Assembly (NCBI GenBank): GCA_007117355.1
Contig: SKGS01000044.1
Coordinates: 1 to 64,000 of the forward strand
From: Lishizhenia sp.
Lineage (GTDB): Bacteria > Bacteroidota > Bacteroidia > Flavobacteriales_D > Crocinitomicaceae
Direction of reading: 5' to 3'
DNA: 64,000 nt
Shown: positions 1 to 64,000 of the stretch, one piece after another
How positions within the stretch are numbered: position 1 is the first letter of the stretch
Layout of the letters: every line of letters starts with the position of its first letter
Program-made: the position numbers and the translations under genes
Notes under the pieces: generated by a model
What the model saw: the letters and a program-made list of their open reading frames with translations, nothing else
Told to the model about the DNA's origin: nothing
The model's database searches: none

Positions 1-1083
1 AGTTACAACATCCGTTAAAGGAAATAAAGGGTTTTCTGTGTAGTACCTTGAACCTAATAAGCCAATTTCCTCAGCTGAAACAGCTAGAAATAATATATTT
101 TTCATTGGTGCTTCACCATCTTTTTTGGCAACACTAAAGGCTTTTGCTATTTCCATAAGTGCAACTGTTCCTGTACCATTATCATCTGCACCATTGTAAA
201 TTTCTCCATCTTTTACTCCTAAATGATCATAATGCGCCATTAAAACTAATGTTTCTTTTACTGTTGTATCAATTGATGGCATCCACCCAGCTACGTTTAT
301 TCCTTTTTTATGAATGGTATCTCGATTGAAGTGAAGATCTGCGAATAAAGTAACTTGTTCCTCTTTTTTCTTTCTTTTTCCTGAAAGATTATATTCATTA
401 ATGATGGTAGAAAAAGAATTTTTATTGGCAAAAACCAATGGCGCACCACCCTCTTCTGAAAAATCTGATGCTAAAGCGTGTCTCGTTTTATAAACTCTAT
501 CCCCTTGACTTTGAATTAAAGCATCAAAATGAGAAGTGACATAAATTACACTAGCTGCTCCTTGACTTAATGCTTCTTTATAAGATATTTTTACATTTTC
601 AACATCAAAAAAAGGTTGAACAGTGTCAAAAAAAATCACAGTTTTGTTTTTAAAACTTGGCTCTTCTTTTCCTTTTTTATCAGTAACAGCTAAAACTACT
701 TCCTTATTTAACAAAGAAAAAACAGCTGGTTGAAAATTTGCAAAAATATCTTTACCATAATTTAAAGTATCCTTACCTATAATCAACTGTTGTGATGGAT
801 TTAATCGAACAACATTAAAAGGTTGAAAATAAGATGAATCTTCAGAAATGGGTAGTAGTCCATGCAATTTAAACTGACGTGCAATATAGTCCGCAGCCAT
901 ATCTTGACCAACTGTTCCTGTTGCTCTTCCTTCCATACTATCTGAAGCAATAATATGCAGGTGCTCAGATATAGAAGTTTTTGAAATGTAATATTGATAT
1001 TTTTCAGCAATAGATTGTGCTGTGGAGAAAAAACTAACTCCGGTTAACAAAACACATATTGCTGTTTTTTTTATTACTGACAT
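1..1083 (-). CDS. M28 family metallopeptidase (partial, C-terminus off the window)
   Basis: I translated this frame by hand because the ORF runs off the left edge and is missing from the track. It starts at ATG 1083 with a signal peptide (MSVIKKTAICVLLTGVSFFS, then TAQ) and stays open for about 361 codons. A PA-like insert region comes first, followed by the M28 zinc-site motifs MAHYDHLG (about residue 282), GADDNGTG (about 298) and SAEEIGLLGS (about 331), which supply His, Asp and Glu ligands or catalytic residues. M28 enzymes are secreted, co-catalytic zinc aminopeptidases; the exact substrate cannot be read from sequence. The start lies inside the end of rpiB (10-bp overlap), so the two are probably translated from one mRNA. 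The remaining C-terminal metal ligand would be to the left of the window. Confidence 0.9.
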   Translation of the reverse strand, partial: MSVIKKTAICVLLTGVSFFSTAQSIAEKYQYYISKTSISEHLHIIASDSMEGRATGTVGQDMAADYIARQFKLHGLLPISEDSSYFQPFNVVRLNPSQQLIIGKDTLNYGKDIFANFQPAVFSLLNKEVVLAVTDKKGKEEPSFKNKTVIFFDTVQPFFDVENVKISYKEALSQGAASVIYVTSHFDALIQSQGDRVYKTRHALASDFSEEGGAPLVFANKNSFSTIINEYNLSGKRKKKEEQVTLFADLHFNRDTIHKKGINVAGWMPSIDTTVKETLVLMAHYDHLGVKDGEIYNGADDNGTGTVALMEIAKAFSVAKKDGEAPMKNILFLAVSAEEIGLLGSRYYTENPLFPLTDVVT

Positions 1084-1514
1084 GTAGGAATTTTATCTAT
1101 TCTGTTTTGGTGTCTTCCGCCTTCAAAAGCTGTTTTAAAAAATATTTCAACCATTTCTATTGCTTCTTTTTCACTTATGAAACGCGCTGGCAGTGCAATG
1201 ATATTTGCATTGTTGTGTTGCCTAGCCAATGCTGCTATTTCTGAAGTCCAACACAAAGCACTTCTAATACCTTGATGTTTATTAACGGTCATATTTATTC
1301 CGTTTCCACTTCCACAAATTACTATGCCTAGTACTTCTTTTTCCTTTTCAACGTGATCAGCTACAGGGTGCGCATAATCAGGATAATCGATAGAAGCGTC
1401 AGAGTGTGTTCCATAATCTTGAAACGTGTAACCCTTCTTTTCAAAATAGGTTTTAATTGCTTCTTTCAATTCATAACCAGCATGGTCAGCTCCGATAGGA
1501 ATAATAGTATTCAT
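1074..1514 (-). CDS. rpiB: Ribose-5-phosphate isomerase B
   Basis: This 146-residue protein has the full RpiB length. It interconverts ribose 5-phosphate and ribulose 5-phosphate in the cytoplasmic non-oxidative pentose phosphate pathway. Visible motifs are GADHAGYELK at residues 8-17 (phosphate and sugar binding), the catalytic cysteine in CGSGNG (Cys67), and RQHNNANIIALPAR around residue 100, whose His takes part in ring opening. It is the first gene of a minus-strand pair; the downstream M28 peptidase start overlaps its last codons. A TACTTTTG -7 box sits 23 bp upstream. Some RpiB homologues act on allose 6-phosphate or on galactose 6-phosphate (LacAB), but the standalone form points to the ribose enzyme. 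Confidence 0.95.
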   Translation of the reverse strand: MNTIIPIGADHAGYELKEAIKTYFEKKGYTFQDYGTHSDASIDYPDYAHPVADHVEKEKEVLGIVICGSGNGINMTVNKHQGIRSALCWTSEIAALARQHNNANIIALPARFISEKEAIEMVEIFFKTAFEGGRHQNRIDKIPTCQ

Positions 1515-2234
1515 TTTTTATCTTTTTTGTTCCTTACAAAAGTAAAGTTTATTCTTAGTTTAGCATAATTGGGTGCTTTTCTATTCAGTTATCTAGTTTA
1601 ATTAACAATTTACACTTCTTATAAACAAAATTGAAATATCGATTTTTATTTTATACAGATTATCAAGCCTTTAGTTTTTAGTTTTTACACAATTTAATTT
1701 GTAAAAATGTTAATATTTGTGCGTTAATAATAATTACTTTCTATTGTTATTTTCAAATATTATTCCAAACCATAACTTGAATGGATTGTGCAAGTAAAAG
1801 TTACCCCTTTTTAACACAAGTTATTAACGATTTATAACATCGTTTTGTGTTTAGATAAAAATAAATTCTATTAACACATTGGTTTTTCTTATCAATGTTT
1901 ATAAACTTTTATTTTGTTTATTTTCAATGTATTACTATTAGTTTTTATGTTTATATCTTTATTTATTATGTTAATTAACTATTAAGCAAGTATTAAATCA
2001 AATCTTTTTAAACCATTTCAACACCTTAATAAAAGGAATAAAGCTTTTTTAAAATTTTTTCTCTTTCTTTTTTTTATATTACTGTCTTGGATTTCATAAA
2101 AAAAACTGCAAATTGAAATTAATTCGTTAATTTCGTTTCAAGTGGTAAGAGATTGGTTAAATTTTAGTTGTTTTTTCTGAAAATCATTTATTTACTGTAT
2201 ATTGGTCTCAACTATATTACACGAATAAAAAAGT
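1515..2234. other. AT-rich divergent intergenic region, no gene seen
   Basis: These 720 bases separate the diverging rpiB and response-regulator genes. The stretch is very AT-rich, with poly-T runs near 2040-2080. I find no ORF with coding character, no RNA gene and no strong hairpin. It presumably carries the two divergent promoters. I looked for DnaA boxes (TTATnCACA) because of its composition and saw none. Confidence 0.6.
1537..1544 (-). promoter_or_regulatory. Putative -7 box (TACTTTTG) of rpiB
   Basis: TACTTTTG on the minus strand matches the Bacteroidota TAnnTTTG -7 element and lies 23 bp before the rpiB ATG. I see no clear -33 TTG at 17-23 bp, so this is only a candidate. Confidence 0.35.
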
Positions 2235-2996
2235 ATGTCAAAAATAAGAGTTTTTGTTGTTGAGGATGAGGCTATTGTTTCAAAAGATATCCAACAAAGT
2301 TTGATTCGATTAGGGTACGATGTTGTAGGTTCTTCTGCCACAGGTGAAAAAGCCTTAAGTTTAGTTGAGGAAATTTTACCTGATATTGTTTTAATGGACA
2401 TTATGCTAAAAGGCGATATGAGTGGTATTGAAGCCGCCACAATTATTAGAAAAGATAATGCTATTCCAGTTATTTTTCTCACAGCATATGCTGATGATGC
2501 AACATTAGATAAAGCTAAAGTAGCGGAACCTTACGGATATATAATCAAGCCCTTCAAGGAGGTTGATTTGCATACTGCCATAGAAATGGCAATATACAAA
2601 CATAAAAGAGAAATGGAGTTAGTTCAAAAACAAGAAATGCTATACTCCCTAGTAGAAAATAAAGAAGCAAAAGAAAATAAAGATTACATTTTTGTAAAAG
2701 CCAATGCTAAATTGGTTAAACTAAAAATGGATGAAATTTATTACATCGAAGCACTTAAGGATTATGTAGCTATTCATACACAAGCGAAGCGATATACTAT
2801 CCATTCTACCATGAAAGACATTGATCGTAAACTTGGTAATGAAGATTTTATAAGGGTTCACAGGTCATTTATTGTTCGTATTGATAAAATTGCAAGTATT
2901 GATTTTCCTAATTTGCATTTAGAAAATGATAAAAAAATGATTCCTATTGGTGGTTCTTATAAAGACGATTTATTGAAAAGCATTAATCTTTTCTAA
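2235..2996 (+). CDS. LytTR-family response regulator (REC + LytTR)
   Basis: This 253-residue response regulator has an N-terminal receiver domain (about 1-125) with the acidic pair ED at 10-11, the phospho-acceptor Asp55 in LMDIMLKG, and the conserved Lys in the YIIKPF motif. A short linker leads to a LytTR DNA-binding domain (about 148-253) with the usual YYIEALKDYVAIHT and FIRVHRSFIV segments. In Bacteroidota such regulators are normally paired with a 7TMR or LytS-type histidine kinase, but none is adjacent here, so the kinase is elsewhere. The M23-like peptidase gene starts 4 bp after its stop, so the two are probably co-transcribed. The targets are unknown. Confidence 0.93.
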   Translation: MSKIRVFVVEDEAIVSKDIQQSLIRLGYDVVGSSATGEKALSLVEEILPDIVLMDIMLKGDMSGIEAATIIRKDNAIPVIFLTAYADDATLDKAKVAEPYGYIIKPFKEVDLHTAIEMAIYKHKREMELVQKQEMLYSLVENKEAKENKDYIFVKANAKLVKLKMDEIYYIEALKDYVAIHTQAKRYTIHSTMKDIDRKLGNEDFIRVHRSFIVRIDKIASIDFPNLHLENDKKMIPIGGSYKDDLLKSINLF

Positions 2997-3000
2997 AAAG

Positions 3001-3687
3001 ATGAGTCAATCATTTAGTGATTTCTTAAAAAGTCAATACTCTTTTGCGTTACCTATATTTAATTCTTCCTTAGAGGATTATCAATCTATTGACTTAAGTA
3101 AAACGAACAAAAATTTATGGAATCAAGTTAATCCTTCTGACCCTTTAGAAATGCAAAAGTATATTTCTAATTACTTGGAAAAGAAAGGTAAAAATATTGC
3201 TTTTGGTGGTTACTTAGAACATCGCAATATTTATGATAGAAGTGCTTATTTTAAGGAAAAAGAAAATCGTTTTATACATTTAGGAATAGATTTTTGGACG
3301 AATGAAAATGCTGGAATAGCTGCTGTATTTGATGGCACAATTCATAGTTTTAAGAATAATAAAAATTTTGGTGATTATGGACCAACATTAATTTTAGAAC
3401 ATAACGCTAAAGGTTTTACTTGGTTTAGTTTATACGGCCATCTTTCACTAGACTCTATGCTTTATTGGCAAATTGGTAAAACCATAGCTTCAGGAGAAAG
3501 GATAGGTTATCTTGGTGCTATTTCAGAAAATGGGAATTATGCGCCACATTTACACTTTCAAATTATGCTTAATATGGAAGGAAAATCAGGAGATTATCCT
3601 GGAGTAACAAGTGAAAAAGAAGTTCATCATTTTCAAAATAATTGTCCTAATCCTTTATATTTATTTCCTGAACTAATGAAAATGTAA
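3001..3687 (+). CDS. M23-family (LytM-like) peptidase
   Basis: This 228-residue protein carries the M23 fold from about residue 85 on. The metal site is visible as HLGID (His93, Asp97) and PHLHF (His183, His185), with the accessory His147 in YGHLS. M23 enzymes cleave peptide bridges in peptidoglycan. All canonical residues are present, so it should be catalytically competent. No convincing signal peptide is seen at the N-terminus (MSQSFSDFLKSQYS), which is odd for a wall hydrolase; it could be exported another way or act on a cytoplasmic substrate. It follows the response regulator by 4 bp, hinting at a shared transcript. Confidence 0.85.
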   Translation: MSQSFSDFLKSQYSFALPIFNSSLEDYQSIDLSKTNKNLWNQVNPSDPLEMQKYISNYLEKKGKNIAFGGYLEHRNIYDRSAYFKEKENRFIHLGIDFWTNENAGIAAVFDGTIHSFKNNKNFGDYGPTLILEHNAKGFTWFSLYGHLSLDSMLYWQIGKTIASGERIGYLGAISENGNYAPHLHFQIMLNMEGKSGDYPGVTSEKEVHHFQNNCPNPLYLFPELMKM

Positions 3688-3717
3688 TTATCACATGCAA
3701 CCAATTAAAGCTTATTT

Positions 3718-4284
3718 GTGTCTATAATGCGAAGCCATAACATGGAGGATAATGAGCTTATTAAGGCATGCTTGAAAGGTAATTCAAAAGCGCAACGCTT
3801 ACTTTTTGAAAAGTTTTCGCCATTAATGATGGGAGTTGTGCTGCGTTATGTTTCCAGTAAAGAAAAAGCAAATGATGTGCTTCAAGATGGTTTTATAAAA
3901 GTGTTTAAGAACTTAGATAAGTTTAATAATCAAGGTTCTTTTGAAGGATGGATACGAAGAATAATTATTAATACTGCTCTTGATCAATTAAGGAAAGACA
4001 AAAAGTTTCAAAAAGAGATAGAAATAGACGATGTTTCGTTATCGCTTTCTATTGATAGTAATGCGATAGACTTAATGCAAGCGGAAGGACTTATGCAACT
4101 CATTCAAGGTCTTCCTGAAGGTTACAGAACAGTGTTTAATTTATATGCTATTGAAGGTTATACACACAAAGAAATTGGAGAGTTTTTAGATATTGCAGAA
4201 AACACATCAAAATCGCAATATTCAAGAGCTAGAGCACTACTAAGAGATATACTAAAAAAAGCTGGTATTGAAAGAGAAGGATGA
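3718..4284 (+). CDS. ECF-type RNA polymerase sigma factor
   Basis: Sigma70 region 2 is visible (LLFEKFSPLMMGVVLRYVSS through GSFEGWIRRIIINTALDQLR), followed by region 4 (LPEGYRTVFNLYAIEGYTHK, then EIGEFLDIAENTSKSQYSRA). There is no region 3, which is the ECF architecture. The track begins at GTG 3718; ATG 3727 and ATG 3742 (MEDNELIK) are in frame, and I favour 3742 because ECF factors usually begin near that motif. The gene overlaps the next one, a single-pass membrane protein, by 17 bp, the usual arrangement of an ECF sigma factor with its regulator. Target genes cannot be told; T9SS or envelope genes are a guess from the partner's C-terminal domain. Confidence 0.92.
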   Translation: MSIMRSHNMEDNELIKACLKGNSKAQRLLFEKFSPLMMGVVLRYVSSKEKANDVLQDGFIKVFKNLDKFNNQGSFEGWIRRIIINTALDQLRKDKKFQKEIEIDDVSLSLSIDSNAIDLMQAEGLMQLIQGLPEGYRTVFNLYAIEGYTHKEIGEFLDIAENTSKSQYSRARALLRDILKKAGIEREG

Positions 4285-5413
4285 AATAAAGGAATTATTT
4301 AAAGAATCACTTGAGAACTACTCCTCAAATGTAGATCCTAGTGTTTGGAATGCTGTTCAAGCTGGTATAGGAAATGCTGCTGCGGCTTCTGGTGGTTCTG
4401 GTTTTTTGGCTGGTGTTTCATCTACGGCTAAAATTGTTTCTTCTGTAATTGTAGCTAGTTCAATTATTACAGCGACAGCCATTTATATTTTAAGTGATGA
4501 TGCGTCAAAAAAGGAAAATACAATCGAAAACTCTATCATTGAACAAACGAAAGAAGATAAACGTGAAGACTCATTAGTCCAAGAAAACGAAGATGAAAAC
4601 AGTGTTTCTAATGATAATCGACAAACTGAAAATATATCCAAAATTGATAATTCGGAGATTGTAGATGATACAATTGAATCTAAAGAAGGTCAAGAAGCGA
4701 CTGATTCTAGTAACAAACAAGACGATACTCAACTTCCAGATACTAAAAATTCAGGTCATAATTCTAGTGGTTCTGTTTTTACTTCAGAAACAAGTACTAA
4801 TTCCGAAACTCCATCGGTAACTCAAAAAACAGAACAAACAAGTTCTAGTGCGTCAACTGAAGCGGATACATCTTCACCAGTTGAACTCGAATCAGAAGAG
4901 CCTTTCCAATTAAATGTTGTATTTGAACAACTGAGGAAACAACAAATACGAATTGAACTAGAAACTTCTGAGTTGGATGATTTCTGGATAGATGTAGGCG
5001 ACGGTACTGAATTTAGGAGCGATATCGTTGAACATTGGTATGAAGAAGCTGGAGAATATGAAATTCTAGTTACTGGAAAAATCGGAGAAGAATATTACTA
5101 TGAAACGCATCTTGTAAAGGTGGAAGTAGTTGGAAAAATCAATAATCTTCCGAATGTTTTTACTCCAGATGGTGACGGATTGAATGATTATTTATTTATT
5201 GATTCCGAAGGTTTAACAGCCTTTCAAATAACTGTTTTTAATTCAAAACGAGAAGTAGTTTATGAATCCAACGATGTCGATTTTAAGTGGTATGGAGAAG
5301 ATTTACGTAGTCAACAAAAAGTAGAAAAGGGTAATTATTATTACATCATTATTGCCAGAGACAAACTTGGTAATGTTATTCATAAACACCAAACACTTTC
5401 GGTTATTTATTGA
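4268..5413 (+). CDS. Single-pass membrane protein with PKD-like and T9SS sorting-like (CHU_C) domain; possible anti-sigma factor
   Basis: The protein has a cytoplasmic N-terminus of about 52 residues (ELFKESLENYSSNVDPSVWN), one membrane span (about 53-74, AKIVSSVIVASSIITATAIY), a long acidic Ser/Thr/Glu-rich linker, a PKD-like segment (about 215-290, FWIDVGDGTEF) and a C-terminal gliding-motility-associated domain beginning LPNVFTPDGDGLNDYLFI (about 293-381). It overlaps the ECF sigma gene by 17 bp and its only good start is TTG 4268. I infer an anti-sigma-like role from position and topology: N-terminus inside, C-terminus in the periplasm. The CHU_C domain normally ends secreted T9SS cargo, so finding it on a membrane-anchored protein is unusual. 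It might instead be a structural surface protein. Confidence 0.8.
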   Translation: MKEKDEIKELFKESLENYSSNVDPSVWNAVQAGIGNAAAASGGSGFLAGVSSTAKIVSSVIVASSIITATAIYILSDDASKKENTIENSIIEQTKEDKREDSLVQENEDENSVSNDNRQTENISKIDNSEIVDDTIESKEGQEATDSSNKQDDTQLPDTKNSGHNSSGSVFTSETSTNSETPSVTQKTEQTSSSASTEADTSSPVELESEEPFQLNVVFEQLRKQQIRIELETSELDDFWIDVGDGTEFRSDIVEHWYEEAGEYEILVTGKIGEEYYYETHLVKVEVVGKINNLPNVFTPDGDGLNDYLFIDSEGLTAFQITVFNSKREVVYESNDVDFKWYGEDLRSQQKVEKGNYYYIIIARDKLGNVIHKHQTLSVIY

Positions 5414-5574
5414 TGGGGGTTGTGGGAATTTGTCATTAGGAGATGTCACTAAAAAATTTAAAAAAGTTGCAACCAACATACCTTCTCCCAACTATTTTCT
5501 GTATTAGAACTCCTCTAAATTTTCATCAAAACCATTATGTAACCAAAAACTTAATATATTAGCACTCTAAATTC

Positions 5575-7914
5575 TTGTTGGTGCGATATTTAGCAATTCT
5601 TTTATTTTTTTTATTGGTTTTACCTATTTTTTCACAAAATGAGAAAAAAACCTTGCTTACATTATCCCCAAAACGTGGTAATCATGTTGGTTTAGAAGAG
5701 GTAAAAGTTCAACTTTCCAGTGGTTGTAAGGCTTATTACACAACAGACGGAACACAACCAAGCTCCTCATCTAATAAAGTGCGAGGCAACTCAATTTCCT
5801 TAAAGGGTAATACGGTTTTTCGGTTTGCGATTTATGATGGAAAAGGAAATAAATTTGAAGAAACCCATACCTACATTGTAGCGAGAAAGGTAGAGCTTCC
5901 TATTATTTCAATTATTTCGGATCCAGCTGTTTTTTTTGATTCTTTAGAAGGTATTTATGTAAAGGGGTGTTGTGCAGATACAGTTCATCCATACAAAGGT
6001 GCAAACTTCTGGAAAGATTGGGAAAGAAAAGTATATGTTGAATTCTTTGAACCAGATGGTAGATTAGGATTTAGTCATCCTTTAGGAATAAAAATATTCG
6101 GTGGTTACAGCAAAGGAATGCCTCAAAAATCGCTTTCATTCTATGCTAGAAAAAAACATGGAAAGGGAAAAATTAAACATCCTCTTTTTCCACAATTACC
6201 CTTTAAAAAGTACAATAATTTTATTTTGCGTAATGGCGGTGGTGATATGCGAAATGCGCATATTAGAGACGTTTTTGCAACACAATTGATAAAAGAAACC
6301 GGACTTACAATTCAAGAATGGCGACCTGTAAGCGTGTTTATAAATGGAGAGTATTGGGGAAAATATAACATGCGAGAGAAGATAAACGAGCATTTTATTT
6401 CAGCTCATTATGGCATGCATAAAGATAGCGTCATAATCATGCGACATAATGCCGATAAACAACATGGAGACCCAAAAGATTATAGAAAATTTATTAAAGA
6501 GTTAGAGAAAAGTGATTTAAGAAATCGTGAGGATTTAAATTATGTCGCATCAAAAATGGACATTGATAATTACCTATTGTACAATGCAGCTCAAGTTTAT
6601 GCTGGAAATAAAGATGCTGGTGGTAATATCCGCTATTTTAAATCAACAAGAGATACTGGTAAATGGCGATGGATTTATTATGATTTGGATCAAACATTCG
6701 GTGTAAACGGTCCACATGATTATAAATATAATAATTTAGAACGTTTTACACAAGTCAACGATGAAACGTGGCCAAACCCTCCTTGGTCCACCTTGATAAT
6801 TCGAAAATTAATAGAAAATGATTCCTTGAAATATAGATACATCAATACCTTTTCTGATATGATATTTACAACTTTTGCACCTCAACGAGCTTTAACATTG
6901 TTGGAGAATTTAAAGCAACAAATGAAAGAAGAAATTCCTTTTCATTTGGAAAGATGGAAAGTGCCACTTAAAAGATACAATTCAAGCATGGCTCATATAG
7001 ACTCTTTTGTTGTCAATAGACCAAGATATATGTTACAACATTTAGCTAGTCGATTTGAGCTTGATAAAATGGTTGAAATTAGCATTAAAATGGATTCCAC
7101 TAAAGGAAAAGTAAAATTTAATTCATTAGTGTTATTCAAAGACTTTAATGGGAAATATTTTTCTGAAATACCTCAGTTTATTGAGGTTATACCAAATACT
7201 GATTTTGAATTTATCGGTTGGGAAAACGGTATAGAAATAAGCGAAAATGGCATGTATTATTTCAATGAAGAAAAGATAATTCTAACTCCAATTTTTGAAG
7301 AAAAAAAATACTCTCCTTTCTATGGAAAAATTATGTTTTCTGAGGTGGATGCCTTTCAAATAAACAGTTTAAAATCTGCTGACTGGATTGAATTATATAA
7401 TGCTTCTTCTGAAGAGATTGATATAGGAGATTGGGTGTTTAAAGATAAAAAAGAACAACATTCTTTTACTTTTCCAATGAATACAAAAATTCAACCAAAA
7501 GAGTTTTTGATTCTTTCAAAAAACAAAGCAAAGTTTCAGCGTGCATATCCTAATATTAAAAATATTGTTGGAGATTTTAATTTCGGAATAAATATAAAAA
7601 GTGATGTTATTCGCTTGTATGATAGTAACTTACTAAAAGTAGATGAATTAAGTTTAAAAGAATTGAACGATTTTAGTGACTCAACAAAAAATTGGGTAAA
7701 AATGGATTACAGAATACCTTATTTCCACCCATTAAATTGGAGGTTAGAATCCCCTTCTCCTGGTCAGCAAAGCATGGCTTATGCAAAAATTCTTAAAGAA
7801 GAAAAGGAAGACGAAAAAATTAAGTCTTGGTTGATTTATTTTGGTATTGGGTTAGGATTTCTTTCTTTCATTATTTTTTTAGTTACTTTGTATTATAAAA
7901 ACAAAAAGACCTAG
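5575..7914 (+). CDS. CotH-family protein with chitobiase/hexosaminidase-like and lamin-tail domains
   Basis: The 779-residue protein has a signal peptide (ending PIFSQ), a chitobiase/beta-hexosaminidase C-terminal-like domain (about 30-105, ACYTTDGTQPS-like text YYTTDGTQPSSSS), a CotH domain (about 190-470, with ILRNGGGDMRNAHIRD, YWGKYNMREKINEHF and WRWIYYDLDQTFG), and a lamin-tail domain (about 584-700, ADWIELYNASSEEIDIGDWV). It ends with a membrane segment (about 751-772) and a basic tail KNKKT. CotH proteins in Bacillus and fungi are spore-coat or surface proteins with a kinase-like fold; function here is unproved. An in-frame TAG at 5560 leaves only TTG 5575, TTG 5578 or GTG 5581 as starts. 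The C-terminal anchor is unusual for a Gram-negative surface protein. Confidence 0.87.
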   Translation: MLVRYLAILLFFLLVLPIFSQNEKKTLLTLSPKRGNHVGLEEVKVQLSSGCKAYYTTDGTQPSSSSNKVRGNSISLKGNTVFRFAIYDGKGNKFEETHTYIVARKVELPIISIISDPAVFFDSLEGIYVKGCCADTVHPYKGANFWKDWERKVYVEFFEPDGRLGFSHPLGIKIFGGYSKGMPQKSLSFYARKKHGKGKIKHPLFPQLPFKKYNNFILRNGGGDMRNAHIRDVFATQLIKETGLTIQEWRPVSVFINGEYWGKYNMREKINEHFISAHYGMHKDSVIIMRHNADKQHGDPKDYRKFIKELEKSDLRNREDLNYVASKMDIDNYLLYNAAQVYAGNKDAGGNIRYFKSTRDTGKWRWIYYDLDQTFGVNGPHDYKYNNLERFTQVNDETWPNPPWSTLIIRKLIENDSLKYRYINTFSDMIFTTFAPQRALTLLENLKQQMKEEIPFHLERWKVPLKRYNSSMAHIDSFVVNRPRYMLQHLASRFELDKMVEISIKMDSTKGKVKFNSLVLFKDFNGKYFSEIPQFIEVIPNTDFEFIGWENGIEISENGMYYFNEEKIILTPIFEEKKYSPFYGKIMFSEVDAFQINSLKSADWIELYNASSEEIDIGDWVFKDKKEQHSFTFPMNTKIQPKEFLILSKNKAKFQRAYPNIKNIVGDFNFGINIKSDVIRLYDSNLLKVDELSLKELNDFSDSTKNWVKMDYRIPYFHPLNWRLESPSPGQQSMAYAKILKEEKEDEKIKSWLIYFGIGLGFLSFIIFLVTLYYKNKKT

Positions 7915-7946
7915 CATAGAAGCTCGGGAATTAGTGAATTAATTGA

Positions 7947-8645
7947 ATGATACAGAAATCAAAATTTTCGATGCAACTTAGATTGCTACTTGTTTGTGTG
8001 GCTTTTGTTTTTTCCACCCAAGCACTCGGTCAGTATTATTACAAAGTTAAACCTTATAGAATTTTAGCTGGTCTCTCTTATAATTTAGTGTATGATGACG
8101 CAATGCTTTTTGGAAAAATTCCAGATGTTATAAATTACTGGGTTGGCCCTCCTACTCCATTAGCATTTAGTCTTGATTATTATTTTTTAAAAGGCTTAAG
8201 TTCAGAGGCGATTATTTCTTATAATTTTTATCATTTTAACCCTGCTAACCCCAACCCATTTGGTAGAGAAGGCTTCTTTTTATCAACGGCCTTAAATGCA
8301 AAGTATTCTTTTTCTTACATAATGTTGCAACAGTTCTTAGATCCATTTTTTACCCTAGGCTTATATTATGCTAGAAAAATTCCGGCTGAGTATGTAAACA
8401 CCTACGGTGTGAATGCTGGTTTTGGTTTGAATATGATGTTATTTGGTAATTTTGGGTTACAACTGCGTGGTACAGCTAGTAAAGCTATTCTTCCAAACTT
8501 TTTTAAGACAAATGATAATTTTCTACATTTTCATGCAGGGTTTATTTTCAAGTTCCAAGATGGGGAAGAAGAAAATGTATTTATTAAGCGTAAATATAAA
8601 TGGCTAGATAAAAAAGTTAGATTTAGAGGAAATAAGAAGCTGTAA
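7947..8645 (+). CDS. Predicted outer-membrane beta-barrel protein
   Basis: This 232-residue protein has a clear signal peptide (LLLVCVAFVFSTQALGQ) and a mature part made of alternating aromatic/hydrophobic strands (LAGLSYNLVY, TALNAKYSFSY, FTLGLYYARKI, FGLQLRGTAS, FLHFHAGFIFKF), the pattern of a small outer-membrane barrel. A second in-frame ATG at 7971 gives a shorter, equally good signal peptide. It follows the CotH gene by 32 bp and is likely co-transcribed with it. No family name is assigned. The short lysine/arginine-rich tail after the last strand is atypical. Confidence 0.7.
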   Translation: MIQKSKFSMQLRLLLVCVAFVFSTQALGQYYYKVKPYRILAGLSYNLVYDDAMLFGKIPDVINYWVGPPTPLAFSLDYYFLKGLSSEAIISYNFYHFNPANPNPFGREGFFLSTALNAKYSFSYIMLQQFLDPFFTLGLYYARKIPAEYVNTYGVNAGFGLNMMLFGNFGLQLRGTASKAILPNFFKTNDNFLHFHAGFIFKFQDGEEENVFIKRKYKWLDKKVRFRGNKKL

Positions 8646-8668
8646 TGTGTTGTGGGGTAAAAATCAAA

Positions 8669-8705
8669 AAACCCTCTCTAATTAATTGATAATCAAAGAG
8701 GGTTT
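8669..8705 (-). terminator. Rho-independent terminator, probably of tRNA-Cys (possibly bidirectional)
   Basis: AAACCCTCT pairs perfectly with AGAGGGTTT (9 bp, 19-nt loop). On the minus strand the stem is followed by a T-rich run (TTT, then GATTTTT), so it suits the tRNA transcript best; it may also stop the barrel gene arriving from the left. Confidence 0.7.
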
Positions 8706-8706
8706 G

Positions 8707-8777
8707 AGGTCTCGAGCGGATTCGAACCGCTGTACACGGTTTTGCAGACCGTTGCCTAGCCGCTCGGCCACGAGACC
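8707..8777 (-). tRNA. tRNA-Cys (GCA anticodon)
   Basis: The reverse complement begins GGTCTCGTGGCCGAGCGG and ends CGAGACC, giving a 7-bp acceptor stem. It has a T-loop GGTTCGAATCC and an anticodon loop CTGCAAA with anticodon GCA (cysteine). The discriminator base is U, the expected identity element of tRNA-Cys. The 71-nt gene does not encode the CCA end, so that is added by nucleotidyltransferase. A terminator hairpin lies immediately downstream on the same strand. Confidence 0.97.
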
Positions 8778-8847
8778 TTTTGACTTCTAGGGATGCAAAA
8801 ATACAAAAAAAATTTATTTATCCCGCGTTATTCATGAATAATACTGA

Positions 8848-9207
8848 TTAAAACGTTTCTTCAATTATAATCGCAACATTTTCAACATTACCATCTATTG
8901 GTGGAGATATTTTGGTAACCTTGATTTTAGCTTTTAGTACACCGCGAAGTTCTTGTTTGAAACGCTGCATAATTCTGTTTCCGACATGTTCTATCAATTT
9001 AGAACGCTGCATCATTTCTTCTTCCACAATTTTGTTGATAGCAACATAATCTACTGTATCGCTTAGTGAATCGGAAATAAAAGAATTACTAAAATCAGTT
9101 GTTACTTTTACATCCACAATGTAATTACCACCAATTTTTCCTTCTTCAGGTAAACAACCATGGTAAGAATAACATTTGATGCCGTTTACCTCTATTGTAT
9201 GTTGCAT
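8848..9207 (-). CDS. folB: Dihydroneopterin aldolase
   Basis: This 119-residue protein has the usual FolB length. It converts 7,8-dihydroneopterin to 6-hydroxymethyl-7,8-dihydropterin and glycolaldehyde in cytoplasmic folate synthesis. Supporting segments are IKCYSYHGCLPEEGKIGGNY near the N-terminus, with the conserved Glu used in pterin binding, and KVTKISPPIDG near the C-terminus, with the catalytic Lys. It lies 12 bp downstream of gltX on the same strand, so it is probably the second gene of a gltX-folB operon. Some homologues are dihydroneopterin triphosphate epimerases (FolX), but the motifs fit FolB. Confidence 0.93.
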   Translation of the reverse strand: MQHTIEVNGIKCYSYHGCLPEEGKIGGNYIVDVKVTTDFSNSFISDSLSDTVDYVAINKIVEEEMMQRSKLIEHVGNRIMQRFKQELRGVLKAKIKVTKISPPIDGNVENVAIIIEETF

Positions 9208-9219
9208 TTGTATATTCTA

Positions 9220-10743
9220 CTATTTAATTAACTCTTGAATTTTAACAATTCCTTTGTCCATGCGTTGAATACTTTCTTCTTTACCTAAAAGCGCACAAAT
9301 TTCAAACATGCTTGGTCCCATACCTTTTCCTGTAAGCAACAAACGAAAAGCAGGTAATACTGCCCCAATTCCTTTATTGATATCTTCTAAATATTGTTTA
9401 AAAGATTGTTCGATGTTTTCAGTACTGAACTGTTCAAGAGTTGCTAGTTTATTAGACCAACTAGACATAATTTCGGTGGTATCTTCCTTCCATTTTTTGC
9501 GCAATGTTTTTTCGTCGTATTCTCTTGGTTCAGTAAAGAAGTAGTCACCTTCTTTTGGAATATCAGAAATAAAAGTAGCTCTTTCTTTCATTAAACGACA
9601 TACAGCGGTTAAAAACGTTTTATCGTAATTTCCGTCAATTAGTAAAGCTAACTCGTCTGCTAGTATTTCGTCTGATGTTGCTCTAAGATATTGTTGTTGG
9701 AACCATCTAGTTTTTTCTGCGTCAAACTTTGCGCCTGCTTTTGCAACGCGCTCAAGGGAAAATGAAGCCACTAATTCATCTAAACTAAATATCTCCTGCG
9801 GAGTACCTGGATTCCATCCTAAAAAGGCTAGCATATTGATAAAAGCTCCTGGAAAGTAGCCTTTTTCTCTGTAGCCTGAATATAATTCTCCTTCACTAGT
9901 TGTCCAGTCTGTTGGAAAAACAGGAAATCCAAGTCTATCACCGTCTCTTTTCGAAAGCTTTCCGTTTCCATCAGGACGCAACAACAAAGGTAAATGAGCA
10001 AACTTAGGACAATCCCATCCAAAAGCTTCATATAATAATACATGTAATGGTGCTGAAGGAAGCCATTCTTCGCCCCTAATTACATGAGAAATCTCCATGG
10101 TGTGATCATCAACTATATTTGCGAGATGATACGTTGGCATTCCGTCACTTTTATACAAAACCTTGTCGTCTAAATTATTGGTGTTTACTACCACCCAGCC
10201 ACGAATTACATCTTCGAAGCGAACATCTGTATTTCTAGGCATTTTAAACCGAATGACATAAGGTTCTCCGTTTGCTATACGTGCATTAACATCATCCGCA
10301 GGTAATGTTAATGAGTTCTTCATAGAAGACCGCGTAATACTATTGTATTGCCAGTTAGGCATTTTCATGCTTTTTGCCTGTTCACGCATAGCGTCTAATT
10401 CTTCAGCAGTGTCAAATGCATAATATGCCCATCCTTTTTCAATTAGTTCTTCAGCATATTTTGGATACATTGATTTTCGTTCTGACTGAATGTATGGTCC
10501 ATGATTTCCGGCTATTCCAGGTCCTTCATCCGGACTAATTCCGCACCAGTTTAACGCATCAATGATATATTCTTGTGTTCCTTCGACAAACCTTGTTTGG
10601 TCAGTATCTTCTATTCGAAGAATAAACGTACCATTGTTTTTCTTAGCAAATAGATAGTTATATAATGCTGTTCTAACTCCACCCATGTGAAGCGGTCCTG
10701 TAGGAGATGGTGCAAATCTTACACGAACTGGTTTATTTGACAT
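9220..10743 (-). CDS. gltX: Glutamate--tRNA ligase
   Basis: This 507-residue class I aminoacyl-tRNA synthetase charges tRNA-Glu with glutamate in the cytoplasm. The HIGH signature is present as PSPTGPLHMGG near residue 12, and the KMSKS signature as KLSKRDG near residue 263. The middle contains the expected tRNA-contact text (DDHTMEISHVIRGEEWLPSA) and the C-terminus an all-helical anticodon-binding domain. The length is normal for the discriminating bacterial enzyme. It heads the gltX-folB operon; a TATCTTTG box lies 27 bp upstream. Confidence 0.97.
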   Translation of the reverse strand: MSNKPVRVRFAPSPTGPLHMGGVRTALYNYLFAKKNNGTFILRIEDTDQTRFVEGTQEYIIDALNWCGISPDEGPGIAGNHGPYIQSERKSMYPKYAEELIEKGWAYYAFDTAEELDAMREQAKSMKMPNWQYNSITRSSMKNSLTLPADDVNARIANGEPYVIRFKMPRNTDVRFEDVIRGWVVVNTNNLDDKVLYKSDGMPTYHLANIVDDHTMEISHVIRGEEWLPSAPLHVLLYEAFGWDCPKFAHLPLLLRPDGNGKLSKRDGDRLGFPVFPTDWTTSEGELYSGYREKGYFPGAFINMLAFLGWNPGTPQEIFSLDELVASFSLERVAKAGAKFDAEKTRWFQQQYLRATSDEILADELALLIDGNYDKTFLTAVCRLMKERATFISDIPKEGDYFFTEPREYDEKTLRKKWKEDTTEIMSSWSNKLATLEQFSTENIEQSFKQYLEDINKGIGAVLPAFRLLLTGKGMGPSMFEICALLGKEESIQRMDKGIVKIQELIK

Positions 10744-10769
10744 AGTATTTTATTAAAAATAATTTTGTG

Positions 10770-10777
10770 CAAAGATA
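10770..10777 (-). promoter_or_regulatory. Putative -7 box (TATCTTTG) of gltX-folB
   Basis: TATCTTTG on the minus strand fits TAnnTTTG and is 27 bp from the gltX ATG. A CTG 18 bp further upstream is a one-base variant of the TTG -33 element. Confidence 0.4.
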
Positions 10778-10908
10778 ATCAGTTTTGTTTGTGAACAGTT
10801 GTCTTTTAATTCTTCTATAAGTGCATTTATTATGAAGTTTAACAAACTTTTATTATTCTAGCGTGTAATATTTCCTAACTTTATGAAGTTTATACGATGA
10901 ATAAATAA

Positions 10909-13900
10909 ATGAGTGCAACGGAGCAATTAATAAATCAAGTAGATGGTTTTATAAGAAAGTACTACAAGAATAAAATTCTTAGGGGTATATTATTCTTTGC
11001 CATAATTTTTTCTATCTCTTACCTAATTGTTGTATCGTTAGAATACGTAGGTCGATTTAATTCACTGGTAAGGGGAGGGTTGTTTTTTACTTTTTTATTG
11101 CTGAATGCAATAGTTTTATTTAAAAACTTTTTGGTCCCTTTTGCGCAATTATTTTCCTACGGGAAGAGAATTAATAGGCAACAAGCAGCGGAAATAATTG
11201 GGCGTTTTTTTCCAGAAGTTAATGATAAACTGTTAAACACACTACAGTTAAATGATGCGCTTGAACAACAAGAAGGAGATGTTGATTTATTAAAGGCAAG
11301 CATTAGAAAAAATGCTGAGAAACTTAGTGTTGTTTCATTTGCAAGCGCTGTTGACTACAAAGAAAATAAGCGTTATTTAAAATTTTTATTGCCTGTTTTT
11401 TTGGTTTTCTTCATTATTGCCATTTTTCTTCCTTCCTTTTTTAAAGACGGCACAACACGTTTGATTAACTACTCAACAGTTTTTGTTCAACCAGCTCCTT
11501 TTACTTTTGAGTTGCTTACTAAAAACTTAAAAATAGAAGAAGGTGATGCTGTATTACTAGAAGTGAAACTTGTTCCAAATAAAGGTGGAGAGTTACCCGA
11601 AAAAGTGTATTTAGAAAGTTCTGAGGGTAGATTTCTAATGGAAAAAGCTTCCGTTTCAAAAGCATCTTATTTATTGCCTAAAATTAAAAGAAATACTAAG
11701 TTCAATTTTTTGGCAAATGGTTTTCGTTCAGAAGAAAAAACCATTGAAGTAATTTCTAAAACAGCTTTAGAAGATGTAAATGTGCTGTTGGAGTTTCCTT
11801 CTTACCTTTCAATTCCTTCTCAGGAAGTAAAGAACCCAAATGATTTAATGGTTCCCGAAGGAACTAAGGTTACGTGGAACGGAAGAACTAGAAATACCAA
11901 ATCGCTTGAAGTTTTATTGGGTGATTCTGTTCAAGAACTTAACAATAAAGGTTTTCGTTTTTCTGCTACGTTTCGAGAGAATCAAACAGCAAAGTTTTTA
12001 TTAAAAAATAATCAAAGTGAAAAACTCGATACGGTGTTTTTTGAAGTTGGCGTCATCAAAGATGCTTACCCTTCTATTAGGTTAGAACAATCCGTTGATT
12101 CGTTAAATACACAACTTGTAATATTGGAAGGTTTAGCCTCAGATGACCATGGTATTTCGAAGCTAGAGTTTGTTACAGAAAGAAAATCTAAAGGTAGAAA
12201 TAGCGTTCCAATAGTTGACAGAAGAAATATTTCAGGTGCGGGTGGAACGAAATTCCCTGTATATGTTCGATTGGATGTTGAAGCATTAGGTTTAACCTTG
12301 GAAGAAGAGTTAAGTTATTACTTTATTGTTTACGATAATGATGGTGTCAATGGTGCTAAATCGGCTAAATCGGCTGTTTTTTCTTATAAAGCTCCATCTA
12401 AAAAAGATTTAGCAGAAGCTAGAGATGCTGCAAAAAGCGAATCTATGAAAGATTTAAAGCAGTTAATGAATGAAAGTAACGAGTTAAAAAATAGAATGGA
12501 GCAGTTCAAAATGGATTTATTAAAAACGAAAAATCCAAGTTGGAAAGAAAGACAGCAATTAGAAGAAATTAAGAAAAAGCAGCAGTCATTTGATGAGAAA
12601 GTTCAGAGCGTTTCCGAAAAACTACAAGAAACCCTAGATGAAATCAACAAATATGAAGAAGTAAGTGATGAGCTTCAAGAAATGCAAGAGATGTTGCAGT
12701 CGCTGCTTGAAGATTTGATGGATGATGAATTGAAAGGTTTATTAGAACAATTGGAGGAGCTAATGGATAATCAGCAACTTGATGGCAAGCAAGAGTTGTT
12801 GGATAATATGGAACAAAAAGCTGAAGATAAAAAAAGACAGATGGATAGAACTATGGAAATGCTGAAGCGCATGGATGTAGAGGAAAAGATTGAAGATATA
12901 GACAATAAACTAGAGGAACTTGCACAGGAACAAATGCAACTCAAAGAAGATATAGAAAATGGAGAAATATCAGATGAAGAAGCGTCAGAAAAACAAGATG
13001 AAATTAATAAGGAGTTTGAAGATGTTCAGAAAGATTTGGATGAGTTAAAGGAGAAAAATGAAGATCTAAAACGTCCGTTAGATTTGGACAAAATGGAAGA
13101 AGATCAAAAGGATGTCGAAAAAGAATTGAATGACGCTAAAGATAATTTGGATAATAATAATTCCAAAAAGGCTAAGGATAACCAAGAAAAGGCAGCGGAT
13201 AAAATGCGTGAAATGGCTTCAAAACTTAGTGCAATGAAGTCAGAAAGTAAACAACAGCAACAAGAAGAAGATATGGCCGCATTAAGAGCTTTACTTGAGA
13301 ATCTGATCAAGATGAGTTTTGACCAAGAGGACAACCTAAAAATGTTCGCTGAAACGAATGTGAACAATCCAAATTTTATACAATTAGGAAGAGAGCAAAG
13401 AAATATAATTGATAATTTCAGACCTGTTGAAGACTCGCTGCTTGCGTTAGCCGACCGAGTTCCTCAACTAAGTTCGTTTGTAACGAAAGAGTTGAATGTA
13501 ATAAACAATAATTTTAGAAATATTCCTGATGATATTGACGAACGAAGAAAACGAGAGTTAGGTATTAAACAACAATTGGTAATGACTAGTTTGAATAATT
13601 TAGCCTTGTTTTTCGACGAATCTTTACAAAACATGCAACAACAAATGCAAGGTGAAATGTCCGGAAGTGGCAGTTGTGATAACCCTGGAGGAAAAGGAAA
13701 AGGCTCTGAAGGGGATGATTTTCAAAACATGAAGGACATGCTAAAAAAGCAGTTGGAAGAAATGCAAAAAGGACCAAACCCTGGAGGGAATAAACCCGGA
13801 GAAGGTCAAGAAATAAAGCTGCCGTTTGGTAATAAAGAAGCAGCACAAATGGCAGCGCAACAAAACGCCATTCGCAAGAAACTAGAAGAGCTTAGAAAGG

Positions 13901-14247
13901 AATATAATAAAGAAGGAAAAAGAGAAGGCAACGAACTGAACGATCTTCTAAAAGAACTAGAAGAACAAGAAAAAGACTTGGTTAATAAGAAATGGGATGG
14001 ACGTTTAATTGAACGTCAGAAAGAAATATTAACTAGACTGTTGGAAAGCGAAAAGGCGCTTCAAGAACGGGGTTGGGATGATGAAAGAGAATCGCAAATA
14101 GGAAAAGATAAAGATTTTGGTAACCAAATTGAATTTTTAGAGTATAAGAACCGAAAAGAAAAGCAAATTGAGTTGTTGCGTGCTGTTGATCCGAATATGT
14201 CAAAGTATTATAGAGACCGTGCTAATGACTTTATTAATGCTAATTAA
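10909..14247 (+). CDS. DUF4175-family membrane protein with long coiled coil
   Basis: This 1112-residue protein has N-terminal membrane segments (about 25-45 and 55-72) and another at about 157-177 (LKFLLPVFLVFFIIAIFL). A periplasmic-looking beta-rich region (about 190-490) follows, and then a very long Glu/Lys/Gln/Met-rich coiled coil (about 500-800). The C-terminus is rich in Gly, Pro, Gln and charged residues (KPGEGQEIKLPFGNKEAAQM). The layout matches the DUF4175 family widespread in Bacteroidota, whose function is unknown. It begins a plus-strand run with an RsbW-like ATPase (20 bp after), ybeY, mnmG and a methyltransferase. Confidence 0.85.
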   Translation: MSATEQLINQVDGFIRKYYKNKILRGILFFAIIFSISYLIVVSLEYVGRFNSLVRGGLFFTFLLLNAIVLFKNFLVPFAQLFSYGKRINRQQAAEIIGRFFPEVNDKLLNTLQLNDALEQQEGDVDLLKASIRKNAEKLSVVSFASAVDYKENKRYLKFLLPVFLVFFIIAIFLPSFFKDGTTRLINYSTVFVQPAPFTFELLTKNLKIEEGDAVLLEVKLVPNKGGELPEKVYLESSEGRFLMEKASVSKASYLLPKIKRNTKFNFLANGFRSEEKTIEVISKTALEDVNVLLEFPSYLSIPSQEVKNPNDLMVPEGTKVTWNGRTRNTKSLEVLLGDSVQELNNKGFRFSATFRENQTAKFLLKNNQSEKLDTVFFEVGVIKDAYPSIRLEQSVDSLNTQLVILEGLASDDHGISKLEFVTERKSKGRNSVPIVDRRNISGAGGTKFPVYVRLDVEALGLTLEEELSYYFIVYDNDGVNGAKSAKSAVFSYKAPSKKDLAEARDAAKSESMKDLKQLMNESNELKNRMEQFKMDLLKTKNPSWKERQQLEEIKKKQQSFDEKVQSVSEKLQETLDEINKYEEVSDELQEMQEMLQSLLEDLMDDELKGLLEQLEELMDNQQLDGKQELLDNMEQKAEDKKRQMDRTMEMLKRMDVEEKIEDIDNKLEELAQEQMQLKEDIENGEISDEEASEKQDEINKEFEDVQKDLDELKEKNEDLKRPLDLDKMEEDQKDVEKELNDAKDNLDNNNSKKAKDNQEKAADKMREMASKLSAMKSESKQQQQEEDMAALRALLENLIKMSFDQEDNLKMFAETNVNNPNFIQLGREQRNIIDNFRPVEDSLLALADRVPQLSSFVTKELNVINNNFRNIPDDIDERRKRELGIKQQLVMTSLNNLALFFDESLQNMQQQMQGEMSGSGSCDNPGGKGKGSEGDDFQNMKDMLKKQLEEMQKGPNPGGNKPGEGQEIKLPFGNKEAAQMAAQQNAIRKKLEELRKEYNKEGKREGNELNDLLKELEEQEKDLVNKKWDGRLIERQKEILTRLLESEKALQERGWDDERESQIGKDKDFGNQIEFLEYKNRKEKQIELLRAVDPNMSKYYRDRANDFINAN

Positions 14248-14267
14248 TTGTAGTTTAATTTGAAAGA

Positions 14268-14681
14268 ATGAGTACTGATTTAAAAGAATTTTCGGGCATT
14301 TCATTTACTTCTGATATAGCCAATCTACCGCAAGTGGAGGTCTTAGTGGAAAACGTTTGTAAAGAATACAACATACATCCTGATAACTATGGAAATATTT
14401 TGATTGCTGTTACCGAGGCGGTTAACAATGCCATAAAACATGGAAATGGATTAGACACAACGAAATCTGTTAATATTAAAGTATTATTTAAAGACGGTTT
14501 TTTGGAATTTCATATTTCAGATGAAGGTCATGGTTTTGATTTTAATAACTTGCCTGACCCTACGGCTCCAGAAAATTTGGAAAAGGAAAATGGACGAGGT
14601 ATATTTTTGATGAAAGCATTGTCTGATGAGGTTAAGTTTCACAATAACGGAAGCTGTGCTGCATTGAAGTTTAAGCTATAG
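14268..14681 (+). CDS. RsbW-like serine kinase/anti-sigma ATPase (HATPase_c_2)
   Basis: This 137-residue standalone GHKL ATPase domain is of the SpoIIAB/RsbW type. The N-box is ILIAVTEAVNNAIKHGN (about 44-60), the G1 box DEGHGFDFNN, and the G2 box ENGRGIFLMKALSDEV. Family members phosphorylate STAS-domain antagonists and sequester a sigma factor, or serve other partner-switching roles. A STAS protein is encoded at 51117-51476 in this window and could be a partner, but no SigB-type sigma factor is seen. It is tightly spaced to ybeY (2 bp), so the two are likely co-transcribed. Confidence 0.9.
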   Translation: MSTDLKEFSGISFTSDIANLPQVEVLVENVCKEYNIHPDNYGNILIAVTEAVNNAIKHGNGLDTTKSVNIKVLFKDGFLEFHISDEGHGFDFNNLPDPTAPENLEKENGRGIFLMKALSDEVKFHNNGSCAALKFKL

Positions 14682-14683
14682 TT

Positions 14684-15091
14684 ATGGTTTACATAGAGTA
14701 CCTTGAAAACTACCAATGGTTAGCTGACGTGTTTTACAATAATGTTGTCAATTTAATCTCTGAAAAAGAGTTTGTTTCTTTTAACGAGGTGTCTTGTATT
14801 CATGGTTCGGATGAATGGTTGTTGGAATACAATAAAAACTACCTTAATCATGATTATTACACAGACATTATAACCTTTGATTACTCAACGGAAGATTTTG
14901 TTTCTGGTGATTTATTAATTAGCCTTACCCGAGTGGAAGACAATGCTAAAAAATTAAATGTTTCACGTGAAACAGAATTAAAAAGAGTTGTGATTCATGG
15001 TTTGCTTCATTTGTGTGGATACAAAGACAAATCAAAAGATGAAATTGAACAAATGCGAAAAAAAGAAGACTACTATTTAAGCTTATTGTAA
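14684..15091 (+). CDS. ybeY: Endoribonuclease YbeY (16S rRNA 3' maturation)
   Basis: This 135-residue UPF0054/YbeY metalloprotein acts in the cytoplasm in 16S rRNA 3'-end processing and ribosome quality control. The metal-site motif is HGLLHLCGYKDK: His105 and His109 are present, and the third ligand position, His in E. coli, is Asp115 here. I recall the GYKD form from other Bacteroidota, so it is probably still functional. Codons 92-97 (N-V-S-R-E-T) contain a perfect parS palindrome, and a second parS lies just after the stop, so this gene doubles as a chromosome-partition landmark. Confidence 0.93.
   Translation: MVYIEYLENYQWLADVFYNNVVNLISEKEFVSFNEVSCIHGSDEWLLEYNKNYLNHDYYTDIITFDYSTEDFVSGDLLISLTRVEDNAKKLNVSRETELKRVVIHGLLHLCGYKDKSKDEIEQMRKKEDYYLSLL
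14959..14974. promoter_or_regulatory. parS centromere site (TGTTTCACGTGAAACA), inside ybeY
   Basis: This 16-bp perfect palindrome is identical to the ParB-binding consensus TGTTnCACGTGAAACA known from Bacillus and many other bacteria. It lies within the ybeY coding sequence, spanning codons 92-97. A second copy is 136 bp downstream. Confidence 0.9.
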
Positions 15092-15094
15092 TTT

Positions 15095-15110
15095 TGTTCC
15101 ACGTGAAACA
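15095..15110. promoter_or_regulatory. parS centromere site (TGTTCCACGTGAAACA), ybeY-mnmG spacer
   Basis: This 16-bp match to the parS consensus (n = C) is in the 32-bp gap between ybeY and mnmG. It is the second of two sites; ParB loading here would mark an origin-proximal segregation locus. Confidence 0.92.
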
Positions 15111-15123
15111 ATGATAGATTAGA

Positions 15124-16986
15124 ATGATTCAAGAATACGATGTTTTGATAGTGGGTGCTGGTCATGCTGGGTGTGAAGCAGCAAATGCTGCGGCTAAATT
15201 AGGCGCAAAAGTGTTGCTTGTGACCATGAATATGAACACTATTGCTCAAATGAGTTGTAATCCTGCGATGGGTGGTGTTGCTAAAGGGCAAATTATTCGT
15301 GAAATTGACGCTTTAGGTGGTGGTTCAGGCATAGTTTCGGACTTAAGCGCAATTCAATTTCGCATGTTGAACAAGTCGAAAGGGCCAGCAATGTGGTCTC
15401 CTCGAACCCAAAATGATAGAATGCGTTTTGCAGAGGAGTGGAGGTTGTTGCTTGAGCGCAACCCAAACGTGGACTTTTGGCAAGATAACGTAACGGAGAT
15501 TATTGTAGAAAACAATAAAATAGTTGGTGTTAAAACAGGAATAGGTGTAAAGATCAATGCTAAGTCGGTGGTTTTAACAAGTGGCACATTCTTAAACGGT
15601 CTTATTCATCTAGGAGAAAAACAATTTGGTGGAGGAAGAGCCGGCGAAAAAGCCTCTATTGGAATAACAGAGTCTTTGGTGAATTTAGGGTTTGAAGCTG
15701 GAAGAATGAAAACCGGAACACCTCCACGAGTAGATGGTCGTTCACTGGATTATTCTAAAATGGAAGAGCAATTTGGAGACGAAGTTCCATCTAAATTTAG
15801 TTATTCGAATACATCAGCGCTTTCAGAGCAACGTTCTTGTTATATAACTTATACCAACACCTCAACGCATGATATATTAAGAACAGGTTTTGATAGAAGC
15901 CCAATGTTTAATGGAGCGATAAAATCAACGGGTCCGCGTTATTGCCCAAGTATAGAGGATAAAATAAATCGTTTTGCCGAAAGAGATAGGCATCAGATAT
16001 TTGTAGAGCCAGAAGGGTGGAACACCATTGAGATTTATGTTAATGGTTTTAGCACAAGTCTTCCTGAAGAAGTGCAGTTTGAAGCAATGAGAACAATCCC
16101 CGGTTTTGAAAATGTAAAAATGTTTCGACCGGGGTATGCAATTGAATACGATTACTTTCCACCGACGCAACTTAAACATACTTTAGAAACGAAGTTGGTT
16201 GAAAACCTATACTTTGCTGGACAAATAAATGGCACCACTGGATATGAAGAAGCCGCTTGTCAAGGTTTAATGGCTGGGATTAATGCCGCAAGAAAAGTGC
16301 AAGAAAAAGACGCTTTTATTCTAAATCGTTCTGATGCTTACATTGGTGTTTTAATAGATGATTTAATTACTAAAGGCACAGAAGAGCCATATAGAATGTT
16401 TACCTCAAGAGCGGAATATAGAATTTTATTGCGCCAAGACAATGCTGATTTACGTCTTACTCCACTAGGTCATGCAATTGGTTTAGCAAGTGATGAAGCT
16501 ATGCAAGGAGTAAAACTTAAAACAGAGCAAACGGATGAAATGAAGCGTTTCTTGCGCAAGGAGGGGATTAAGCCTGAAGAAGCGAATGAAACACTAGCAA
16601 AAAACAATTCTAGTCCAATTACTCAGCAAGTGAAACTAGAGTCATTGTTGACAAGACCGCAACTTGGAATGGAACATTTAATAGAAATATCTGAATCGCT
16701 TCGAAACTATCTTAAAGAATTCGATAGTGAAGTAGTTGAACAAGCTGAAATACAAATTAAGTACGACGGATATATTTCTAGGGAACAAGAAGTCGCAAAT
16801 AAACTTAATAGATTGGATAATGTAGTTATTCCAGATGATATGGATTTTTCCAAATTAAGCAGCCTAAGCGCAGAAGCTGTAGAAAAGTTAACAAATATTC
16901 AACCTTCGAATATTGGACAGGCTTCTAGGATTAGTGGTGTTAGTCCAAGTGATATAAATGTCCTTTTAATTTATTTAGGGCGATAA
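15124..16986 (+). CDS. mnmG: tRNA uridine-5-carboxymethylaminomethyl(34) synthesis enzyme MnmG (GidA)
   Basis: This 620-residue FAD protein works with MnmE to make the cmnm5U modification at wobble position 34 of certain tRNAs. The dinucleotide fold appears at the start (DVLIVGAGHAGCEAANAAAK), followed by the family text SCNPAMGGVAKGQIIREIDA and RMKTGTPPRVDGRS. An FAD-contact region (LYFAGQINGTTGYEEAACQG) follows, with a helical C-terminal domain for MnmE/tRNA contact ending at QASRISGVSPSDINVLLIYL. Full length and intact. It sits next to two parS sites; gidA genes are often close to the replication origin. The preceding gap is too short for much besides the parS site and a ribosome entry region. 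Confidence 0.98.
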   Translation: MIQEYDVLIVGAGHAGCEAANAAAKLGAKVLLVTMNMNTIAQMSCNPAMGGVAKGQIIREIDALGGGSGIVSDLSAIQFRMLNKSKGPAMWSPRTQNDRMRFAEEWRLLLERNPNVDFWQDNVTEIIVENNKIVGVKTGIGVKINAKSVVLTSGTFLNGLIHLGEKQFGGGRAGEKASIGITESLVNLGFEAGRMKTGTPPRVDGRSLDYSKMEEQFGDEVPSKFSYSNTSALSEQRSCYITYTNTSTHDILRTGFDRSPMFNGAIKSTGPRYCPSIEDKINRFAERDRHQIFVEPEGWNTIEIYVNGFSTSLPEEVQFEAMRTIPGFENVKMFRPGYAIEYDYFPPTQLKHTLETKLVENLYFAGQINGTTGYEEAACQGLMAGINAARKVQEKDAFILNRSDAYIGVLIDDLITKGTEEPYRMFTSRAEYRILLRQDNADLRLTPLGHAIGLASDEAMQGVKLKTEQTDEMKRFLRKEGIKPEEANETLAKNNSSPITQQVKLESLLTRPQLGMEHLIEISESLRNYLKEFDSEVVEQAEIQIKYDGYISREQEVANKLNRLDNVVIPDDMDFSKLSSLSAEAVEKLTNIQPSNIGQASRISGVSPSDINVLLIYLGR

Positions 16987-16995
16987 AATCTTATT

Positions 16996-17910
16996 ATGAT
17001 GGACAGGAGTGTTTGCCCTATTTGTGGAGGAAATGAATTTGAGTCGTTCATGGAAACGAAAGATTTTATGATAACAAAAGAATCTTTTTCTTTGGTTTCA
17101 TGTAAGTCTTGTAACTTTATGTTTACCAATCCTATTCCAGATAAAAATGAAATATCGCGCTATTACAAGTCAGAGGAATATGTCTCGCATAGTTCTTCCA
17201 AAAAGGGCTTAATTAATGCTATTTATAATGTTGTCAGAAAATTTAAGATAAAACAAAAAGTAGGGTGGATTAAAAAGTATGCCCAAACTGGTAGTTTATT
17301 AGATGTTGGTTGTGGTACAGGTCATTTTTTAAAAGCAGCTCAAGACTCAGGCTATAAAGCACTAGGTTTAGAACCGGATGAAGAGGCTAGAGGTTTTGCG
17401 AGAAAAGAAAACGAAGTAAATGTACAACCAATAGAAAACCTCTACCATCTTGATGAATCGTCTTACGATGTAATAACGATGTGGCATGTCTTAGAGCATG
17501 TGTATGAGCTCAAAGAAGACCTTGCGCAAATTGAAAAGTTATTAAAGCCAAACGGAACACTTTTTATTGCTGTGCCGAATTGTGGTTCACATGATGCTAA
17601 GGTATATAAAGAATATTGGGCTGCCTATGATGTGCCAAGACATTTATACCATTTTCGTGAAAACGATATTAAAAACTTATTTCAAAAATTTGGTATGACA
17701 TTAGTAGAAATAATTCCGATGAAATTTGACGCATACTATGTTTCTATGCTATCAGAGAAGTACAAAAACGGAAATTTGCTAAAAGCACTTTTAAATGGTC
17801 TAAAATCGAATTTGAAAGCAAAAAAACTTGGTTATTCGAGTCAAGTGTATGTTTTGAAGAAAAAACAAGCGCAAAAACGGCTCAAATTTCAACGATTTTT
17901 TGTTTTGTGA
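16996..17910 (+). CDS. Class I SAM-dependent methyltransferase with N-terminal zinc-ribbon
   Basis: This 304-residue protein begins with a four-cysteine knuckle (CPICGG, then CKSCNFMFTNP) of the type found in sugar- and metabolite-methyltransferases. A Methyltransf_23-like Rossmann domain follows, with SAM motif LLDVGCGTGHFLKAA (about residues 96-110), the acidic residue in LGLEPD, and the post-motif MWHVLEHVYELKEDL. The substrate is unknown. It follows mnmG by 9 bp, so it is probably at the end of the DUF4175-ybeY-mnmG run. The C-terminus is basic and lacks any extra domain. Confidence 0.88.
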   Translation: MMDRSVCPICGGNEFESFMETKDFMITKESFSLVSCKSCNFMFTNPIPDKNEISRYYKSEEYVSHSSSKKGLINAIYNVVRKFKIKQKVGWIKKYAQTGSLLDVGCGTGHFLKAAQDSGYKALGLEPDEEARGFARKENEVNVQPIENLYHLDESSYDVITMWHVLEHVYELKEDLAQIEKLLKPNGTLFIAVPNCGSHDAKVYKEYWAAYDVPRHLYHFRENDIKNLFQKFGMTLVEIIPMKFDAYYVSMLSEKYKNGNLLKALLNGLKSNLKAKKLGYSSQVYVLKKKQAQKRLKFQRFFVL

Positions 17911-18000
17911 TGTCTCATGTTGGATTTTTAGAGATAATTCGTTTTTTGAAGTGAAATTTTTAACAAAAAAAATCAAAAATTAATCTGTTTGCGTTTGATT

Positions 18001-18034
18001 TTGTTTTCTATGGATGCTTAAAGTTGTATATTTG
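18001..18034 (+). promoter_or_regulatory. Putative promoter of a candidate small RNA (TTG - 23 bp - TATATTTG)
   Basis: TTG at 18001-18003 and TATATTTG at 18027-18034 are separated by 23 bp. This fits the flavobacterial form TTG-N(17-23)-TAnnTTTG. No ORF starts within the next 250 bp on this strand. Confidence 0.45.
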
Positions 18035-18040
18035 CCTCCT

Positions 18041-18155
18041 TAACCCTCCTTATTCACCAATCGGACATTTTTCACGAATTAACAAAGTGATATAAAGCAT
18101 CTTAAAAGTAAATATGGCATTTTATATAGTCCCCATTTTTGGGGATGCTTTTTTA
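18041..18155 (+). ncRNA. Candidate small RNA with terminator hairpin
   Basis: The segment lies between a recognisable promoter and a hairpin with a T-run, and has no coding ORF. AAAGCATC (about 18096) can pair with GATGCTTT (about 18144), enclosing a nested stem TCCCC-ATTTTT-GGGGA followed by TTTTTT. That is a plausible folded 3' end of a transcript of about 115 nt. I could not assign it to a known class; a 6S-like RNA is conceivable but I cannot show it. Alternatively the hairpin simply terminates the methyltransferase mRNA. Confidence 0.35.
18130..18155 (+). terminator. Rho-independent terminator
   Basis: TCCCC pairs with GGGGA around an ATTTTT loop, followed by TGCTTTTTTAT. The outer arms AAAGCATC/GATGCTTT extend the structure. 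It would end either the candidate small RNA or read-through from the methyltransferase gene. Confidence 0.6.
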
Positions 18156-18279
18156 TCAGGTTTTGATTTAATTTTGACCTATTTGTCGTAGCAACCCCCT
18201 TGAAATATGCTTATATTCCTTCGGGGCTTGTGCCTAAAATAGCTTCAAAATTAAATTCATGAATAAAGCGGGTTAAGTT

Positions 18280-18537
18280 TTAGTCGTAATGAAATCTGCA
18301 TTTAGCAATTAATATTTCGTCGTCCTTTACCTGATAGATTAAACGATGTTCGTTATCAATTCTCCTTGACCAAAATCCAGCATATTTGTATTTGAGTGGT
18401 TCAGGTTTTCCAATTCCATCAAATGGATTTCTTGAAATATCTTTAAGTAAATCATTTATCCGTTTAAGTTTTTTCTTGTCGGATTTTTACCAGTATAAAT
18501 AATCTTCCCAAGATTCATCACCGAATATAAACTACAT
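18280..18537 (-). pseudogene. yoeB: YoeB-type mRNA-interferase toxin, inactivated by two stop codons
   Basis: Hand translation of the minus strand gives a full 85-codon YoeB frame. It is recognisable from SWEDYLYW through RNPFDGIGKPEPLK, GFWSRRIDNEHRLIYQV and CRFHYD. Two in-frame stops interrupt it: TAG at codon 2 and TAA at codon 17, where homologues have Lys and Gln. There is no indel, and the residues equivalent to E. coli YoeB Glu46, Arg65, His83 and Tyr84 are all still present. YoeB is a ribosome-dependent RNase neutralised by YefM. The decay therefore looks recent. The intact antitoxin gene lies 35 bp upstream. No in-frame ATG after the second stop would rescue it. Confidence 0.9.
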
Positions 18538-18572
18538 TATTTTTCAATTAGCGTTTTGCTCAATGAGTTTCC

Positions 18573-18791
18573 CTATTTTAGTTTCTCTATTGCAGCATCT
18601 AATCTTCTTTCATTTTCTTTTGAAGACATTTCGTGTTTAGTGGCATGAAGTGAGTTGTACTCTTCTAGGGACATAATAACAATTCCTTTATCCTTACCTC
18701 TATTAATGATTAAGGTTTCAAAGTTTTGGGTTACTCTGTCAAAATAGTGTTTTATATCTTTTCTAAAATCAGATAATGTTGTTGTTAACAT
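18573..18791 (-). CDS. yefM: YefM-family antitoxin (Phd/YefM)
   Basis: The track shows 97 residues, but the family's conserved start is MLTTTLSDFRKDIKHYFDRV at ATG 18791, giving 72 residues; the extra N-terminal text is AT-rich upstream DNA containing the operator. The N-terminal Phd fold (LIINRGKDKGIVIMSLEEYN) binds DNA, and the C-terminal tail (ENERRLDAAIEKLK) would wrap the YoeB toxin. It neutralises YoeB and autorepresses the operon. The downstream yoeB is broken, so this is now an orphan antitoxin that might still repress or counter related toxins. A TGTACA palindrome lies 29 bp upstream. Confidence 0.9.
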   Translation of the reverse strand: MLTTTLSDFRKDIKHYFDRVTQNFETLIINRGKDKGIVIMSLEEYNSLHATKHEMSSKENERRLDAAIEKLK

Positions 18792-18819
18792 GATGATAAA
18801 TATTGTTGGTACATTTGTA

Positions 18820-18839
18820 ATGTACAAATTTTTGTACAT
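18820..18839. promoter_or_regulatory. Putative YefM operator (ATGTACAAATTTTTGTACAT)
   Basis: This is a perfect 20-bp inverted repeat with 9-bp arms and a 2-bp centre. Its core TGTACA is the half-site known for the E. coli yefM-yoeB operator. A further GGTACA half-site is at 18809-18814, resembling the long/short palindrome pair of E. coli. It lies just upstream of the yefM start. Confidence 0.7.
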
Positions 18840-18986
18840 ATTTTTGCGTTTACAAATTTTTTTCACGATAACTTTATAGCTTTGTTTTATCTTGATGCAA
18901 TAGTGCTATCATAGTTTCCTCCCTCCAGCTCCCTCCAAAGGGAAAGAAGCTAAAAACTTGATTTATTGTAAAAAGCTAGAAAAAAA

Positions 18987-20906
18987 TCAACTTTCAACCA
19001 CTGGATCCACCCAATCACCATAACTTTTAATCAATTCAATCAGCTCTTCTACGGCTTGCTCTTCTGGAACATTCTTTTTGATCACGGTTTTTTCCTTATA
19101 CAAATGGATTTTCCCTGGGCGAGTTCCAACATAGCCGTAGTCAGCATCAGCCATTTCACCTGGGCCGTTAACGATGCATCCCATAATTCCAATTTTAATT
19201 CCTTTTAAATGGGAAGTGCTTTTTCTGATTTTAGCTGTTGTTTCTTGTAGGTCAAATAAGGTTCTTCCACAGGAAGGACAAGAGATATATTCAGTTTTGG
19301 AAATACGTGTGCGTGTGGCTTGTAAAATCCCAAAACTAGTTGAGTTAATAAGTACACTCGATAGTCGTTCTGTGTTCTTGAGGTAAACCCCATCACCAAA
19401 GCCGTCAATTAATAAAGAACCTAACTTGGCACTTTGTTCCAATTGAAAATACTCAAGGTCATTTGTTTGTGTAGTGTTTTTCAATATTACGGGAACGGAA
19501 ATATTTAGTGCTAGAAGCTTTGTAAAAAACTGCCTAGTTAAATGTACAAAATTTTGATTATCAAACTCTAATATGATAACAACGTTGTCAAAATTTTGTA
19601 GCTTATCTATGTTTTCATTCGCAACATCCCATGTTAAAAAGTTTAACTCAGGATGTGCAAATCCCTCTGCAGGAATAGATTTGTATAATGGGTAAAAGTG
19701 AGACTTAGTAGTATAGGAAGTCTTCCACTTATCAATATCTGCTACAATTCCCAACAAACCAGTTATTTCAAAGTCGATGTTTTGTTGACCGATATAAACA
19801 TAATCTGCTGCTAAATCTTGAGTGCTCCATTTGTCTAACTGAGTGGAATAGTTATAACCAAAACCAAAGAAATTAGCAGGTTTGATGTCTTTTTGGTCGC
19901 TCAGGTCTGCGAAAACAACAGGTACGTTACCTCCGCCAATATTTAAAACCTGATTGGATTTACGTCTTTCGTATGAAAAAGGATTGTAATTAACGGTTTG
20001 TTCGTAGCCTTTTACGTTCATCGTGGTTTCCTTGTCAAAAATAGAAATCAACTTTTGCGCAACAGGAATTTCAGCTTCTGGTTCTTCGGTTAATGAAACA
20101 CGAATAGTATCACCCAAACCATCAGCAAGTAAAGCGCCTATTCCAACAGCAGATTTTATTCTTCCGTCCTCTCCATCTCCTGCTTCTGTTACACCCAAAT
20201 GCAGCGGATAGTTTCTGCCACTTTTTATCATCTCAGCAGCTAGCAGACGATAAGCTTGAACCATCACAAGCGTATTACTTGCTTTCATGGAAATTACGAT
20301 GTCAAAAAATTCATTTTTTTCACAAATTCGAATAAATTCCATTGCCGATTCGACCATTCCTTCCGGCGTATCTCCGTAACGGCTCAATATTCTATCCGAT
20401 AGCGAACCGTGATTGGTGCCTATGCGCATAGCAGTGCCGTTTTCTTTACACAGAAGAACAAGCGGGGTAAACTTTTCTTCTATACGCAGTAACTCTTGAT
20501 TATAAGACTCGTCGGTATATTCTATTTCTTCAAACTTCTTTTTATCGGCGTAATTTCCTGGATTAACACGGACTTTTTCTATCAATTTTGCTGCAACTTC
20601 CGCTGCGTTTGGTGTAAAATGAATGTCAGCAACCAATGGAGTGTCATACCCACGTTTCACTAATTCCTCCTTTATTTTGCCTAAATTTTCAGCTTCTTTT
20701 ATTGAAGGTGCAGTAAGTCTAACCAATTCACAACCAGCATCAAACATGCGAATAGATTGTTCCACAGACCCTTCTGTGTCCATGGTGTCAACAGTTGTCA
20801 TGGATTGAACTCGAATAGGGTTTTTACCACCTAAATGTATGTTTCCAATTTTCACCTCCCGCGTCTCAAAACGAGAACGTTGGAATATATCATTGCAGTA
20901 CTTCAT
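18987..20906 (-). CDS. ispG: 4-hydroxy-3-methylbut-2-enyl-diphosphate synthase (IspG/GcpE), long form
   Basis: This 639-residue protein makes HMBPP from methylerythritol cyclodiphosphate in the MEP isoprenoid pathway, using a [4Fe-4S] cluster. The N-terminal TIM barrel is seen in LVADIHFTPNAAEVAAKLIE and ILSRYGDTPEGMVESAMEF. The C-terminal cluster domain has ISCPSCGRTLFDL and GIMGCIVNGPGEMADADYGY, which supply the three Cys ligands and the conserved Glu. About 250 residues between these domains form the insert typical of Bacteroidota, Chlamydiae and plant enzymes. Monocistronic, with a good TTG-17-TAATTTTG promoter upstream. Confidence 0.97.
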   Translation of the reverse strand: MKYCNDIFQRSRFETREVKIGNIHLGGKNPIRVQSMTTVDTMDTEGSVEQSIRMFDAGCELVRLTAPSIKEAENLGKIKEELVKRGYDTPLVADIHFTPNAAEVAAKLIEKVRVNPGNYADKKKFEEIEYTDESYNQELLRIEEKFTPLVLLCKENGTAMRIGTNHGSLSDRILSRYGDTPEGMVESAMEFIRICEKNEFFDIVISMKASNTLVMVQAYRLLAAEMIKSGRNYPLHLGVTEAGDGEDGRIKSAVGIGALLADGLGDTIRVSLTEEPEAEIPVAQKLISIFDKETTMNVKGYEQTVNYNPFSYERRKSNQVLNIGGGNVPVVFADLSDQKDIKPANFFGFGYNYSTQLDKWSTQDLAADYVYIGQQNIDFEITGLLGIVADIDKWKTSYTTKSHFYPLYKSIPAEGFAHPELNFLTWDVANENIDKLQNFDNVVIILEFDNQNFVHLTRQFFTKLLALNISVPVILKNTTQTNDLEYFQLEQSAKLGSLLIDGFGDGVYLKNTERLSSVLINSTSFGILQATRTRISKTEYISCPSCGRTLFDLQETTAKIRKSTSHLKGIKIGIMGCIVNGPGEMADADYGYVGTRPGKIHLYKEKTVIKKNVPEEQAVEELIELIKSYGDWVDPVVES

Positions 20907-20929
20907 TTAACAATCTGTTTTCTATGGTT

Positions 20930-20957
20930 CAAAATTAAGGAATATTACGGTTAACAA
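20930..20957 (-). promoter_or_regulatory. Putative promoter of ispG (TTG - 17 bp - TAATTTTG)
   Basis: On the minus strand TTG (20957-20955) precedes TAATTTTG (20937-20930) by 17 bp, and the start codon follows 24 bp later. Both elements fit the flavobacterial consensus. Confidence 0.5.
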
Positions 20958-21481
20958 GTGAATAACATGTTTGTTTTCAGAATTACTAAAAGGATATGCC
21001 GTGAACCAGCAAATGAACAGAATAAAAAATAAAAATTTGAGTAAAGAAGTCAAAAAAACATCCTCATCAAAAAAGCCACTATTGGTTTTTATTTTTAAAC
21101 CATTTATTCTTTTGAACCATGAAGGAATTAAGAGAGTTAAGGTTTTTTCTTAATGAACCTTAACTTCTTAAAGGTTTTTACTTTTAGAACCATTTCTATT
21201 TTTATGAACCATTAGGTATGAAGGAGATTAAGAACCACCTCCTTAATGAGCCTTAATTTTAATTGTTTTACTTTTTGACCTCCTTTTTTAAAGCAATCAA
21301 CCAGAAATAAAGGATAGTAATCCAATTTTAGTTCGAGCTTGGAAAAAAAACTTTGAATTTCGTCTAAATAAACCGCTATTAAAACCGCAAAACAAAACGT
21401 TTTAGTAATTTTTATATAAATTTCTTAAAATCCCATACATTTAAACACTATCTTACAAACGCAAAATTAAGCCGAAAGCCT
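20958..21481. other. Long intergenic spacer with repeated inverted-repeat element
   Basis: About 520 bases between divergent ispG and the 542-residue secreted protein gene. Apart from the 21114-21276 repeat I see only AT-rich DNA. The 60-codon ORF at 20971-21153 runs through the repeat and has a low-complexity Lys-rich product with no signal or motif, so I do not call it a gene. Confidence 0.5.
21114..21276. repeat. Two copies of a ~70-bp GAACCAT...CTTAATGA element with hairpin potential
   Basis: Copy 1 (21114-21184) and copy 2 (21206-21276) share GAACCAT, a GAAGGA(g)ATTAAGA block, then CTTAATGAnCCTTAA and a TTTTACTTT end. Copy 1 contains a perfect 10-bp inverted repeat AGTTAAGGTT/AACCTTAACT with an 11-nt loop, extendable by TTAAGA/TCTTAA across a one-base bulge. 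Copy 2 retains only a 6-bp AAGGAG/CTCCTT stem. It resembles a small dispersed intergenic repeat; no transposase is nearby. Confidence 0.55.
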
Positions 21482-23110
21482 ATGCAAGACAAAATGAAAA
21501 TAATTACCACTATAGTTGCTATAATTTTTTGTGCGATTCAATTAACAACTGCACAAGTCTATAATGTGCAAAAGCAGGATTCAGAAAAAGGAAAACCCAA
21601 AGGAACAACTTTTATGGGGGTCGATAAAGATGGCTTTATGTATTGGTCTTCGACAAAAACTAAAAATTATATACTATTTAAGACCACTCAACCATGGATT
21701 AAAGTAACTCTTCCAGCATCAGGGTCATTAAATTCAGAGTTATTTGTTAATAACAAGCGCTTTAAAGAAAAGGGATATAAGTATTTGACAACCATGTTTT
21801 TGGAGGAACATAAGCTTTTACTAATTATGCGCAAAAACGATGGAACAGATGGAGAAAAATCCAAATATTTCGGCGTTGAAATGAACCAAGGCTTTTCAGA
21901 AAACAGTCAAGTTTTTGAATTAGGTGAAAAGCCTTATTGTAAAGGGTTTAATTCTGGCAAACAAAAGGAGTTTAACGAAGCAGTAACGTATTACAGAGAC
22001 GACAATGGTTTGACTACTTTTTTAAGTGAAGTAGCTTGTGAATGGGACAAAAACCCTTCTTTTGTTGCGGTTACTTTGGATGATAACTACACCGAATTAG
22101 CAAAGCAAAAATTTGAGTTACCCATCGAAAACAACATAGTAGAAACACAATTCGTAAGGTATAAAGAGGACTTAGTACTTAACGTGAAGTCACTGGAGCG
22201 AGTAAACATAGATCGAAGTACCTTCGGTGATTTGATTTTGATTAACAGATTGTTTCTCGTGAAACAAGACGGCAGTGTTGAGTTAATTTCAAATGATTTA
22301 GAGCTTGATAAAGTTCCAGCACAGGAGGTTTTGGAAGTTCGCAATGACGAATTGCTAATTACTGGCCAACTTATTAAAACAAACACTACTGTATTATTAG
22401 GGTTGTTTTCTGCAAAGTACAACCCTGATAATCAAATTTTTGAAACAACCAATCAAACACTTTTCTCAGAGGAGTATGTTGAAAAATTTCTAGACGATAC
22501 TAAGCTGAAGAGTCTGCAAAAGAATTATGGGCCAGATTACATAACGGTAAACTACAAGCTTACAGATAGGTTTAACACTTCAGACGGAGGTGGGCTATAC
22601 CTGATACAAAAAAGATACACTCAAAACATAAGAAGAGTTGTCTCAACCTCTGGGGCTTATCTTTCTGTCAAAAACAGTTACTTTTATTATTTAGATCTGA
22701 TGGTTGTCAAAATAAATAATGAAGGAGGTTTAGATTGGATGACCAAGATTCCAATGCAAAAAATTAGTCAGAATTATGACCCGGGAAGAGGTTTTGCAGC
22801 GGCTTACAAAGACAGTTCCTTATATTTACTTCATTCAGTGAAAGCATCGAATAAGGAACTCACTGGTTATGAACCAAATATTAAACAACCAAGAAAACAG
22901 AAAAGCAACAGCTTTTTGACTGTTACACAAGTAGATAAAAAGGGAGTTGTTCGCTCTGAAAAACTACTAAATTTAACAGAAGAGCGTATTTCTTTTAATA
23001 CAAAACGTGTGGCTATTGACCAAAGCAACGATAGGTTCCTTTTCATGGCAACTCCTCGACGACGGCTTGGTTCCCAGAATAAATTTATGTTTTATTCAGT
23101 TGGTTTTTAA
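21482..23110 (+). CDS. Secreted protein of unknown function, 542-residue family member 1
   Basis: The protein has a signal peptide (IITTIVAIIFCAIQLTTAQ) and a mature beta-rich part that opens YNVQKQDSEKGKPKGTTFMG and VDKDGFMYWSSTKT. It includes NYDPGRGFAAAYKDSSLYLL near the C-terminus and ends with EERISFNTKRVAID plus ATPRRRLG. The rhythm suggests a propeller-like periplasmic or surface protein, but I recognise no named domain. A paralogue of exactly the same length (542) lies at 24664-26292 with the same landmarks. The start could be ATG 21482 or 21494 (MKIITT). The downstream LRR/OmpA-like gene is only 23 bp away. Confidence 0.75.
   Translation: MQDKMKIITTIVAIIFCAIQLTTAQVYNVQKQDSEKGKPKGTTFMGVDKDGFMYWSSTKTKNYILFKTTQPWIKVTLPASGSLNSELFVNNKRFKEKGYKYLTTMFLEEHKLLLIMRKNDGTDGEKSKYFGVEMNQGFSENSQVFELGEKPYCKGFNSGKQKEFNEAVTYYRDDNGLTTFLSEVACEWDKNPSFVAVTLDDNYTELAKQKFELPIENNIVETQFVRYKEDLVLNVKSLERVNIDRSTFGDLILINRLFLVKQDGSVELISNDLELDKVPAQEVLEVRNDELLITGQLIKTNTTVLLGLFSAKYNPDNQIFETTNQTLFSEEYVEKFLDDTKLKSLQKNYGPDYITVNYKLTDRFNTSDGGGLYLIQKRYTQNIRRVVSTSGAYLSVKNSYFYYLDLMVVKINNEGGLDWMTKIPMQKISQNYDPGRGFAAAYKDSSLYLLHSVKASNKELTGYEPNIKQPRKQKSNSFLTVTQVDKKGVVRSEKLLNLTEERISFNTKRVAIDQSNDRFLFMATPRRRLGSQNKFMFYSVGF
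22251..22266. other. parS-like sequence with one central mismatch (TGTTTCTCGTGAAACA)
   Basis: It matches the parS consensus at 15 of 16 positions; the CACGTG core is CTCGTG. It lies in the coding sequence of the first 542-residue protein, about 7.2 kb from the perfect parS pair. It may be a weak or decayed ParB site, or chance. Confidence 0.35.
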
Positions 23111-23133
23111 GAAAATGAGTTAATAGTATTCGT

Positions 23134-24540
23134 GTGAAAAACAGTTTGATTGTTCTAATTTGGGTTTTGTGTTTCCCCAGCGTTTATTCACAGAACAGAG
23201 AGCTTAACCTTGTTGATAGTCAAGGATTAAAACATGGTGTTTGGGAAAGGGAAGACTCAATAGGAAAAACTTTTTACGTGCTTTATGAACACGGAGAAAA
23301 ACTACGACAGTTTTATTCACCTAGAAATATAAGATATGCAGGAATTAAATCATATAAATCGGTTGAAGAGGCGTTAAACGAACCACTTGAAGTAATTATA
23401 CTATCCTTAAATGGAAATAGCTTAAACTCGCTTCCAAAAAATATATTAGCGTTTAAAAACTTGGAAGTTTTAAACTTGAGCCAGAATCCTAATTTGGATT
23501 GGAGTAAAACATTTGAGTTAATTTCGAACCTCGATAGTTTGAGGTGGTTATTTCTTGAAGAAAATGAAATAAAAAAGATACCAGACAACATTTCTAAACT
23601 AACTCAATTAAGAAGTATTTGGTTTAGTGATAATCAAATAAAAGATATTCCGATAGCATTTAATAAATTAGAAAACCTCGAAGAGATTTGGCTAGATAAC
23701 AATCCGATAGCGTTGCTTCCTGAAGAGTTGCGAAAATCTAACTTTAAGAAAAAAATAGTTAATAACTGGACTTCCTATGAAGGGGATTTTGAGGTTATTA
23801 GTGAGAATTATAACTATAAAAATAACATCAATTTGATTAATCAATTAGAGGCGAACTCTTTTTTAGTTTTAGATGCTGATACGATTAACCGAGTGGATTC
23901 TGATGGGAAAATGCAAGGACTTTGGAGAGTAAAATACCACAATCAAAGAAGTTGGCAAGTAGAGTTTGTTGACGGCGAGCCAGATGGAAAGTTCTATATG
24001 TTTGATTATAATGGCTCTATTTTGCTTCACGGAGAATTCAAAAACGGTAAAAAAGTTGGGCTATGGAAAGGAACTATTCATTTTGTTAAACAAGACGCTG
24101 TTCTTTTTGACGAGGAAGGCATCGAATCAGAAATAAGAAGGTTTAACTTGACAGACTCTGTATTTCAAGTTGGACAAGTTTCCTATGCGAGTGGTCTGCC
24201 TGTTTTTTTTCTAAACTCAAATGATAATGCTTTAAAAGACGCTATCCTTAGACCTTATGTTGATTTTTTGCTTACAAACAATGATTTGAAAATAGAAATT
24301 ATTGCAAACTGTGGAATTGATCAATCAAACCACCCTAGTTACAGTAGGGTTTATTCTGTACAAAATGCGCGTTTAGTGTATGTTTATTTCGTCGAAAACG
24401 GAATAAACCCGAATAGGCTAAAATATTCAACAAATGAGGATTTAAAATTTGAATATCTCATCCCGAAAACAAAACAAGAAAGAGATTTTAATAGAAGGAT
24501 TGAAATTAGAATAATAGAAACCAAGGATAGTAAAAGATAA
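23134..24540 (+). CDS. Secreted LRR / MORN-like / OmpA-like composite protein
   Basis: The 468-residue protein starts at GTG 23134 with signal peptide LIVLIWVLCFPSVYSQ. A short GLKHGVWERED motif (YwqK/MORN-like) is followed by four or five leucine-rich repeats (about 85-210: LEVLNLSQNPNLDW, LRWLFLEENEIKKIPDNIS, LEEIWLDNNPIALLPEEL). More MORN-like text (GLWRVKYHNQRSW, GKKVGLWKGTI) precedes a C-terminal OmpA-like segment (VYSVQNARLVYVYFVENGI, ending RDFNRRIEIRII). OmpA domains bind peptidoglycan, while LRRs mediate protein contacts. The OmpA match is incomplete, so binding is uncertain. It is sandwiched between two paralogous 542-residue genes. Confidence 0.75.
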   Translation: MKNSLIVLIWVLCFPSVYSQNRELNLVDSQGLKHGVWEREDSIGKTFYVLYEHGEKLRQFYSPRNIRYAGIKSYKSVEEALNEPLEVIILSLNGNSLNSLPKNILAFKNLEVLNLSQNPNLDWSKTFELISNLDSLRWLFLEENEIKKIPDNISKLTQLRSIWFSDNQIKDIPIAFNKLENLEEIWLDNNPIALLPEELRKSNFKKKIVNNWTSYEGDFEVISENYNYKNNINLINQLEANSFLVLDADTINRVDSDGKMQGLWRVKYHNQRSWQVEFVDGEPDGKFYMFDYNGSILLHGEFKNGKKVGLWKGTIHFVKQDAVLFDEEGIESEIRRFNLTDSVFQVGQVSYASGLPVFFLNSNDNALKDAILRPYVDFLLTNNDLKIEIIANCGIDQSNHPSYSRVYSVQNARLVYVYFVENGINPNRLKYSTNEDLKFEYLIPKTKQERDFNRRIEIRIIETKDSKR

Positions 24541-24663
24541 ACCTAAAAGCATGTGTTTTTCTCTTGAAAACCATTTTTTTAATAATTTAACCTTAAATTC
24601 AAATCAACATAGCGTAATTTTTGTTATTTTTCTATACTTAAGTGAGATGGAGTAAGTAAACCA

Positions 24664-26292
24664 ATGAAAGAGCTATTAAAATTATTTATTGCTACAACTG
24701 TTTTTGCTTTCTTTGCGATGGGCTTTTCTCATGCTCAACGGTATAATGTTCAAAAACTTGGAACGGAAAAAGGAAAGTCTCGTGGTGTAGATTTTTTAGG
24801 CGTCGATAAAGATGGTTTTGTTTATTTATCTTCTTTTAGAACATATAACTTCATTTTAGTTAATGTTTCTCAGCCTTGGATAAAAGTAGTTAGTTCAGAA
24901 ACGGGTGGTCTAGTCGCTGAAGCAAACATGGATAGAAAAGAATTGAAAGAAATGGGCTACAAATACGTTTCAATAATATTCGTTGAAGATAAACCCCTTC
25001 TTGTCGTTCGTAAACGCTCAGACTTGAGTGGCGCTGTTTATTATGGACTAGAAATAGATAGAAGCTTAAACTTTATTGGAGCACCATTTAAAATAGGCGA
25101 ACGCCCTTCCTGTAAGGGTTTTAATGTTGGGAATGTTAAATCTTTTTCTAATTCTGTGGATTACTTCCAAGATAAAAATGGAAAAACAATATTCTTGAGC
25201 GAAACATCTTGTTCAAATGACCAAACACCATCTTTTCTGGCATTACATTCTGAGGCTTTTACAAACCCATTGATAGAATACTCTTTTACGCTACCAATTG
25301 ATAATAGTGTAGTGGATAAGCAGTTTGTGTTCCACAATGATAAACTCTATATAGCTGTTCAAAATTACGAAAGAGTTAAAACAGACAAACGTGTTTTTAA
25401 ACAAATAGTGCTAATAAATAGGCTTTTCGTTGTAGATCAATTTGGCTCTGTTTCAAGTGTAGAAGTTCCTTTAGGAAATGAAAGAATTCCTTCTCAACTC
25501 AACTTCTCAATAAGTAACAATAAGATTGTTGTTTCAGGTCAGATTATTAAATCTAATTCAGATTTGTTCCTAGGTATTTTTTCCGGAGTAATTAATGAAG
25601 CAGAACAAACTGTTGAAACAACAGAAGAAACACTTTTTTCTGAAGAGTTTATTACCAAGTTTTGGGATGAAAAAAGCATTAATAAAATGAAAAGAAAAGG
25701 TGCCACAGCAGAGTTAACCAGCAACTACAAGTTGATTGATAAGTTTGATATGGAAGAAGGTGCCACGGCTTATGTTTTTCAACAGCGATACGTACAGGAA
25801 GTAATTCGAAATCAATCAACAGCGACAGGCATGGTGGCTCCTGTGGTCGATTATTATTTTTATTACTTAGATGTTATGGTCACGAAAATTGACTCTAGTG
25901 GAAATATAGTTTGGTTTGAAAAAGTGCCTTTGGAGCAATCAACGTTAAATTATGATCCAGGAAGAGGTTTTTCGGCTAATTTTAACCAAGGGGAAATTTT
26001 TTTACTCCACTTATCCTCTGATGCGCGAAAAGAAATGATAAACCAAGGAGGAAAAACCAATCAGCGCAAACCATCGAGAGAAAGAATCCAATCGAGTGTA
26101 GCTATTACAAAAATTGATCGTTTTGGTGAGGCACAGTCGAGCGAGGTGATGAACCTGAGGGAGGAGCGTGTTTCTTTTTCTCCAACTTCAGTAGCTGTGG
26201 ATTTAATAAATAAAAGATTTATCTTTATAACCACCCCCAGACAAATGTTTGCCGCAGGAAAAAGGTTTTCGGTGTATTCAATTCGGCTTTAA
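24664..26292 (+). CDS. Secreted protein of unknown function, 542-residue family member 2
   Basis: It has a signal peptide (FIATTVFAFFAMGFSHAQ), then RYNVQKLGTEKGKSRGVDFL and VDKDGFVYLSS, in step with the paralogue at 21482. Shared later landmarks are NYDPGRGFSANF, EERVSFSPTSVAVD and TTPRQMF. The two proteins have the same length (542), so they arose by duplication without net length change; similarity is highest at the ends. No enzymatic motif is seen. Position suggests a unit of paralogue - LRR/OmpA - paralogue, although a 123-bp gap precedes this copy, so it may have its own promoter. Confidence 0.75.
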   Translation: MKELLKLFIATTVFAFFAMGFSHAQRYNVQKLGTEKGKSRGVDFLGVDKDGFVYLSSFRTYNFILVNVSQPWIKVVSSETGGLVAEANMDRKELKEMGYKYVSIIFVEDKPLLVVRKRSDLSGAVYYGLEIDRSLNFIGAPFKIGERPSCKGFNVGNVKSFSNSVDYFQDKNGKTIFLSETSCSNDQTPSFLALHSEAFTNPLIEYSFTLPIDNSVVDKQFVFHNDKLYIAVQNYERVKTDKRVFKQIVLINRLFVVDQFGSVSSVEVPLGNERIPSQLNFSISNNKIVVSGQIIKSNSDLFLGIFSGVINEAEQTVETTEETLFSEEFITKFWDEKSINKMKRKGATAELTSNYKLIDKFDMEEGATAYVFQQRYVQEVIRNQSTATGMVAPVVDYYFYYLDVMVTKIDSSGNIVWFEKVPLEQSTLNYDPGRGFSANFNQGEIFLLHLSSDARKEMINQGGKTNQRKPSRERIQSSVAITKIDRFGEAQSSEVMNLREERVSFSPTSVAVDLINKRFIFITTPRQMFAAGKRFSVYSIRL

Positions 26293-26348
26293 TCATAAAG
26301 AGTGGGGTGCATAAGGGAGTGGTTTAATATTAACAAATTTAACCTTTC

Positions 26349-26996
26349 ATGAATCGGGTAAAAAAAATACTAAAATGGTTTTTATTATTCTTGTTAATTC
26401 CAATTGCTTATGTTCTTGTCTCTTTAATTTTGTCATTCATCACCGTTAACAGTTCGAAGATCAATCAAGAAGGAGAAAAAGTTATTTATTTGACATCAAA
26501 TGGTGTACATTTAAGCATTGTAATTCCTAGTAAAGAAATGGATAGCACATTAGCTGAAGGTTTGAAATCCAATATCGGTGACAAATATGTTTCTTTCGGT
26601 TGGGGCGACGAAAAATTTTATCTTAATATCCCAACATGGGACGACTTAACTTTTAAGAAGGCTTTTCGAGCAATGTTTTTAAAAAGCTCAACACTTATGC
26701 ACGTTACTCGTTACGCATCAAAACGGAATAATTGGATAGCAATAAATCTAACAAAACAAGAATTTGAAAAACTAAGTTTTTACATTCAAAACACGTTTAA
26801 AACCAATGAAAACGAAAAGAAAATTATTTTAGAAAACCAAGGCTACGGTTTATTAGACGATTTTTACTTGGCAAAAGGAAGCAATTCAATTTTTAAAACG
26901 TGTAATACTTGGGTTAACACTGGATTTAAAGAAAGTGGTTTAACATCTTGTGTTTGGACTCCTTTTGACTTTGGATTATTAAACAAGTACAAATAA
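26349..26996 (+). CDS. TIGR02117 (DUF2459) family protein
   Basis: This 215-residue protein has one N-terminal membrane segment (about 6-30) and a periplasmic or exposed domain. Matching family text is YLTSNGVHLSIVIPSKEM, KYVSFGWGDEKFYLNIP and SIFKTCNTWVNTGFKESGL. Conserved Cys and His positions in this family suggest a hydrolase-like or papain-like site, but its function is not established. It ends 4 bp before a strong terminator hairpin. Its neighbours are unrelated in function. Confidence 0.8.
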   Translation: MNRVKKILKWFLLFLLIPIAYVLVSLILSFITVNSSKINQEGEKVIYLTSNGVHLSIVIPSKEMDSTLAEGLKSNIGDKYVSFGWGDEKFYLNIPTWDDLTFKKAFRAMFLKSSTLMHVTRYASKRNNWIAINLTKQEFEKLSFYIQNTFKTNENEKKIILENQGYGLLDDFYLAKGSNSIFKTCNTWVNTGFKESGLTSCVWTPFDFGLLNKYK

Positions 26997-27000
26997 TCAA

Positions 27001-27043
27001 AAGAGGATTTCCCTTAAACGTCCTAATATCTAAAAATCCTCTT
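27001..27043. terminator. Hairpin terminator after the TIGR02117 gene
   Basis: AAGAGGATTT and AAATCCTCTT form a perfect 10-bp stem with a 23-nt loop just after the stop codon of the plus-strand gene. No T-run follows; the minus-strand gene from the right ends beyond the next hairpin, so it could serve both directions. Confidence 0.55.
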
Positions 27044-27071
27044 AAGTCTGTGATAATATTCTCTTTTAAAC

Positions 27072-27110
27072 CCTTAGCGAACATGTACGGTGTGTTATAA
27101 TTCGCTAAGG
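27072..27110. repeat. Second perfect hairpin in the convergent spacer
   Basis: CCTTAGCGAA (27072-27081) pairs with TTCGCTAAGG (27101-27110), 10 bp with a 19-nt loop. It lies between the convergent TIGR02117 and FAD-oxidoreductase genes and may terminate the latter. Confidence 0.5.
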
Positions 27111-27120
27111 AATACAAGCG

Positions 27121-27160
27121 TCTTAAAATCTTAATATCCTAAAGTCTTAATGTCTTAAAT
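27121..27160. repeat. Five-unit octamer tandem repeat (TCTTAAnn)
   Basis: Five consecutive 8-bp units read TCTTAAAA, TCTTAATA, TCCTAAAG, TCTTAATG and TCTTAAAT. Two more in-register relatives, TCCTAATA and TCTAAAAA, occur at 27021-27036. The array abuts the end of the FAD oxidoreductase gene. Confidence 0.75.
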
Positions 27161-27165
27161 CCCTC

Positions 27166-28191
27166 CTAAAGAAATCGAGAAATATTTACTTCATCATCTA
27201 ATTCTGTATTGTGTAATAGATGCTGTGTAAAATGATGAGCAAAATAAGGGCCTAGCATATACCCTTTTGTTCCCAAGCCATTAAAAATAAAAAGACCTTT
27301 ATGTGTTTGGTGCTCGCCAATCAATGGTCTCCTATCGCTAACAGTCGGACGAATTCCCGCCTCATGCTCAATGATGGAAAGAGGAAGCACACAAAGCTTA
27401 TTGTATTGTTCAAGTAATGTTTGCTTTCCTTCTTCTGTTGGTTTGGTATTTATGTTTTTCCAAGCAAATGTTGCCCCAACCCGATAAGTACCGTCTTCAG
27501 TTGGTAGAATAAAACATTTTCTATTGATAATATCTTTATTAGGATAATTAGGAATGGTAACTTTTAAAACCTCTCCCTTTGTTTGGTTAAGTGGCAAATA
27601 ATTAAAAAACGGATTATCGACTCCACTATAACCTTCAGCAAAAACTATTTTATCGAACCGTTCGTTTTTATAAGTTAACGCATTTGTGTTCAGCTCATTG
27701 TAATCAAACGACGCTGTGATCAAGTATTTTTTATCTTTAAAATAACGGTGGTTTAATCGCATAAAAAGAGTAGCGTCCACATAACCAGGGGAAAACACTG
27801 TTCCAACACCAAAAGTGTTATGAATAAAAGACTGTGGCTCTTCTTTTTCCGATGAGATGTAGTTAGAATAAGAAGAGTCTTTTGTTCTCATTTCCCATAA
27901 GTTAGTTTCTTCTTCTGTTGAAAAATACCGTTTTATCTTTCTAGGAAAGAAAAACTTTCCGCCGATTTTTTTTTCCGTTTTGGCATAAAAGTCCACAAGG
28001 TATGGTATCACCTCGTCTCCACGCCATGTTTTAAGCATACGACGAAAAACCATAGGATTTATCATTCCCGCTGCTATTGCAGAGCTAAAGTTTTCGCCCT
28101 TATCTATGATGGTTATGTCGCACCCTTCATCCTCTAAATGATGCCCTAAACAGATTCCTGCCAAACCACCACCTACGATTAATACTTTCAT
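27166..28191 (-). CDS. FAD-dependent amino-acid-oxidase-like (DAO) oxidoreductase
   Basis: This 341-residue protein starts with an FAD-binding Rossmann motif (VLIVGGGLAGICLGHHLEDE). The DAO-family C-terminal text is GIRPTVSDRRPLIGEHQTHK followed by LFIFNGLGTKGYMLGPYFAH. Members oxidise amines or glycine (ThiO-like) or form the second half of MnmC. Here no MnmC methyltransferase domain precedes it, and the substrate is unknown. It is cytoplasmic with no signal peptide (the start hydrophobicity is the FAD fold). It is monocistronic and convergent with the TIGR02117 gene. Confidence 0.87.
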   Translation of the reverse strand: MKVLIVGGGLAGICLGHHLEDEGCDITIIDKGENFSSAIAAGMINPMVFRRMLKTWRGDEVIPYLVDFYAKTEKKIGGKFFFPRKIKRYFSTEEETNLWEMRTKDSSYSNYISSEKEEPQSFIHNTFGVGTVFSPGYVDATLFMRLNHRYFKDKKYLITASFDYNELNTNALTYKNERFDKIVFAEGYSGVDNPFFNYLPLNQTKGEVLKVTIPNYPNKDIINRKCFILPTEDGTYRVGATFAWKNINTKPTEEGKQTLLEQYNKLCVLPLSIIEHEAGIRPTVSDRRPLIGEHQTHKGLFIFNGLGTKGYMLGPYFAHHFTQHLLHNTELDDEVNISRFL

Positions 28192-28324
28192 CTCTTTTTA
28201 CCTTTTAACAAAGAAACATCAAAATTTATCAAAAGCATTGGTAAATGGAAGACATTTTCTCAATGCGCTTAGAATTCAAAACGTTTTCAAAAAATCTATC
28301 TCATTATTATTTCGTAAAAAAACA

Positions 28325-28341
28325 TTTAACAAACTGTTAAA
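28325..28341. promoter_or_regulatory. Palindrome TTTAACA-AAC-TGTTAAA upstream of alkaline phosphatase
   Basis: A perfect 7-bp inverted repeat with a 3-bp spacer, 66 bp before the alkaline phosphatase ATG. It could be an operator (phosphate-responsive regulation would be the natural guess), but it is short and AT-rich. Confidence 0.3.
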
Positions 28342-28406
28342 CATAGGCGATTTCTAAAAAGTCATTTAGTTATTTGCTAGTTTCGCTATACAAATAATTA
28401 ATTGCC

Positions 28407-29816
28407 ATGGATAGAAGGAAGTTTTTTAAAGCAGGAACCATTATTGGAGCAGGAGGTCTATTGTTATCTCCAACATCATTATTTGGTAATCATTCCTCAG
28501 CTAACTGGAAAAAACCAGCTAAAAAACCGAAAAACATCATTTTTTTGGTCAGTGACGGAATGAGTTCAGGAACGCTTACCATGGCTGATTTATATAGCCA
28601 ACGTAAATACGGAAAGAAGACAAACTGGATAAACCTTTTGGAAAACAACAATGTAAAACGAGCGTTGATGGATACTTCTGCTGCTAATTCTTTGATAACA
28701 GACTCCGCTGCTGGTGGTTCTGCTTGGGGTGGAGGAGTTAAGGTACCAAACGGAAAGCTCAACATGGGTGCAAATGGAGAAGAATATACACCAATTTTGC
28801 AAAAATTTAAAGCCGCTGGTAAATCTGTTGGATGTGTTACTTCTGTGCCGATTACGCACGCTACTCCCGCTTCTTTTTGTGTAACAAAAAAGCACCGATC
28901 GCTACAAGAAGAAATAGCGGAAGATTATCTGAAACTACGCTTTGATGTGATGCTTGGTAGTGGTAAGGAATACTTTGCATCGGATAAAAGAAAAGATGGT
29001 AAAGATTTATTGGAAGAGTTTAAGAAAGCTGGATATTTTGTTGCAGAATATAGGTCGGACTTAAAGAAAGACGCTAAAAACAAACCTGTTATTGGTGTTT
29101 TTGAGGAGGGTTCACTTCCTTATTATATCGACCATAAGACAGGTATCAACGATTTCAAGGAAACACCTAGCCTTGCAGAACTTTCTGTTTTTGCGCTCAA
29201 TGAACTTAGAAAGAATGAAAACGGTTTTGTTTTACAAATTGAAGGCGGAAAAGTAGATTGGGCTGCTCATGCGAATGATACGACAGCTATTTTAGAAGAC
29301 CAAATTGCTTTTGATGAGGCTGTTGGAGTAGCGTTAGGTTTTGCAGAGTCATCTCCAGAAACATTGGTGATTATTACTACAGATCATGGAAATGCAAACC
29401 CTGGATTATTTTATGGTAAAAATGCAGACAAAAACTTTGAAAAACTTTTATCAGCAAAACATTCTAACGAATGGGTTTTAAGACAAGTAAATAAAGACAC
29501 TACATCGAGTCAATTAATTGATTTAGTTGAATTTGCTTCAAACCTTGCTATATCAAAAGAAGAATCAGAGCTAATTTTAACTAAAATTAAAACCGTACAA
29601 TCTGATGGTTTATACAATCCTTATAAACTGCCATTTGGAGATTTAGCAAAAATACAAGCTGAATATTCCAATGTGCATTGGGCGTATAGCAATCACTCAG
29701 CGGATTATGTTGAACTTACCATGTTTGGTGCTGGAAGTGATATTTTGCCATCGTTTATTCAAAATAGTGAGTTACATCACTATATGTTGCACGTCGCAGA
29801 GGTGGCGGCTAAATAA
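28407..29816 (+). CDS. Alkaline phosphatase (PhoA-type)
   Basis: This 469-residue phosphomonoesterase releases phosphate from organic esters outside the cytoplasm. It has a Tat-like N-terminus with twin arginine (MDRRKFFKAGTIIGAGGLLL). Metal-site residues are in FLVSDGMSSG (Asp50), EGGKVDWAAHAND and TTDHGNANPG, and the phosphorylated serine is in TDSAAGGSAWGGG (Ser100). The HATPASF and SNHSADYVELTMFG segments complete the site. Tat export would fit folding and metal loading in the cytoplasm. It is monocistronic, with a palindrome upstream that might be an operator. Confidence 0.93.
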   Translation: MDRRKFFKAGTIIGAGGLLLSPTSLFGNHSSANWKKPAKKPKNIIFLVSDGMSSGTLTMADLYSQRKYGKKTNWINLLENNNVKRALMDTSAANSLITDSAAGGSAWGGGVKVPNGKLNMGANGEEYTPILQKFKAAGKSVGCVTSVPITHATPASFCVTKKHRSLQEEIAEDYLKLRFDVMLGSGKEYFASDKRKDGKDLLEEFKKAGYFVAEYRSDLKKDAKNKPVIGVFEEGSLPYYIDHKTGINDFKETPSLAELSVFALNELRKNENGFVLQIEGGKVDWAAHANDTTAILEDQIAFDEAVGVALGFAESSPETLVIITTDHGNANPGLFYGKNADKNFEKLLSAKHSNEWVLRQVNKDTTSSQLIDLVEFASNLAISKEESELILTKIKTVQSDGLYNPYKLPFGDLAKIQAEYSNVHWAYSNHSADYVELTMFGAGSDILPSFIQNSELHHYMLHVAEVAAK

Positions 29817-29868
29817 CCTGGTTTAAGTGCAGGAATAAGCTTAGTTGATAAACAAGCATTTATTGTTA

Positions 29869-32800
29869 TTACTGTCTTACAAGATGTACAAACCCGTTTT
29901 TAATGGAGGTTTCCCCGATTTGATTAGTATATTCAATCTTATAGAAATACACTCCATCTTGCAAACGTTGACCTGAAGATGTTCCGTTCCACTCGAAAAG
30001 AGGTGTGTTATATTGTACTATGTTATTTCCCCAACGATTAACTATTACGATGTCAAAAGAACTGATTTGTTCTACACCTTTGAGATTTTTGAGTTTAAAA
30101 CTATCATTTACACCATCGTTATTAGGTGTGAACACGTTGGGGACCTCAAATGAAATATCTTCCAAAACTACTATCACTACTTCTTCATGAAAGCCAATAC
30201 ACCCATTGCTTTCAAGAAAAACTTGAATTACATAAACTCCAGTGTCGTTGTACGTATGATTGAAAGGAAAGTTATTTTCGTTTGAAGTTGTTCCATCATC
30301 GAAATCCCATGAAAAACTCCCTGTTGAACCAGATGAATTATCAATAGTAACCTCCAAAGGAACTGTCCCAAAATCAGGAGTTACACTAAAGTTTGCATCT
30401 GGGCTTTCTATTACAGTCACATCTACAGTAGCGGTATTTTGACAACCATTTGCATCTGTTCCTATAACTGTGTAAGTAGTAGTGCCCACAGGTTGTGTAA
30501 ATGGCTGACCGTTTATAACTCCATTATCCCAAACATAGCTAGTTCCACCTGAACCGGTAAGAATAACCTCTTCACCATCACAAACGGTTTGATTTACACC
30601 ACCACTCACGTTTGGTAAAGGGTTTACCGTAGCAGTAAAAGAATCGGATGCTTCACAACCGTTTTCATCCACACCAACTACGGTAAATGTTGTAGTCTCA
30701 GAAGGAAGCACGGTTGAATTGTTTGGCGCACTGACGTCCCAAGTATAGGTTTCACCCCCTGTTGCAGCAAGTATTACATCTTGTCCTTCACAAACTGAAA
30801 CATCTGAACCAGCAGAAATAGAAGGTAAATCAAATACTGTAACGAGAACTTCATCTGATGACGTACACCCAAACTCATCTGTTCCAGTAACTGTATATTC
30901 GTTTGTTTGCGTTGGCACAAAAGGAACACCGTCTTCTACACCATCTGACCACGTGTATGAAACAGCACCATCTCCTGTTAGCGTAACTGACTCACCAGAA
31001 CAAACAAAAACTGGGTCTCCAGCAGAAACCGTTGGGTCTCCTTCATTTTCTAAGTTAACTGTAATTTCTTTTTCACAGTCGTTGTTGTCTTTTACAATTA
31101 ATGTGTATTCTCCGGGAGCTAAATCAGAAAAAATTGGTGACAACTGAAAAGAATCTCCGTCATCGATGCTGTAACTATAAGTTGGTGTTCCTCCACCAGC
31201 GGTAAGTTCTATGGCTCCATCAGCTTCATTACATTGCGGGTTGGTTAACTCCGCTTCAAGCGTTAATTCATCTGGTTCTGAAATAGAAAATGTTTCTTCA
31301 ATTTCACAAGACACACAAATTTTAAAAGAAATATCATCTATACCAAAGTCATTTCCAGCTGGTTCTGTATTTTGATTGACGATACAAATAGTTGCTGTTG
31401 TATTTGTGCCTGAATACCAAGTTCCAAAAAAGCGTTCCCATGTTCCTGTAGTCGATGGTGCAGTAAAGATTGGCCCCAAAGCTTCGCCATTTACAGAAAA
31501 TTGCAACTCTGCTGGTGAGTCAGCAAAAATGGACGAAACCCATGAAGAAAAAACATAATAAGTATCTGGTTGTACATCTACCTCTTGACACCAAACATTG
31601 GTATTTGCTTGTTCTGCGCCATTAACAATTAAAAAATTACCAGAACCACCATTACCTGTTCCAACAAAAGCGTTGTGGTGAACACTGGCGTCATAACCAA
31701 CAATATAGTCTCCTCCGGGTAAATTATTTTGATTGGCTAAACAGTTATCACAATAATTATAGTCTGTAGAAAAGTCCTCGTTACCATTTTCAAAATGTCC
31801 ATTTACAACCAATTCATTTCCAGAAAGTTTACAGCTGTCTGAAACCGAAACGGAATAAGAGCCAGGGGATAAGTCAGACACTGACAACTCTTCATCCTCT
31901 CCGTTCCACCAAGCATGATTAAAAGGACCTCCGTTTCCACCAATTGGGTTTATGGTAGCTGATCCGTCGTCTGCTCCATTGCACGATATTGCATTTGAGG
32001 TTAATTGAGCGTCCAGCTCATCGTTGTTTTCTACAATTACTGTTGTAGAAGCGACACAGTTTTCATTCGAGCGAGCAAAAACAGTATATTCTCCTGGTGC
32101 GAGATTTTCAAAAGCTGGAGAACCCGAAAAAGTTGTTCCGTCAACGGAATACTCGTAAGGTAAATATCCACCATTACCTGCAATATCAATTGCTCCAGTT
32201 TCCGTGTCGTTACAAACAACAGGAGAAGAAGAAGCAGTCACACCAAGTTCTGTTGGGTAAGGATACGGAATAGTTTCGAATTCCGGGTTTCCAACTGCTG
32301 TACCATTCCAAGTTGCATTTCCTTGTACATTCACAAAGTTGCTTTCGAATTTATAGTACGCCATTAAACCAGTTTGATTTGTTGGGTCTGGTAAATCAAG
32401 CATGTTGTTTGCTATTTGTTCTTGCGTTCTAGCAACATTCCAAATTCTAAGTTCATCAATGTAGCCGCGAAACTGTTCTGTTTCATTTGTTGATTGCTGA
32501 CCAATAGCCGCATCTATATTGTTTTGAATCATGTTTCCGCTCCATTCCATCTCACCAGTCAAACAACCGTTAACGTAATAACGCAAAAAGGAACCATTGT
32601 AAGTGGCGGCAACGTGATAAGTTCTTCCCACCTCCAACTGAACGCCAGCCGCCGCTACTCCGCTAAATGCAGCAAAACCTTGTGTTGTAGTTATTTCAAA
32701 GCTCCCAATACGAAGTAAGTAATTAACATTAGAAGGGTCTGTATGCTTCGATAAAATATTAACTGAAGGACCTGTGTATTGAATGAGCGCCTCAACAGTA

Positions 32801-32931
32801 AGTTGATTTCCTGGCACATCCAAATCTCCTAGATTAACCCAATTTACTGCGTCAGGTAAAAAAAGGGAGTTTTGCGCTGATGCATTAATAGTCATAGTAA
32901 GCCCAAAGAAGAAAAATAGTAGTTTTTTCAT
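29869..32931 (-). CDS. T9SS type-B sorted surface protein: LamG, SprB-like repeats, PKD, CHU_C
   Basis: The 1020-residue protein has signal peptide MKKLLFFFFGLTMTINASAQ and then a LamG/concanavalin-like domain (about 20-195, IGQQSTNETEQFRGYIDELR). SprB-like repeats follow (VTASSSPVVCNDTETG, GGNGGPFNHAWW), with a jelly-roll insert of the carbohydrate-binding type (about 375-545) between repeats. Then come several short Ig-like modules (FVCSGESVTLTGDGAVSYTW), a PKD domain (about 865-930, FSWDFDDGTTSNENNFPFNH) and the C-terminal sorting domain VPNVFTPNNDGVNDSFKLKN. It should be exported through the T9SS and displayed or released at the surface, possibly binding polysaccharide. Monocistronic. Confidence 0.92.
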   Translation of the reverse strand: MKKLLFFFFGLTMTINASAQNSLFLPDAVNWVNLGDLDVPGNQLTVEALIQYTGPSVNILSKHTDPSNVNYLLRIGSFEITTTQGFAAFSGVAAAGVQLEVGRTYHVAATYNGSFLRYYVNGCLTGEMEWSGNMIQNNIDAAIGQQSTNETEQFRGYIDELRIWNVARTQEQIANNMLDLPDPTNQTGLMAYYKFESNFVNVQGNATWNGTAVGNPEFETIPYPYPTELGVTASSSPVVCNDTETGAIDIAGNGGYLPYEYSVDGTTFSGSPAFENLAPGEYTVFARSNENCVASTTVIVENNDELDAQLTSNAISCNGADDGSATINPIGGNGGPFNHAWWNGEDEELSVSDLSPGSYSVSVSDSCKLSGNELVVNGHFENGNEDFSTDYNYCDNCLANQNNLPGGDYIVGYDASVHHNAFVGTGNGGSGNFLIVNGAEQANTNVWCQEVDVQPDTYYVFSSWVSSIFADSPAELQFSVNGEALGPIFTAPSTTGTWERFFGTWYSGTNTTATICIVNQNTEPAGNDFGIDDISFKICVSCEIEETFSISEPDELTLEAELTNPQCNEADGAIELTAGGGTPTYSYSIDDGDSFQLSPIFSDLAPGEYTLIVKDNNDCEKEITVNLENEGDPTVSAGDPVFVCSGESVTLTGDGAVSYTWSDGVEDGVPFVPTQTNEYTVTGTDEFGCTSSDEVLVTVFDLPSISAGSDVSVCEGQDVILAATGGETYTWDVSAPNNSTVLPSETTTFTVVGVDENGCEASDSFTATVNPLPNVSGGVNQTVCDGEEVILTGSGGTSYVWDNGVINGQPFTQPVGTTTYTVIGTDANGCQNTATVDVTVIESPDANFSVTPDFGTVPLEVTIDNSSGSTGSFSWDFDDGTTSNENNFPFNHTYNDTGVYVIQVFLESNGCIGFHEEVVIVVLEDISFEVPNVFTPNNDGVNDSFKLKNLKGVEQISSFDIVIVNRWGNNIVQYNTPLFEWNGTSSGQRLQDGVYFYKIEYTNQIGETSIKNGFVHLVRQ

Positions 32932-33032
32932 TGTCAGAATTATGAGGTTACTAAAGTATAAAAATTACTACTTTATTTAAAAGTTTAACAGTATTAAATA
33001 ATTTTCTACCTTTATGGCTACAAATAAAATCC

Positions 33033-33575
33033 ATGAAGACCTTAATTGCAATACTATTTTTTGTTTTATTCTTTTCAGGAATTCAAGAGCAAGAAAAGGA
33101 AGTCGTTCCTTCTGATCTAGAATGGGAGTTGTATGACATAATAAATAAATACAGAAAACAACGAAAACTGCCAGAAATTCCTTTTTCTAAATCGCTTACC
33201 CAAGTAGCGCAAGAGCATTGTAAAGATTTATCCGAAAACATTGGAAGTTTAACACATGGATGGAGCGATTGTCCTTACGACACGAAGAAGCGATCTACAT
33301 ACTCCTGCATGTGGGAACAACCAAAAAACCGTACATCATATCCCGGTTTTGGCTATGAAAATGCTTATATGCATAGCGAAAAAGCATTGCCAAAAGACGC
33401 TTTTGAATCGTGGAAAAAAAGTCCCCCTCATCATGCTGTTATGATTAATTCAGGAGCTTGGAAAGACAGAAAGTGGAACGCTATTGGAGTTGGAATTCAT
33501 GGTCAATTTGCCTGTATTTGGTTTGGAGAAGAAATAGACCCTGCGGGAAGTTTTGAACGAAAAGAACAATACTGA
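33033..33575 (+). CDS. CAP (SCP/PR-1-like) domain secreted protein
   Basis: This 180-residue protein has a short signal-like N-terminus (LIAILFFVLFFSGIQ) and a CAP-type core: ELYDIINKYRKQRKLPEIPF, LTQVAQEHCKDLS, a His-containing TH/GW segment, GYENAYMHSEKALPKDAFES and PPHHAVMINSGAWKDRKWNA. CAP proteins are secreted and of diverse or unknown function; the His/Glu cavity residues appear to be kept. The six cysteines suggest extracytoplasmic disulfides. Its last 23 bp overlap the next gene if that starts at TTG 33553. Confidence 0.82.
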   Translation: MKTLIAILFFVLFFSGIQEQEKEVVPSDLEWELYDIINKYRKQRKLPEIPFSKSLTQVAQEHCKDLSENIGSLTHGWSDCPYDTKKRSTYSCMWEQPKNRTSYPGFGYENAYMHSEKALPKDAFESWKKSPPHHAVMINSGAWKDRKWNAIGVGIHGQFACIWFGEEIDPAGSFERKEQY

Positions 33576-34191
33576 TTTGAAGCTGATTGTATTTGTTACC
33601 TGTTTACTGTTTTTTACTGTGTTTCCATTGACAAGTCAAAACGACACATTGCAAAATAATCTAGAGCGTATAGAAGGTTCCAACCATGGTTTTTCATTTA
33701 AATTTGAATTCAATTACTGGCCCTTACCTGAAAACTTGAATTTAACACGGTTTCATTATGGAGGTGACTTAACTTCTTACTATGTTTATAAGGAAACTTT
33801 TGGAATTGGACTTTATTTGTCCCAAAATAGAATTCACTCATTGAAAGATGAGCACAGTTTGTTTGCTGTTGGTGGAGAAGTAGAAATTTCTTTCAAAAGG
33901 ATAACGAAAGACTTTTTTCTAACCCCCATTTTTATTCAACGCATTGGACATAATAAAGAGCGTTTTGTAAAAGAAAGTTTTACTACTTACAACACGTATT
34001 CGCAGCGTGAAGGCTTAAATTATGCATTTAAACTCGGACTTCGTTCAAACTTTAGCAGTACAAAAAAATTACAATTTGGTTTAACATTTGGACGTACAGT
34101 TTACACAGAAAAGCTCCTCAAAATATTTTATTCAGGACAAATATCTACCCGTCAAATTGGTGCTCATGCAGTAATTATGTTGGGAAATTGA
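33553..34191 (+). CDS. Predicted outer-membrane/secreted beta protein
   Basis: 212 residues as given, starting at TTG 33553. An alternative TTG at 33577 lies 2 bp past the CAP gene stop and leaves a compact signal peptide (LKLIVFVTCLLFFTVFPLTSQ). The mature part alternates aromatic residues (FSFKFEFNYWPL, TFGIGLYLSQN, YAFKLGLRSNF, LQFGLTFGRTVY), consistent with a small beta-barrel. No known family is recognised. It is translationally close to the upstream CAP gene and 59 bp before the GDSL-like gene, and may form a small operon with both. Confidence 0.65.
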   Translation: MNEKNNTDLKLIVFVTCLLFFTVFPLTSQNDTLQNNLERIEGSNHGFSFKFEFNYWPLPENLNLTRFHYGGDLTSYYVYKETFGIGLYLSQNRIHSLKDEHSLFAVGGEVEISFKRITKDFFLTPIFIQRIGHNKERFVKESFTTYNTYSQREGLNYAFKLGLRSNFSSTKKLQFGLTFGRTVYTEKLLKIFYSGQISTRQIGAHAVIMLGN

Positions 34192-34250
34192 ACGAATGAT
34201 TAATTAAAAAGGGCTTGGAAAACAGAAGTAAAGAAAGTTTAATTCTCATT

Positions 34251-35423
34251 ATGAAGACTTACCTCAGAAAAGTTAGGGAAAACATTGACGCAAGGGGTAT
34301 AACGTTTTTCGTCATGTTAATTATCTTGACCTTGTTTTGGTTAAGAGGGGTAAGTGGTTTGAAGTTTAATATTACGATAGTATTTACTGCAATTATAATA
34401 ATTCAAAGTTTCTTTCTCAAAAAGTGGACAATACTTTTTTATTCCCTTAAGGTTGCTCTTGTGGTCATTTTTTTATTTGAAATAGTAGGTTCTAGAATTA
34501 ACAATACCGCCTTAATCCGAAAGGTTCAAGACAATTACTTTTTAATGGATTCTGTTCAGGGGTATCGATTTGCACCTAATACATTGGGAGCAAAAAGCGC
34601 GTTACTAGTTGATGACCGTGTAGTTTACTCTGTTTATTACAGTTCTGATGAGTTCGGAAGAAGAATTTGCAGTAACTCTGATATAGCATCGCTAAACAAA
34701 AAAAACAAGCATGTAGTGTTTCTCGGATGTTCTTTTACATTTGGTGAAGGCCTCGATTGTGAATATTCAATTCCTTATTTAATTCAGGGAAAAGATGCTA
34801 AATTAAACACATATAATTATGCTTTTCGTGGATATGGTCCACACAATGACCTGCTTAACTTTCAGCCTGGTTTAAATATCATCAACAAAGACATTATTCA
34901 AGAGAAAGAAGGGTATGCTATATATACCTATATTGACGACCATTTGAATCGGGTTTATGGTGGGGGCGAGTATTTGGCTTACGGTCACGACACACCTGAT
35001 ATTTTCATTGAAGACGATTCGGTACAAATTAGGAAGCGAGGTAGTTTTAATACGTGGTTAGCATTGAATATTTTCAACAAATCAGAAATACTCAAGTTGT
35101 TTAAAATTAATATTACTTACCCAAAAACTGAGGAATACTACAAAAGGTTTGCAGAAATAATAAACTACACATCTTCGTTATACCATAGAGAGTTTACGCA
35201 AGGTAAGTTTTGCGTTGTGATTTATCCCAATCAAGATAAAGATTTAACTTGGGTAAAGTACCTTAGTGATAATATATTCTTTTTACATCCAGAAAGCCCC
35301 GTTGATTACGACACGAACTTAGAGGCATATATTTTGGATACTATTTACGACAATCACCCAACAAGAATTATGAATGAATACTATTCTAACATCATTTATC
35401 AATCAATATTAAGTTTAGACTAA
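34251..35423 (+). CDS. Membrane-anchored SGNH/GDSL-like protein
   Basis: The track starts at TTG 34215, but ATG 34251 (MKTYLRKVRENI) is the likelier start, giving 390 residues. Three hydrophobic segments occupy about residues 20-90 (FFVMLIILTLFWL, ITIVFTAIIIIQSFF, ALVVIFLFEIV). A domain with a GDSL-like block I (HVVFLGCSFTFGEGL) follows, where the Ser after Cys is the candidate nucleophile. The matching C-terminal DxxH block is unclear: SPVDYDTNLEAY and NHPTRIMNEYY are candidates (the latter has the His). It could be an acyl or sugar O-acetyl esterase acting on envelope glycans. Confidence 0.65.
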   Translation: MKTYLRKVRENIDARGITFFVMLIILTLFWLRGVSGLKFNITIVFTAIIIIQSFFLKKWTILFYSLKVALVVIFLFEIVGSRINNTALIRKVQDNYFLMDSVQGYRFAPNTLGAKSALLVDDRVVYSVYYSSDEFGRRICSNSDIASLNKKNKHVVFLGCSFTFGEGLDCEYSIPYLIQGKDAKLNTYNYAFRGYGPHNDLLNFQPGLNIINKDIIQEKEGYAIYTYIDDHLNRVYGGGEYLAYGHDTPDIFIEDDSVQIRKRGSFNTWLALNIFNKSEILKLFKINITYPKTEEYYKRFAEIINYTSSLYHREFTQGKFCVVIYPNQDKDLTWVKYLSDNIFFLHPESPVDYDTNLEAYILDTIYDNHPTRIMNEYYSNIIYQSILSLD

Positions 35424-35482
35424 TGATTGTGATAGGTAAACAAAGTGATAGTACAAAAAAAGACAAAAAGCTTTTAACTATA

Positions 35483-37660
35483 TCAAAAGCCATTGTCCTC
35501 CGTTATCAACTCTAAATCAATTTGTCGTTTTGCTAAATCTGTTCCAATAATTTTAACTTTTACTTTATCCCCAAAGTTGAACTCCTCTTTATAACGTCTT
35601 CCAATAATAGCAAACTTATCAGCGTCAAAATAATAGTGGTCACCGGGAAGCGATTGCATAGTTACCATCCCTTCACAGTAATTTTCATCCATTCGAACAA
35701 ATAAACCAAAATCAGCGAGTCCCGAAACTGTTCCTGTGTATTCTTCTCCAAGTTTATCTTTTATGAATTTTACTTGAAAAAACTTGTTAGACTCTCGCTC
35801 TGCATCCGCTGATTTGCGTTCTTGAGCTGAAATATGCTTGCATACTTCCTGTAATTTTTTTCCGTAATTTATTTCTTTGTTGTTCAGTTTGTTAAACAAA
35901 ATGCGATGTACGACTAAATCGGCATACCTTCTGATTGGAGAAGTAAAATGCGTGTAAAATGAAAAGGCCAATCCATAATGCCCAATGTTTACCGTTTCAT
36001 AGGTTGCCTTAGCCATTGATCGAATAGCCATCGTCTGAATCAAGGAATGCTCAGGAGTGTTTTTCGTTTCTGCAAACAATTGGTTTAATTGTTCAGATAC
36101 GTTGTCCATCGAAGTAAATTTAACCTTGTATCCAAACTTATCAATGAACGTAGCAAACGTTTGAATTTTACCACTATCTGGCTTGTCGTGAACACGGTAA
36201 ATAAAATTGGTGTTTGCTTCTTTCTTGCCTTTTATCTCTCCCACAAAATGGGCTACACGTCGATTGGCTAGGAGCATAAACTCCTCAATTAGTTTATTAG
36301 CATCTTTGGAAACTTTATGTACGACTTCCATTGGGTTTCCTTCATTGTCTAATTTAAAACGCAATTCGTCCGATTCTATGCTCAAAGCACCTTCTCTCAG
36401 ACGTTTTTTTCGCAATTTTTTTGCTATTTTATCTAGAAGTAACAACTCATTTTTAAGCACATCGCTCTTTCCTTCAATTGTGTCCTGCGCATCTTCATAA
36501 GCCAACCGATGGTCCGAATGAATCACTGTTTTACCAAACCATTCTTTATGAAGCTTGCCATTGTCATCCAATTCTACCACAACAGAAAAAGTGTATTTAT
36601 CTTCGTTTGGTCGCAGTGAGCACGCCATATTGGATAATTGCTCTGGCAACATGGGTATCACCCGGTCAACAAGGTAAGTAGAGTTTCCTCGTTTCACAGC
36701 CTCTTTATCCAAGGCACTTCCTTCTGTAACATAATGACTTACATCGGCAATATGAATACCGATTTCATAATTTCCATTTTCTAAATAAGTGATAGAAAGC
36801 GCGTCATCAAAATCCTTTGCGTCAAAAGGGTCTATGGTAAAAGTTAAGGCGTCGCGCATATCTCTCCTTTTAGCAATTTCAGTATCATCCAGCTCAATTC
36901 CTACTTTTTCCGCAGCAGCAATGACTTCTTGAGGGAATTTCGACTCTAAGTCATTTTTAAATAAAATCCCAAGCATTTCAACATCATTATTACCAGGTTT
37001 TCCAAGTACTTCAACTACTTCACCATACGGATTTTCAACTCCTTTTGGCCAAGATGAAATACGAGCAATAACTTTATCCCCTTCTTGTGCTCCTTTTAAT
37101 TTATCCAAAGGAATGTATAAATCAATTTGTAATTTGGCATTGTCTGTTATCACAAATGCAAACTTTTTACTGATTTTGACTTCACCAACAAATAGTTTTG
37201 TTTTGCGGTCTATAACTTCTGAAACTACACCCTCCTGACGACCTCTGCGGCTAGAAATAAGCTCTACTTTTACTGTATCACCATGAAGCGCACGGTTTAA
37301 GTTTTTGCCTGACACATAAATATCATCCTCTCTTCCTTCAATTACAATGTAGGCGCCACCTCGACTTGTACCGTCAACAACACCAACGAGATTTGAGTTT
37401 TCAAGATTTAGGACAAAATTACCTCTGGAAACCTCATTTAAAAACCCTTCAGAAGATAGTTCAATTAAGCATTGAAGAACAAGTTTGCGGGTGTTGCTAT
37501 CTTTGATTTCAAATCGTTCGCTAACATGTTTGTAGGTAAAAGAATCTTCTTCATTATTCTTGAATAACTTTCGAATAGCATCTTTCAACTGTGTTTTAAA
37601 CTTGGAATTTGGTGAAGATGACTTTTCTTTTTTATGTTTACCTTTTCTTTTTCTGCCCAT
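35483..37660 (-). CDS. rnr: Ribonuclease R
   Basis: This 725-residue RNase II-family 3'-5' exoribonuclease degrades structured RNA in the cytoplasm. It has an N-terminal winged-helix-like part, two cold-shock-type OB domains (about 75-230), the RNB catalytic core with Mg-binding aspartates in TIDPFDAKDFDDALS (about 270-285), and a C-terminal S1 domain (about 640-720, EYTGTVSGLADFGLFVRMDE). The length is slightly shorter than E. coli RNase R and it lacks that enzyme's long Lys-rich tail, as is common outside Proteobacteria. Its N-terminus is, by contrast, very basic (GRKRKGKHKKEKSS). Monocistronic. Confidence 0.96.
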   Translation of the reverse strand: MGRKRKGKHKKEKSSSPNSKFKTQLKDAIRKLFKNNEEDSFTYKHVSERFEIKDSNTRKLVLQCLIELSSEGFLNEVSRGNFVLNLENSNLVGVVDGTSRGGAYIVIEGREDDIYVSGKNLNRALHGDTVKVELISSRRGRQEGVVSEVIDRKTKLFVGEVKISKKFAFVITDNAKLQIDLYIPLDKLKGAQEGDKVIARISSWPKGVENPYGEVVEVLGKPGNNDVEMLGILFKNDLESKFPQEVIAAAEKVGIELDDTEIAKRRDMRDALTFTIDPFDAKDFDDALSITYLENGNYEIGIHIADVSHYVTEGSALDKEAVKRGNSTYLVDRVIPMLPEQLSNMACSLRPNEDKYTFSVVVELDDNGKLHKEWFGKTVIHSDHRLAYEDAQDTIEGKSDVLKNELLLLDKIAKKLRKKRLREGALSIESDELRFKLDNEGNPMEVVHKVSKDANKLIEEFMLLANRRVAHFVGEIKGKKEANTNFIYRVHDKPDSGKIQTFATFIDKFGYKVKFTSMDNVSEQLNQLFAETKNTPEHSLIQTMAIRSMAKATYETVNIGHYGLAFSFYTHFTSPIRRYADLVVHRILFNKLNNKEINYGKKLQEVCKHISAQERKSADAERESNKFFQVKFIKDKLGEEYTGTVSGLADFGLFVRMDENYCEGMVTMQSLPGDHYYFDADKFAIIGRRYKEEFNFGDKVKVKIIGTDLAKRQIDLELITEDNGF

Positions 37661-37787
37661 TTATAGCTTGTTCTATAATTACAGGGTTAAAGGTAAGGGA
37701 TTTTTGGGAGTTATTAGATAAATTGAAATTCAATTGCATTTAGAACATCTGATTCTGTTTTCAAATAAAACATCTATTCTTAAGCGA

Positions 37788-37839
37788 TTTTTAAACCGTT
37801 TTTAAACATTTTCAAACCTTATTGAAACCTTTTTAAAAC
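37788..37839. repeat. Five helically phased TTTTTAAACC-like units
   Basis: Units begin at 37788 (TTTTTAAACC), 37799 (TTTTTAAACA), 37809 (TTTTCAAACC), 37819 (TTATTGAAACC) and 37830 (TTTTTAAAAC). Spacing is 11, 10, 10 and 11 bp, close to one helical turn. The outer ends also form a CCGTTTT/AAAACGG inverted repeat. It lies between divergently transcribed rnr and the zinc-ribbon gene. Confidence 0.7.
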
Positions 37840-37879
37840 GGATGCGTAGCATAACAACCAACCAAATAAAACAAAGCTT

Positions 37880-38242
37880 ATGCGATCAAAGACATGTATT
37901 CAATGTGGAACGATTTTTCAAGGAAGAGCTAATAAAAAGTTTTGTTCTTCTTCTTGCAAAAATGAATATCACAATGAACAGTATCGAAATCAGAACCAAG
38001 TTTTAATGCGCTTGGACAAAATTCTGCACAAAAACAGAACAGTGCTCAAAGATATGTATGCAGTTTACAGAAGTACGCCTGTGAGTTTGGAAGTTCTAAA
38101 AGCTAGAGGATTTCATCCTGATTTTCATACGCATATTTTTACATCTCCAGCAGGGGGTAAATTTACAATGGTTTACGATGTAGGGTACAAGCAGCATTTT
38201 GATAATCAGATTCAAATTGTTGAACATGATGTTGAAGCATAA
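37880..38242 (+). CDS. Small zinc-ribbon protein of unknown function
   Basis: This 120-residue protein opens with a four-Cys zinc knuckle (CIQCGTIFQGRANKKFCSSS, with a final Cys in SSCKNEYH). The helical and beta C-terminal part has KARGFHPDFHTHIFTSPAGG. I recognise the general layout (zinc ribbon plus short domain, common in Flavobacteriales) but no assigned function. It is cytoplasmic and lies between rnr (divergent) and galE, 36 bp upstream of galE, with which it may be co-transcribed. Nucleic-acid binding is only a guess from the ribbon. Confidence 0.78.
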   Translation: MRSKTCIQCGTIFQGRANKKFCSSSCKNEYHNEQYRNQNQVLMRLDKILHKNRTVLKDMYAVYRSTPVSLEVLKARGFHPDFHTHIFTSPAGGKFTMVYDVGYKQHFDNQIQIVEHDVEA

Positions 38243-38278
38243 ACCAAAAACGATTTAGTCACAGTTTAGATTTAATTT

Positions 38279-39316
38279 ATGTCAGAATTAAAAAGTGTTT
38301 TAGTAACAGGTGGGGCTGGGTACATTGGTTCTCACACAGTAATCGCTCTAATTGAACAAGGATTTAACCCAATCATTATTGATGATTTGAGAAATGCAAA
38401 GGAGGATGTTGTCCCAAGAGTAGAAGAAATTACTGGTAAAAAAATTCTTCATTTCCCTATTGCTTGTCAGGACAAAGCAGCTGTGGATAAAATAGTAAAA
38501 GAACATCCTATTTGGGGGGTTATTCATTTTGCAGCAGATAAAGCTGTAGGTGAGTCCGTTGAAAATCCGTTAAAGTATTTCGATAATAACCTTGGAGGTT
38601 TAGTTGCTTTGTTAGAGGTTCTTAAAGATAATGGTGTTAGCCGCTTAGTTTTCTCTTCATCTTGTACTGTTTATGGTATTGCAAAATCCATTCCCGTAGA
38701 TGAAAGCAACCCTGTGTCTTACAATTCTCCGTATGGTTTCACAAAGTTGGTTAACGAACAAATGTTAGAGCAATTTAATGCTGCACATCCAGAATTCAAA
38801 ATGGTTTTATTGCGCTATTTTAATCCAGTAGGTGCTCATCCATCTACCATTATTGGAGAAGAACCACAAGGTGTACCTTCGAACTTGTTGCCATTTTTAA
38901 CACAAACTGCTGCAGGAATTAGACCGGTTTTAACAGTTTATGGAGATGATTACGATACTCCAGATGGTACTTGTATCAGAGATTATATTCATGTTTCCGA
39001 TTTGGCAGAAGCACATGTTGCTGCTCTAGAATACATGGAAAAAGAAGACAGTCCTTCGTTTGATGTAATTAATATTGGCACAGGAAAAGGAACAAGTGTA
39101 AAAGAAATGATTGATTGCTTTGAAGAGAATTGTGGCACAAAACTTAATTGGCAAGTGGGTCCACGCAGACCAGGTGATGTTCCTGCAATTTATGCCGATG
39201 CAACAAGAGCTGAAGAAAAATTAGGATGGAAAGCTCGCTTTTCTGTAAAAGATGCAGTAACTTCGGCGTGGAATTACCAGCAAAAACGTCTGGAAAAATT
39301 GAAAAGCAATTCGTGA
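38279..39316 (+). CDS. galE: UDP-glucose 4-epimerase
   Basis: This 345-residue extended short-chain dehydrogenase interconverts UDP-glucose and UDP-galactose (or the N-acetyl forms) for surface polysaccharide and galactose metabolism. The NAD motif VTGGAGYIGSHTVIALIEQG is at the N-terminus. The catalytic SSSCTVYG and Tyr/Lys text SPYGFTKLVNEQM are followed by the substrate segments RYFNPVGAHPSTIIGEEPQG and DGTCIRDYIHVSDLAEAHV. Length and motifs are standard. Its TGA stop overlaps a GTG start of the next gene (GTGA), so translation is probably coupled to the envelope protein that follows. Confidence 0.97.
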   Translation: MSELKSVLVTGGAGYIGSHTVIALIEQGFNPIIIDDLRNAKEDVVPRVEEITGKKILHFPIACQDKAAVDKIVKEHPIWGVIHFAADKAVGESVENPLKYFDNNLGGLVALLEVLKDNGVSRLVFSSSCTVYGIAKSIPVDESNPVSYNSPYGFTKLVNEQMLEQFNAAHPEFKMVLLRYFNPVGAHPSTIIGEEPQGVPSNLLPFLTQTAAGIRPVLTVYGDDYDTPDGTCIRDYIHVSDLAEAHVAALEYMEKEDSPSFDVINIGTGKGTSVKEMIDCFEENCGTKLNWQVGPRRPGDVPAIYADATRAEEKLGWKARFSVKDAVTSAWNYQQKRLEKLKSNS

Positions 39317-40077
39317 AAAAAACAAGTCTCTTTTTTGTTCTAGTATTCTTTTTTAGTAGTCTAAGTTTAGGGCAATACATTGCTAAACAAGAAAACCTCG
39401 TCTCCCGATACAAACCTGGTGTTGGTTGGTTTTTTTCTGGCGCAAAGCCTTATGAAGAAGGTAAACTAAGAAAGTACGATAGGTTAATGATAGACATTAC
39501 CTACGATGACTGGCACGGAGATAGGGATTACTTTACTAGCCCCTGGAATTCTATAGGTTTTAGTGTAAGCTGGATGAACAACATTGTCTTGACCAAAGCA
39601 AATACATTTAGCATTGGTTGGGGTTTAGGTTACAGTAGATTCAACAACCGAAGTCTGTTAAATATTTTTCACAACGATGAGGAAGGGTTCACACAAGCGG
39701 TTGTTATTGACCCGGATGATTTCCCAAATGAAAAGAGAAGTTTTCATGCCAATTACATTGAACTACCAATTGAGTTCCGTTTTAGAACGAAAGGCTACCA
39801 GCACTTTAAGTTTATGGTAGGTGGAAAAATAGGTTATCAGTTAAGTGCAATTCGTAGAACTACATTTTTCGCTAATCAAGAAGGAAGCGGCACAAAATAC
39901 ACGAATAAATTGTCTGGCTTTCCAGACAATAATCCTCTGCGATATGGGGTTACAGCGAGAATTGGAATTCGAAACTATGCTTTGTTTGCAGCCTATTATT
40001 TTTCGCCTATTTTTCAAAACGAACAAAGTATTCAATTAACACCGCTTTCCGTTGGGCTTACGATTTCATTGTTTTAA
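39313..40077 (+). CDS. Predicted outer-membrane beta-barrel protein (start corrected)
   Basis: The track ORF begins at 39226, deep inside galE. The signal peptide (KKTSLFFVLVFFFSSLSLGQ) places the real start at GTG 39313, overlapping the galE stop by 4 bp (GTGA), for 254 residues. The mature part shows beta-barrel rhythm (ISLGWGLGY-like segments FSIGWGLGYSRF, FKFMVGGKIGYQLSA, YGVTARIGIRNYALFAAYYF and the end LTPLSVGLTISLF, with terminal Phe). The pattern resembles PorT/outer-membrane insertion-type small barrels of Bacteroidota, but family identity is not proved. Coupled to galE. Confidence 0.78.
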   Translation: MKKTSLFFVLVFFFSSLSLGQYIAKQENLVSRYKPGVGWFFSGAKPYEEGKLRKYDRLMIDITYDDWHGDRDYFTSPWNSIGFSVSWMNNIVLTKANTFSIGWGLGYSRFNNRSLLNIFHNDEEGFTQAVVIDPDDFPNEKRSFHANYIELPIEFRFRTKGYQHFKFMVGGKIGYQLSAIRRTTFFANQEGSGTKYTNKLSGFPDNNPLRYGVTARIGIRNYALFAAYYFSPIFQNEQSIQLTPLSVGLTISLF

Positions 40078-40293
40078 TATAAAGAAATAAAAAGGGGTAT
40101 ACCTTGATTAAACTGGTTGTTTTAACTTGTTTGTTTATTACCATTAAAACAAAAGAAGAACTTGTAAATGTTAATCAAATCTGTAATTACCTTATACATT
40201 TCCTTTTAAAAAATCAATTAAGACAAGGTTAAGCTTAAAATAAAACACTAAATTCGTTTCACGACTTTCTTAAACTTTAAATTAGAAACGAAT

Positions 40294-40479
40294 ATGAGCG
40301 AGCAAGAAGTATTAGATAAAATCAAGTCTTTAAAGTCAAATTTGACAGGTAATATTTTTGAAGACGGTGAAGTGCAACAAGAGATTTATGAACTTAAGAA
40401 AAAGCTTCGTCCCGAAATAGAGTCTAATCCCGAATTGGATGATTTCGACGATGAAGATTGCTTATATTGTGGAAGCTAA
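40294..40479 (+). CDS. Small acidic protein with C-terminal CxxC
   Basis: This 61-residue ORF (MSEQEVLDKIKSLKSNLTGN) has a helical, acidic body and ends DDEDCLYCGS. The CxxC near the C-terminus may bind a metal or a thiol partner. It has a plausible start in a coding context. The lipoprotein gene begins 2 bp after its stop, which supports co-expression. I recognise no family; similar short CxxC-tailed proteins are known in Bacteroidota but I cannot name one. A spurious ORF is possible, but codon usage and gene packing argue for a real gene. Confidence 0.6.
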   Translation: MSEQEVLDKIKSLKSNLTGNIFEDGEVQQEIYELKKKLRPEIESNPELDDFDDEDCLYCGS

Positions 40480-40481
40480 CC

Positions 40482-41150
40482 ATGCCTTTTATTAAAGCAA
40501 TCATACTGTTTTGTTTATCTGCAATTGTAGCTACAGGCTGTATTGAGTTAATTGAAGACGTTTCATTAAACGAAGATGGCGGTGGGGTTTATAAACTAAC
40601 AATCAATCTTAATAGCAGTCAGGTTAAAATCAATTCTATTTTAGCCATGGACAGCATAAAAGGAAGAAAAGTACCCAATAAAATGGATATTGAAAAATCC
40701 ATTTTAGAATTTAAGACCGCACTTCAATCAGAAAAAGGAATAAGCGATGTGAAATTGGAAGCAAACTTAGATGATTACATTTTTAAACTAACCTGTTCTT
40801 TCGATGATTACAACTCTTTGTATCCTTCTATTCAAAATGCTGGAAATAATATACAAAAAAGAGAAAATAATAAGGAAGCGATTGTCACACCTTGGTTGTT
40901 GTCTAAGGCTAGTTTTACTAAAAAACCACTCTTTATTGAAGATGAATGGCGCAGCAAACTAGCAGCAGAAGAAGATAACCAACTACTAAAAAAAGGAAAA
41001 TATACTTTTATTTTGCGCCCTATTAAAGCGATAAGCACTGCTTCACCCGAAACCATTAAAATAGCTAAAAATAATCGTGCAGCACTATGGCAAACCTCTG
41101 TTTACGATTTAATTTTTAAAGAACAAGAAAAACTTCAAATAGAGTGGTAA
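40482..41150 (+). CDS. Predicted lipoprotein of unknown function (start corrected)
   Basis: The track start (40458) lies inside the previous gene; ATG 40482 gives 222 residues with a lipoprotein signal peptide FIKAIILFCLSAIVATGC, where the Cys is the lipid-modified residue. The mature part (ELIEDVSLNEDGGGVYKLTI) is alternating beta/alpha without a known domain. It is anchored in the inner or outer membrane and may act with the small CxxC protein just upstream. It is convergent with the NlpC/P60 gene, 12 bp away. I cannot assign a function. Confidence 0.75.
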   Translation: MPFIKAIILFCLSAIVATGCIELIEDVSLNEDGGGVYKLTINLNSSQVKINSILAMDSIKGRKVPNKMDIEKSILEFKTALQSEKGISDVKLEANLDDYIFKLTCSFDDYNSLYPSIQNAGNNIQKRENNKEAIVTPWLLSKASFTKKPLFIEDEWRSKLAAEEDNQLLKKGKYTFILRPIKAISTASPETIKIAKNNRAALWQTSVYDLIFKEQEKLQIEW

Positions 41151-41162
41151 AAGGGTGGCTAA

Positions 41163-41702
41163 TTAATGCCTTCCTGCGGCGAAAAAATGCCTTTTGTAAT
41201 AAGGGTCAGATATATCACTAATTACCACTCCTTGACTTCTAGATGCATGAACAAACTTTCCGTTTTGCAAATAGATTCCAACATGGGAAACATACGACTT
41301 GTTTATCTTGAAAAATATCAAATCCCCCTCTTGCAATTCGCTTTTTTCAATTTTCTTGCATTGTCTGTAAATGGAGGATGCGGTGCCAACTATCGGGTCA
41401 AAATAAATCGCCTTGGAGAGCTGCATAACAAGTCGAGAGCAATCAACACCTTTTTTTGTTCCATGTCCGTATTTGTAAGGAACACCAAACCAATCGTTGA
41501 TTTCACAATATAAATCTTCACAAACAATAGCAGAAGAGTTAATTCCATACTGTTCAAAAAGGTCAAAAGAAGCACTGTCTAAACAATTAAAATGTTCAAT
41601 ATTTATACTTTCTGAGTGGACAGTATCATGATAGTTGTTGCCTAATACGAAGCTTTGAAAAAGCACTACAACAAATATCAAAAAGAGAAAACGAATGGAC
41701 AT
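41163..41702 (-). CDS. NlpC/P60 family peptidoglycan endopeptidase
   Basis: This 179-residue protein has an N-terminal signal peptide (FLFLIFVVVLFQSFVLG) and an NlpC/P60 papain-like domain. The catalytic Cys88 is in GVDCSRLVMQLSK, His140 in VSHVGIYLQNGKF, and the third polar residue His152 in FVHASRSQG. Such enzymes cut D-Glu-diaminopimelate bonds in wall stem peptides. The standard length and intact triad imply activity in the periplasm. No SH3 or LysM targeting domain is present. It is alone on its strand, convergent with the lipoprotein. Confidence 0.93.
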   Translation of the reverse strand: MSIRFLFLIFVVVLFQSFVLGNNYHDTVHSESINIEHFNCLDSASFDLFEQYGINSSAIVCEDLYCEINDWFGVPYKYGHGTKKGVDCSRLVMQLSKAIYFDPIVGTASSIYRQCKKIEKSELQEGDLIFFKINKSYVSHVGIYLQNGKFVHASRSQGVVISDISDPYYKRHFFAAGRH

Positions 41703-41808
41703 ACCTTTTTCTATTTGGCTGCGAAATTACACAAGTTGAATCAGAATGTATAATTACAAATACAAAAAAAGGTTAACAACAAAATGTTAGTTTACTGTTT
41801 TAGAAGAA

Positions 41809-42021
41809 CTAAGCGTTACGACCATTACGTAACGAAGAAAAGCCAAACAAGTGGTAAATAGGACAAAATTTGGTTAAACTACTGGTGAAGAAAATTATTC
41901 CAAAAATCAACAACACTAATGCTGTTGAAGTATTTACAATATTGAAAAGGTATAGTAGCGTAAAAATAACAGTTAAACTTAAACGAATAATACTATCTAT
42001 GGGGCCAAGGTTTTTTCTCAT
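41809..42021 (-). CDS. Small DUF2892-family membrane protein
   Basis: The track ORF starts upstream, but MRKNLGPIDSIIRLSLTVIF at ATG 42021 is the family start, giving 70 residues. Two membrane helices (IIRLSLTVIFTLLYLFNIV and TALVLLIFGIIFFTSSLTKF) surround a short turn, followed by CPIYHLFGFSSL. DUF2892 (YgaP-like inner-membrane) proteins are often found near rhodaneses and Crp/Fnr-type regulators. The Crp/Fnr gene lies directly upstream on the same strand and may control it. Function not known. Confidence 0.82.
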   Translation of the reverse strand: MRKNLGPIDSIIRLSLTVIFTLLYLFNIVNTSTALVLLIFGIIFFTSSLTKFCPIYHLFGFSSLRNGRNA

Positions 42022-42206
42022 AATTTTCAAATGAGCCACAAAAGTAATGACTTTATTCGAATAACAATGTAACAAAAGTGCTATTGTATATTTGGTTTTA
42101 CTATTTTATTAGTGGTTTTAATAGTTTACCGATATGCGATGTATCGAATTTGTAGAGATAAAGTTAATAGAATACGGGTTAGCAAATAATAACGCTGTTT
42201 TTCCCT

Positions 42207-42854
42207 TTAATTCTGAACAAAATCGCTCAAAAGTTTGATTTGATTTCGGTACAACAATAGAAGTTTATCGTTCTCCATTTTTTTCAATAAACGAGAAATT
42301 ACTACACGAGAAGTTGCCATGTCTGTTGCTATTTGCTCATGGGACAGATTAATGAGTGAAGAGCCAGAAGTTGAAGCCTTTAGCTTTAAATAATTTATCA
42401 AGCGTTCATCTAGTTTTTGAAAAGCTATTTGGTCAATTGTATGAAGCATTTCATTAAAACGATTTCTAATGGTGGTCATTACAAAGCTTTTCCAAGTAGG
42501 ATACGTCATTAACCATTCATCCATTACCGCAATTGGAATAGTCAACATTTCAACATCTTGTTCGGCCACGGCTTTTATTTCGCTTGGAAATTGTTCCATA
42601 CAGCAAGTAAATGTCATGGCGCAACTCTCTTTAGCATTTACAAAATAGAGCAAAATCTCTCGGCCTTCTTCGTCCATTCTAGAAACCTTAACAATTCCAG
42701 AAACAATAACTGGCATAACTCGAACGATTTGACCATAATCTAAAATCGTATCACCAGCTTTAATTTCAGCATAAGAAGATTTTTCTCTCAGCTCATTTAA
42801 AAGCTCTGGCTCAAATACATGTTTAAAATGTTCTAAAACATCCATTTCCTTCAT
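42207..42854 (-). CDS. Crp/Fnr-family transcription regulator
   Basis: This 215-residue protein has an N-terminal cyclic-nucleotide-binding-like beta-roll (about 10-125, AGDTILDYGQIVRVMPVIVS), a dimer helix, and a C-terminal winged helix (about 155-210, NLSHEQIATDMATSRVVISR). The N-terminal domain has two adjacent cysteines (FTCCMEQ), which is uncommon. It lacks the FNR iron-sulfur Cys cluster at its N-terminus, so the effector is unclear (haem, cAMP or redox are possible). It probably controls the adjacent DUF2892 gene, as happens in other Bacteroidota. It is separated from bacilliredoxin by a terminator. Confidence 0.88.
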   Translation of the reverse strand: MKEMDVLEHFKHVFEPELLNELREKSSYAEIKAGDTILDYGQIVRVMPVIVSGIVKVSRMDEEGREILLYFVNAKESCAMTFTCCMEQFPSEIKAVAEQDVEMLTIPIAVMDEWLMTYPTWKSFVMTTIRNRFNEMLHTIDQIAFQKLDERLINYLKLKASTSGSSLINLSHEQIATDMATSRVVISRLLKKMENDKLLLLYRNQIKLLSDFVQN

Positions 42855-42933
42855 TATTAAAAGTCATAAAAATAGTAAATCCTTTTTTATAGGAAAATGC
42901 TTTCACTGCTTGTCAAAGCATGTTTTTAAACAG

Positions 42934-42958
42934 AGCCAGAACAATGAAAGTCCTGGCT
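42934..42958 (-). terminator. Terminator hairpin after bacilliredoxin gene
   Basis: AGCCAG (42934-42939) pairs with CTGGCT (42953-42958), 13-nt loop. On the minus strand it follows the bacilliredoxin stop by 17 bp and is trailed by CTGTTT. A moderate stem. Confidence 0.5.
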
Positions 42959-42975
42959 TTAGTATAAATTTGTTC

Positions 42976-43389
42976 TTAACAATAAGCTTTGTAAGCTTCT
43001 TGCAAGTTTTCAGCAATCATCTGAGCCGAACCACCTTCAATATGATGGCGCTCTAGAAAGTGCACCAATTTACCATCTTTAAAAAGTGCAATAGATGGAG
43101 AAGAAGGAGGGTATGGCAAAAAGTACTTTCTTGCCTGTGCAGTCGCTTCCGAATCAACACCAGCGAAAACCGTTGCCAATCTATTTGGTTTTAAATCACC
43201 ATTTAACGATAACTTTACACCAGGACGCATATTTCCAGCTGCACACCCACAAACGGAATTAACTACAACTAATAAACTTCCTTCTTTTTGGTTGATTGCC
43301 GAATCTACTTCTTCAGCACTAACTAATTGTTCAAATCCTACTGAAACTAAATCTTGTTTCATAGGAGCTACTAATTCTGGAGGGTACAT
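42976..43389 (-). CDS. BrxA/BrxB-family bacilliredoxin (YphP/YqiW)
   Basis: This 137-residue protein matches the bacilliredoxin family: MYPPELVAPMKQDLVSVGFE at the start, the active CGC motif in VNSVCGCAAGNMRPG (Cys47 and Cys49), and FLPYPPSSPSIALFKDGKLV with FLERHHIEG. These proteins remove bacillithiol from mixed disulfides, so presence suggests bacillithiol-type redox metabolism, which some Bacteroidota have. A further Cys is the last residue (Cys137). It is the last gene of its transcript and ends at a hairpin. Confidence 0.93.
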   Translation of the reverse strand: MYPPELVAPMKQDLVSVGFEQLVSAEEVDSAINQKEGSLLVVVNSVCGCAAGNMRPGVKLSLNGDLKPNRLATVFAGVDSEATAQARKYFLPYPPSSPSIALFKDGKLVHFLERHHIEGGSAQMIAENLQEAYKAYC

Positions 43390-43422
43390 ATCTTTTAAAA
43401 TTTTAATTCATTATTACTACTG

Positions 43423-43430
43423 CAAATTTA
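43423..43430 (-). promoter_or_regulatory. Putative -7 box (TAAATTTG) of bacilliredoxin gene
   Basis: TAAATTTG on the minus strand, 34 bp before the ATG; no matching TTG at the right distance is obvious. Confidence 0.3.
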
Positions 43431-43629
43431 ATAAGACAAAATAAAAATAAGGTCTTGATTTTACATTTAATACGTTTTAACCATAGTTTTATCACTGAAT
43501 TTTTTATTATAAGCCTACTTTACATTTTTGGCATGATAAATGTTTTAGTTTGGTTTTTTTTTGCAACTTCTTGATATGCATAGGAAATGATAAATATTAA
43601 CTATTTTTGAACTTTCAAAAAATTCGTTT

Positions 43630-46600
43630 ATGAAACAGATATATATTCTCTCAGTATTGTTCTTGTTGACAGCACTTTCCGCAATAGGTCAGCGTATTCG
43701 TTATGAAGAAAAATCTAATGTGTTTTTTGGAATAAACGGTGGAAATACTTGGCACACCTCCGATGTTCAAAATGTTGATGCCGGTTTAAGAGGGGTTGGC
43801 TTTCTTTTTGGTACATCGCTAAATCATGATTATGGTAGGTTGTTTTCATATGACATTAGGTTAAGAGGGCTATATGGAGTCTGGTATGGAATGGACAATG
43901 AAACAACAGACCTAATAGAACAAAATGCTGCTGTAAATGCAATATACGGAGACTTAGGCCATGGTGTTGTACAAAACTTTCGCTCTACACAATTTCGTGC
44001 AGCACTAGAACTTGCTATTCATGCTAATCGTTTCAGAGAAAGAACACGTATAGACCCATATATTTTTGCTGGAATTGGCTATACAGGCACAAGAACAATG
44101 GGTGACTTGCTAGATTCAGATGGTATTCCTTATGATTATGCAAATAATCCAACAGGGGGTATTACTAATGGAACGTATGAAACACTCTTAGATATAAACG
44201 GAGCTGGTGATTCATACAGTGATTCAAGAAGAAGCGTGAATCTTTTGCCAAGCCTTGGTGTTGGATTGGGGTATTACCTGACCAACCGTTTCGCGTTTGG
44301 TTTTGAACATAAAACAACTTTTTTTAACTCCAATTATTTTGATGGTACAATAGTAGATCAAAGTTCCGCCATCTCTTCTTCTAATGATTTATATCATTAT
44401 TCGGGAGTTTATTTTCGTTGGTACTTAAAACCATATGATCCAGATAGGACTGCCAAAACAAGACCGCATACTCCGCCTCGTCCTCACACTCCTCCGCCAC
44501 CACCGAGACAGCCTTCTGATGTTGGAACTATTAAAACTCCAACACCACCATCTGTAAGGTTTACTCAACCGTCAAATACAATTCAAGTTGTTTCTGATCC
44601 ATCTTTTGTGTTGAGGGCAGAAATAATGAATGTACCCACTTCGCAAAATGTAGTATTTAGACAAGATGGAATTGAAAACCACCAGTTTACTTATAATGGA
44701 TTAACCGGAAGTTTTCAAAGCACCGTTCAATTAAAACCTGGTCAAAACATTTTTAGACTTAGAGGAACAAATGAGTATGGTTCAGATGAGGCTAGTGTCA
44801 CAATTATTTACGAACAAGAACAGGGATTGCCTCCTGTAGTAAAAATTAACGACCCGTCTAATAACCCGCATAATACAACAAACACTAATAGAAACGTGAC
44901 AGCAAATATTCAAAACGTTTCTCAGAAAAATCAGGTAATAGCGACCTTGAACGGTCAGTCTATTGGCAGTGATTTTAATTTTTCCGCATCAGGCTGGAAT
45001 AACTTCTCTAAAAACTTCCCTTTAGAACTCGGAGCAAATACCATAAAAATTACTGCAACTAATGAATTTGGAACAGATTCAGATCAAGTCACAATAATTT
45101 ATTCACGTAAACCAGAGGAGTCGATTGACCCTATTGTGCCACCTTCTGTTACATTTACGAATCCAATATTTAGTTCCGTAACTGTTACTTCACCAAATTT
45201 CCAACTTCGAGGAAATGTTTTTGAAGTGGATAGTAGAAATAATGTAACGTTCATTCAGAATGGAATTACTAATTCTAATTTCTCTTATTCGGTTACAAAC
45301 AAGCAGTTTTCGAGTAATGTAGTGTTGCAGCCTGGTCCAAATGTTTTCCAATTGATTGGAACCAACGCAGCAGGATCAGATCAAAAGACAGTCGTTATCA
45401 CTTATGATATTCCAAGTCCTACTCCACCAATTGTAACTATTACTCAACCTTTTGATAATCCATTTACTACAACAAACTCAACGACTAATGTTCGAGCAAC
45501 TGTATTAAATGTCAATCAAAAGAATCAAATAACAGTTCGAATAAATGGTACCGCAACATCCAACTTTACGTTTAATGCATCAACTTCTCAAGTAAACTTA
45601 ACTGTTCCGCTTCAAGAAGGAAACAATACGGTGAGAATTAGCGCAACGAATACAGATGGCTCAGATAGCAAACAAACCTCAATTATTTACCGTAAACCTG
45701 TCGTTGAATTACCTCCTGTAGTTGAGTTTGTTTCGCCAGCTTATTCGCCATATAACACAGAAGAAGAGACCGAAACAGTTACAGCTTCTGTCTATAATGT
45801 GAACACTAAAGAACAAGTCACAGTTCTTCTTAATGGAACAAGTATTTCGAATTTCAATTTTGCTGCCAATACAAACACCAATGCAACGGTTAGTATTCCA
45901 GCAAGCTGGATTGAAGGTGTTAACGTTGTTACTGTAACAGCTACAAACAATGCTGGAGTAGATTCTAAAAACACAACGATTATTTACAAAAAACCAGAGC
46001 GTTTGCTTCCACCAGTAGTTGCTTTTGTTAATCCTGTAGAAAACCCTAAAACTGTTTTTGTTTCTTCTTATCCAGTGCAAGCTACGGTAAAACATGTTTC
46101 TTCTAGTAATCAGATTCAATTGCGCATCAATGGGGTTAGTACTTCAAACTTCACTTACAACCCAGTGTCAGAGCAAATGAACTTCACAACCAGTTTGTTG
46201 TCTGGTGCAAATACCATAGAAATAACAGCGACGAACAATCAAGGTCAGGATACAGAAACAACTACAATCATTTACAGAAAACAAAACCCTGTTTTGCCTC
46301 CAGTCGTTACCATCGTATATCCATTTACGCAAAATTACACGGTTAATACTTCAACAGTATCCATTAATGCAACACTTCTAAATGTTGCCACTGCAAACGA
46401 TATTACGGTAACAGTAAATGGGTCTAGTGTAAGTAATTTTGTTTTTAACACACAGACAAAAACCCTAAACTACACGATGCCTTTGAATGAAGGGTCTAAT
46501 TCTATTACCATTGTTGGAATAAACAACGCAGGAAGCGATAGTGATACAAGAAATATCATTTATAACAAGGAGCAAACGCTTGAGCCTCCAATTGTAACAT

Positions 46601-49600
46601 TTATTAATCCAGCAAACGCAGGTCTTCAGGTTACACATCCAACCTATATTATGAAAGCGACAGTGGAAAATGTTCAAACTAAAAATGATATCAGAGTTAG
46701 ATTTAATGGACAAACAATTAGTCCTTCCAACTTCTCGTTCAACCCTGCTTCAAAAGAAGTGACTTACACTTCTAGCTTGTCGTTAGGTAATAATATGTTT
46801 GAAGTTCGAGGTACAAATTCTGCTGGCGTTCATGAATCAGCGATAAACATCATGTACGTTGAGCCAGCACCAGAATGTGAAGCACCAACAGTAACATATG
46901 TTCAGCCAGCTGCTAGCAACCTAACAGTTGAAAACGATGAGTTTATGATTCGTGCTTTAGTTAACCATGTTAATTCAGCAAGTGATATAATATTAAAAGT
47001 TAACGGCGATAATATCGGAAACTTCAATTATTCAACCTCTTCGAAAATTCTAAGTAGAAAGGTAAATTTAATGGAAGGAAATAATGTAATTGAGATAATT
47101 GCACAAACTTCATGTGGTAGAGCGGATGTTACAACTACGTTAGTGTATCAGCCACCTTATGTTCCATGTGATGAGCCTATTGTTTCTATCTTGGAGCCAG
47201 ATGCTTATGGATACTCAACAACAAAGAGTCAAATTGAACTTACTGCAACGGTATCAAATGTTCAAAATGCTCAAGAGTTGCAATTAATTGTTAATGGTAC
47301 TTCTCGAAACTTTAGTTTTGACTTAGGAACACACATAGTAACAGCTTCTATTCCTTTAAATTTAGGAAACAATAGTATAGTGTTATCTGCAACCACAGAT
47401 TGTGGAACCGATGCGGAAAGTTGGAATATTAAAAGAGAAGCTTGCCGACCACCAGTAATTACAGTAGATGCTTCCCCTGCACCTGAAAACGGGGTGGTTA
47501 CTACAAGTCAAATTTCGCTATCAGGAACTATAACCGACGTGGTGCAGAGTGCAATTACGGTAAGTGTAAACGGGCAGCCAAGAAACTTTGTTTACCAAAC
47601 ATCTACTCAACAATTTACATCTTCGGTTTCACTAAACGAAGGTTCTAATACGATTGTAATACAAGCAAATAATTCTTGTATGGCAGTTTCGGAAACAATC
47701 GAAATCTCTTACGAGCCAATTGTTGTTCCCGACCCTCCAACAGTTACGATTACAAACCCGGCTAGTTCTCCTCAAACTGTTTTTACAGGGGTTTACAATG
47801 TAGAAGCTACAGTAACAAACGTTCAAAATGCTCAACAAGTTAGTGTTCAAGTTAATGGTGCTTCTCGCAGCTTCCAATTTCAAGCTAGCACAGGAAAGGT
47901 AAGTTTTAACCAAACGCTGTCAAGCGGAATGAACACTATTGTAATTAGTGCTGTAAATGAAGCTGGAAGTGCCTCAGACGAAGCAGCAATTGTTTACAGA
48001 GTTCCTGTAACAATTAATCCTCCAGTGGTTACATTTACACAACCGAATACACCAACTACGGTTGTAACAGAAGACGGAACAATTCAAGTAACAGGAACAG
48101 CAAGTAACTTGGTTAGCGAAAACCAATTTGAATTGTTAGTAAACGACGAACCTTATTCAAACTTCACAAGCTCATTGTCTTCTGACGGTTTGTTATCGTT
48201 TAGTTTACCCATTGCTATAAGCCCTACTCACCCTATTTATGTTATCACTGCGATAGCAACAAATAGCGCAGGGTCTGATCAAGATCAAATTGAAATAATT
48301 AGAGATGTAGAAGAGGAAGAAGACGATTGTGAAGCTCAAATACAGGTTAGCTTTGATTCCGATCATAAAGGAGCAAGTGTCACCAGTACTCAACCAATAA
48401 CGAGTGTTGTGTTTAAATACACCGAAGGCACCCTTCAATCATTTAGTGGTTTAAATAGCTCTTCTGTTAACCTTAGAGCCTCCACAAATAACATGGATAA
48501 ATGTCTAGAAGGATTATGGGTTATGTCTGGATGTTTAGACGACCGTTTAACTTCTGGTTATGGTAGATGGTTCGAGCACGAAGGATATGACGGAAGTTGT
48601 GAGGCTCCTGCTTGTGACCCGCCGTCAATTCAATTAATTAGCGCATTGGAAACGCAAGAATCAACCTACTTATTCGAATTCACAGCAACTAATGTGAACT
48701 CTAATGAGGTAGGAGTAACATACAATGGTCAGCCAGTAAACTGCAATTACAATAGTTCAACTGGCAAGTTTAGTTGCTCCATTAAACTCCAAGGCACTGC
48801 AAACACTTTTGTTGTGACAGCAAACGGTTGTGAAACAGTTACTGAAGTTTTCGAAGTTACTTTTGAAAAAGAATGTAATGAGATAACTTACAGTCTAGGT
48901 TATCCTTCCACTAATAATTTAACAGTGGAAGAGTCAGGTATATCACTGTTTTTAACAGTTAATCACGCCGACCCAAGTGCCACTCAAGCGACGTTGAATG
49001 GAAACCCTGTTGCTTCTCAATACACTGGAACAACACTAAGCGTTTCAGACTTAAAACTTCAAGAAGGTGCGAATCAGATTAGTATTCAACTTAGAAATGA
49101 TTGTAGTAATAAAAATGTTAATTACACGATTACATACAATGTACCAGCTTCATGCGGCCCAGCAATTAATTTAGGAAATTCTGAATGGGAGTTTTGTTTA
49201 GTTACACCGTCTGGAAGATTCAATAGCAACTACTTGAAAGCAAACCCGAATTTCTCTTATTCAGGTACAGCTTCTAGCCTATATTTTTTACCAATGTCAG
49301 GGGGGTCAAATGTAACAGTTAATGGAAAAGACTATCCAATCCAAGCCGGTATGTATTATTTGTTCCAAGGTAATTTAAGTGTTAGCATTAGCAGAAATGG
49401 AAATTGGGAAGTATGTGTTCAAGCAAGTACTAATCCGTTGTTTGGAAATGGAGCAAGAAGACCTTCTAGTCCTTGTGAAATATCGACACCTCCTGCGCCG
49501 ATACGTCCTGGCACTGTCGCACCTTCTGGAACACCTGGTACAACAACTCCAACTGGGGGTACCATAAGAAATCCAACAACAACAAGAAGGGTGACTATCC

Positions 49601-49797
49601 CAACGAGAACACCGTCTTCTAACGAGCCATCTACTCCAACATCGACAGGGGGTAAAGTAAATAGAACAATTACAAGACCAACAAATCAGAGGCAAACTCG
49701 CACACCTTCGGCAAACAGCCCGACGCCAGCACCTTCGGCAACGGAAGGAACGATTAGACAACCAAGTAATAATGTTCGAAGAAGAGGAGGTAATTAG
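43630..49797 (+). CDS. Giant barrel-plus-Ig-repeat surface protein (2055 residues)
   Basis: A signal peptide (IYILSVLFLLTALSAIGQ) precedes a predicted outer-membrane beta-barrel domain (about 25-275, e.g. FGINGGNTWH, YIFAGIGYTGTR, GVGLGYYLTNRFAFGFEHKT). A proline-rich linker follows (RPHTPPRPHTPPPPPRQPSD, about 283-302). Thirteen tandem Ig-like repeats of about 95 residues run from 306 to 1566; each opens PPxVTFxxP, has a NGxxxSNFTF core and ends NTIxITATNxxGSDSxxTTIIY. A Cys-rich segment, two diverged repeats and a distinct Cys-containing domain precede a Thr/Pro/Ser/Arg low-complexity tail ending VRRRGGN. No T9SS sorting domain is seen. Likely an adhesin or scaffold; ligand unknown. A strong terminator follows. 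Also possible: repeats in the periplasm, given barrel topology. Confidence 0.87.
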   Translation: MKQIYILSVLFLLTALSAIGQRIRYEEKSNVFFGINGGNTWHTSDVQNVDAGLRGVGFLFGTSLNHDYGRLFSYDIRLRGLYGVWYGMDNETTDLIEQNAAVNAIYGDLGHGVVQNFRSTQFRAALELAIHANRFRERTRIDPYIFAGIGYTGTRTMGDLLDSDGIPYDYANNPTGGITNGTYETLLDINGAGDSYSDSRRSVNLLPSLGVGLGYYLTNRFAFGFEHKTTFFNSNYFDGTIVDQSSAISSSNDLYHYSGVYFRWYLKPYDPDRTAKTRPHTPPRPHTPPPPPRQPSDVGTIKTPTPPSVRFTQPSNTIQVVSDPSFVLRAEIMNVPTSQNVVFRQDGIENHQFTYNGLTGSFQSTVQLKPGQNIFRLRGTNEYGSDEASVTIIYEQEQGLPPVVKINDPSNNPHNTTNTNRNVTANIQNVSQKNQVIATLNGQSIGSDFNFSASGWNNFSKNFPLELGANTIKITATNEFGTDSDQVTIIYSRKPEESIDPIVPPSVTFTNPIFSSVTVTSPNFQLRGNVFEVDSRNNVTFIQNGITNSNFSYSVTNKQFSSNVVLQPGPNVFQLIGTNAAGSDQKTVVITYDIPSPTPPIVTITQPFDNPFTTTNSTTNVRATVLNVNQKNQITVRINGTATSNFTFNASTSQVNLTVPLQEGNNTVRISATNTDGSDSKQTSIIYRKPVVELPPVVEFVSPAYSPYNTEEETETVTASVYNVNTKEQVTVLLNGTSISNFNFAANTNTNATVSIPASWIEGVNVVTVTATNNAGVDSKNTTIIYKKPERLLPPVVAFVNPVENPKTVFVSSYPVQATVKHVSSSNQIQLRINGVSTSNFTYNPVSEQMNFTTSLLSGANTIEITATNNQGQDTETTTIIYRKQNPVLPPVVTIVYPFTQNYTVNTSTVSINATLLNVATANDITVTVNGSSVSNFVFNTQTKTLNYTMPLNEGSNSITIVGINNAGSDSDTRNIIYNKEQTLEPPIVTFINPANAGLQVTHPTYIMKATVENVQTKNDIRVRFNGQTISPSNFSFNPASKEVTYTSSLSLGNNMFEVRGTNSAGVHESAINIMYVEPAPECEAPTVTYVQPAASNLTVENDEFMIRALVNHVNSASDIILKVNGDNIGNFNYSTSSKILSRKVNLMEGNNVIEIIAQTSCGRADVTTTLVYQPPYVPCDEPIVSILEPDAYGYSTTKSQIELTATVSNVQNAQELQLIVNGTSRNFSFDLGTHIVTASIPLNLGNNSIVLSATTDCGTDAESWNIKREACRPPVITVDASPAPENGVVTTSQISLSGTITDVVQSAITVSVNGQPRNFVYQTSTQQFTSSVSLNEGSNTIVIQANNSCMAVSETIEISYEPIVVPDPPTVTITNPASSPQTVFTGVYNVEATVTNVQNAQQVSVQVNGASRSFQFQASTGKVSFNQTLSSGMNTIVISAVNEAGSASDEAAIVYRVPVTINPPVVTFTQPNTPTTVVTEDGTIQVTGTASNLVSENQFELLVNDEPYSNFTSSLSSDGLLSFSLPIAISPTHPIYVITAIATNSAGSDQDQIEIIRDVEEEEDDCEAQIQVSFDSDHKGASVTSTQPITSVVFKYTEGTLQSFSGLNSSSVNLRASTNNMDKCLEGLWVMSGCLDDRLTSGYGRWFEHEGYDGSCEAPACDPPSIQLISALETQESTYLFEFTATNVNSNEVGVTYNGQPVNCNYNSSTGKFSCSIKLQGTANTFVVTANGCETVTEVFEVTFEKECNEITYSLGYPSTNNLTVEESGISLFLTVNHADPSATQATLNGNPVASQYTGTTLSVSDLKLQEGANQISIQLRNDCSNKNVNYTITYNVPASCGPAINLGNSEWEFCLVTPSGRFNSNYLKANPNFSYSGTASSLYFLPMSGGSNVTVNGKDYPIQAGMYYLFQGNLSVSISRNGNWEVCVQASTNPLFGNGARRPSSPCEISTPPAPIRPGTVAPSGTPGTTTPTGGTIRNPTTTRRVTIPTRTPSSNEPSTPTSTGGKVNRTITRPTNQRQTRTPSANSPTPAPSATEGTIRQPSNNVRRRGGN
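44545..48327 (+). repeat. DNA array of 13 Ig-like module repeats (~285 bp unit)
   Basis: The coding repeat units share PPxVxFxxP, NGxxxSNF and NNTIxITATN landmarks at roughly 285-bp intervals. The units differ widely at DNA level, so the array is old and not a recent tandem expansion. Antisense ORFs in this region in the track are by-products of it. Confidence 0.8.
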
Positions 49798-49813
49798 TAG
49801 AGCTATAATAGAT

Positions 49814-49850
49814 AAAAAACACGTTGTGGGTTTTCCATAACGTGTTTTTT
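49814..49850 (+). terminator. Strong rho-independent terminator
   Basis: AAAAAACACGTT pairs perfectly with AACGTGTTTTTT (12 bp, 13-nt loop) ending in a T-run, 17 bp after the giant gene's stop codon. Confidence 0.92.
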
Positions 49851-49955
49851 TATGAAAAAATTGAAAAAGTCTATAAAATGTCTATGATTTATTCTTTGTA
49901 AATGAATATTTTATGCATAATTTTGTTGTTTTTCTGACCCCAAAACAACCCCTAG

Positions 49956-50525
49956 ATGCGAAACAGTTTCGGAATCTTGTTCCCGTTTAAATCTTTTTCT
50001 TGGAAGAGAGAATTCTGGAGTAATTACAATTATTTCAAGAATAAAGTGGCATTATATCAAATGAATCCAAGTGATTTTTTTTCGTTTCAAGTGATAGAAA
50101 ACCTATTACCTATAAATGTTGAAAGGGAAATTACTTTATTCGACGGTATTCCGCTGTCATCGACAACACAAAATGCAATTGAAAATAAGTTTGGACAACC
50201 TATTTTTACCTATCCGCTAAAAGTTAACGATAAAAACCTGAAGCTTCATGTGTATCGTTTCCTTCTTGCAGGACATAAAACAGAACTAAGCATTTTTACG
50301 AATAAAGAAATAGTTTTTCAATTTTCGTATCACTTTCCAGGTCTTAACAAACAGCAAAAGGATGGTATAACAAAGTTAATTGTATCTAAATTTGGATATA
50401 ATGCTACATTGAATAGAAATCAGAATTATCTTGAGTGCAGTAAAGGGAGTGTTTTGTTGTTTAAAGAAGAAGAAAAAGAAATTCTATGTACTGTTAAACG
50501 CAGGGATGTGGTTGTGCTGTCGTGA
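49956..50525 (+). CDS. Hypothetical protein, 189 residues
   Basis: This cytoplasmic-looking protein (no signal peptide; MRNSFGILFPFKSFSWKREF) has FWSNYNYFKNKVALYQMNPS, then ITLFDGIPLSSTTQNAIENK and FQFSYHFPGLNKQQKDGITK. It is alpha/beta with many aromatic residues. I recognise no family and no catalytic motif. It stands alone between a strong terminator and fur, so it has its own promoter. The codon usage looks like its neighbours. It might be lineage-specific. Confidence 0.65.
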   Translation: MRNSFGILFPFKSFSWKREFWSNYNYFKNKVALYQMNPSDFFSFQVIENLLPINVEREITLFDGIPLSSTTQNAIENKFGQPIFTYPLKVNDKNLKLHVYRFLLAGHKTELSIFTNKEIVFQFSYHFPGLNKQQKDGITKLIVSKFGYNATLNRNQNYLECSKGSVLLFKEEEKEILCTVKRRDVVVLS

Positions 50526-50640
50526 TATTAACGATGGATAGGAAAGTAGGATGCTCTTCAATACGTATTGAATTCTTTGCTGTTCTAACTGTATTTAAAA
50601 CAAATTTTACTCCCTTATTTTATTATCACTAATAATTGCT

Positions 50641-50648
50641 TATTTTTG
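50641..50648 (+). promoter_or_regulatory. Putative -7 box (TATTTTTG) of fur operon
   Basis: TATTTTTG fits TAnnTTTG and lies 20 bp before the fur-family ATG; the predicted leader would be very short. No strong -33 TTG is seen. Confidence 0.35.
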
Positions 50649-50667
50649 CCTTTTAACTGAGCAGTCG

Positions 50668-51120
50668 ATGGAAAACGTACAAGAAACGGTAAAGAACATT
50701 TTCTCAGCCTACCTTGAAAAAAATGGTCACCGAAAAACACCGGAACGCTTCGCCATACTTGAAGAAATCTACAATTATGACGGTCATTTCGATGTTGAAT
50801 CGCTGTATATCAAAATGAAAAACCAAAACTATCGTGTTTCCAGGGCTACTTTATACAATACAATAGAATTATTGCTTGCTTGTAATTTGGTAAGAAAACA
50901 TCAGTTTGGTAAAAACATAGCTCAGTTTGAAAAAGCACATGGATTTAAGCAACATGACCACATGATTTGCACGGACACAGGTGAACTGATAGAGTTTTGT
51001 GACCCGAGAATTCAAAATATTAAAGCAACAATCGAAGAGGTTTTTGGCGTAAAAATTCATCACCATTCGCTTTACTTTTATGGTGTAAGAAAAGAAAAAT
51101 CCGAATCCAAAGAAGCGTGA
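50668..51120 (+). CDS. Fur-family transcription regulator
   Basis: This 150-residue protein has an N-terminal winged helix ([20 protein letters not shown], then [20 protein letters not shown]) and a dimerisation domain with [20 protein letters not shown] and [12 protein letters not shown]. The His/Asp/Glu sites for metal binding are recognisable. The structural zinc CxxC motif of E. coli Fur appears as CTDTG, with one Cys missing, as in many Bacteroidota, so structural zinc may be bound differently or absent. Fur-type proteins respond to iron, zinc or peroxide; which one is not decided here, and ferritin 4 kb downstream makes iron plausible. It leads a tight fur-STAS-purA-ostA run. Confidence 0.9.
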
Positions 51121-51476
51121 GCATGTCAATTAAAATAGAAAAGCACCATAATGGTGTTGTGGTTTGTTATTTGGCAGGAAGACTTACAAATGAAAACACC
51201 TCTCAAGAAGGTGAAAATGCAATTGTTAACCAACTTGAAGCTGGCGCTATTATGCTTGTTGTTGACTTAACAGAGGTGGATTATATGAACAGCAGTGGAT
51301 TAAACTGGCTTTTAAGAATGTTTACAAAGGTCAGAAATAAAGGAGGGGATTTAGTTATTGCTTCTCCATCTGGTGCTGTTACAAAGATTTTAGAAGTTTC
51401 AAAACTCAATTCAATATTTAGTATTTACGCGGACGTTAACACCGCAATTAATCATTTTAATGCACATGAGGCATGA
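51117..51476 (+). CDS. STAS-domain anti-sigma factor antagonist (RsbV/SpoIIAA-like)
   Basis: This 119-residue single STAS domain has the conserved phospho-Ser site in [20 protein letters not shown] (Ser59/Ser60), with [12 protein letters not shown] upstream. RsbV-type proteins bind the anti-sigma kinase when unphosphorylated. The window's RsbW-like protein (14268-14681) is a natural candidate partner, although the two are 37 kb apart. The start is GTG 51117 or ATG 51123; both overlap or abut the end of fur. The gene's TGA overlaps the purA ATG (ATGA). The sigma factor or other output is not in this window. Confidence 0.88.
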
Positions 51477-52750
51477 ATAAAGTAGATGTATTATTAGGTT
51501 TACAATGGGGAGACGAAGGAAAAGGTAAAATCGTCGATGTTTTAACTCCCAAATACGACATTATTGCTCGTTTTCAAGGCGGGCCAAATGCTGGGCACAC
51601 GCTAGAGTTTGATGGCATAAAGCACGTTTTACACACCATTCCTTCTGGGATATTCAGAAAGGACACGCTCAACGTTGTAGGTAACGGAGTTGTAATTGAC
51701 CCAGTAATCTTCAAAAAAGAAATTGACGCGCTTCAACCTTTCAATGTAGATATAAAAAACGTGTTGTTGATTTCCAACAAAGCTCATTTAATTTTACCAA
51801 CCCACCGTTTGTTAGACGCAGCATCTGAACAAGCGAAAGGAAATAAAAAAATTGGCTCTACCTTGAAAGGAATTGGACCAACGTACATGGACAAAACAGG
51901 AAGAAATGGTCTTCGTGTTGGGGATTTATTCTCACCTAACTTCCAAGAAAAGTACTATGCTCTTGTTGAAAAACACAAAGGAATGCTGAATCACTATCCA
52001 AGTTTTGAATATGATTTATCAGAGCTTGAACCAGCGTTTTTTGAAGGGATTGAACTTCTAAAAACACTTACCACAATTGATAGTGAACACTATTTAAATA
52101 ATGCGCTCAAAGAAGGAAAGACCATTCTAGCAGAAGGAGCACAGGGAACTTTATTAGATATCGACTTTGGAAGTTACCCATTTGTTACTTCTTCTAATAC
52201 AGTAACGGCTGGAACATGCACAGGGCTTGGTGTTGCACCAACAAGAATTGGAAACGTTTTAGGTATATTCAAAGCGTATTGCACCCGAGTTGGTAGTGGA
52301 CCATTCCCTACGGAATTAGAAAATGAAGTTGGGGAGAAAATAAGAAAGCATGGTTTCGAATTTGGAGCTACAACTGGACGACCTCGCCGTTGTGGTTGGA
52401 TAGACATCCCAGCATTAAAATATGCGATAATGATTAATGGTGTTTCTGAGTTGGCAATGATGAAATCAGATGTGTTAGATTCTTTTGATACTATTCATGT
52501 TTGCACACATTACAAAATCGATGGCAAGATTATTGATTATTTACCGTTTGATATAAACGATTTGGAAATAGAACCGGTTTATGAGGAAATAAAAGGTTGG
52601 AATTGTGATTTAACAAAACTAACTTCTTATGATGATGCTCCAGCTGAACTAAAAGCGTATGTTCAGTATCTTGAAGAGAAGCTTGAAGTTCCAATTACTA
52701 CCGTTTCTGTTGGGCCAGATAGATTGCAAACGCTAAGTACAAAACAATAA
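51473..52750 (+). CDS. purA: Adenylosuccinate synthetase
   Basis: This 425-residue enzyme condenses IMP and aspartate with GTP to form adenylosuccinate in purine synthesis. Signature text: GLQWGDEGKGKIVDVLTPKY at the N-terminus, FQGGPNAGHTLEFDG with catalytic residues, KGIGPTYMDKTGRNGLRVGD and the GTP-binding text TTGRPRRCGWIDIPAL. The length is normal. Its start codon overlaps the STAS stop in ATGA, and the ostA-like GTG begins directly after its own stop, so all four genes fur-STAS-purA-ostA are likely co-transcribed. Confidence 0.98.
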   Translation: MNKVDVLLGLQWGDEGKGKIVDVLTPKYDIIARFQGGPNAGHTLEFDGIKHVLHTIPSGIFRKDTLNVVGNGVVIDPVIFKKEIDALQPFNVDIKNVLLISNKAHLILPTHRLLDAASEQAKGNKKIGSTLKGIGPTYMDKTGRNGLRVGDLFSPNFQEKYYALVEKHKGMLNHYPSFEYDLSELEPAFFEGIELLKTLTTIDSEHYLNNALKEGKTILAEGAQGTLLDIDFGSYPFVTSSNTVTAGTCTGLGVAPTRIGNVLGIFKAYCTRVGSGPFPTELENEVGEKIRKHGFEFGATTGRPRRCGWIDIPALKYAIMINGVSELAMMKSDVLDSFDTIHVCTHYKIDGKIIDYLPFDINDLEIEPVYEEIKGWNCDLTKLTSYDDAPAELKAYVQYLEEKLEVPITTVSVGPDRLQTLSTKQ

Positions 52751-55183
52751 GTGACTAGAACATATCACATAGTACGAATTGCGCTTTTATTATTAAGCGC
52801 AATTTTTTTACAACCTAGTTTTGGTTTTTCCCAAAGTAAGAATCCTTTGCAGTTAATTGAGGGCTCTGACGATATTCGACTTGATGGAAAAACAGGAAAC
52901 TATATCGTACGTGGGAATGTTCGTTTAGTCCAAGATGGAACAAAAATGTTCTGTGACTCTGCTTATTACAACGCTAAAAAGCAAACCGTAAGAGCTTACG
53001 GTCATGTGCATATTAACAAAAATGATTCACTTAACTTGTTTTGCGACTCGCTATATTACGAGACAGTTACAGAGTTTGCAAAACTTTGGGGAAATGTGCG
53101 AGTCAGAGATTTAGAATATAAGCTCACAACAGACTCTTTGGATTTTTACGGAAATGAAAACAAAGGCGTGTATCGCAATAAAGGAAAAATAACGAGTATT
53201 CTTTCTCCAGAAACACTTACCAGTAAAGTTGGGTACTTTTATACGGATGAAAACCGTTTCTTTTTCAGGGGCGATGTTGTTTATACAAGTGAAGAAAACA
53301 CCATAACAACTGACACTTTGAAGTATGATGGTAATAGTAAAAGAGCTCACTTCTTTGGCCCAACAACAATTACAAATCCAGACGGAGTAATGTATTGCGA
53401 AAAAGGTTGGTACGACATGAGTCTTGAAGAAGGTGTTTTTCAGCACAATGCTTTTATAGACAGACCAAAAGAATACATTGAAGCAGACAGTTTGTATTAT
53501 AATGGTAAAATCGGGAAATATATCGCAAAAGGAGAGGTGCTGTTACGAGACACCACTAATGCTATTGAATTTACAGGAGACTTTGCAAAAAGTAACGAAG
53601 AAGATCGTTTTGGTTTTATAACAGGTCATGCCCTAGCGAAACAATACGATGAAAAAAACGATACGCTTTACATTCATGCTGACACCTTATTTAACTTTCT
53701 TGACTCCCTAAATGAAAGCAGGTTGATGTTGGCTTATTATGGTGTAAAATTATTTAAAACCGATATGCAAGGCGTTTGTGATTCCATGAGTTACGACAAA
53801 GAGCTAAGTGAAATGAATATGTATATAAACCCTGTTTTATGGGCAAAGAATGCTCAACTTTCTGGAGACACGATTACTGTTTATCAAGAAAATAACGAAA
53901 TCAAAAAAGCACGTGTTCGGTTAAGTGCTTTGGTAGTAACAGAAGTTGACACAGGAAAGTACTATAATCAAATATCTTCGAAATCTCTTACGGCTTATTT
54001 TGATAGCACGCAGATTCGTCGAGTTGATATGCAAGGAAATGCAAAAACAGTTTATTTCATGGAAGATGAAAAGGATGAAGACACCATAATTGCTGTTGAA
54101 CGAAGCGGAATGAACCGAATTTATGCATCGGATATTTCTATGTATTTTGAAGGGGGAGATATTGAAGCTGCTACATACCGGGAGGCGCCAGATGGCAAAA
54201 TGTATCCCATGGATCAGCTAAATGAAAGCGAGCAAAAAGTTGAAAACTTCAAATGGGATAACACTCGAAGACCCCTTTCTTGGCAAACAATGATTATGAC
54301 CCCTGAAGAATTCAAAAAATGGGAGATTAAAGAAGAAAAAAAGAAATCTTTGCGGAAGCTCAAGCCAATATTAAATACGGTTGCGGAAGAAGATATGCTT
54401 CTTTATTCAAAATGGATTAGTTTTTTCAAGGAACAAAACATTGATTTTTACTGTGATTCGCTCAAACCATTACTAGAGGATTCACTAAATATTTCGTTAT
54501 ATGACCTTGATTGCGTTTTAGATTCGTTAGAGCAGTTCACTAGAGCGCTAAATGAAACCACCTTGAAGATGCAACAAGAATTAATTACGAGCAAAAATGG
54601 GCACTTAGTGGACGATAGTTCTTCAGTTACTTTTGAATTTATTCTTGAGAGAAAAGATTCATTATTACAAACTGTTCATACGGATACTATTTTAGATAGC
54701 TTGCATACAGTTATTTCGGGTCAGTTTGTCGAATATACTACATTTATGAAAAAGCATTTCGATTTTTGGAAACAACCCAAGCCAATAGTGCTTGATTCAA
54801 TTGCGAGTGACTCACTTAATCAAGTCGTTTCAGACACTATTCCAAGCGATACGCTTGTTAGCGAGCCAGCGTTGATAGATAGCATTCAAGTAAGTGAAAT
54901 GACAGATTCTTTGGATATGAATAATTCTATTACAGAAACGATTGATTCTGTTAAAACCATCACTCCTAAAACACACCCTGTAGTTACTTTAATTGAACGG
55001 TGTGAAAGCTTTTTAGCAGACTCCCTTTTGAGTGAGGTCGTAATAGTTGAATTACTCATAGAACTTGAACGCTTTGCGTTAGAGATAAGAAATTTAGAGC
55101 GTTTTTTGATACTTCAAATTAATAGAAATGCTGTTCTTCGAAAACAGTTAAATGATAGAGCGGAAAACAGCGAGAGAGACTAA
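52751..55183 (+). CDS. OstA-like (LptA/LptD N-terminal-like) envelope protein
   Basis: The 810-residue protein starts at GTG 52751, immediately after the purA stop, with signal peptide VRIALLLLSAIFLQPSFGFS. Repeated OstA-like beta-jellyroll segments follow (about 35-430: IRLDGKTGNYIVRGNVRLVQ, MFCDSAYYNAKKQTVRAYGH, LNLFCDSLYYETVTEFAKLW). The remainder (about 500-810) is helical, with many Asp/Ser/Leu-rich stretches (DSIASDSLNQVVSDTIPSDT) and no barrel domain. The OstA fold in LptA/LptC/LptD carries LPS across the periplasm; Bacteroidota have such long OstA-like proteins near purA. A role in LPS transport is inferred, and the C-terminal half is unexplained. Confidence 0.85.
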   Translation: MTRTYHIVRIALLLLSAIFLQPSFGFSQSKNPLQLIEGSDDIRLDGKTGNYIVRGNVRLVQDGTKMFCDSAYYNAKKQTVRAYGHVHINKNDSLNLFCDSLYYETVTEFAKLWGNVRVRDLEYKLTTDSLDFYGNENKGVYRNKGKITSILSPETLTSKVGYFYTDENRFFFRGDVVYTSEENTITTDTLKYDGNSKRAHFFGPTTITNPDGVMYCEKGWYDMSLEEGVFQHNAFIDRPKEYIEADSLYYNGKIGKYIAKGEVLLRDTTNAIEFTGDFAKSNEEDRFGFITGHALAKQYDEKNDTLYIHADTLFNFLDSLNESRLMLAYYGVKLFKTDMQGVCDSMSYDKELSEMNMYINPVLWAKNAQLSGDTITVYQENNEIKKARVRLSALVVTEVDTGKYYNQISSKSLTAYFDSTQIRRVDMQGNAKTVYFMEDEKDEDTIIAVERSGMNRIYASDISMYFEGGDIEAATYREAPDGKMYPMDQLNESEQKVENFKWDNTRRPLSWQTMIMTPEEFKKWEIKEEKKKSLRKLKPILNTVAEEDMLLYSKWISFFKEQNIDFYCDSLKPLLEDSLNISLYDLDCVLDSLEQFTRALNETTLKMQQELITSKNGHLVDDSSSVTFEFILERKDSLLQTVHTDTILDSLHTVISGQFVEYTTFMKKHFDFWKQPKPIVLDSIASDSLNQVVSDTIPSDTLVSEPALIDSIQVSEMTDSLDMNNSITETIDSVKTITPKTHPVVTLIERCESFLADSLLSEVVIVELLIELERFALEIRNLERFLILQINRNAVLRKQLNDRAENSERD

Positions 55184-55274
55184 ATCTGTGAAAACGTATA
55201 ATTTGTGCAATTAAACTTTTCTTTAGACTGATTCTATTCTATATAAATCGCTAAACAATCCGTGTTTAATTTTG

Positions 55275-55282
55275 TAAATTTG
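55275..55282 (+). promoter_or_regulatory. Putative -7 box (TAAATTTG) of ferritin gene
   Basis: TAAATTTG is 16 bp before the ferritin ATG. An AAAAGG Shine-Dalgarno-like run follows it, an unusual feature among genes of this window. Confidence 0.35.
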
Positions 55283-55297
55283 TAAAAAGGAAAAATT

Positions 55298-55816
55298 ATG
55301 AAAGCAAGAATAGAAGAAGCGTTAAACGAACAAATTAAGAAAGAAGCATCATCAAGCCATTTTTACTTATCAATGGCTTCTTGGGCAGAAACTAAAGGAT
55401 TAAACGGTACAGCAAAGTTTTTATATCAACATAGTGATGAAGAGCGTTTTCACATGCTTAAACTTGTTAAGTTTGTGAATGAAAGAGGAGGAAAAGCTGA
55501 TATTCCATCGGTTGATAAGCCACAAAAAAGTTTTGAAAGCTTAGAGAATATATTTGAACTTTTATTGGAGCATGAAATGCAAGTTACAGAAAGCATCAAT
55601 AATTTGGTGGACATCTGTCTTCAAGAAAAGGACTATACAACCCATAATTTTATACAGTGGTATGTATCCGAGCAGTTAGAAGAGGAAGCACTTGCCCGAA
55701 CAATTCTGGATAAGTTGAAAATGATTGGGACAGATAAAGGTGGTCTTTATCTATTTGACAGAGATCTAGAAAACTCTGCTATTTCCCCTGATCCAGCGGC
55801 AGAGCAACAAGCATAA
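55298..55816 (+). CDS. Ferritin (non-haem, bacterial)
   Basis: This 172-residue four-helix-bundle protein stores iron by oxidising Fe(II) at a ferroxidase centre. The metal ligands are recognisable around Glu16 (QIKKEASSSHFYLSMASWAE), Glu48-Glu49 and His52 (HSDEERFHMLKLVKF), and Glu residues in EHEMQVTESINNL and YVSEQLEEEALA. It is of ordinary length. The start has an AAAAGG ribosome-binding site. The signalling cyclase begins 8 bp after its stop, so the two may be on one transcript, an unusual pairing. Confidence 0.95.
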   Translation: MKARIEEALNEQIKKEASSSHFYLSMASWAETKGLNGTAKFLYQHSDEERFHMLKLVKFVNERGGKADIPSVDKPQKSFESLENIFELLLEHEMQVTESINNLVDICLQEKDYTTHNFIQWYVSEQLEEEALARTILDKLKMIGTDKGGLYLFDRDLENSAISPDPAAEQQA

Positions 55817-55824
55817 AACGAAAG

Positions 55825-58800
55825 ATGCGTTTGCATAGAAATACACTGTTAGTAATAACTTTGATTATATGGTCTTGTGTAAGTTTTACGCAAGACCATA
55901 TTCAGTTTAAAAGCTATACTATCAATGATGGTCTCTCACAAAGTGTAATTTCAAGTGTAGCGCAAGATGATTTAGGTGCTTTATGGATAGGAACACAAGA
56001 TGGAATAAATAGGTTCAACGGAAAAGAATTTGATGTTTTCACTACTGATGCTTTTGAGGGAATTGCAAATGAATACATCTTTGACGTTAAGAAAGATAGC
56101 GATGGCAAGGTTTGGTTTGGAACAAATAAAGGTTTAGTTAGCTATGACCCAAAACTAGAATCATTTAACTCTTATTTTAACACCATTAATAATCAGAATG
56201 CTTTTCGGTCAATTGGGATTGATAGAGTGGGAACAATTTGGGCTGGAACGCTATCTGGTTCGCTTGTAACGTTCAACCCAAAAACAGAAACTTTTAATTT
56301 AATTGAAGAAATTAATTCTAAATCGGCTATTATATCCGTTTTCTGTGACTATAATACCATAATAGTAGCAACGGAATATGACGGTGTGTTTTCTTTCAAT
56401 AGTTCCACTAAAGAGTACCAAAACTACTCCATTAACCCTTTGTCAAACGCAGAGATTATTGTAAACAAACTATTAAAATCACCAAACGAGGGAATTGTTT
56501 TACTTACCTCTCTTGGCGTTTTTGAATTAGATAAAGAGAGCAAAGAGTTTCGCCCTTCGAAATCGAACTTCTTTTTACCTTTCCAACAAATTAGTATTAC
56601 AGATTTACTATTCATTCCAGATGACAGGTACTTTGTGGCTTCTGAAAATAAAGGGCTTTATCAAGTATTAATTTTAGAAGATTCATTAGATGTAATCAAC
56701 CATACTGCCGATCACTTTCAAAAAGGGGCACTCAGCTCAGACAGAATAAACTCGTTATATCAAGATAAGAAAGGAGTTGTTTGGATAAGTACACAAAGGG
56801 GATTAAATAGTTTTGACCCTAATAGTGAGGGTTTTAAAGGAGTTGGTTTTTCAGTAAATCTTGACAAAGGACTTCCAACGAAAAACGTTTGGCGGTTTAG
56901 AGAAGATTCTTCAGGTAACTACTTATTTATTGCTGGTGACCACGGTATAACAAGGTTTAATAGAAAAACACATTACTATGAACATTTCTATCGGATATCA
57001 GGAAGTAACAATGAAGATATTACCACTCTTGACATGCACGTCATATCTAAAAACAAACTTATTGTTGCTTGTTTTGACGGTTTATTCGAATTAACGATAG
57101 ACAGGGAAAACCCAAAAAATCACAACTATCGACCACTCATTAACTACACAAACAAAGAAAGAGATTTTGAAAAAACATACTCCATATTGCCGTACAAAAA
57201 AGAAAACACATTTCTTGTTGGTACAAAAGCTGGGGTAATACTATATAATCACAATTCAGGAAAAGTAACCTTTTTTAAAAGTGATGATAAACATCAAAAC
57301 TGGTTGGGCTCAGGGCCTGTTCGCTATATGTTTAAAACATCAGAAAACCGATTTTTTTTATGCCCGAGCACAGGCGGAATATTTGAATTCATTGAAACGC
57401 AAGAAGGGTTTCAAATCGAACTGTCAAGTTTGTTTCGCAAAGTTTCTGAAAAATCAAATGATTACATTACAAGTAGTTACGAGACTAAAGAAGGTGCTTT
57501 TTGGTTTGGAACGATGGGTGATGGATTGTATTTCTTCAATCCTTTAGAAAATGAAATAAAACACTATAACAAGCAAAGTGGATTGCCAAACAATGTAATT
57601 TATGGCGTTCAGAAATCTCCAAAAGATCCAATCTTGTGGTTATCAACGAACAGAGGATTGGTTAAATATAGAATTTCACAAGAACGATTTACTAATTTTT
57701 CTGAGGCAGATGGACTTAAAAGCGATGAGTTGAATTTTGGAGCCTTATTTCAGTCACTTAAAGGTAACCTATACATTGGCGGGATTATGGGTTACAACTT
57801 TTTTAATCCTGCTGAGTCACTCACCAAAACTTCGAAACTAAACGTTTTCTTCTCAAAGCTGGAGGTGGATAATGAGGAGATAAGACCAAATCAAAAAAAT
57901 AGTTTTATTGAAACGAGCATAGCGTTTACGAATTCAATAGCTCTACCTTATACTAAAAGGAACATCAATTTACATTTCTATGCAGATGATTTGAGCAACC
58001 CTGACCGTATTGAATACCGCTTCACGTTAAAAGGAAGTTCAGAAGTGGATGAATTTTTGGGTGCTACCAATCAACTGCGTTTTACAAGTTTAGCTCCTGG
58101 AAAATATACCCTACACGTTTACGCTCGTCACTTCAATGGAGAATGGACCATCAACCCAGCAAAATTAACGATAACTATTGAGAGTCCGTTTTGGCTTTCG
58201 TGGTGGTTTTATGTTATTATAACAGGTGTAGTTGCTCTAATGGTATTAATAATTGTAAAACGCAGCATTGAGAAAGAACGAAGGCAACAAGTGAAACTAG
58301 AGTTGAAAATTGCAGAGAGAACCAGAGAAATCAGAGAGAAATCGCTTCAAATTGAGCGTCAAAAAGAACGGTTAGAAAAGCAAAAAGTAGCCCTTGAAAT
58401 GGAAAAAGAGAAGTCAGAGAGGCTACTGAACAATATTCTTCCTGAAGACACTGCAACACAACTAAAAAAAGACGGTCGTTCTGCCGCTAGAGACTTTAGT
58501 TTAGTCACGGTTATGTTTACCGATTTCGTTGGTTTCACACAAGTAGCGGAAAAAATGAATGCAAAAGACTTGGTTGCAATTCTCGACCGCTTTTTCCGTA
58601 AATTTGATGAAATCATTGATGCCTATGATTTAGAAAAAATCAAAACGATTGGCGATTCTTACATGTGTGCTGGTGGTGTTCCAATTAGAAGCAAAACAAA
58701 CCCAATTAATACCGTATTAGCTGCAATTCAGATCCAGGAATACATGCGTGAAAGAGAAGCTGAGGCAATAAAAAATGGCGAAATAGTTTGGAAATTACGC

Positions 58801-59721
58801 ATCGGAATTAATACTGGGCCAGTTTCTGCTGGCGTGATAGGAAGCAAACGTTATGCTTATGATATTTGGGGTAGAACAGTTAACAGAGCACAACGAATGG
58901 AGCAAATGTGCACACCTGGTAGTATTGCTATTTCTGAAGATACATACGAACACGTACAGCCGTATTTTGAGTTTGTGAATAAAGGAAAAGTGCAAACGAA
59001 AAGCGGACTAAAAATACACATGCTTGAGGTTACCTCAATTAAAAAGGAATTGTCTGTAAATGGGGAAGGTGTTCTATCAAATGATGCATTTCACAAACTT
59101 GTTCAGCTTCATGTTTTTAGTAAAATCAATTATTCGAAGGCTGAACGATATATAATGCACAAGCTACAAAAAGAACTGAGCAAAAAACTCCATTATCACA
59201 GTATTTGGCACACCAAGGATGTTACGCGTCAAGTAGAAAGAATTGCCTTAGGTGAAGGGATAACAGATGAAGATTTATTTTTATTGAAAACAGCTGCATC
59301 TTACCACGATGCTGGATTTATCACTCAGTATGAGAAAAACGAACCAGTTGGAGCTCAATTAGCGCAAGAAATACTGCCTAACTTTGGTTATACCCAAGAC
59401 CATATTGACCGAATTAAAGAGTTAATTTATGCCACACAGGTACCTCATCAACCGAAAAATAAACTAGAGGAAATCATTTGTGACGCCGACTTAGATTATT
59501 TGGGTAGAGATGATTTTCATGAAATAGCAGATAAACTGCGCGTTGAATTGCGTGAACACGGAAAACTTAACAGCGACCGAAAATGGGATGAAACACAAGT
59601 AAGCTTTTTAACGCAGCATCGCTATTTCACTCGAACATCGATACAAACCAGAAGAATGAAAAAAACGCAAAATTTAGCGGAAATTAAAAAGCGGTTAGAA
59701 GAGAATAATTATAAGGATTAG
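55825..59721 (+). CDS. Propeller-sensor adenylate cyclase with C-terminal HD domain
   Basis: This 1298-residue protein has a signal peptide (LLVITLIIWSCVSFTQ), a periplasmic two-component-regulator propeller (about 25-690, e.g. ISSVAQDDLGALWIGTQDGI, GVVWISTQRGLNSFD), a Y_Y_Y domain (about 706-788) and one membrane span (about 790-812). A coiled linker with LLNNILPEDTATQLK precedes a class III cyclase domain (about 891-1070). Metal Asp residues are in VMFTDFVGFT and IGDSYMCAGG; Lys in EKIKTIGD and Asp in YDIWGRTVN match adenylyl rather than guanylyl cyclases, and RTVNRAQRM supplies Asn and Arg. A C-terminal HD domain (about 1116-1232) has HSIWHTKDV, SYHDAGF and CDADLDYLGRDD. It likely turns an extracellular signal into cAMP. 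The HD domain could degrade a nucleotide; unproven. Confidence 0.9.
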   Translation: MRLHRNTLLVITLIIWSCVSFTQDHIQFKSYTINDGLSQSVISSVAQDDLGALWIGTQDGINRFNGKEFDVFTTDAFEGIANEYIFDVKKDSDGKVWFGTNKGLVSYDPKLESFNSYFNTINNQNAFRSIGIDRVGTIWAGTLSGSLVTFNPKTETFNLIEEINSKSAIISVFCDYNTIIVATEYDGVFSFNSSTKEYQNYSINPLSNAEIIVNKLLKSPNEGIVLLTSLGVFELDKESKEFRPSKSNFFLPFQQISITDLLFIPDDRYFVASENKGLYQVLILEDSLDVINHTADHFQKGALSSDRINSLYQDKKGVVWISTQRGLNSFDPNSEGFKGVGFSVNLDKGLPTKNVWRFREDSSGNYLFIAGDHGITRFNRKTHYYEHFYRISGSNNEDITTLDMHVISKNKLIVACFDGLFELTIDRENPKNHNYRPLINYTNKERDFEKTYSILPYKKENTFLVGTKAGVILYNHNSGKVTFFKSDDKHQNWLGSGPVRYMFKTSENRFFLCPSTGGIFEFIETQEGFQIELSSLFRKVSEKSNDYITSSYETKEGAFWFGTMGDGLYFFNPLENEIKHYNKQSGLPNNVIYGVQKSPKDPILWLSTNRGLVKYRISQERFTNFSEADGLKSDELNFGALFQSLKGNLYIGGIMGYNFFNPAESLTKTSKLNVFFSKLEVDNEEIRPNQKNSFIETSIAFTNSIALPYTKRNINLHFYADDLSNPDRIEYRFTLKGSSEVDEFLGATNQLRFTSLAPGKYTLHVYARHFNGEWTINPAKLTITIESPFWLSWWFYVIITGVVALMVLIIVKRSIEKERRQQVKLELKIAERTREIREKSLQIERQKERLEKQKVALEMEKEKSERLLNNILPEDTATQLKKDGRSAARDFSLVTVMFTDFVGFTQVAEKMNAKDLVAILDRFFRKFDEIIDAYDLEKIKTIGDSYMCAGGVPIRSKTNPINTVLAAIQIQEYMREREAEAIKNGEIVWKLRIGINTGPVSAGVIGSKRYAYDIWGRTVNRAQRMEQMCTPGSIAISEDTYEHVQPYFEFVNKGKVQTKSGLKIHMLEVTSIKKELSVNGEGVLSNDAFHKLVQLHVFSKINYSKAERYIMHKLQKELSKKLHYHSIWHTKDVTRQVERIALGEGITDEDLFLLKTAASYHDAGFITQYEKNEPVGAQLAQEILPNFGYTQDHIDRIKELIYATQVPHQPKNKLEEIICDADLDYLGRDDFHEIADKLRVELREHGKLNSDRKWDETQVSFLTQHRYFTRTSIQTRRMKKTQNLAEIKKRLEENNYKD

Positions 59722-59744
59722 CAATTATAAGATCGAATTAATTT

Positions 59745-61418
59745 TCACTGAACATAAACTTTTCGTTTGACATCTATCACAACAGCTCTGTTTTTTGCAT
59801 GCTCTTTTTCTTTGCACCCATCATTACAATCATATAAGGGGTCGTTTTTTCCTTTTGACGTTAATTGAATTTGAGTATTCGAAACACCAATAGAAAGGAG
59901 TTTGTCTTTAACAGATTGAGCACGTTTTAAACCTAATTTATAATTATACTTCGTTGGCCCTCTATTATCAGTATGACCGGTAAGAATTATTTCATAATCC
60001 TGATTATCTGACAAAAAAGCAATCATTTCTCTTACCTCCTTTGAATTTTCTTTCAACTTGAATTTGTCAAAGTCAAAATATACAATAAACTTTTCCCATT
60101 TATCGAAAAACTCCTGAATTTTTTTGTTCTTTTCTTTTTCCTCTTCAGTAAGCTCTTTTTCCTCATAAGCAACGAATTCACCAAACTTAATTCCAAAAAT
60201 GTTATCGTCTTCAAAATCAGAAAACCTGTTTGTGCTATAAATTGCAGAATCTAGTTGCATATTATAATAAAATGAAAAATCGTCTTTAGGGCTATTTATC
60301 GGTGCTAACCAATGTACAATATCCTCAAACTTGCCATTCTTGAAAAACGCAGTGTAAATATCTAAGCCTCCGTAACCTACTCTGCCATTTGATGCAAAAG
60401 ACATTAAGGTGTCAGAAATAAAAAGCGGATACATTTCATCCTCATCTGTATTAATTGAACTTATCGCTTGTGGTTCAGACCATTCATCTCCAACACTGTA
60501 GGTTGCCATTAAATTTGATGTGCCTAGGTTTTCATCCATTTGTGCAAAAACCACCAAATTTCCTTTTGGATGATATGTAGGCATGTTCACACTTACTTTA
60601 GTATGTTTGGTTGGCTGCCATTCGTCGGTTAACATAAAAGTTAGAGAGCTTGGGTTAAATGAGGCTTCAAAAATTCGTTGAATTTGTTCATTTGAAGATT
60701 TAGCCAAAGGGTTAGAAATAGCAACTAAAGCAAGGTCTTTAGTTGGATGAATTGAAATTGCCGACACAGACAGATGTGTTTCTAAATTGGAGAATATCAT
60801 AGGTTTAAGAGAGTCTTTTTCCAAAAGATATGGTCGTAAAACAAAAAACTCAGCTTGTTGGGTTTCATTTTTGGCTAGCACTCGTTTTTTTGCATCTAAT
60901 CCAATTTCTTGTAAAACAACGAGTCCATGTGCCGACTGATGGCATATTATAGTAGCTTTATTTTGATTAAACCAAAAAGGAATATTTTCTTTTACTATTA
61001 AACTTCCCCAAGTAAATGCTTCTAGACAAGATAGTTTATACATGGTCATATCTATACTTCCATCTGTTTTTTCAAACTTTTCATACCATTCGAGAGCACT
61101 TTCATAAAAGCCCAACGCTCTATCTACCTCACCCTTGATAAAAAAGAAATAAGGCTCAATTTCATTTGAATTCAGTAGCCATTCCAAAGGTTCTTTGGCA
61201 GCAGGGAAATTGCCGATTACATAATTGGAGTAAATAAGTTGCTTTCGCTCATCCGAATTCATTGATGTCGGAGTTTCTTCCCAAGCTTGGTTTAGTATTT
61301 CAGCGGCTTTATGGTATTCAAATCTTTGGAAATAATTATTAGCAAGTTCTAAATCAGATTGACAAAAAACCCAACTAAAAACAAACAATAAGACACAAGA
61401 TAAGAATAACTTAATCAT
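59745..61418 (-). CDS. OmpA-family protein with TPR-like and PD40-like regions (T9SS-associated)
   Basis: This 557-residue protein has signal peptide LFLSCVLLFVFSWVFCQ and N-terminal TPR-like helices (about 20-130, DLELANNYFQRFEYHKAAEI). A beta-propeller-like PD40 region (about 190-420, NTDEDEMYPLFISDTLMSFA, GRVGYGGLDIYTAFF) leads to an OmpA domain (about 440-555, FIVYFDFDKFKLKENSKEVR, ILTGHTDNRGPTKYNYKLGL) that binds peptidoglycan. Its start overlaps the PorP/SprF stop by 4 bp (ATGA). Together with the adhesin and SprF-like protein it forms the usual adhesin-PorP-OmpA operon of T9SS cargo systems, where it probably anchors the complex to the wall. Confidence 0.93.
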   Translation of the reverse strand: MIKLFLSCVLLFVFSWVFCQSDLELANNYFQRFEYHKAAEILNQAWEETPTSMNSDERKQLIYSNYVIGNFPAAKEPLEWLLNSNEIEPYFFFIKGEVDRALGFYESALEWYEKFEKTDGSIDMTMYKLSCLEAFTWGSLIVKENIPFWFNQNKATIICHQSAHGLVVLQEIGLDAKKRVLAKNETQQAEFFVLRPYLLEKDSLKPMIFSNLETHLSVSAISIHPTKDLALVAISNPLAKSSNEQIQRIFEASFNPSSLTFMLTDEWQPTKHTKVSVNMPTYHPKGNLVVFAQMDENLGTSNLMATYSVGDEWSEPQAISSINTDEDEMYPLFISDTLMSFASNGRVGYGGLDIYTAFFKNGKFEDIVHWLAPINSPKDDFSFYYNMQLDSAIYSTNRFSDFEDDNIFGIKFGEFVAYEEKELTEEEKEKNKKIQEFFDKWEKFIVYFDFDKFKLKENSKEVREMIAFLSDNQDYEIILTGHTDNRGPTKYNYKLGLKRAQSVKDKLLSIGVSNTQIQLTSKGKNDPLYDCNDGCKEKEHAKNRAVVIDVKRKVYVQ

Positions 61419-62368
61419 ATTTTGGGAGAATAAATTCTATTTCGTTTTAACCAAGGAACGTCTATAGTTTGACTATTTTTAGGGAAAATTTGAATTTCAA
61501 CAAAAACCTCGTGAGAACCTGTAGCGTGATTCATTAGTTCAGAACGAGTAAAATCATAAGCGTAGCCCACTTTTAGTGCACCAAGTTGAATCCCCCCCAG
61601 AAAAACAATTGCATCCTGATGACGATAAGATGCTCCTAGCCACATTAAGTCTTTGATTATTAGCAGCCCTGTTGCATCTACTTGATAGTTCAATGTTTCA
61701 ATAGCTTGACCAAGAGCCATTGCCCTAAACTTGAAGTTATTTCCAATGTTAAATGTATATCCTCCAGCAACATAATATGTTCTCACAAGCGGATTGTAAA
61801 CTATTTCATCGAAACGATATAAGTCTTTGCGTGATTCAACCAAATTATGTGCAGATATTCCAAAAAATGCTTTATTCGTGTTGTAGTAATATAATCCCGC
61901 ATTTAAATCTGGAACCATTTGATTGTTAAAACCTCTTGCAACTGCTGGGTCATCTGGTAAATATGTATTTATCTTATTTACATCAATAGTATTTTGAGAT
62001 AAGGACATGCTCAAGCCCATTCCTAATCTGTTTTTATCCTCTTTATCTAAACGAAGGTGATAACTTGTGTTAATTTGGATTCCGGACCTTCTGCTTGGGC
62101 CAGCCACATCGTTGTAAAGCACACCACCAATTCCCATCCTTTTTCCTGCATATCCGTGAGCCGTAACGGTCTGCATGGTTGGTGCATCGGCTAATCCAGC
62201 CCATTGTCTTCGGAAACTGGTATGAATGGGAATGTATTCTTTTGATCCTGCTGCCGCTGGGTTTATTATCGTCTCATTGAATAAGTACAATGAGTTTAGT
62301 GTTAATTGTTGTGTGTATCCAAACACAGCAACAAAAAACAGACCAGTTAACAATAGTATATTCTTCAT
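61415..62368 (-). CDS. PorP/SprF family type IX secretion membrane protein
   Basis: This 317-residue protein has signal peptide LLTGLFFVAVFGYTQQ followed by the family opening LTLNSLYLFNETIINPAAAG, with FRRQWAGLADAPTMQTV and GLSMSLSQNTIDV. The rest is beta-barrel-like and ends NRIYSPKI. PorP/SprF proteins are needed for export or attachment of a specific T9SS type-B cargo; the cargo is the SprB-like adhesin directly upstream (2-bp gap). The 4-bp overlap with the OmpA-like gene downstream indicates coupling. Intact, normal length. Confidence 0.95.
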   Translation of the reverse strand: MKNILLLTGLFFVAVFGYTQQLTLNSLYLFNETIINPAAAGSKEYIPIHTSFRRQWAGLADAPTMQTVTAHGYAGKRMGIGGVLYNDVAGPSRRSGIQINTSYHLRLDKEDKNRLGMGLSMSLSQNTIDVNKINTYLPDDPAVARGFNNQMVPDLNAGLYYYNTNKAFFGISAHNLVESRKDLYRFDEIVYNPLVRTYYVAGGYTFNIGNNFKFRAMALGQAIETLNYQVDATGLLIIKDLMWLGASYRHQDAIVFLGGIQLGALKVGYAYDFTRSELMNHATGSHEVFVEIQIFPKNSQTIDVPWLKRNRIYSPKI

Positions 62369-62370
62369 AA

Positions 62371-64000
62371 TTAACGTATTATAGAGATGGTTCCCTTAAG
62401 GATATCTTGATTATCATTATTCAGTTTTATTATCCAATAGTAAACTGAAGCAGGAAGAGGTTCGTCATTAAACGTTCCATCCCATGGTTCATATTCACCA
62501 ATAGATTCGTAAATTTTATTTCCCCATTTGTTAAACACTTGAAGTTCTAATGACGGATATAAATCGGTATTATCAATTACCCAAGTATCGTTATAATTAT
62601 CTCCATTCGGGGTAAAAGCATTTACTGGGTCAATACATCCTATTGGTTCTTTGCCAACTTCTACAGAGCCAGAAGTATTACAACCTAAAAAATCTGTTGC
62701 TGTTACAGTATATGTCCCTTCTGAAAGATTGTTGTTTTCCGAAGTAATGGCACCGTTGCTCCATAAATATGTAAACCCCCCATTTCCACCGGATGCTGTA
62801 ACCCAAGCAATTCCATCAGTTTGATCGCTACAACTTACTAATTGGGTTTCAAAAGATAGTTCAATAGGTTGTGGTTCAATCAAGGAAGCTTCTATACTTG
62901 CGACACAACCATTTGAATCAGTAACAGTTACATTGTAAAACCCAAAAGGTAGATTTTCTAAATCCTGTGTAGATGCGCCGTTCGACCAATCAAAATTATA
63001 GGGTTCTGTTCCTCCATTTACATCCAATAATATACTTCCTAAAGTTCCACCAGCACAGCTTACATCGGTAACAGAATAATCCAACAACAAAGAGTCTGGT
63101 TCGGTTAACTCTATGAAGTGATTCGATAGACAACCATTACTATCTGAAACTTCTAATTGATATATTTCTGCTGGAAATCCGATTAAATCCTTTTCTTGTG
63201 TTGCTAAGGCAAATAATGAATTAAACCAACTGTAACTGTAAGGACTTGTTCCGCCAGTTGGGTTGATAATTATTTCCCCATCGCTTAATCCTTTGCAAGA
63301 TATTGATAAAACATCTTCATTTAGCACAATTGGTTCTGGTTCAGTAAGGGTAAATGTTTCATTTAGAAAACAACCATTGTTATCTGTTACATTAGCCACA
63401 TAAACACCAGCTGTCAAGTTTTGAATTGTTGGGTTAGACCCACCGTTAGACCATTGATATGTGTAATTTGGTGTTCCGCCTGTCACAAGAATAGTAATTT
63501 CTCCATTTGTTCCATCATTACACGTAACATTTCTTTCAATAGAAGAAAACTGCATTTCACTATCTGGTTGGTTAATAACAGTTGACGCCTGAACATTGCA
63601 TCCGTTTCCATCTGAAACAGTTAGGTTATAATTGCCTGCTGGAATATCTTGAAGTGAGCTACTAACGTCATTAGTATTCCATAAATATGAATAAGTACCT
63701 GTTCCACCTGAAACAGAAGAAGAAATCGTCCCATTAGACTGACCAAAACACAAGACGTCAGATTTTTCAAGCGAAACAGTAAGTATTTCTGGAGAATCTA
63801 TCGAAATCTGACCATTTTGTTTGCAGCCATTTGCATCAGTCACTTCGTACATGTATTCATCAGAAGGAAAGCCAGTTAAATTATTAGAAGTAACACTAAG
63901 TAAAAACTCACTATTTGACCAACTAAAATTATATCCAGGAGTTCCTCCAGAAACAGAAAGGTTTACAGAACCTGTGCTTTCTCCGAAACAAAGAACATCT
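62371..64000 (-). CDS. SprB-repeat adhesin with T9SS type-B sorting domain (partial, 5' end off window)
   Basis: The track reports 493 residues from the first Met, but the frame stays open to base 64000 (…FGESTGSVNLSVSGGTPGYN), so the true N-terminus lies to the right. It consists of at least eight tandem SprB-type repeats (about 75-80 residues, each with CxGxxxGxI, GGTxPYxYxWSNG, YxVTVTDxNGC). It ends with the CHU_C sorting domain CIDPVNAFTPNGDNYNDTWV. Such proteins are surface adhesins, e.g. SprB for gliding in Flavobacterium. The PorP/SprF and OmpA genes downstream on the same strand form its operon. Total length and ligand cannot be judged. Confidence 0.95.
   Translation of the reverse strand, partial: DVLCFGESTGSVNLSVSGGTPGYNFSWSNSEFLLSVTSNNLTGFPSDEYMYEVTDANGCKQNGQISIDSPEILTVSLEKSDVLCFGQSNGTISSSVSGGTGTYSYLWNTNDVSSSLQDIPAGNYNLTVSDGNGCNVQASTVINQPDSEMQFSSIERNVTCNDGTNGEITILVTGGTPNYTYQWSNGGSNPTIQNLTAGVYVANVTDNNGCFLNETFTLTEPEPIVLNEDVLSISCKGLSDGEIIINPTGGTSPYSYSWFNSLFALATQEKDLIGFPAEIYQLEVSDSNGCLSNHFIELTEPDSLLLDYSVTDVSCAGGTLGSILLDVNGGTEPYNFDWSNGASTQDLENLPFGFYNVTVTDSNGCVASIEASLIEPQPIELSFETQLVSCSDQTDGIAWVTASGGNGGFTYLWSNGAITSENNNLSEGTYTVTATDFLGCNTSGSVEVGKEPIGCIDPVNAFTPNGDNYNDTWVIDNTDLYPSLELQVFNKWGNKIYESIGEYEPWDGTFNDEPLPASVYYWIIKLNNDNQDILKGTISIIR

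Follow-up and report, generated by a model that had tools for sequence, protein, structure and literature searches.

A predicted Dma-like anti-sigma factor ending in a type-B sorting fold is encoded beside an ECF sigma factor with a candidate T9SS cargo regulon in the Crocinitomicaceae

Why would a membrane protein with the topology of an anti-sigma factor, encoded in overlap with an ECF sigma factor, end in the domain that normally serves T9SS cargo as an export signal? The question arises from a 64,000-nucleotide stretch of Lishizhenia sp. (assembly GCA_007117355.1, contig SKGS01000044.1, positions 1 to 64,000; hereafter the window), which is part of a 3.09-Mb draft genome in 280 contigs. 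The answer that we favor, at a probability of roughly 0.6, is that the sigma factor is autoregulated, that its partner is a trans-envelope anti-sigma factor built on the plan of the Dma proteins and bearing a type-B sorting fold, that the regulon consists of T9SS cargo, and that the pair would operate through docking of this fold at the T9SS. The promoter and the two genes are arranged as follows.

3696–3701, plus strand: −35-like element TGCAAC of a predicted autoregulated ECF promoter, conserved in orthologous upstream regions
3720–3723, plus strand: −10-like element GTCT, 18 bp after TGCAAC, conserved at fixed spacing
3742–4284, plus strand: ECF sigma factor gene, 180 aa from ATG 3742 (Pfam matches, homology, promoter position)
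4268–5413, plus strand: predicted Dma-like anti-sigma factor gene with a PKD-like and CHU_C end, 381 aa, TTG start

Both open reading frames recognized by the first-pass annotation are present and share 17 bp (4268–4284), but the start of the sigma gene had been placed at GTG 3718, which opens the longest frame (3718–4284). The most likely start is instead ATG 3742, because a conserved GTCT lies at 3720–3723 and homology begins at MEDNELIKAC. The product matches the Pfam families Sigma70_r2 (E = 8e-19) and Sigma70_r4_2 (E = 4e-15). It has the marks of an ECF sigma factor, in that it carries sigma-70 regions 2 and 4 only, is linked to a predicted anti-sigma gene and stands behind a promoter whose motif predicts autoregulation.

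This promoter prediction draws on 30 orthologous sigma upstream regions. GCAAC is invariant in all 30 (TGCAAC in 28), and [G/A]TC[T/A] follows at the 18-bp spacing in every one (GTCT in 27), with the motif residing 13–40 nt ahead of the start codon. At the promoters of the paralogous sigmas of the Lishizhenia genome TGCAAC-N18-GTCT was sought and is absent, and most barrel-type and other relatives lack it, something similar being seen in a few. The sigma factor is thus predicted from this motif to transcribe its own operon.

The same promoter provides a means of identifying further targets. An exact search of 39 genomes for TGCAACYTT-N15-GTCT returned 47 places, 18 of which are at the sigma gene and 29 elsewhere, as against 5 and 9 matches for spacers one base longer or shorter, respectively. 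Nineteen of the 29 precede CHU_C cargo, encoded either by a single gene or within an operon of two genes, where the expected share would be about 1.25% of genes (35 of an estimated 2,800), or about 2.5% allowing for the second gene; the corresponding P, ~5e-24, is too small in that related genomes are not independent. Once this cargo rule had been drawn up, 12 further genomes were searched, and in them 6 of the 11 places away from the sigma gene likewise precede CHU_C cargo or its operon (P ~1e-7, with the same caveat of kinship). About 10 different cargo genes are represented among the targets, and orthologous sites are common to related genomes. Across the 39 genomes, 24 contain both motif and pair, 1 the pair only, 2 the motif only and 12 neither. 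No T9SS machine genes were seen among the exact promoter matches.

Two peculiarities of these sites can be noted. At several loci (L281, L282, L283, L384, L389, L390 and L415) the motif-driven operon is headed by a small secreted protein of ~100–150 aa, with the CHU_C cargo gene second; it is possible that the small protein is a dedicated chaperone or partner of that cargo. In addition, two of the nine control matches with a 17-bp spacer (L407 and L408, both in genome G016) head CHU_C-cargo operons, and so a spacer of this length may be tolerated.

In the Lishizhenia genome itself, TGCAAC-N18-GTCT occurs four times: at the sigma promoter, at position 15322 of contig C129, and at two places without a suitable gene. 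A choice-of-anchor-L protein of 726 aa, which has a type-B sorting domain, starts 25 nt after the C129 site. Among 30 own cargo domains none is closer to that of the partner protein than this one, a resemblance that is suggestive only. There are also points against a cargo regulon. The C129 site scores 6.5 bits with the full profile, compared with 23.2 bits for the sigma promoter, and matches the −35 extension poorly; the motif is found at only 1 of 34 other CHU_C genes in this genome; and about one-third of the non-sigma sites in the multi-genome search have no CHU_C gene, some of them presumably matching by chance. A loose search of the Lishizhenia genome (up to 3 mismatches) gave 273 matches versus 418 for a reversed control, and so speaks neither for nor against such a regulon. 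Overall, of the first-pass proposal that secretion is linked to gene expression, the tie between this sigma factor and the T9SS is well supported by computation, through the CHU_C cargo of the predicted regulon.

The partner protein can be divided into the following parts.

4268–4396, plus strand: N-terminal cytoplasmic domain, residues 1–43, predicted to bind sigma (motif F..KL...E..V.P..W..I; hhalign)
4427–4492, plus strand: single membrane span, residues ~54–75 (hydropathy in the partner and its homologues; sequence)
4493–4900, plus strand: disordered Ser/Thr/Glu-rich tether, residues ~76–211 (alignment, low pLDDT)
4901–5125, plus strand: PKD-like β-sandwich, residues ~212–286 (Pfam, alignment, AlphaFold)
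5144–5407, plus strand: CHU_C, the T9SS type-B sorting fold, residues 293–380 (Pfam PF13585, pLDDT >90)
5240–5251, plus strand: altered recognition loop NSKR, residues 325–328 (cargo has NRWG; Arg occupies the Gly position)

The position of the span leaves ~53 cytoplasmic residues ahead of it, in agreement with the topology initially read here (about 52 such residues, one span and a periplasmic part). AlphaFold, given an alignment of 36 homologues, predicts N-terminal helices at residues 5–16 and 24–35, a low-confidence stretch at ~39–201 and two β-sandwiches from ~212 to 380 with pLDDT >90. The second sandwich matches PF13585 (residues 293–363, E = 2e-14, over the Pfam cut-off), and it is the C-terminal CHU_C fold expected of type-B cargo, though its score with the type-B sorting model TIGR04131, 25.9 bits, is under the 35-bit cut-off that is passed at 33 other places in the genome. 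The cleavable N-terminal Sec signal peptide of such cargo appears to be absent, as alignment and hydropathy place the conserved ~53-residue domain before the span. The PKD match is under the cut-off in this protein, but PKD_4 is matched by 19 of the 36 aligned family members (best E = 2e-15) and CHU_C by all 36, which bears out the PKD-like and CHU_C end originally assigned. Tether length varies across the family, and the PKD-like sandwich is missing in shorter members (~270–310 aa). A sequence search of the PDB retrieved mostly PKD domains and the end of the Aureispira GhpA protein.

Comparisons can be made with the dual membrane-spanning anti-sigma (Dma) proteins, which were reportedly first described by Pardue et al. 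in PNAS in 2024. Those of Bacteroides thetaiotaomicron are anti-sigma factors encoded beside ECF21 sigmas (PMC13088901), and the window partner resembles them in its pairing with an ECF sigma, an N-terminal domain that would bind sigma, one span, a long disordered tether and a large C-terminal β domain. It differs in ending in PKD-like and CHU_C sandwiches, whereas Dma proteins end in an outer-membrane barrel, and in its predicted targets: T9SS cargo here, NigD-like proteins or polysaccharide utilization loci for Dma. Because the barrel is missing, the partner is Dma-like and not a strict Dma member; the likeness was drawn from the published plan and from barrel-type partners of related sigmas.

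Partners of related sigmas in Bacteroidales, Chitinophagaceae and Saprospiraceae have a similar start (F..K....E..PP...W..I) followed by a membrane span, and many continue to an outer-membrane β-barrel (PF13568 in 13 and PF13505 in 8 of the 34 scanned). The N-terminal domains of CHU_C-type partners and of the non-CHU_C partners of related sigmas are homologous, with an hhalign probability of 98.3 (E = 1.7e-14). This homology to barrel-type partners and the conserved linkage described below uphold the anti-sigma plan proposed at the outset, and binding of the sigma factor by the partner is very likely.

Three sigma/partner pairs of this plan exist in the Lishizhenia genome, and as they differ at the C-terminal end, the family is, by sequence, a modular one with an exchanged far end, CHU_C standing in place of the barrel. 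The first is the window pair. In the second (L190, contig C242; partner 1997–3115, plus strand), the C-terminus is barrel-like (OMP_b-brl, E = 2e-5, under the curated cut-off), and the partner has its span around residue 41 and lacks a clear match at the N-terminus; a Dma-like protein of this kind therefore resides alongside the CHU_C type in one genome. The partner of the third (L182, contig C29; 89–1429, minus strand) has a strongly diverged CHU_C (24.8 bits with the own-cargo profile). Its likely orthologues (L198, L199, L201, L202, L205, L206 and L207) delineate a second conserved sigma/anti-sigma-like pair, in which the partners are 377–446 aa long with PKD and a strongly diverged CHU_C-like end (~20–30 bits with the same profile), the sigmas form a separate clade (support 100/100) and the promoters lack TGCAAC-N18-GTCT.

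A partner-only search of 59 relatives found full-length homologues. Although sigma was not used as a query, an ECF sigma gene lies directly 5′ of the partner, mostly overlapping it, in 25 of the 25 assessable cases, an assessable homologue being one with its 5′ flank on the retrieved DNA; homologues unlinked to sigma genes, which would have spoken against the pairing, were not encountered in this set. With further loci included, 30 of the 36 Crocinitomicaceae genomes have the pair; among the six without it, four are only 79–86% complete and two belong to one genus. As the first-pass annotation had suggested looking for, the pair also occurs in other Flavobacteriales families, and in a few more distant Bacteroidota. 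The recurrence of the same gene pair in many genomes indicates that the pairing is more than chance. The closest sigma relatives with named hosts include Fluviicola, Crocinitomix and other Crocinitomicaceae, and in a tree of 123 sigmas, 37 CHU_C-linked sigmas form one group (support 98/89). The remaining CHU_C-linked sigmas lie outside this group, with placement that is not firm, and so the CHU_C type may have had a single origin or several.

The locus is syntenic through much of the family. A search of its neighborhood for a conserved third component identified none, the surroundings being syntenic core genome. Upstream, the sigma gene is separated from a LytTR response regulator gene by an M23 peptidase gene (3001–3687); most relatives have in place of the peptidase gene a divergent ~410-aa gene, which was not found in the Lishizhenia genome. 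On the 3′ side of the pair, positions 5575–7914 encode a protein that combines CotH-kinase and lamin-tail domains and has a membrane span at its C-terminus; a homologue of it lies near the pair in 10 of 30 loci compared. Far downstream (59745–63852, minus strand) is a typical type-B cluster of CHU_C cargo, a PorP/SprF family protein (TIGR03519, E = 3e-65) and a PorE/OmpA-like protein.

What, then, might the outer end of the partner do? It could be that PKD and CHU_C form a generic periplasmic sensor of ligand or stress on a Dma-like anti-sigma factor, with no T9SS contact and with cargo as output only. CHU_C is an Ig-like fold, its export motifs are lost, and a Foldseek search of the PDB with the partner yielded generic Ig/FnIII-like matches and nothing else. 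Yet the FTPNGDGxND and WxG core of the sorting domain is retained across 43 partner domains of this modular family, the predicted targets carry the same fold, and the target in the Lishizhenia genome has the own-cargo domain nearest to the partner's. We consider a generic sensor unlikely.

Alternatively, the C-terminal domain could be exported by the T9SS, such that the partner spans both membranes and CHU_C senses the outside from the cell surface. Its topology parallels that of Dma proteins (PMC13088901), and the ~135-residue tether is long enough to cross the periplasm. The sorting motifs argue otherwise, as seen when 34 cargo CHU_C domains (30 from the Lishizhenia genome and 4 from relatives) are compared with the 43 partner domains. 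The Trp of the NRWG loop is present in 33 of 34 cargo domains versus 1 of 43 partners, and its Gly in 34 of 34 versus 24 of 43; the C-terminal motif is found in 30 of 34 versus 6 of 43, the six being a minority that speaks for export. The window protein has NSKR and ends in HKHQTLSVIY, lacking both the NRWG loop and the C-terminal G.h.h.R/K motif of cargo. The type-A sorting domains of Porphyromonas gingivalis need both the strand 3–4 loop and the C-terminus, and RgpB secretion is hindered when a Gly in this loop is replaced by Arg (PMC11285876). From its position and the following strand we infer that this loop is the equivalent of NRWG, in which case the Arg of the window protein would correspond to the change that blocks RgpB secretion (PMC11285876). 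Members of 270–310 aa with short tethers also fit poorly, and export of this end appears quite improbable.

Because the NRWG loop is lost and the C-terminal motif mostly so, the CHU_C of the partner is, as judged by its motifs, not a normal export signal: the fold named in the first-pass annotation is there, but in a form altered from that of cargo. The type-A analogy suggests a domain retained because of its fold, and perhaps because it docks, that is not exported; if the partner imitates cargo, it is probably a tethered, non-exported look-alike. That it is ordinary T9SS cargo which merely carries CHU_C and has a sigma gene upstream by accident is rejected as extremely improbable, given sigma linkage conserved across families, the loss of cargo motifs, an N-terminal domain common to non-CHU_C partners of related sigmas and a span that, unlike an N-terminal signal peptide, follows ~53 residues.

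In our preferred reading, that of a trans-envelope anti-sigma factor docking at the T9SS, TGCAAC-N18-GTCT promoters would let the sigma factor transcribe, besides its own operon, a small number of genes for T9SS type-B cargo, and the partner would act as its brake. PorP/SprF-like barrels in the outer membrane serve as binding partners of type-B cargo (PMC9143113). The tethered CHU_C could reach the outer membrane and dock at the site used by such cargo, whether a PorP/SprF-like barrel or the SprA translocon, and would stay there unexported because its recognition loop is changed. The chances of docking seem to us evenly balanced: without the cargo loop, and mostly without the C-terminal motif, the domain may escape T9SS recognition entirely. 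How far that site is occupied would depend on how much real cargo is present or on how the T9SS is faring, and a change in occupancy would alter the anti-sigma factor, causing it to release or hold sigma; release might follow from free sites or from jammed ones. More tentatively, and somewhat short of an even chance, the whole may be a feedback switch, in which a tethered, non-exported sorting domain competes with or reports cargo at the exit site and so controls the cargo's own sigma. If so, barrel-ended Dma proteins would amount to this device adapted to a different pathway of the outer membrane.

Other anti-sigmas, namely those of FecR-type cell-surface signaling and FlgM, likewise relay the condition of a machine in the outer membrane or for export; FecR does so from a TonB-dependent receptor, and FlgM is soluble and itself exported. 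The window partner, in contrast, is membrane-tethered and has an altered sorting domain. In P. gingivalis, the PorA/PorXY-SigP system similarly has a sorting-domain protein feeding a T9SS-linked ECF sigma, but there the protein, PorA, carries a signal peptide and a type-A domain and sits at the cell surface, its signal passes through a two-component system, and the genes targeted encode components of the T9SS (PMC7712824). In Flavobacterium psychrophilum, the regulon of the SM6 promoters is also ECF-type and contains T9SS genes along with an operon for an ECF sigma and its anti-sigma; these promoters have a CGT box and T9SS machine targets (GldN, PorU), as opposed to TGCAAC-N18-GTCT and cargo genes here (PMC9723704).

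Thus, barrel-type Dma/Das pairs, PorA-PorXY-SigP and the F. psychrophilum ECF regulon with T9SS components were known already (PMC7712824, PMC9723704). No earlier report of a CHU_C-ended anti-sigma factor or of a TGCAAC-N18-GTCT promoter was found in the literature searched, which covered few subscription journals. Within that literature, what is new is an anti-sigma-type protein with a T9SS sorting-fold end, its conservation and its altered loop, as well as a promoter joining that sigma to cargo of the same fold.

These features bear on what Dma and other trans-envelope anti-sigmas of the Bacteroidota sense, and on how flavobacteria adjust the synthesis of cargo to what the T9SS can handle. 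The type-B sorting fold common to the outer domain of the anti-sigma factor and the predicted sigma targets offers a direct, testable link, and the promoter consensus can serve directly as a reporter and narrows the targets to a short list. As the sigma motif recurs before genes bearing the partner's own tag fold, the analysis suggests that how much of certain exported proteins the cell makes depends on the condition of its secretion machinery.
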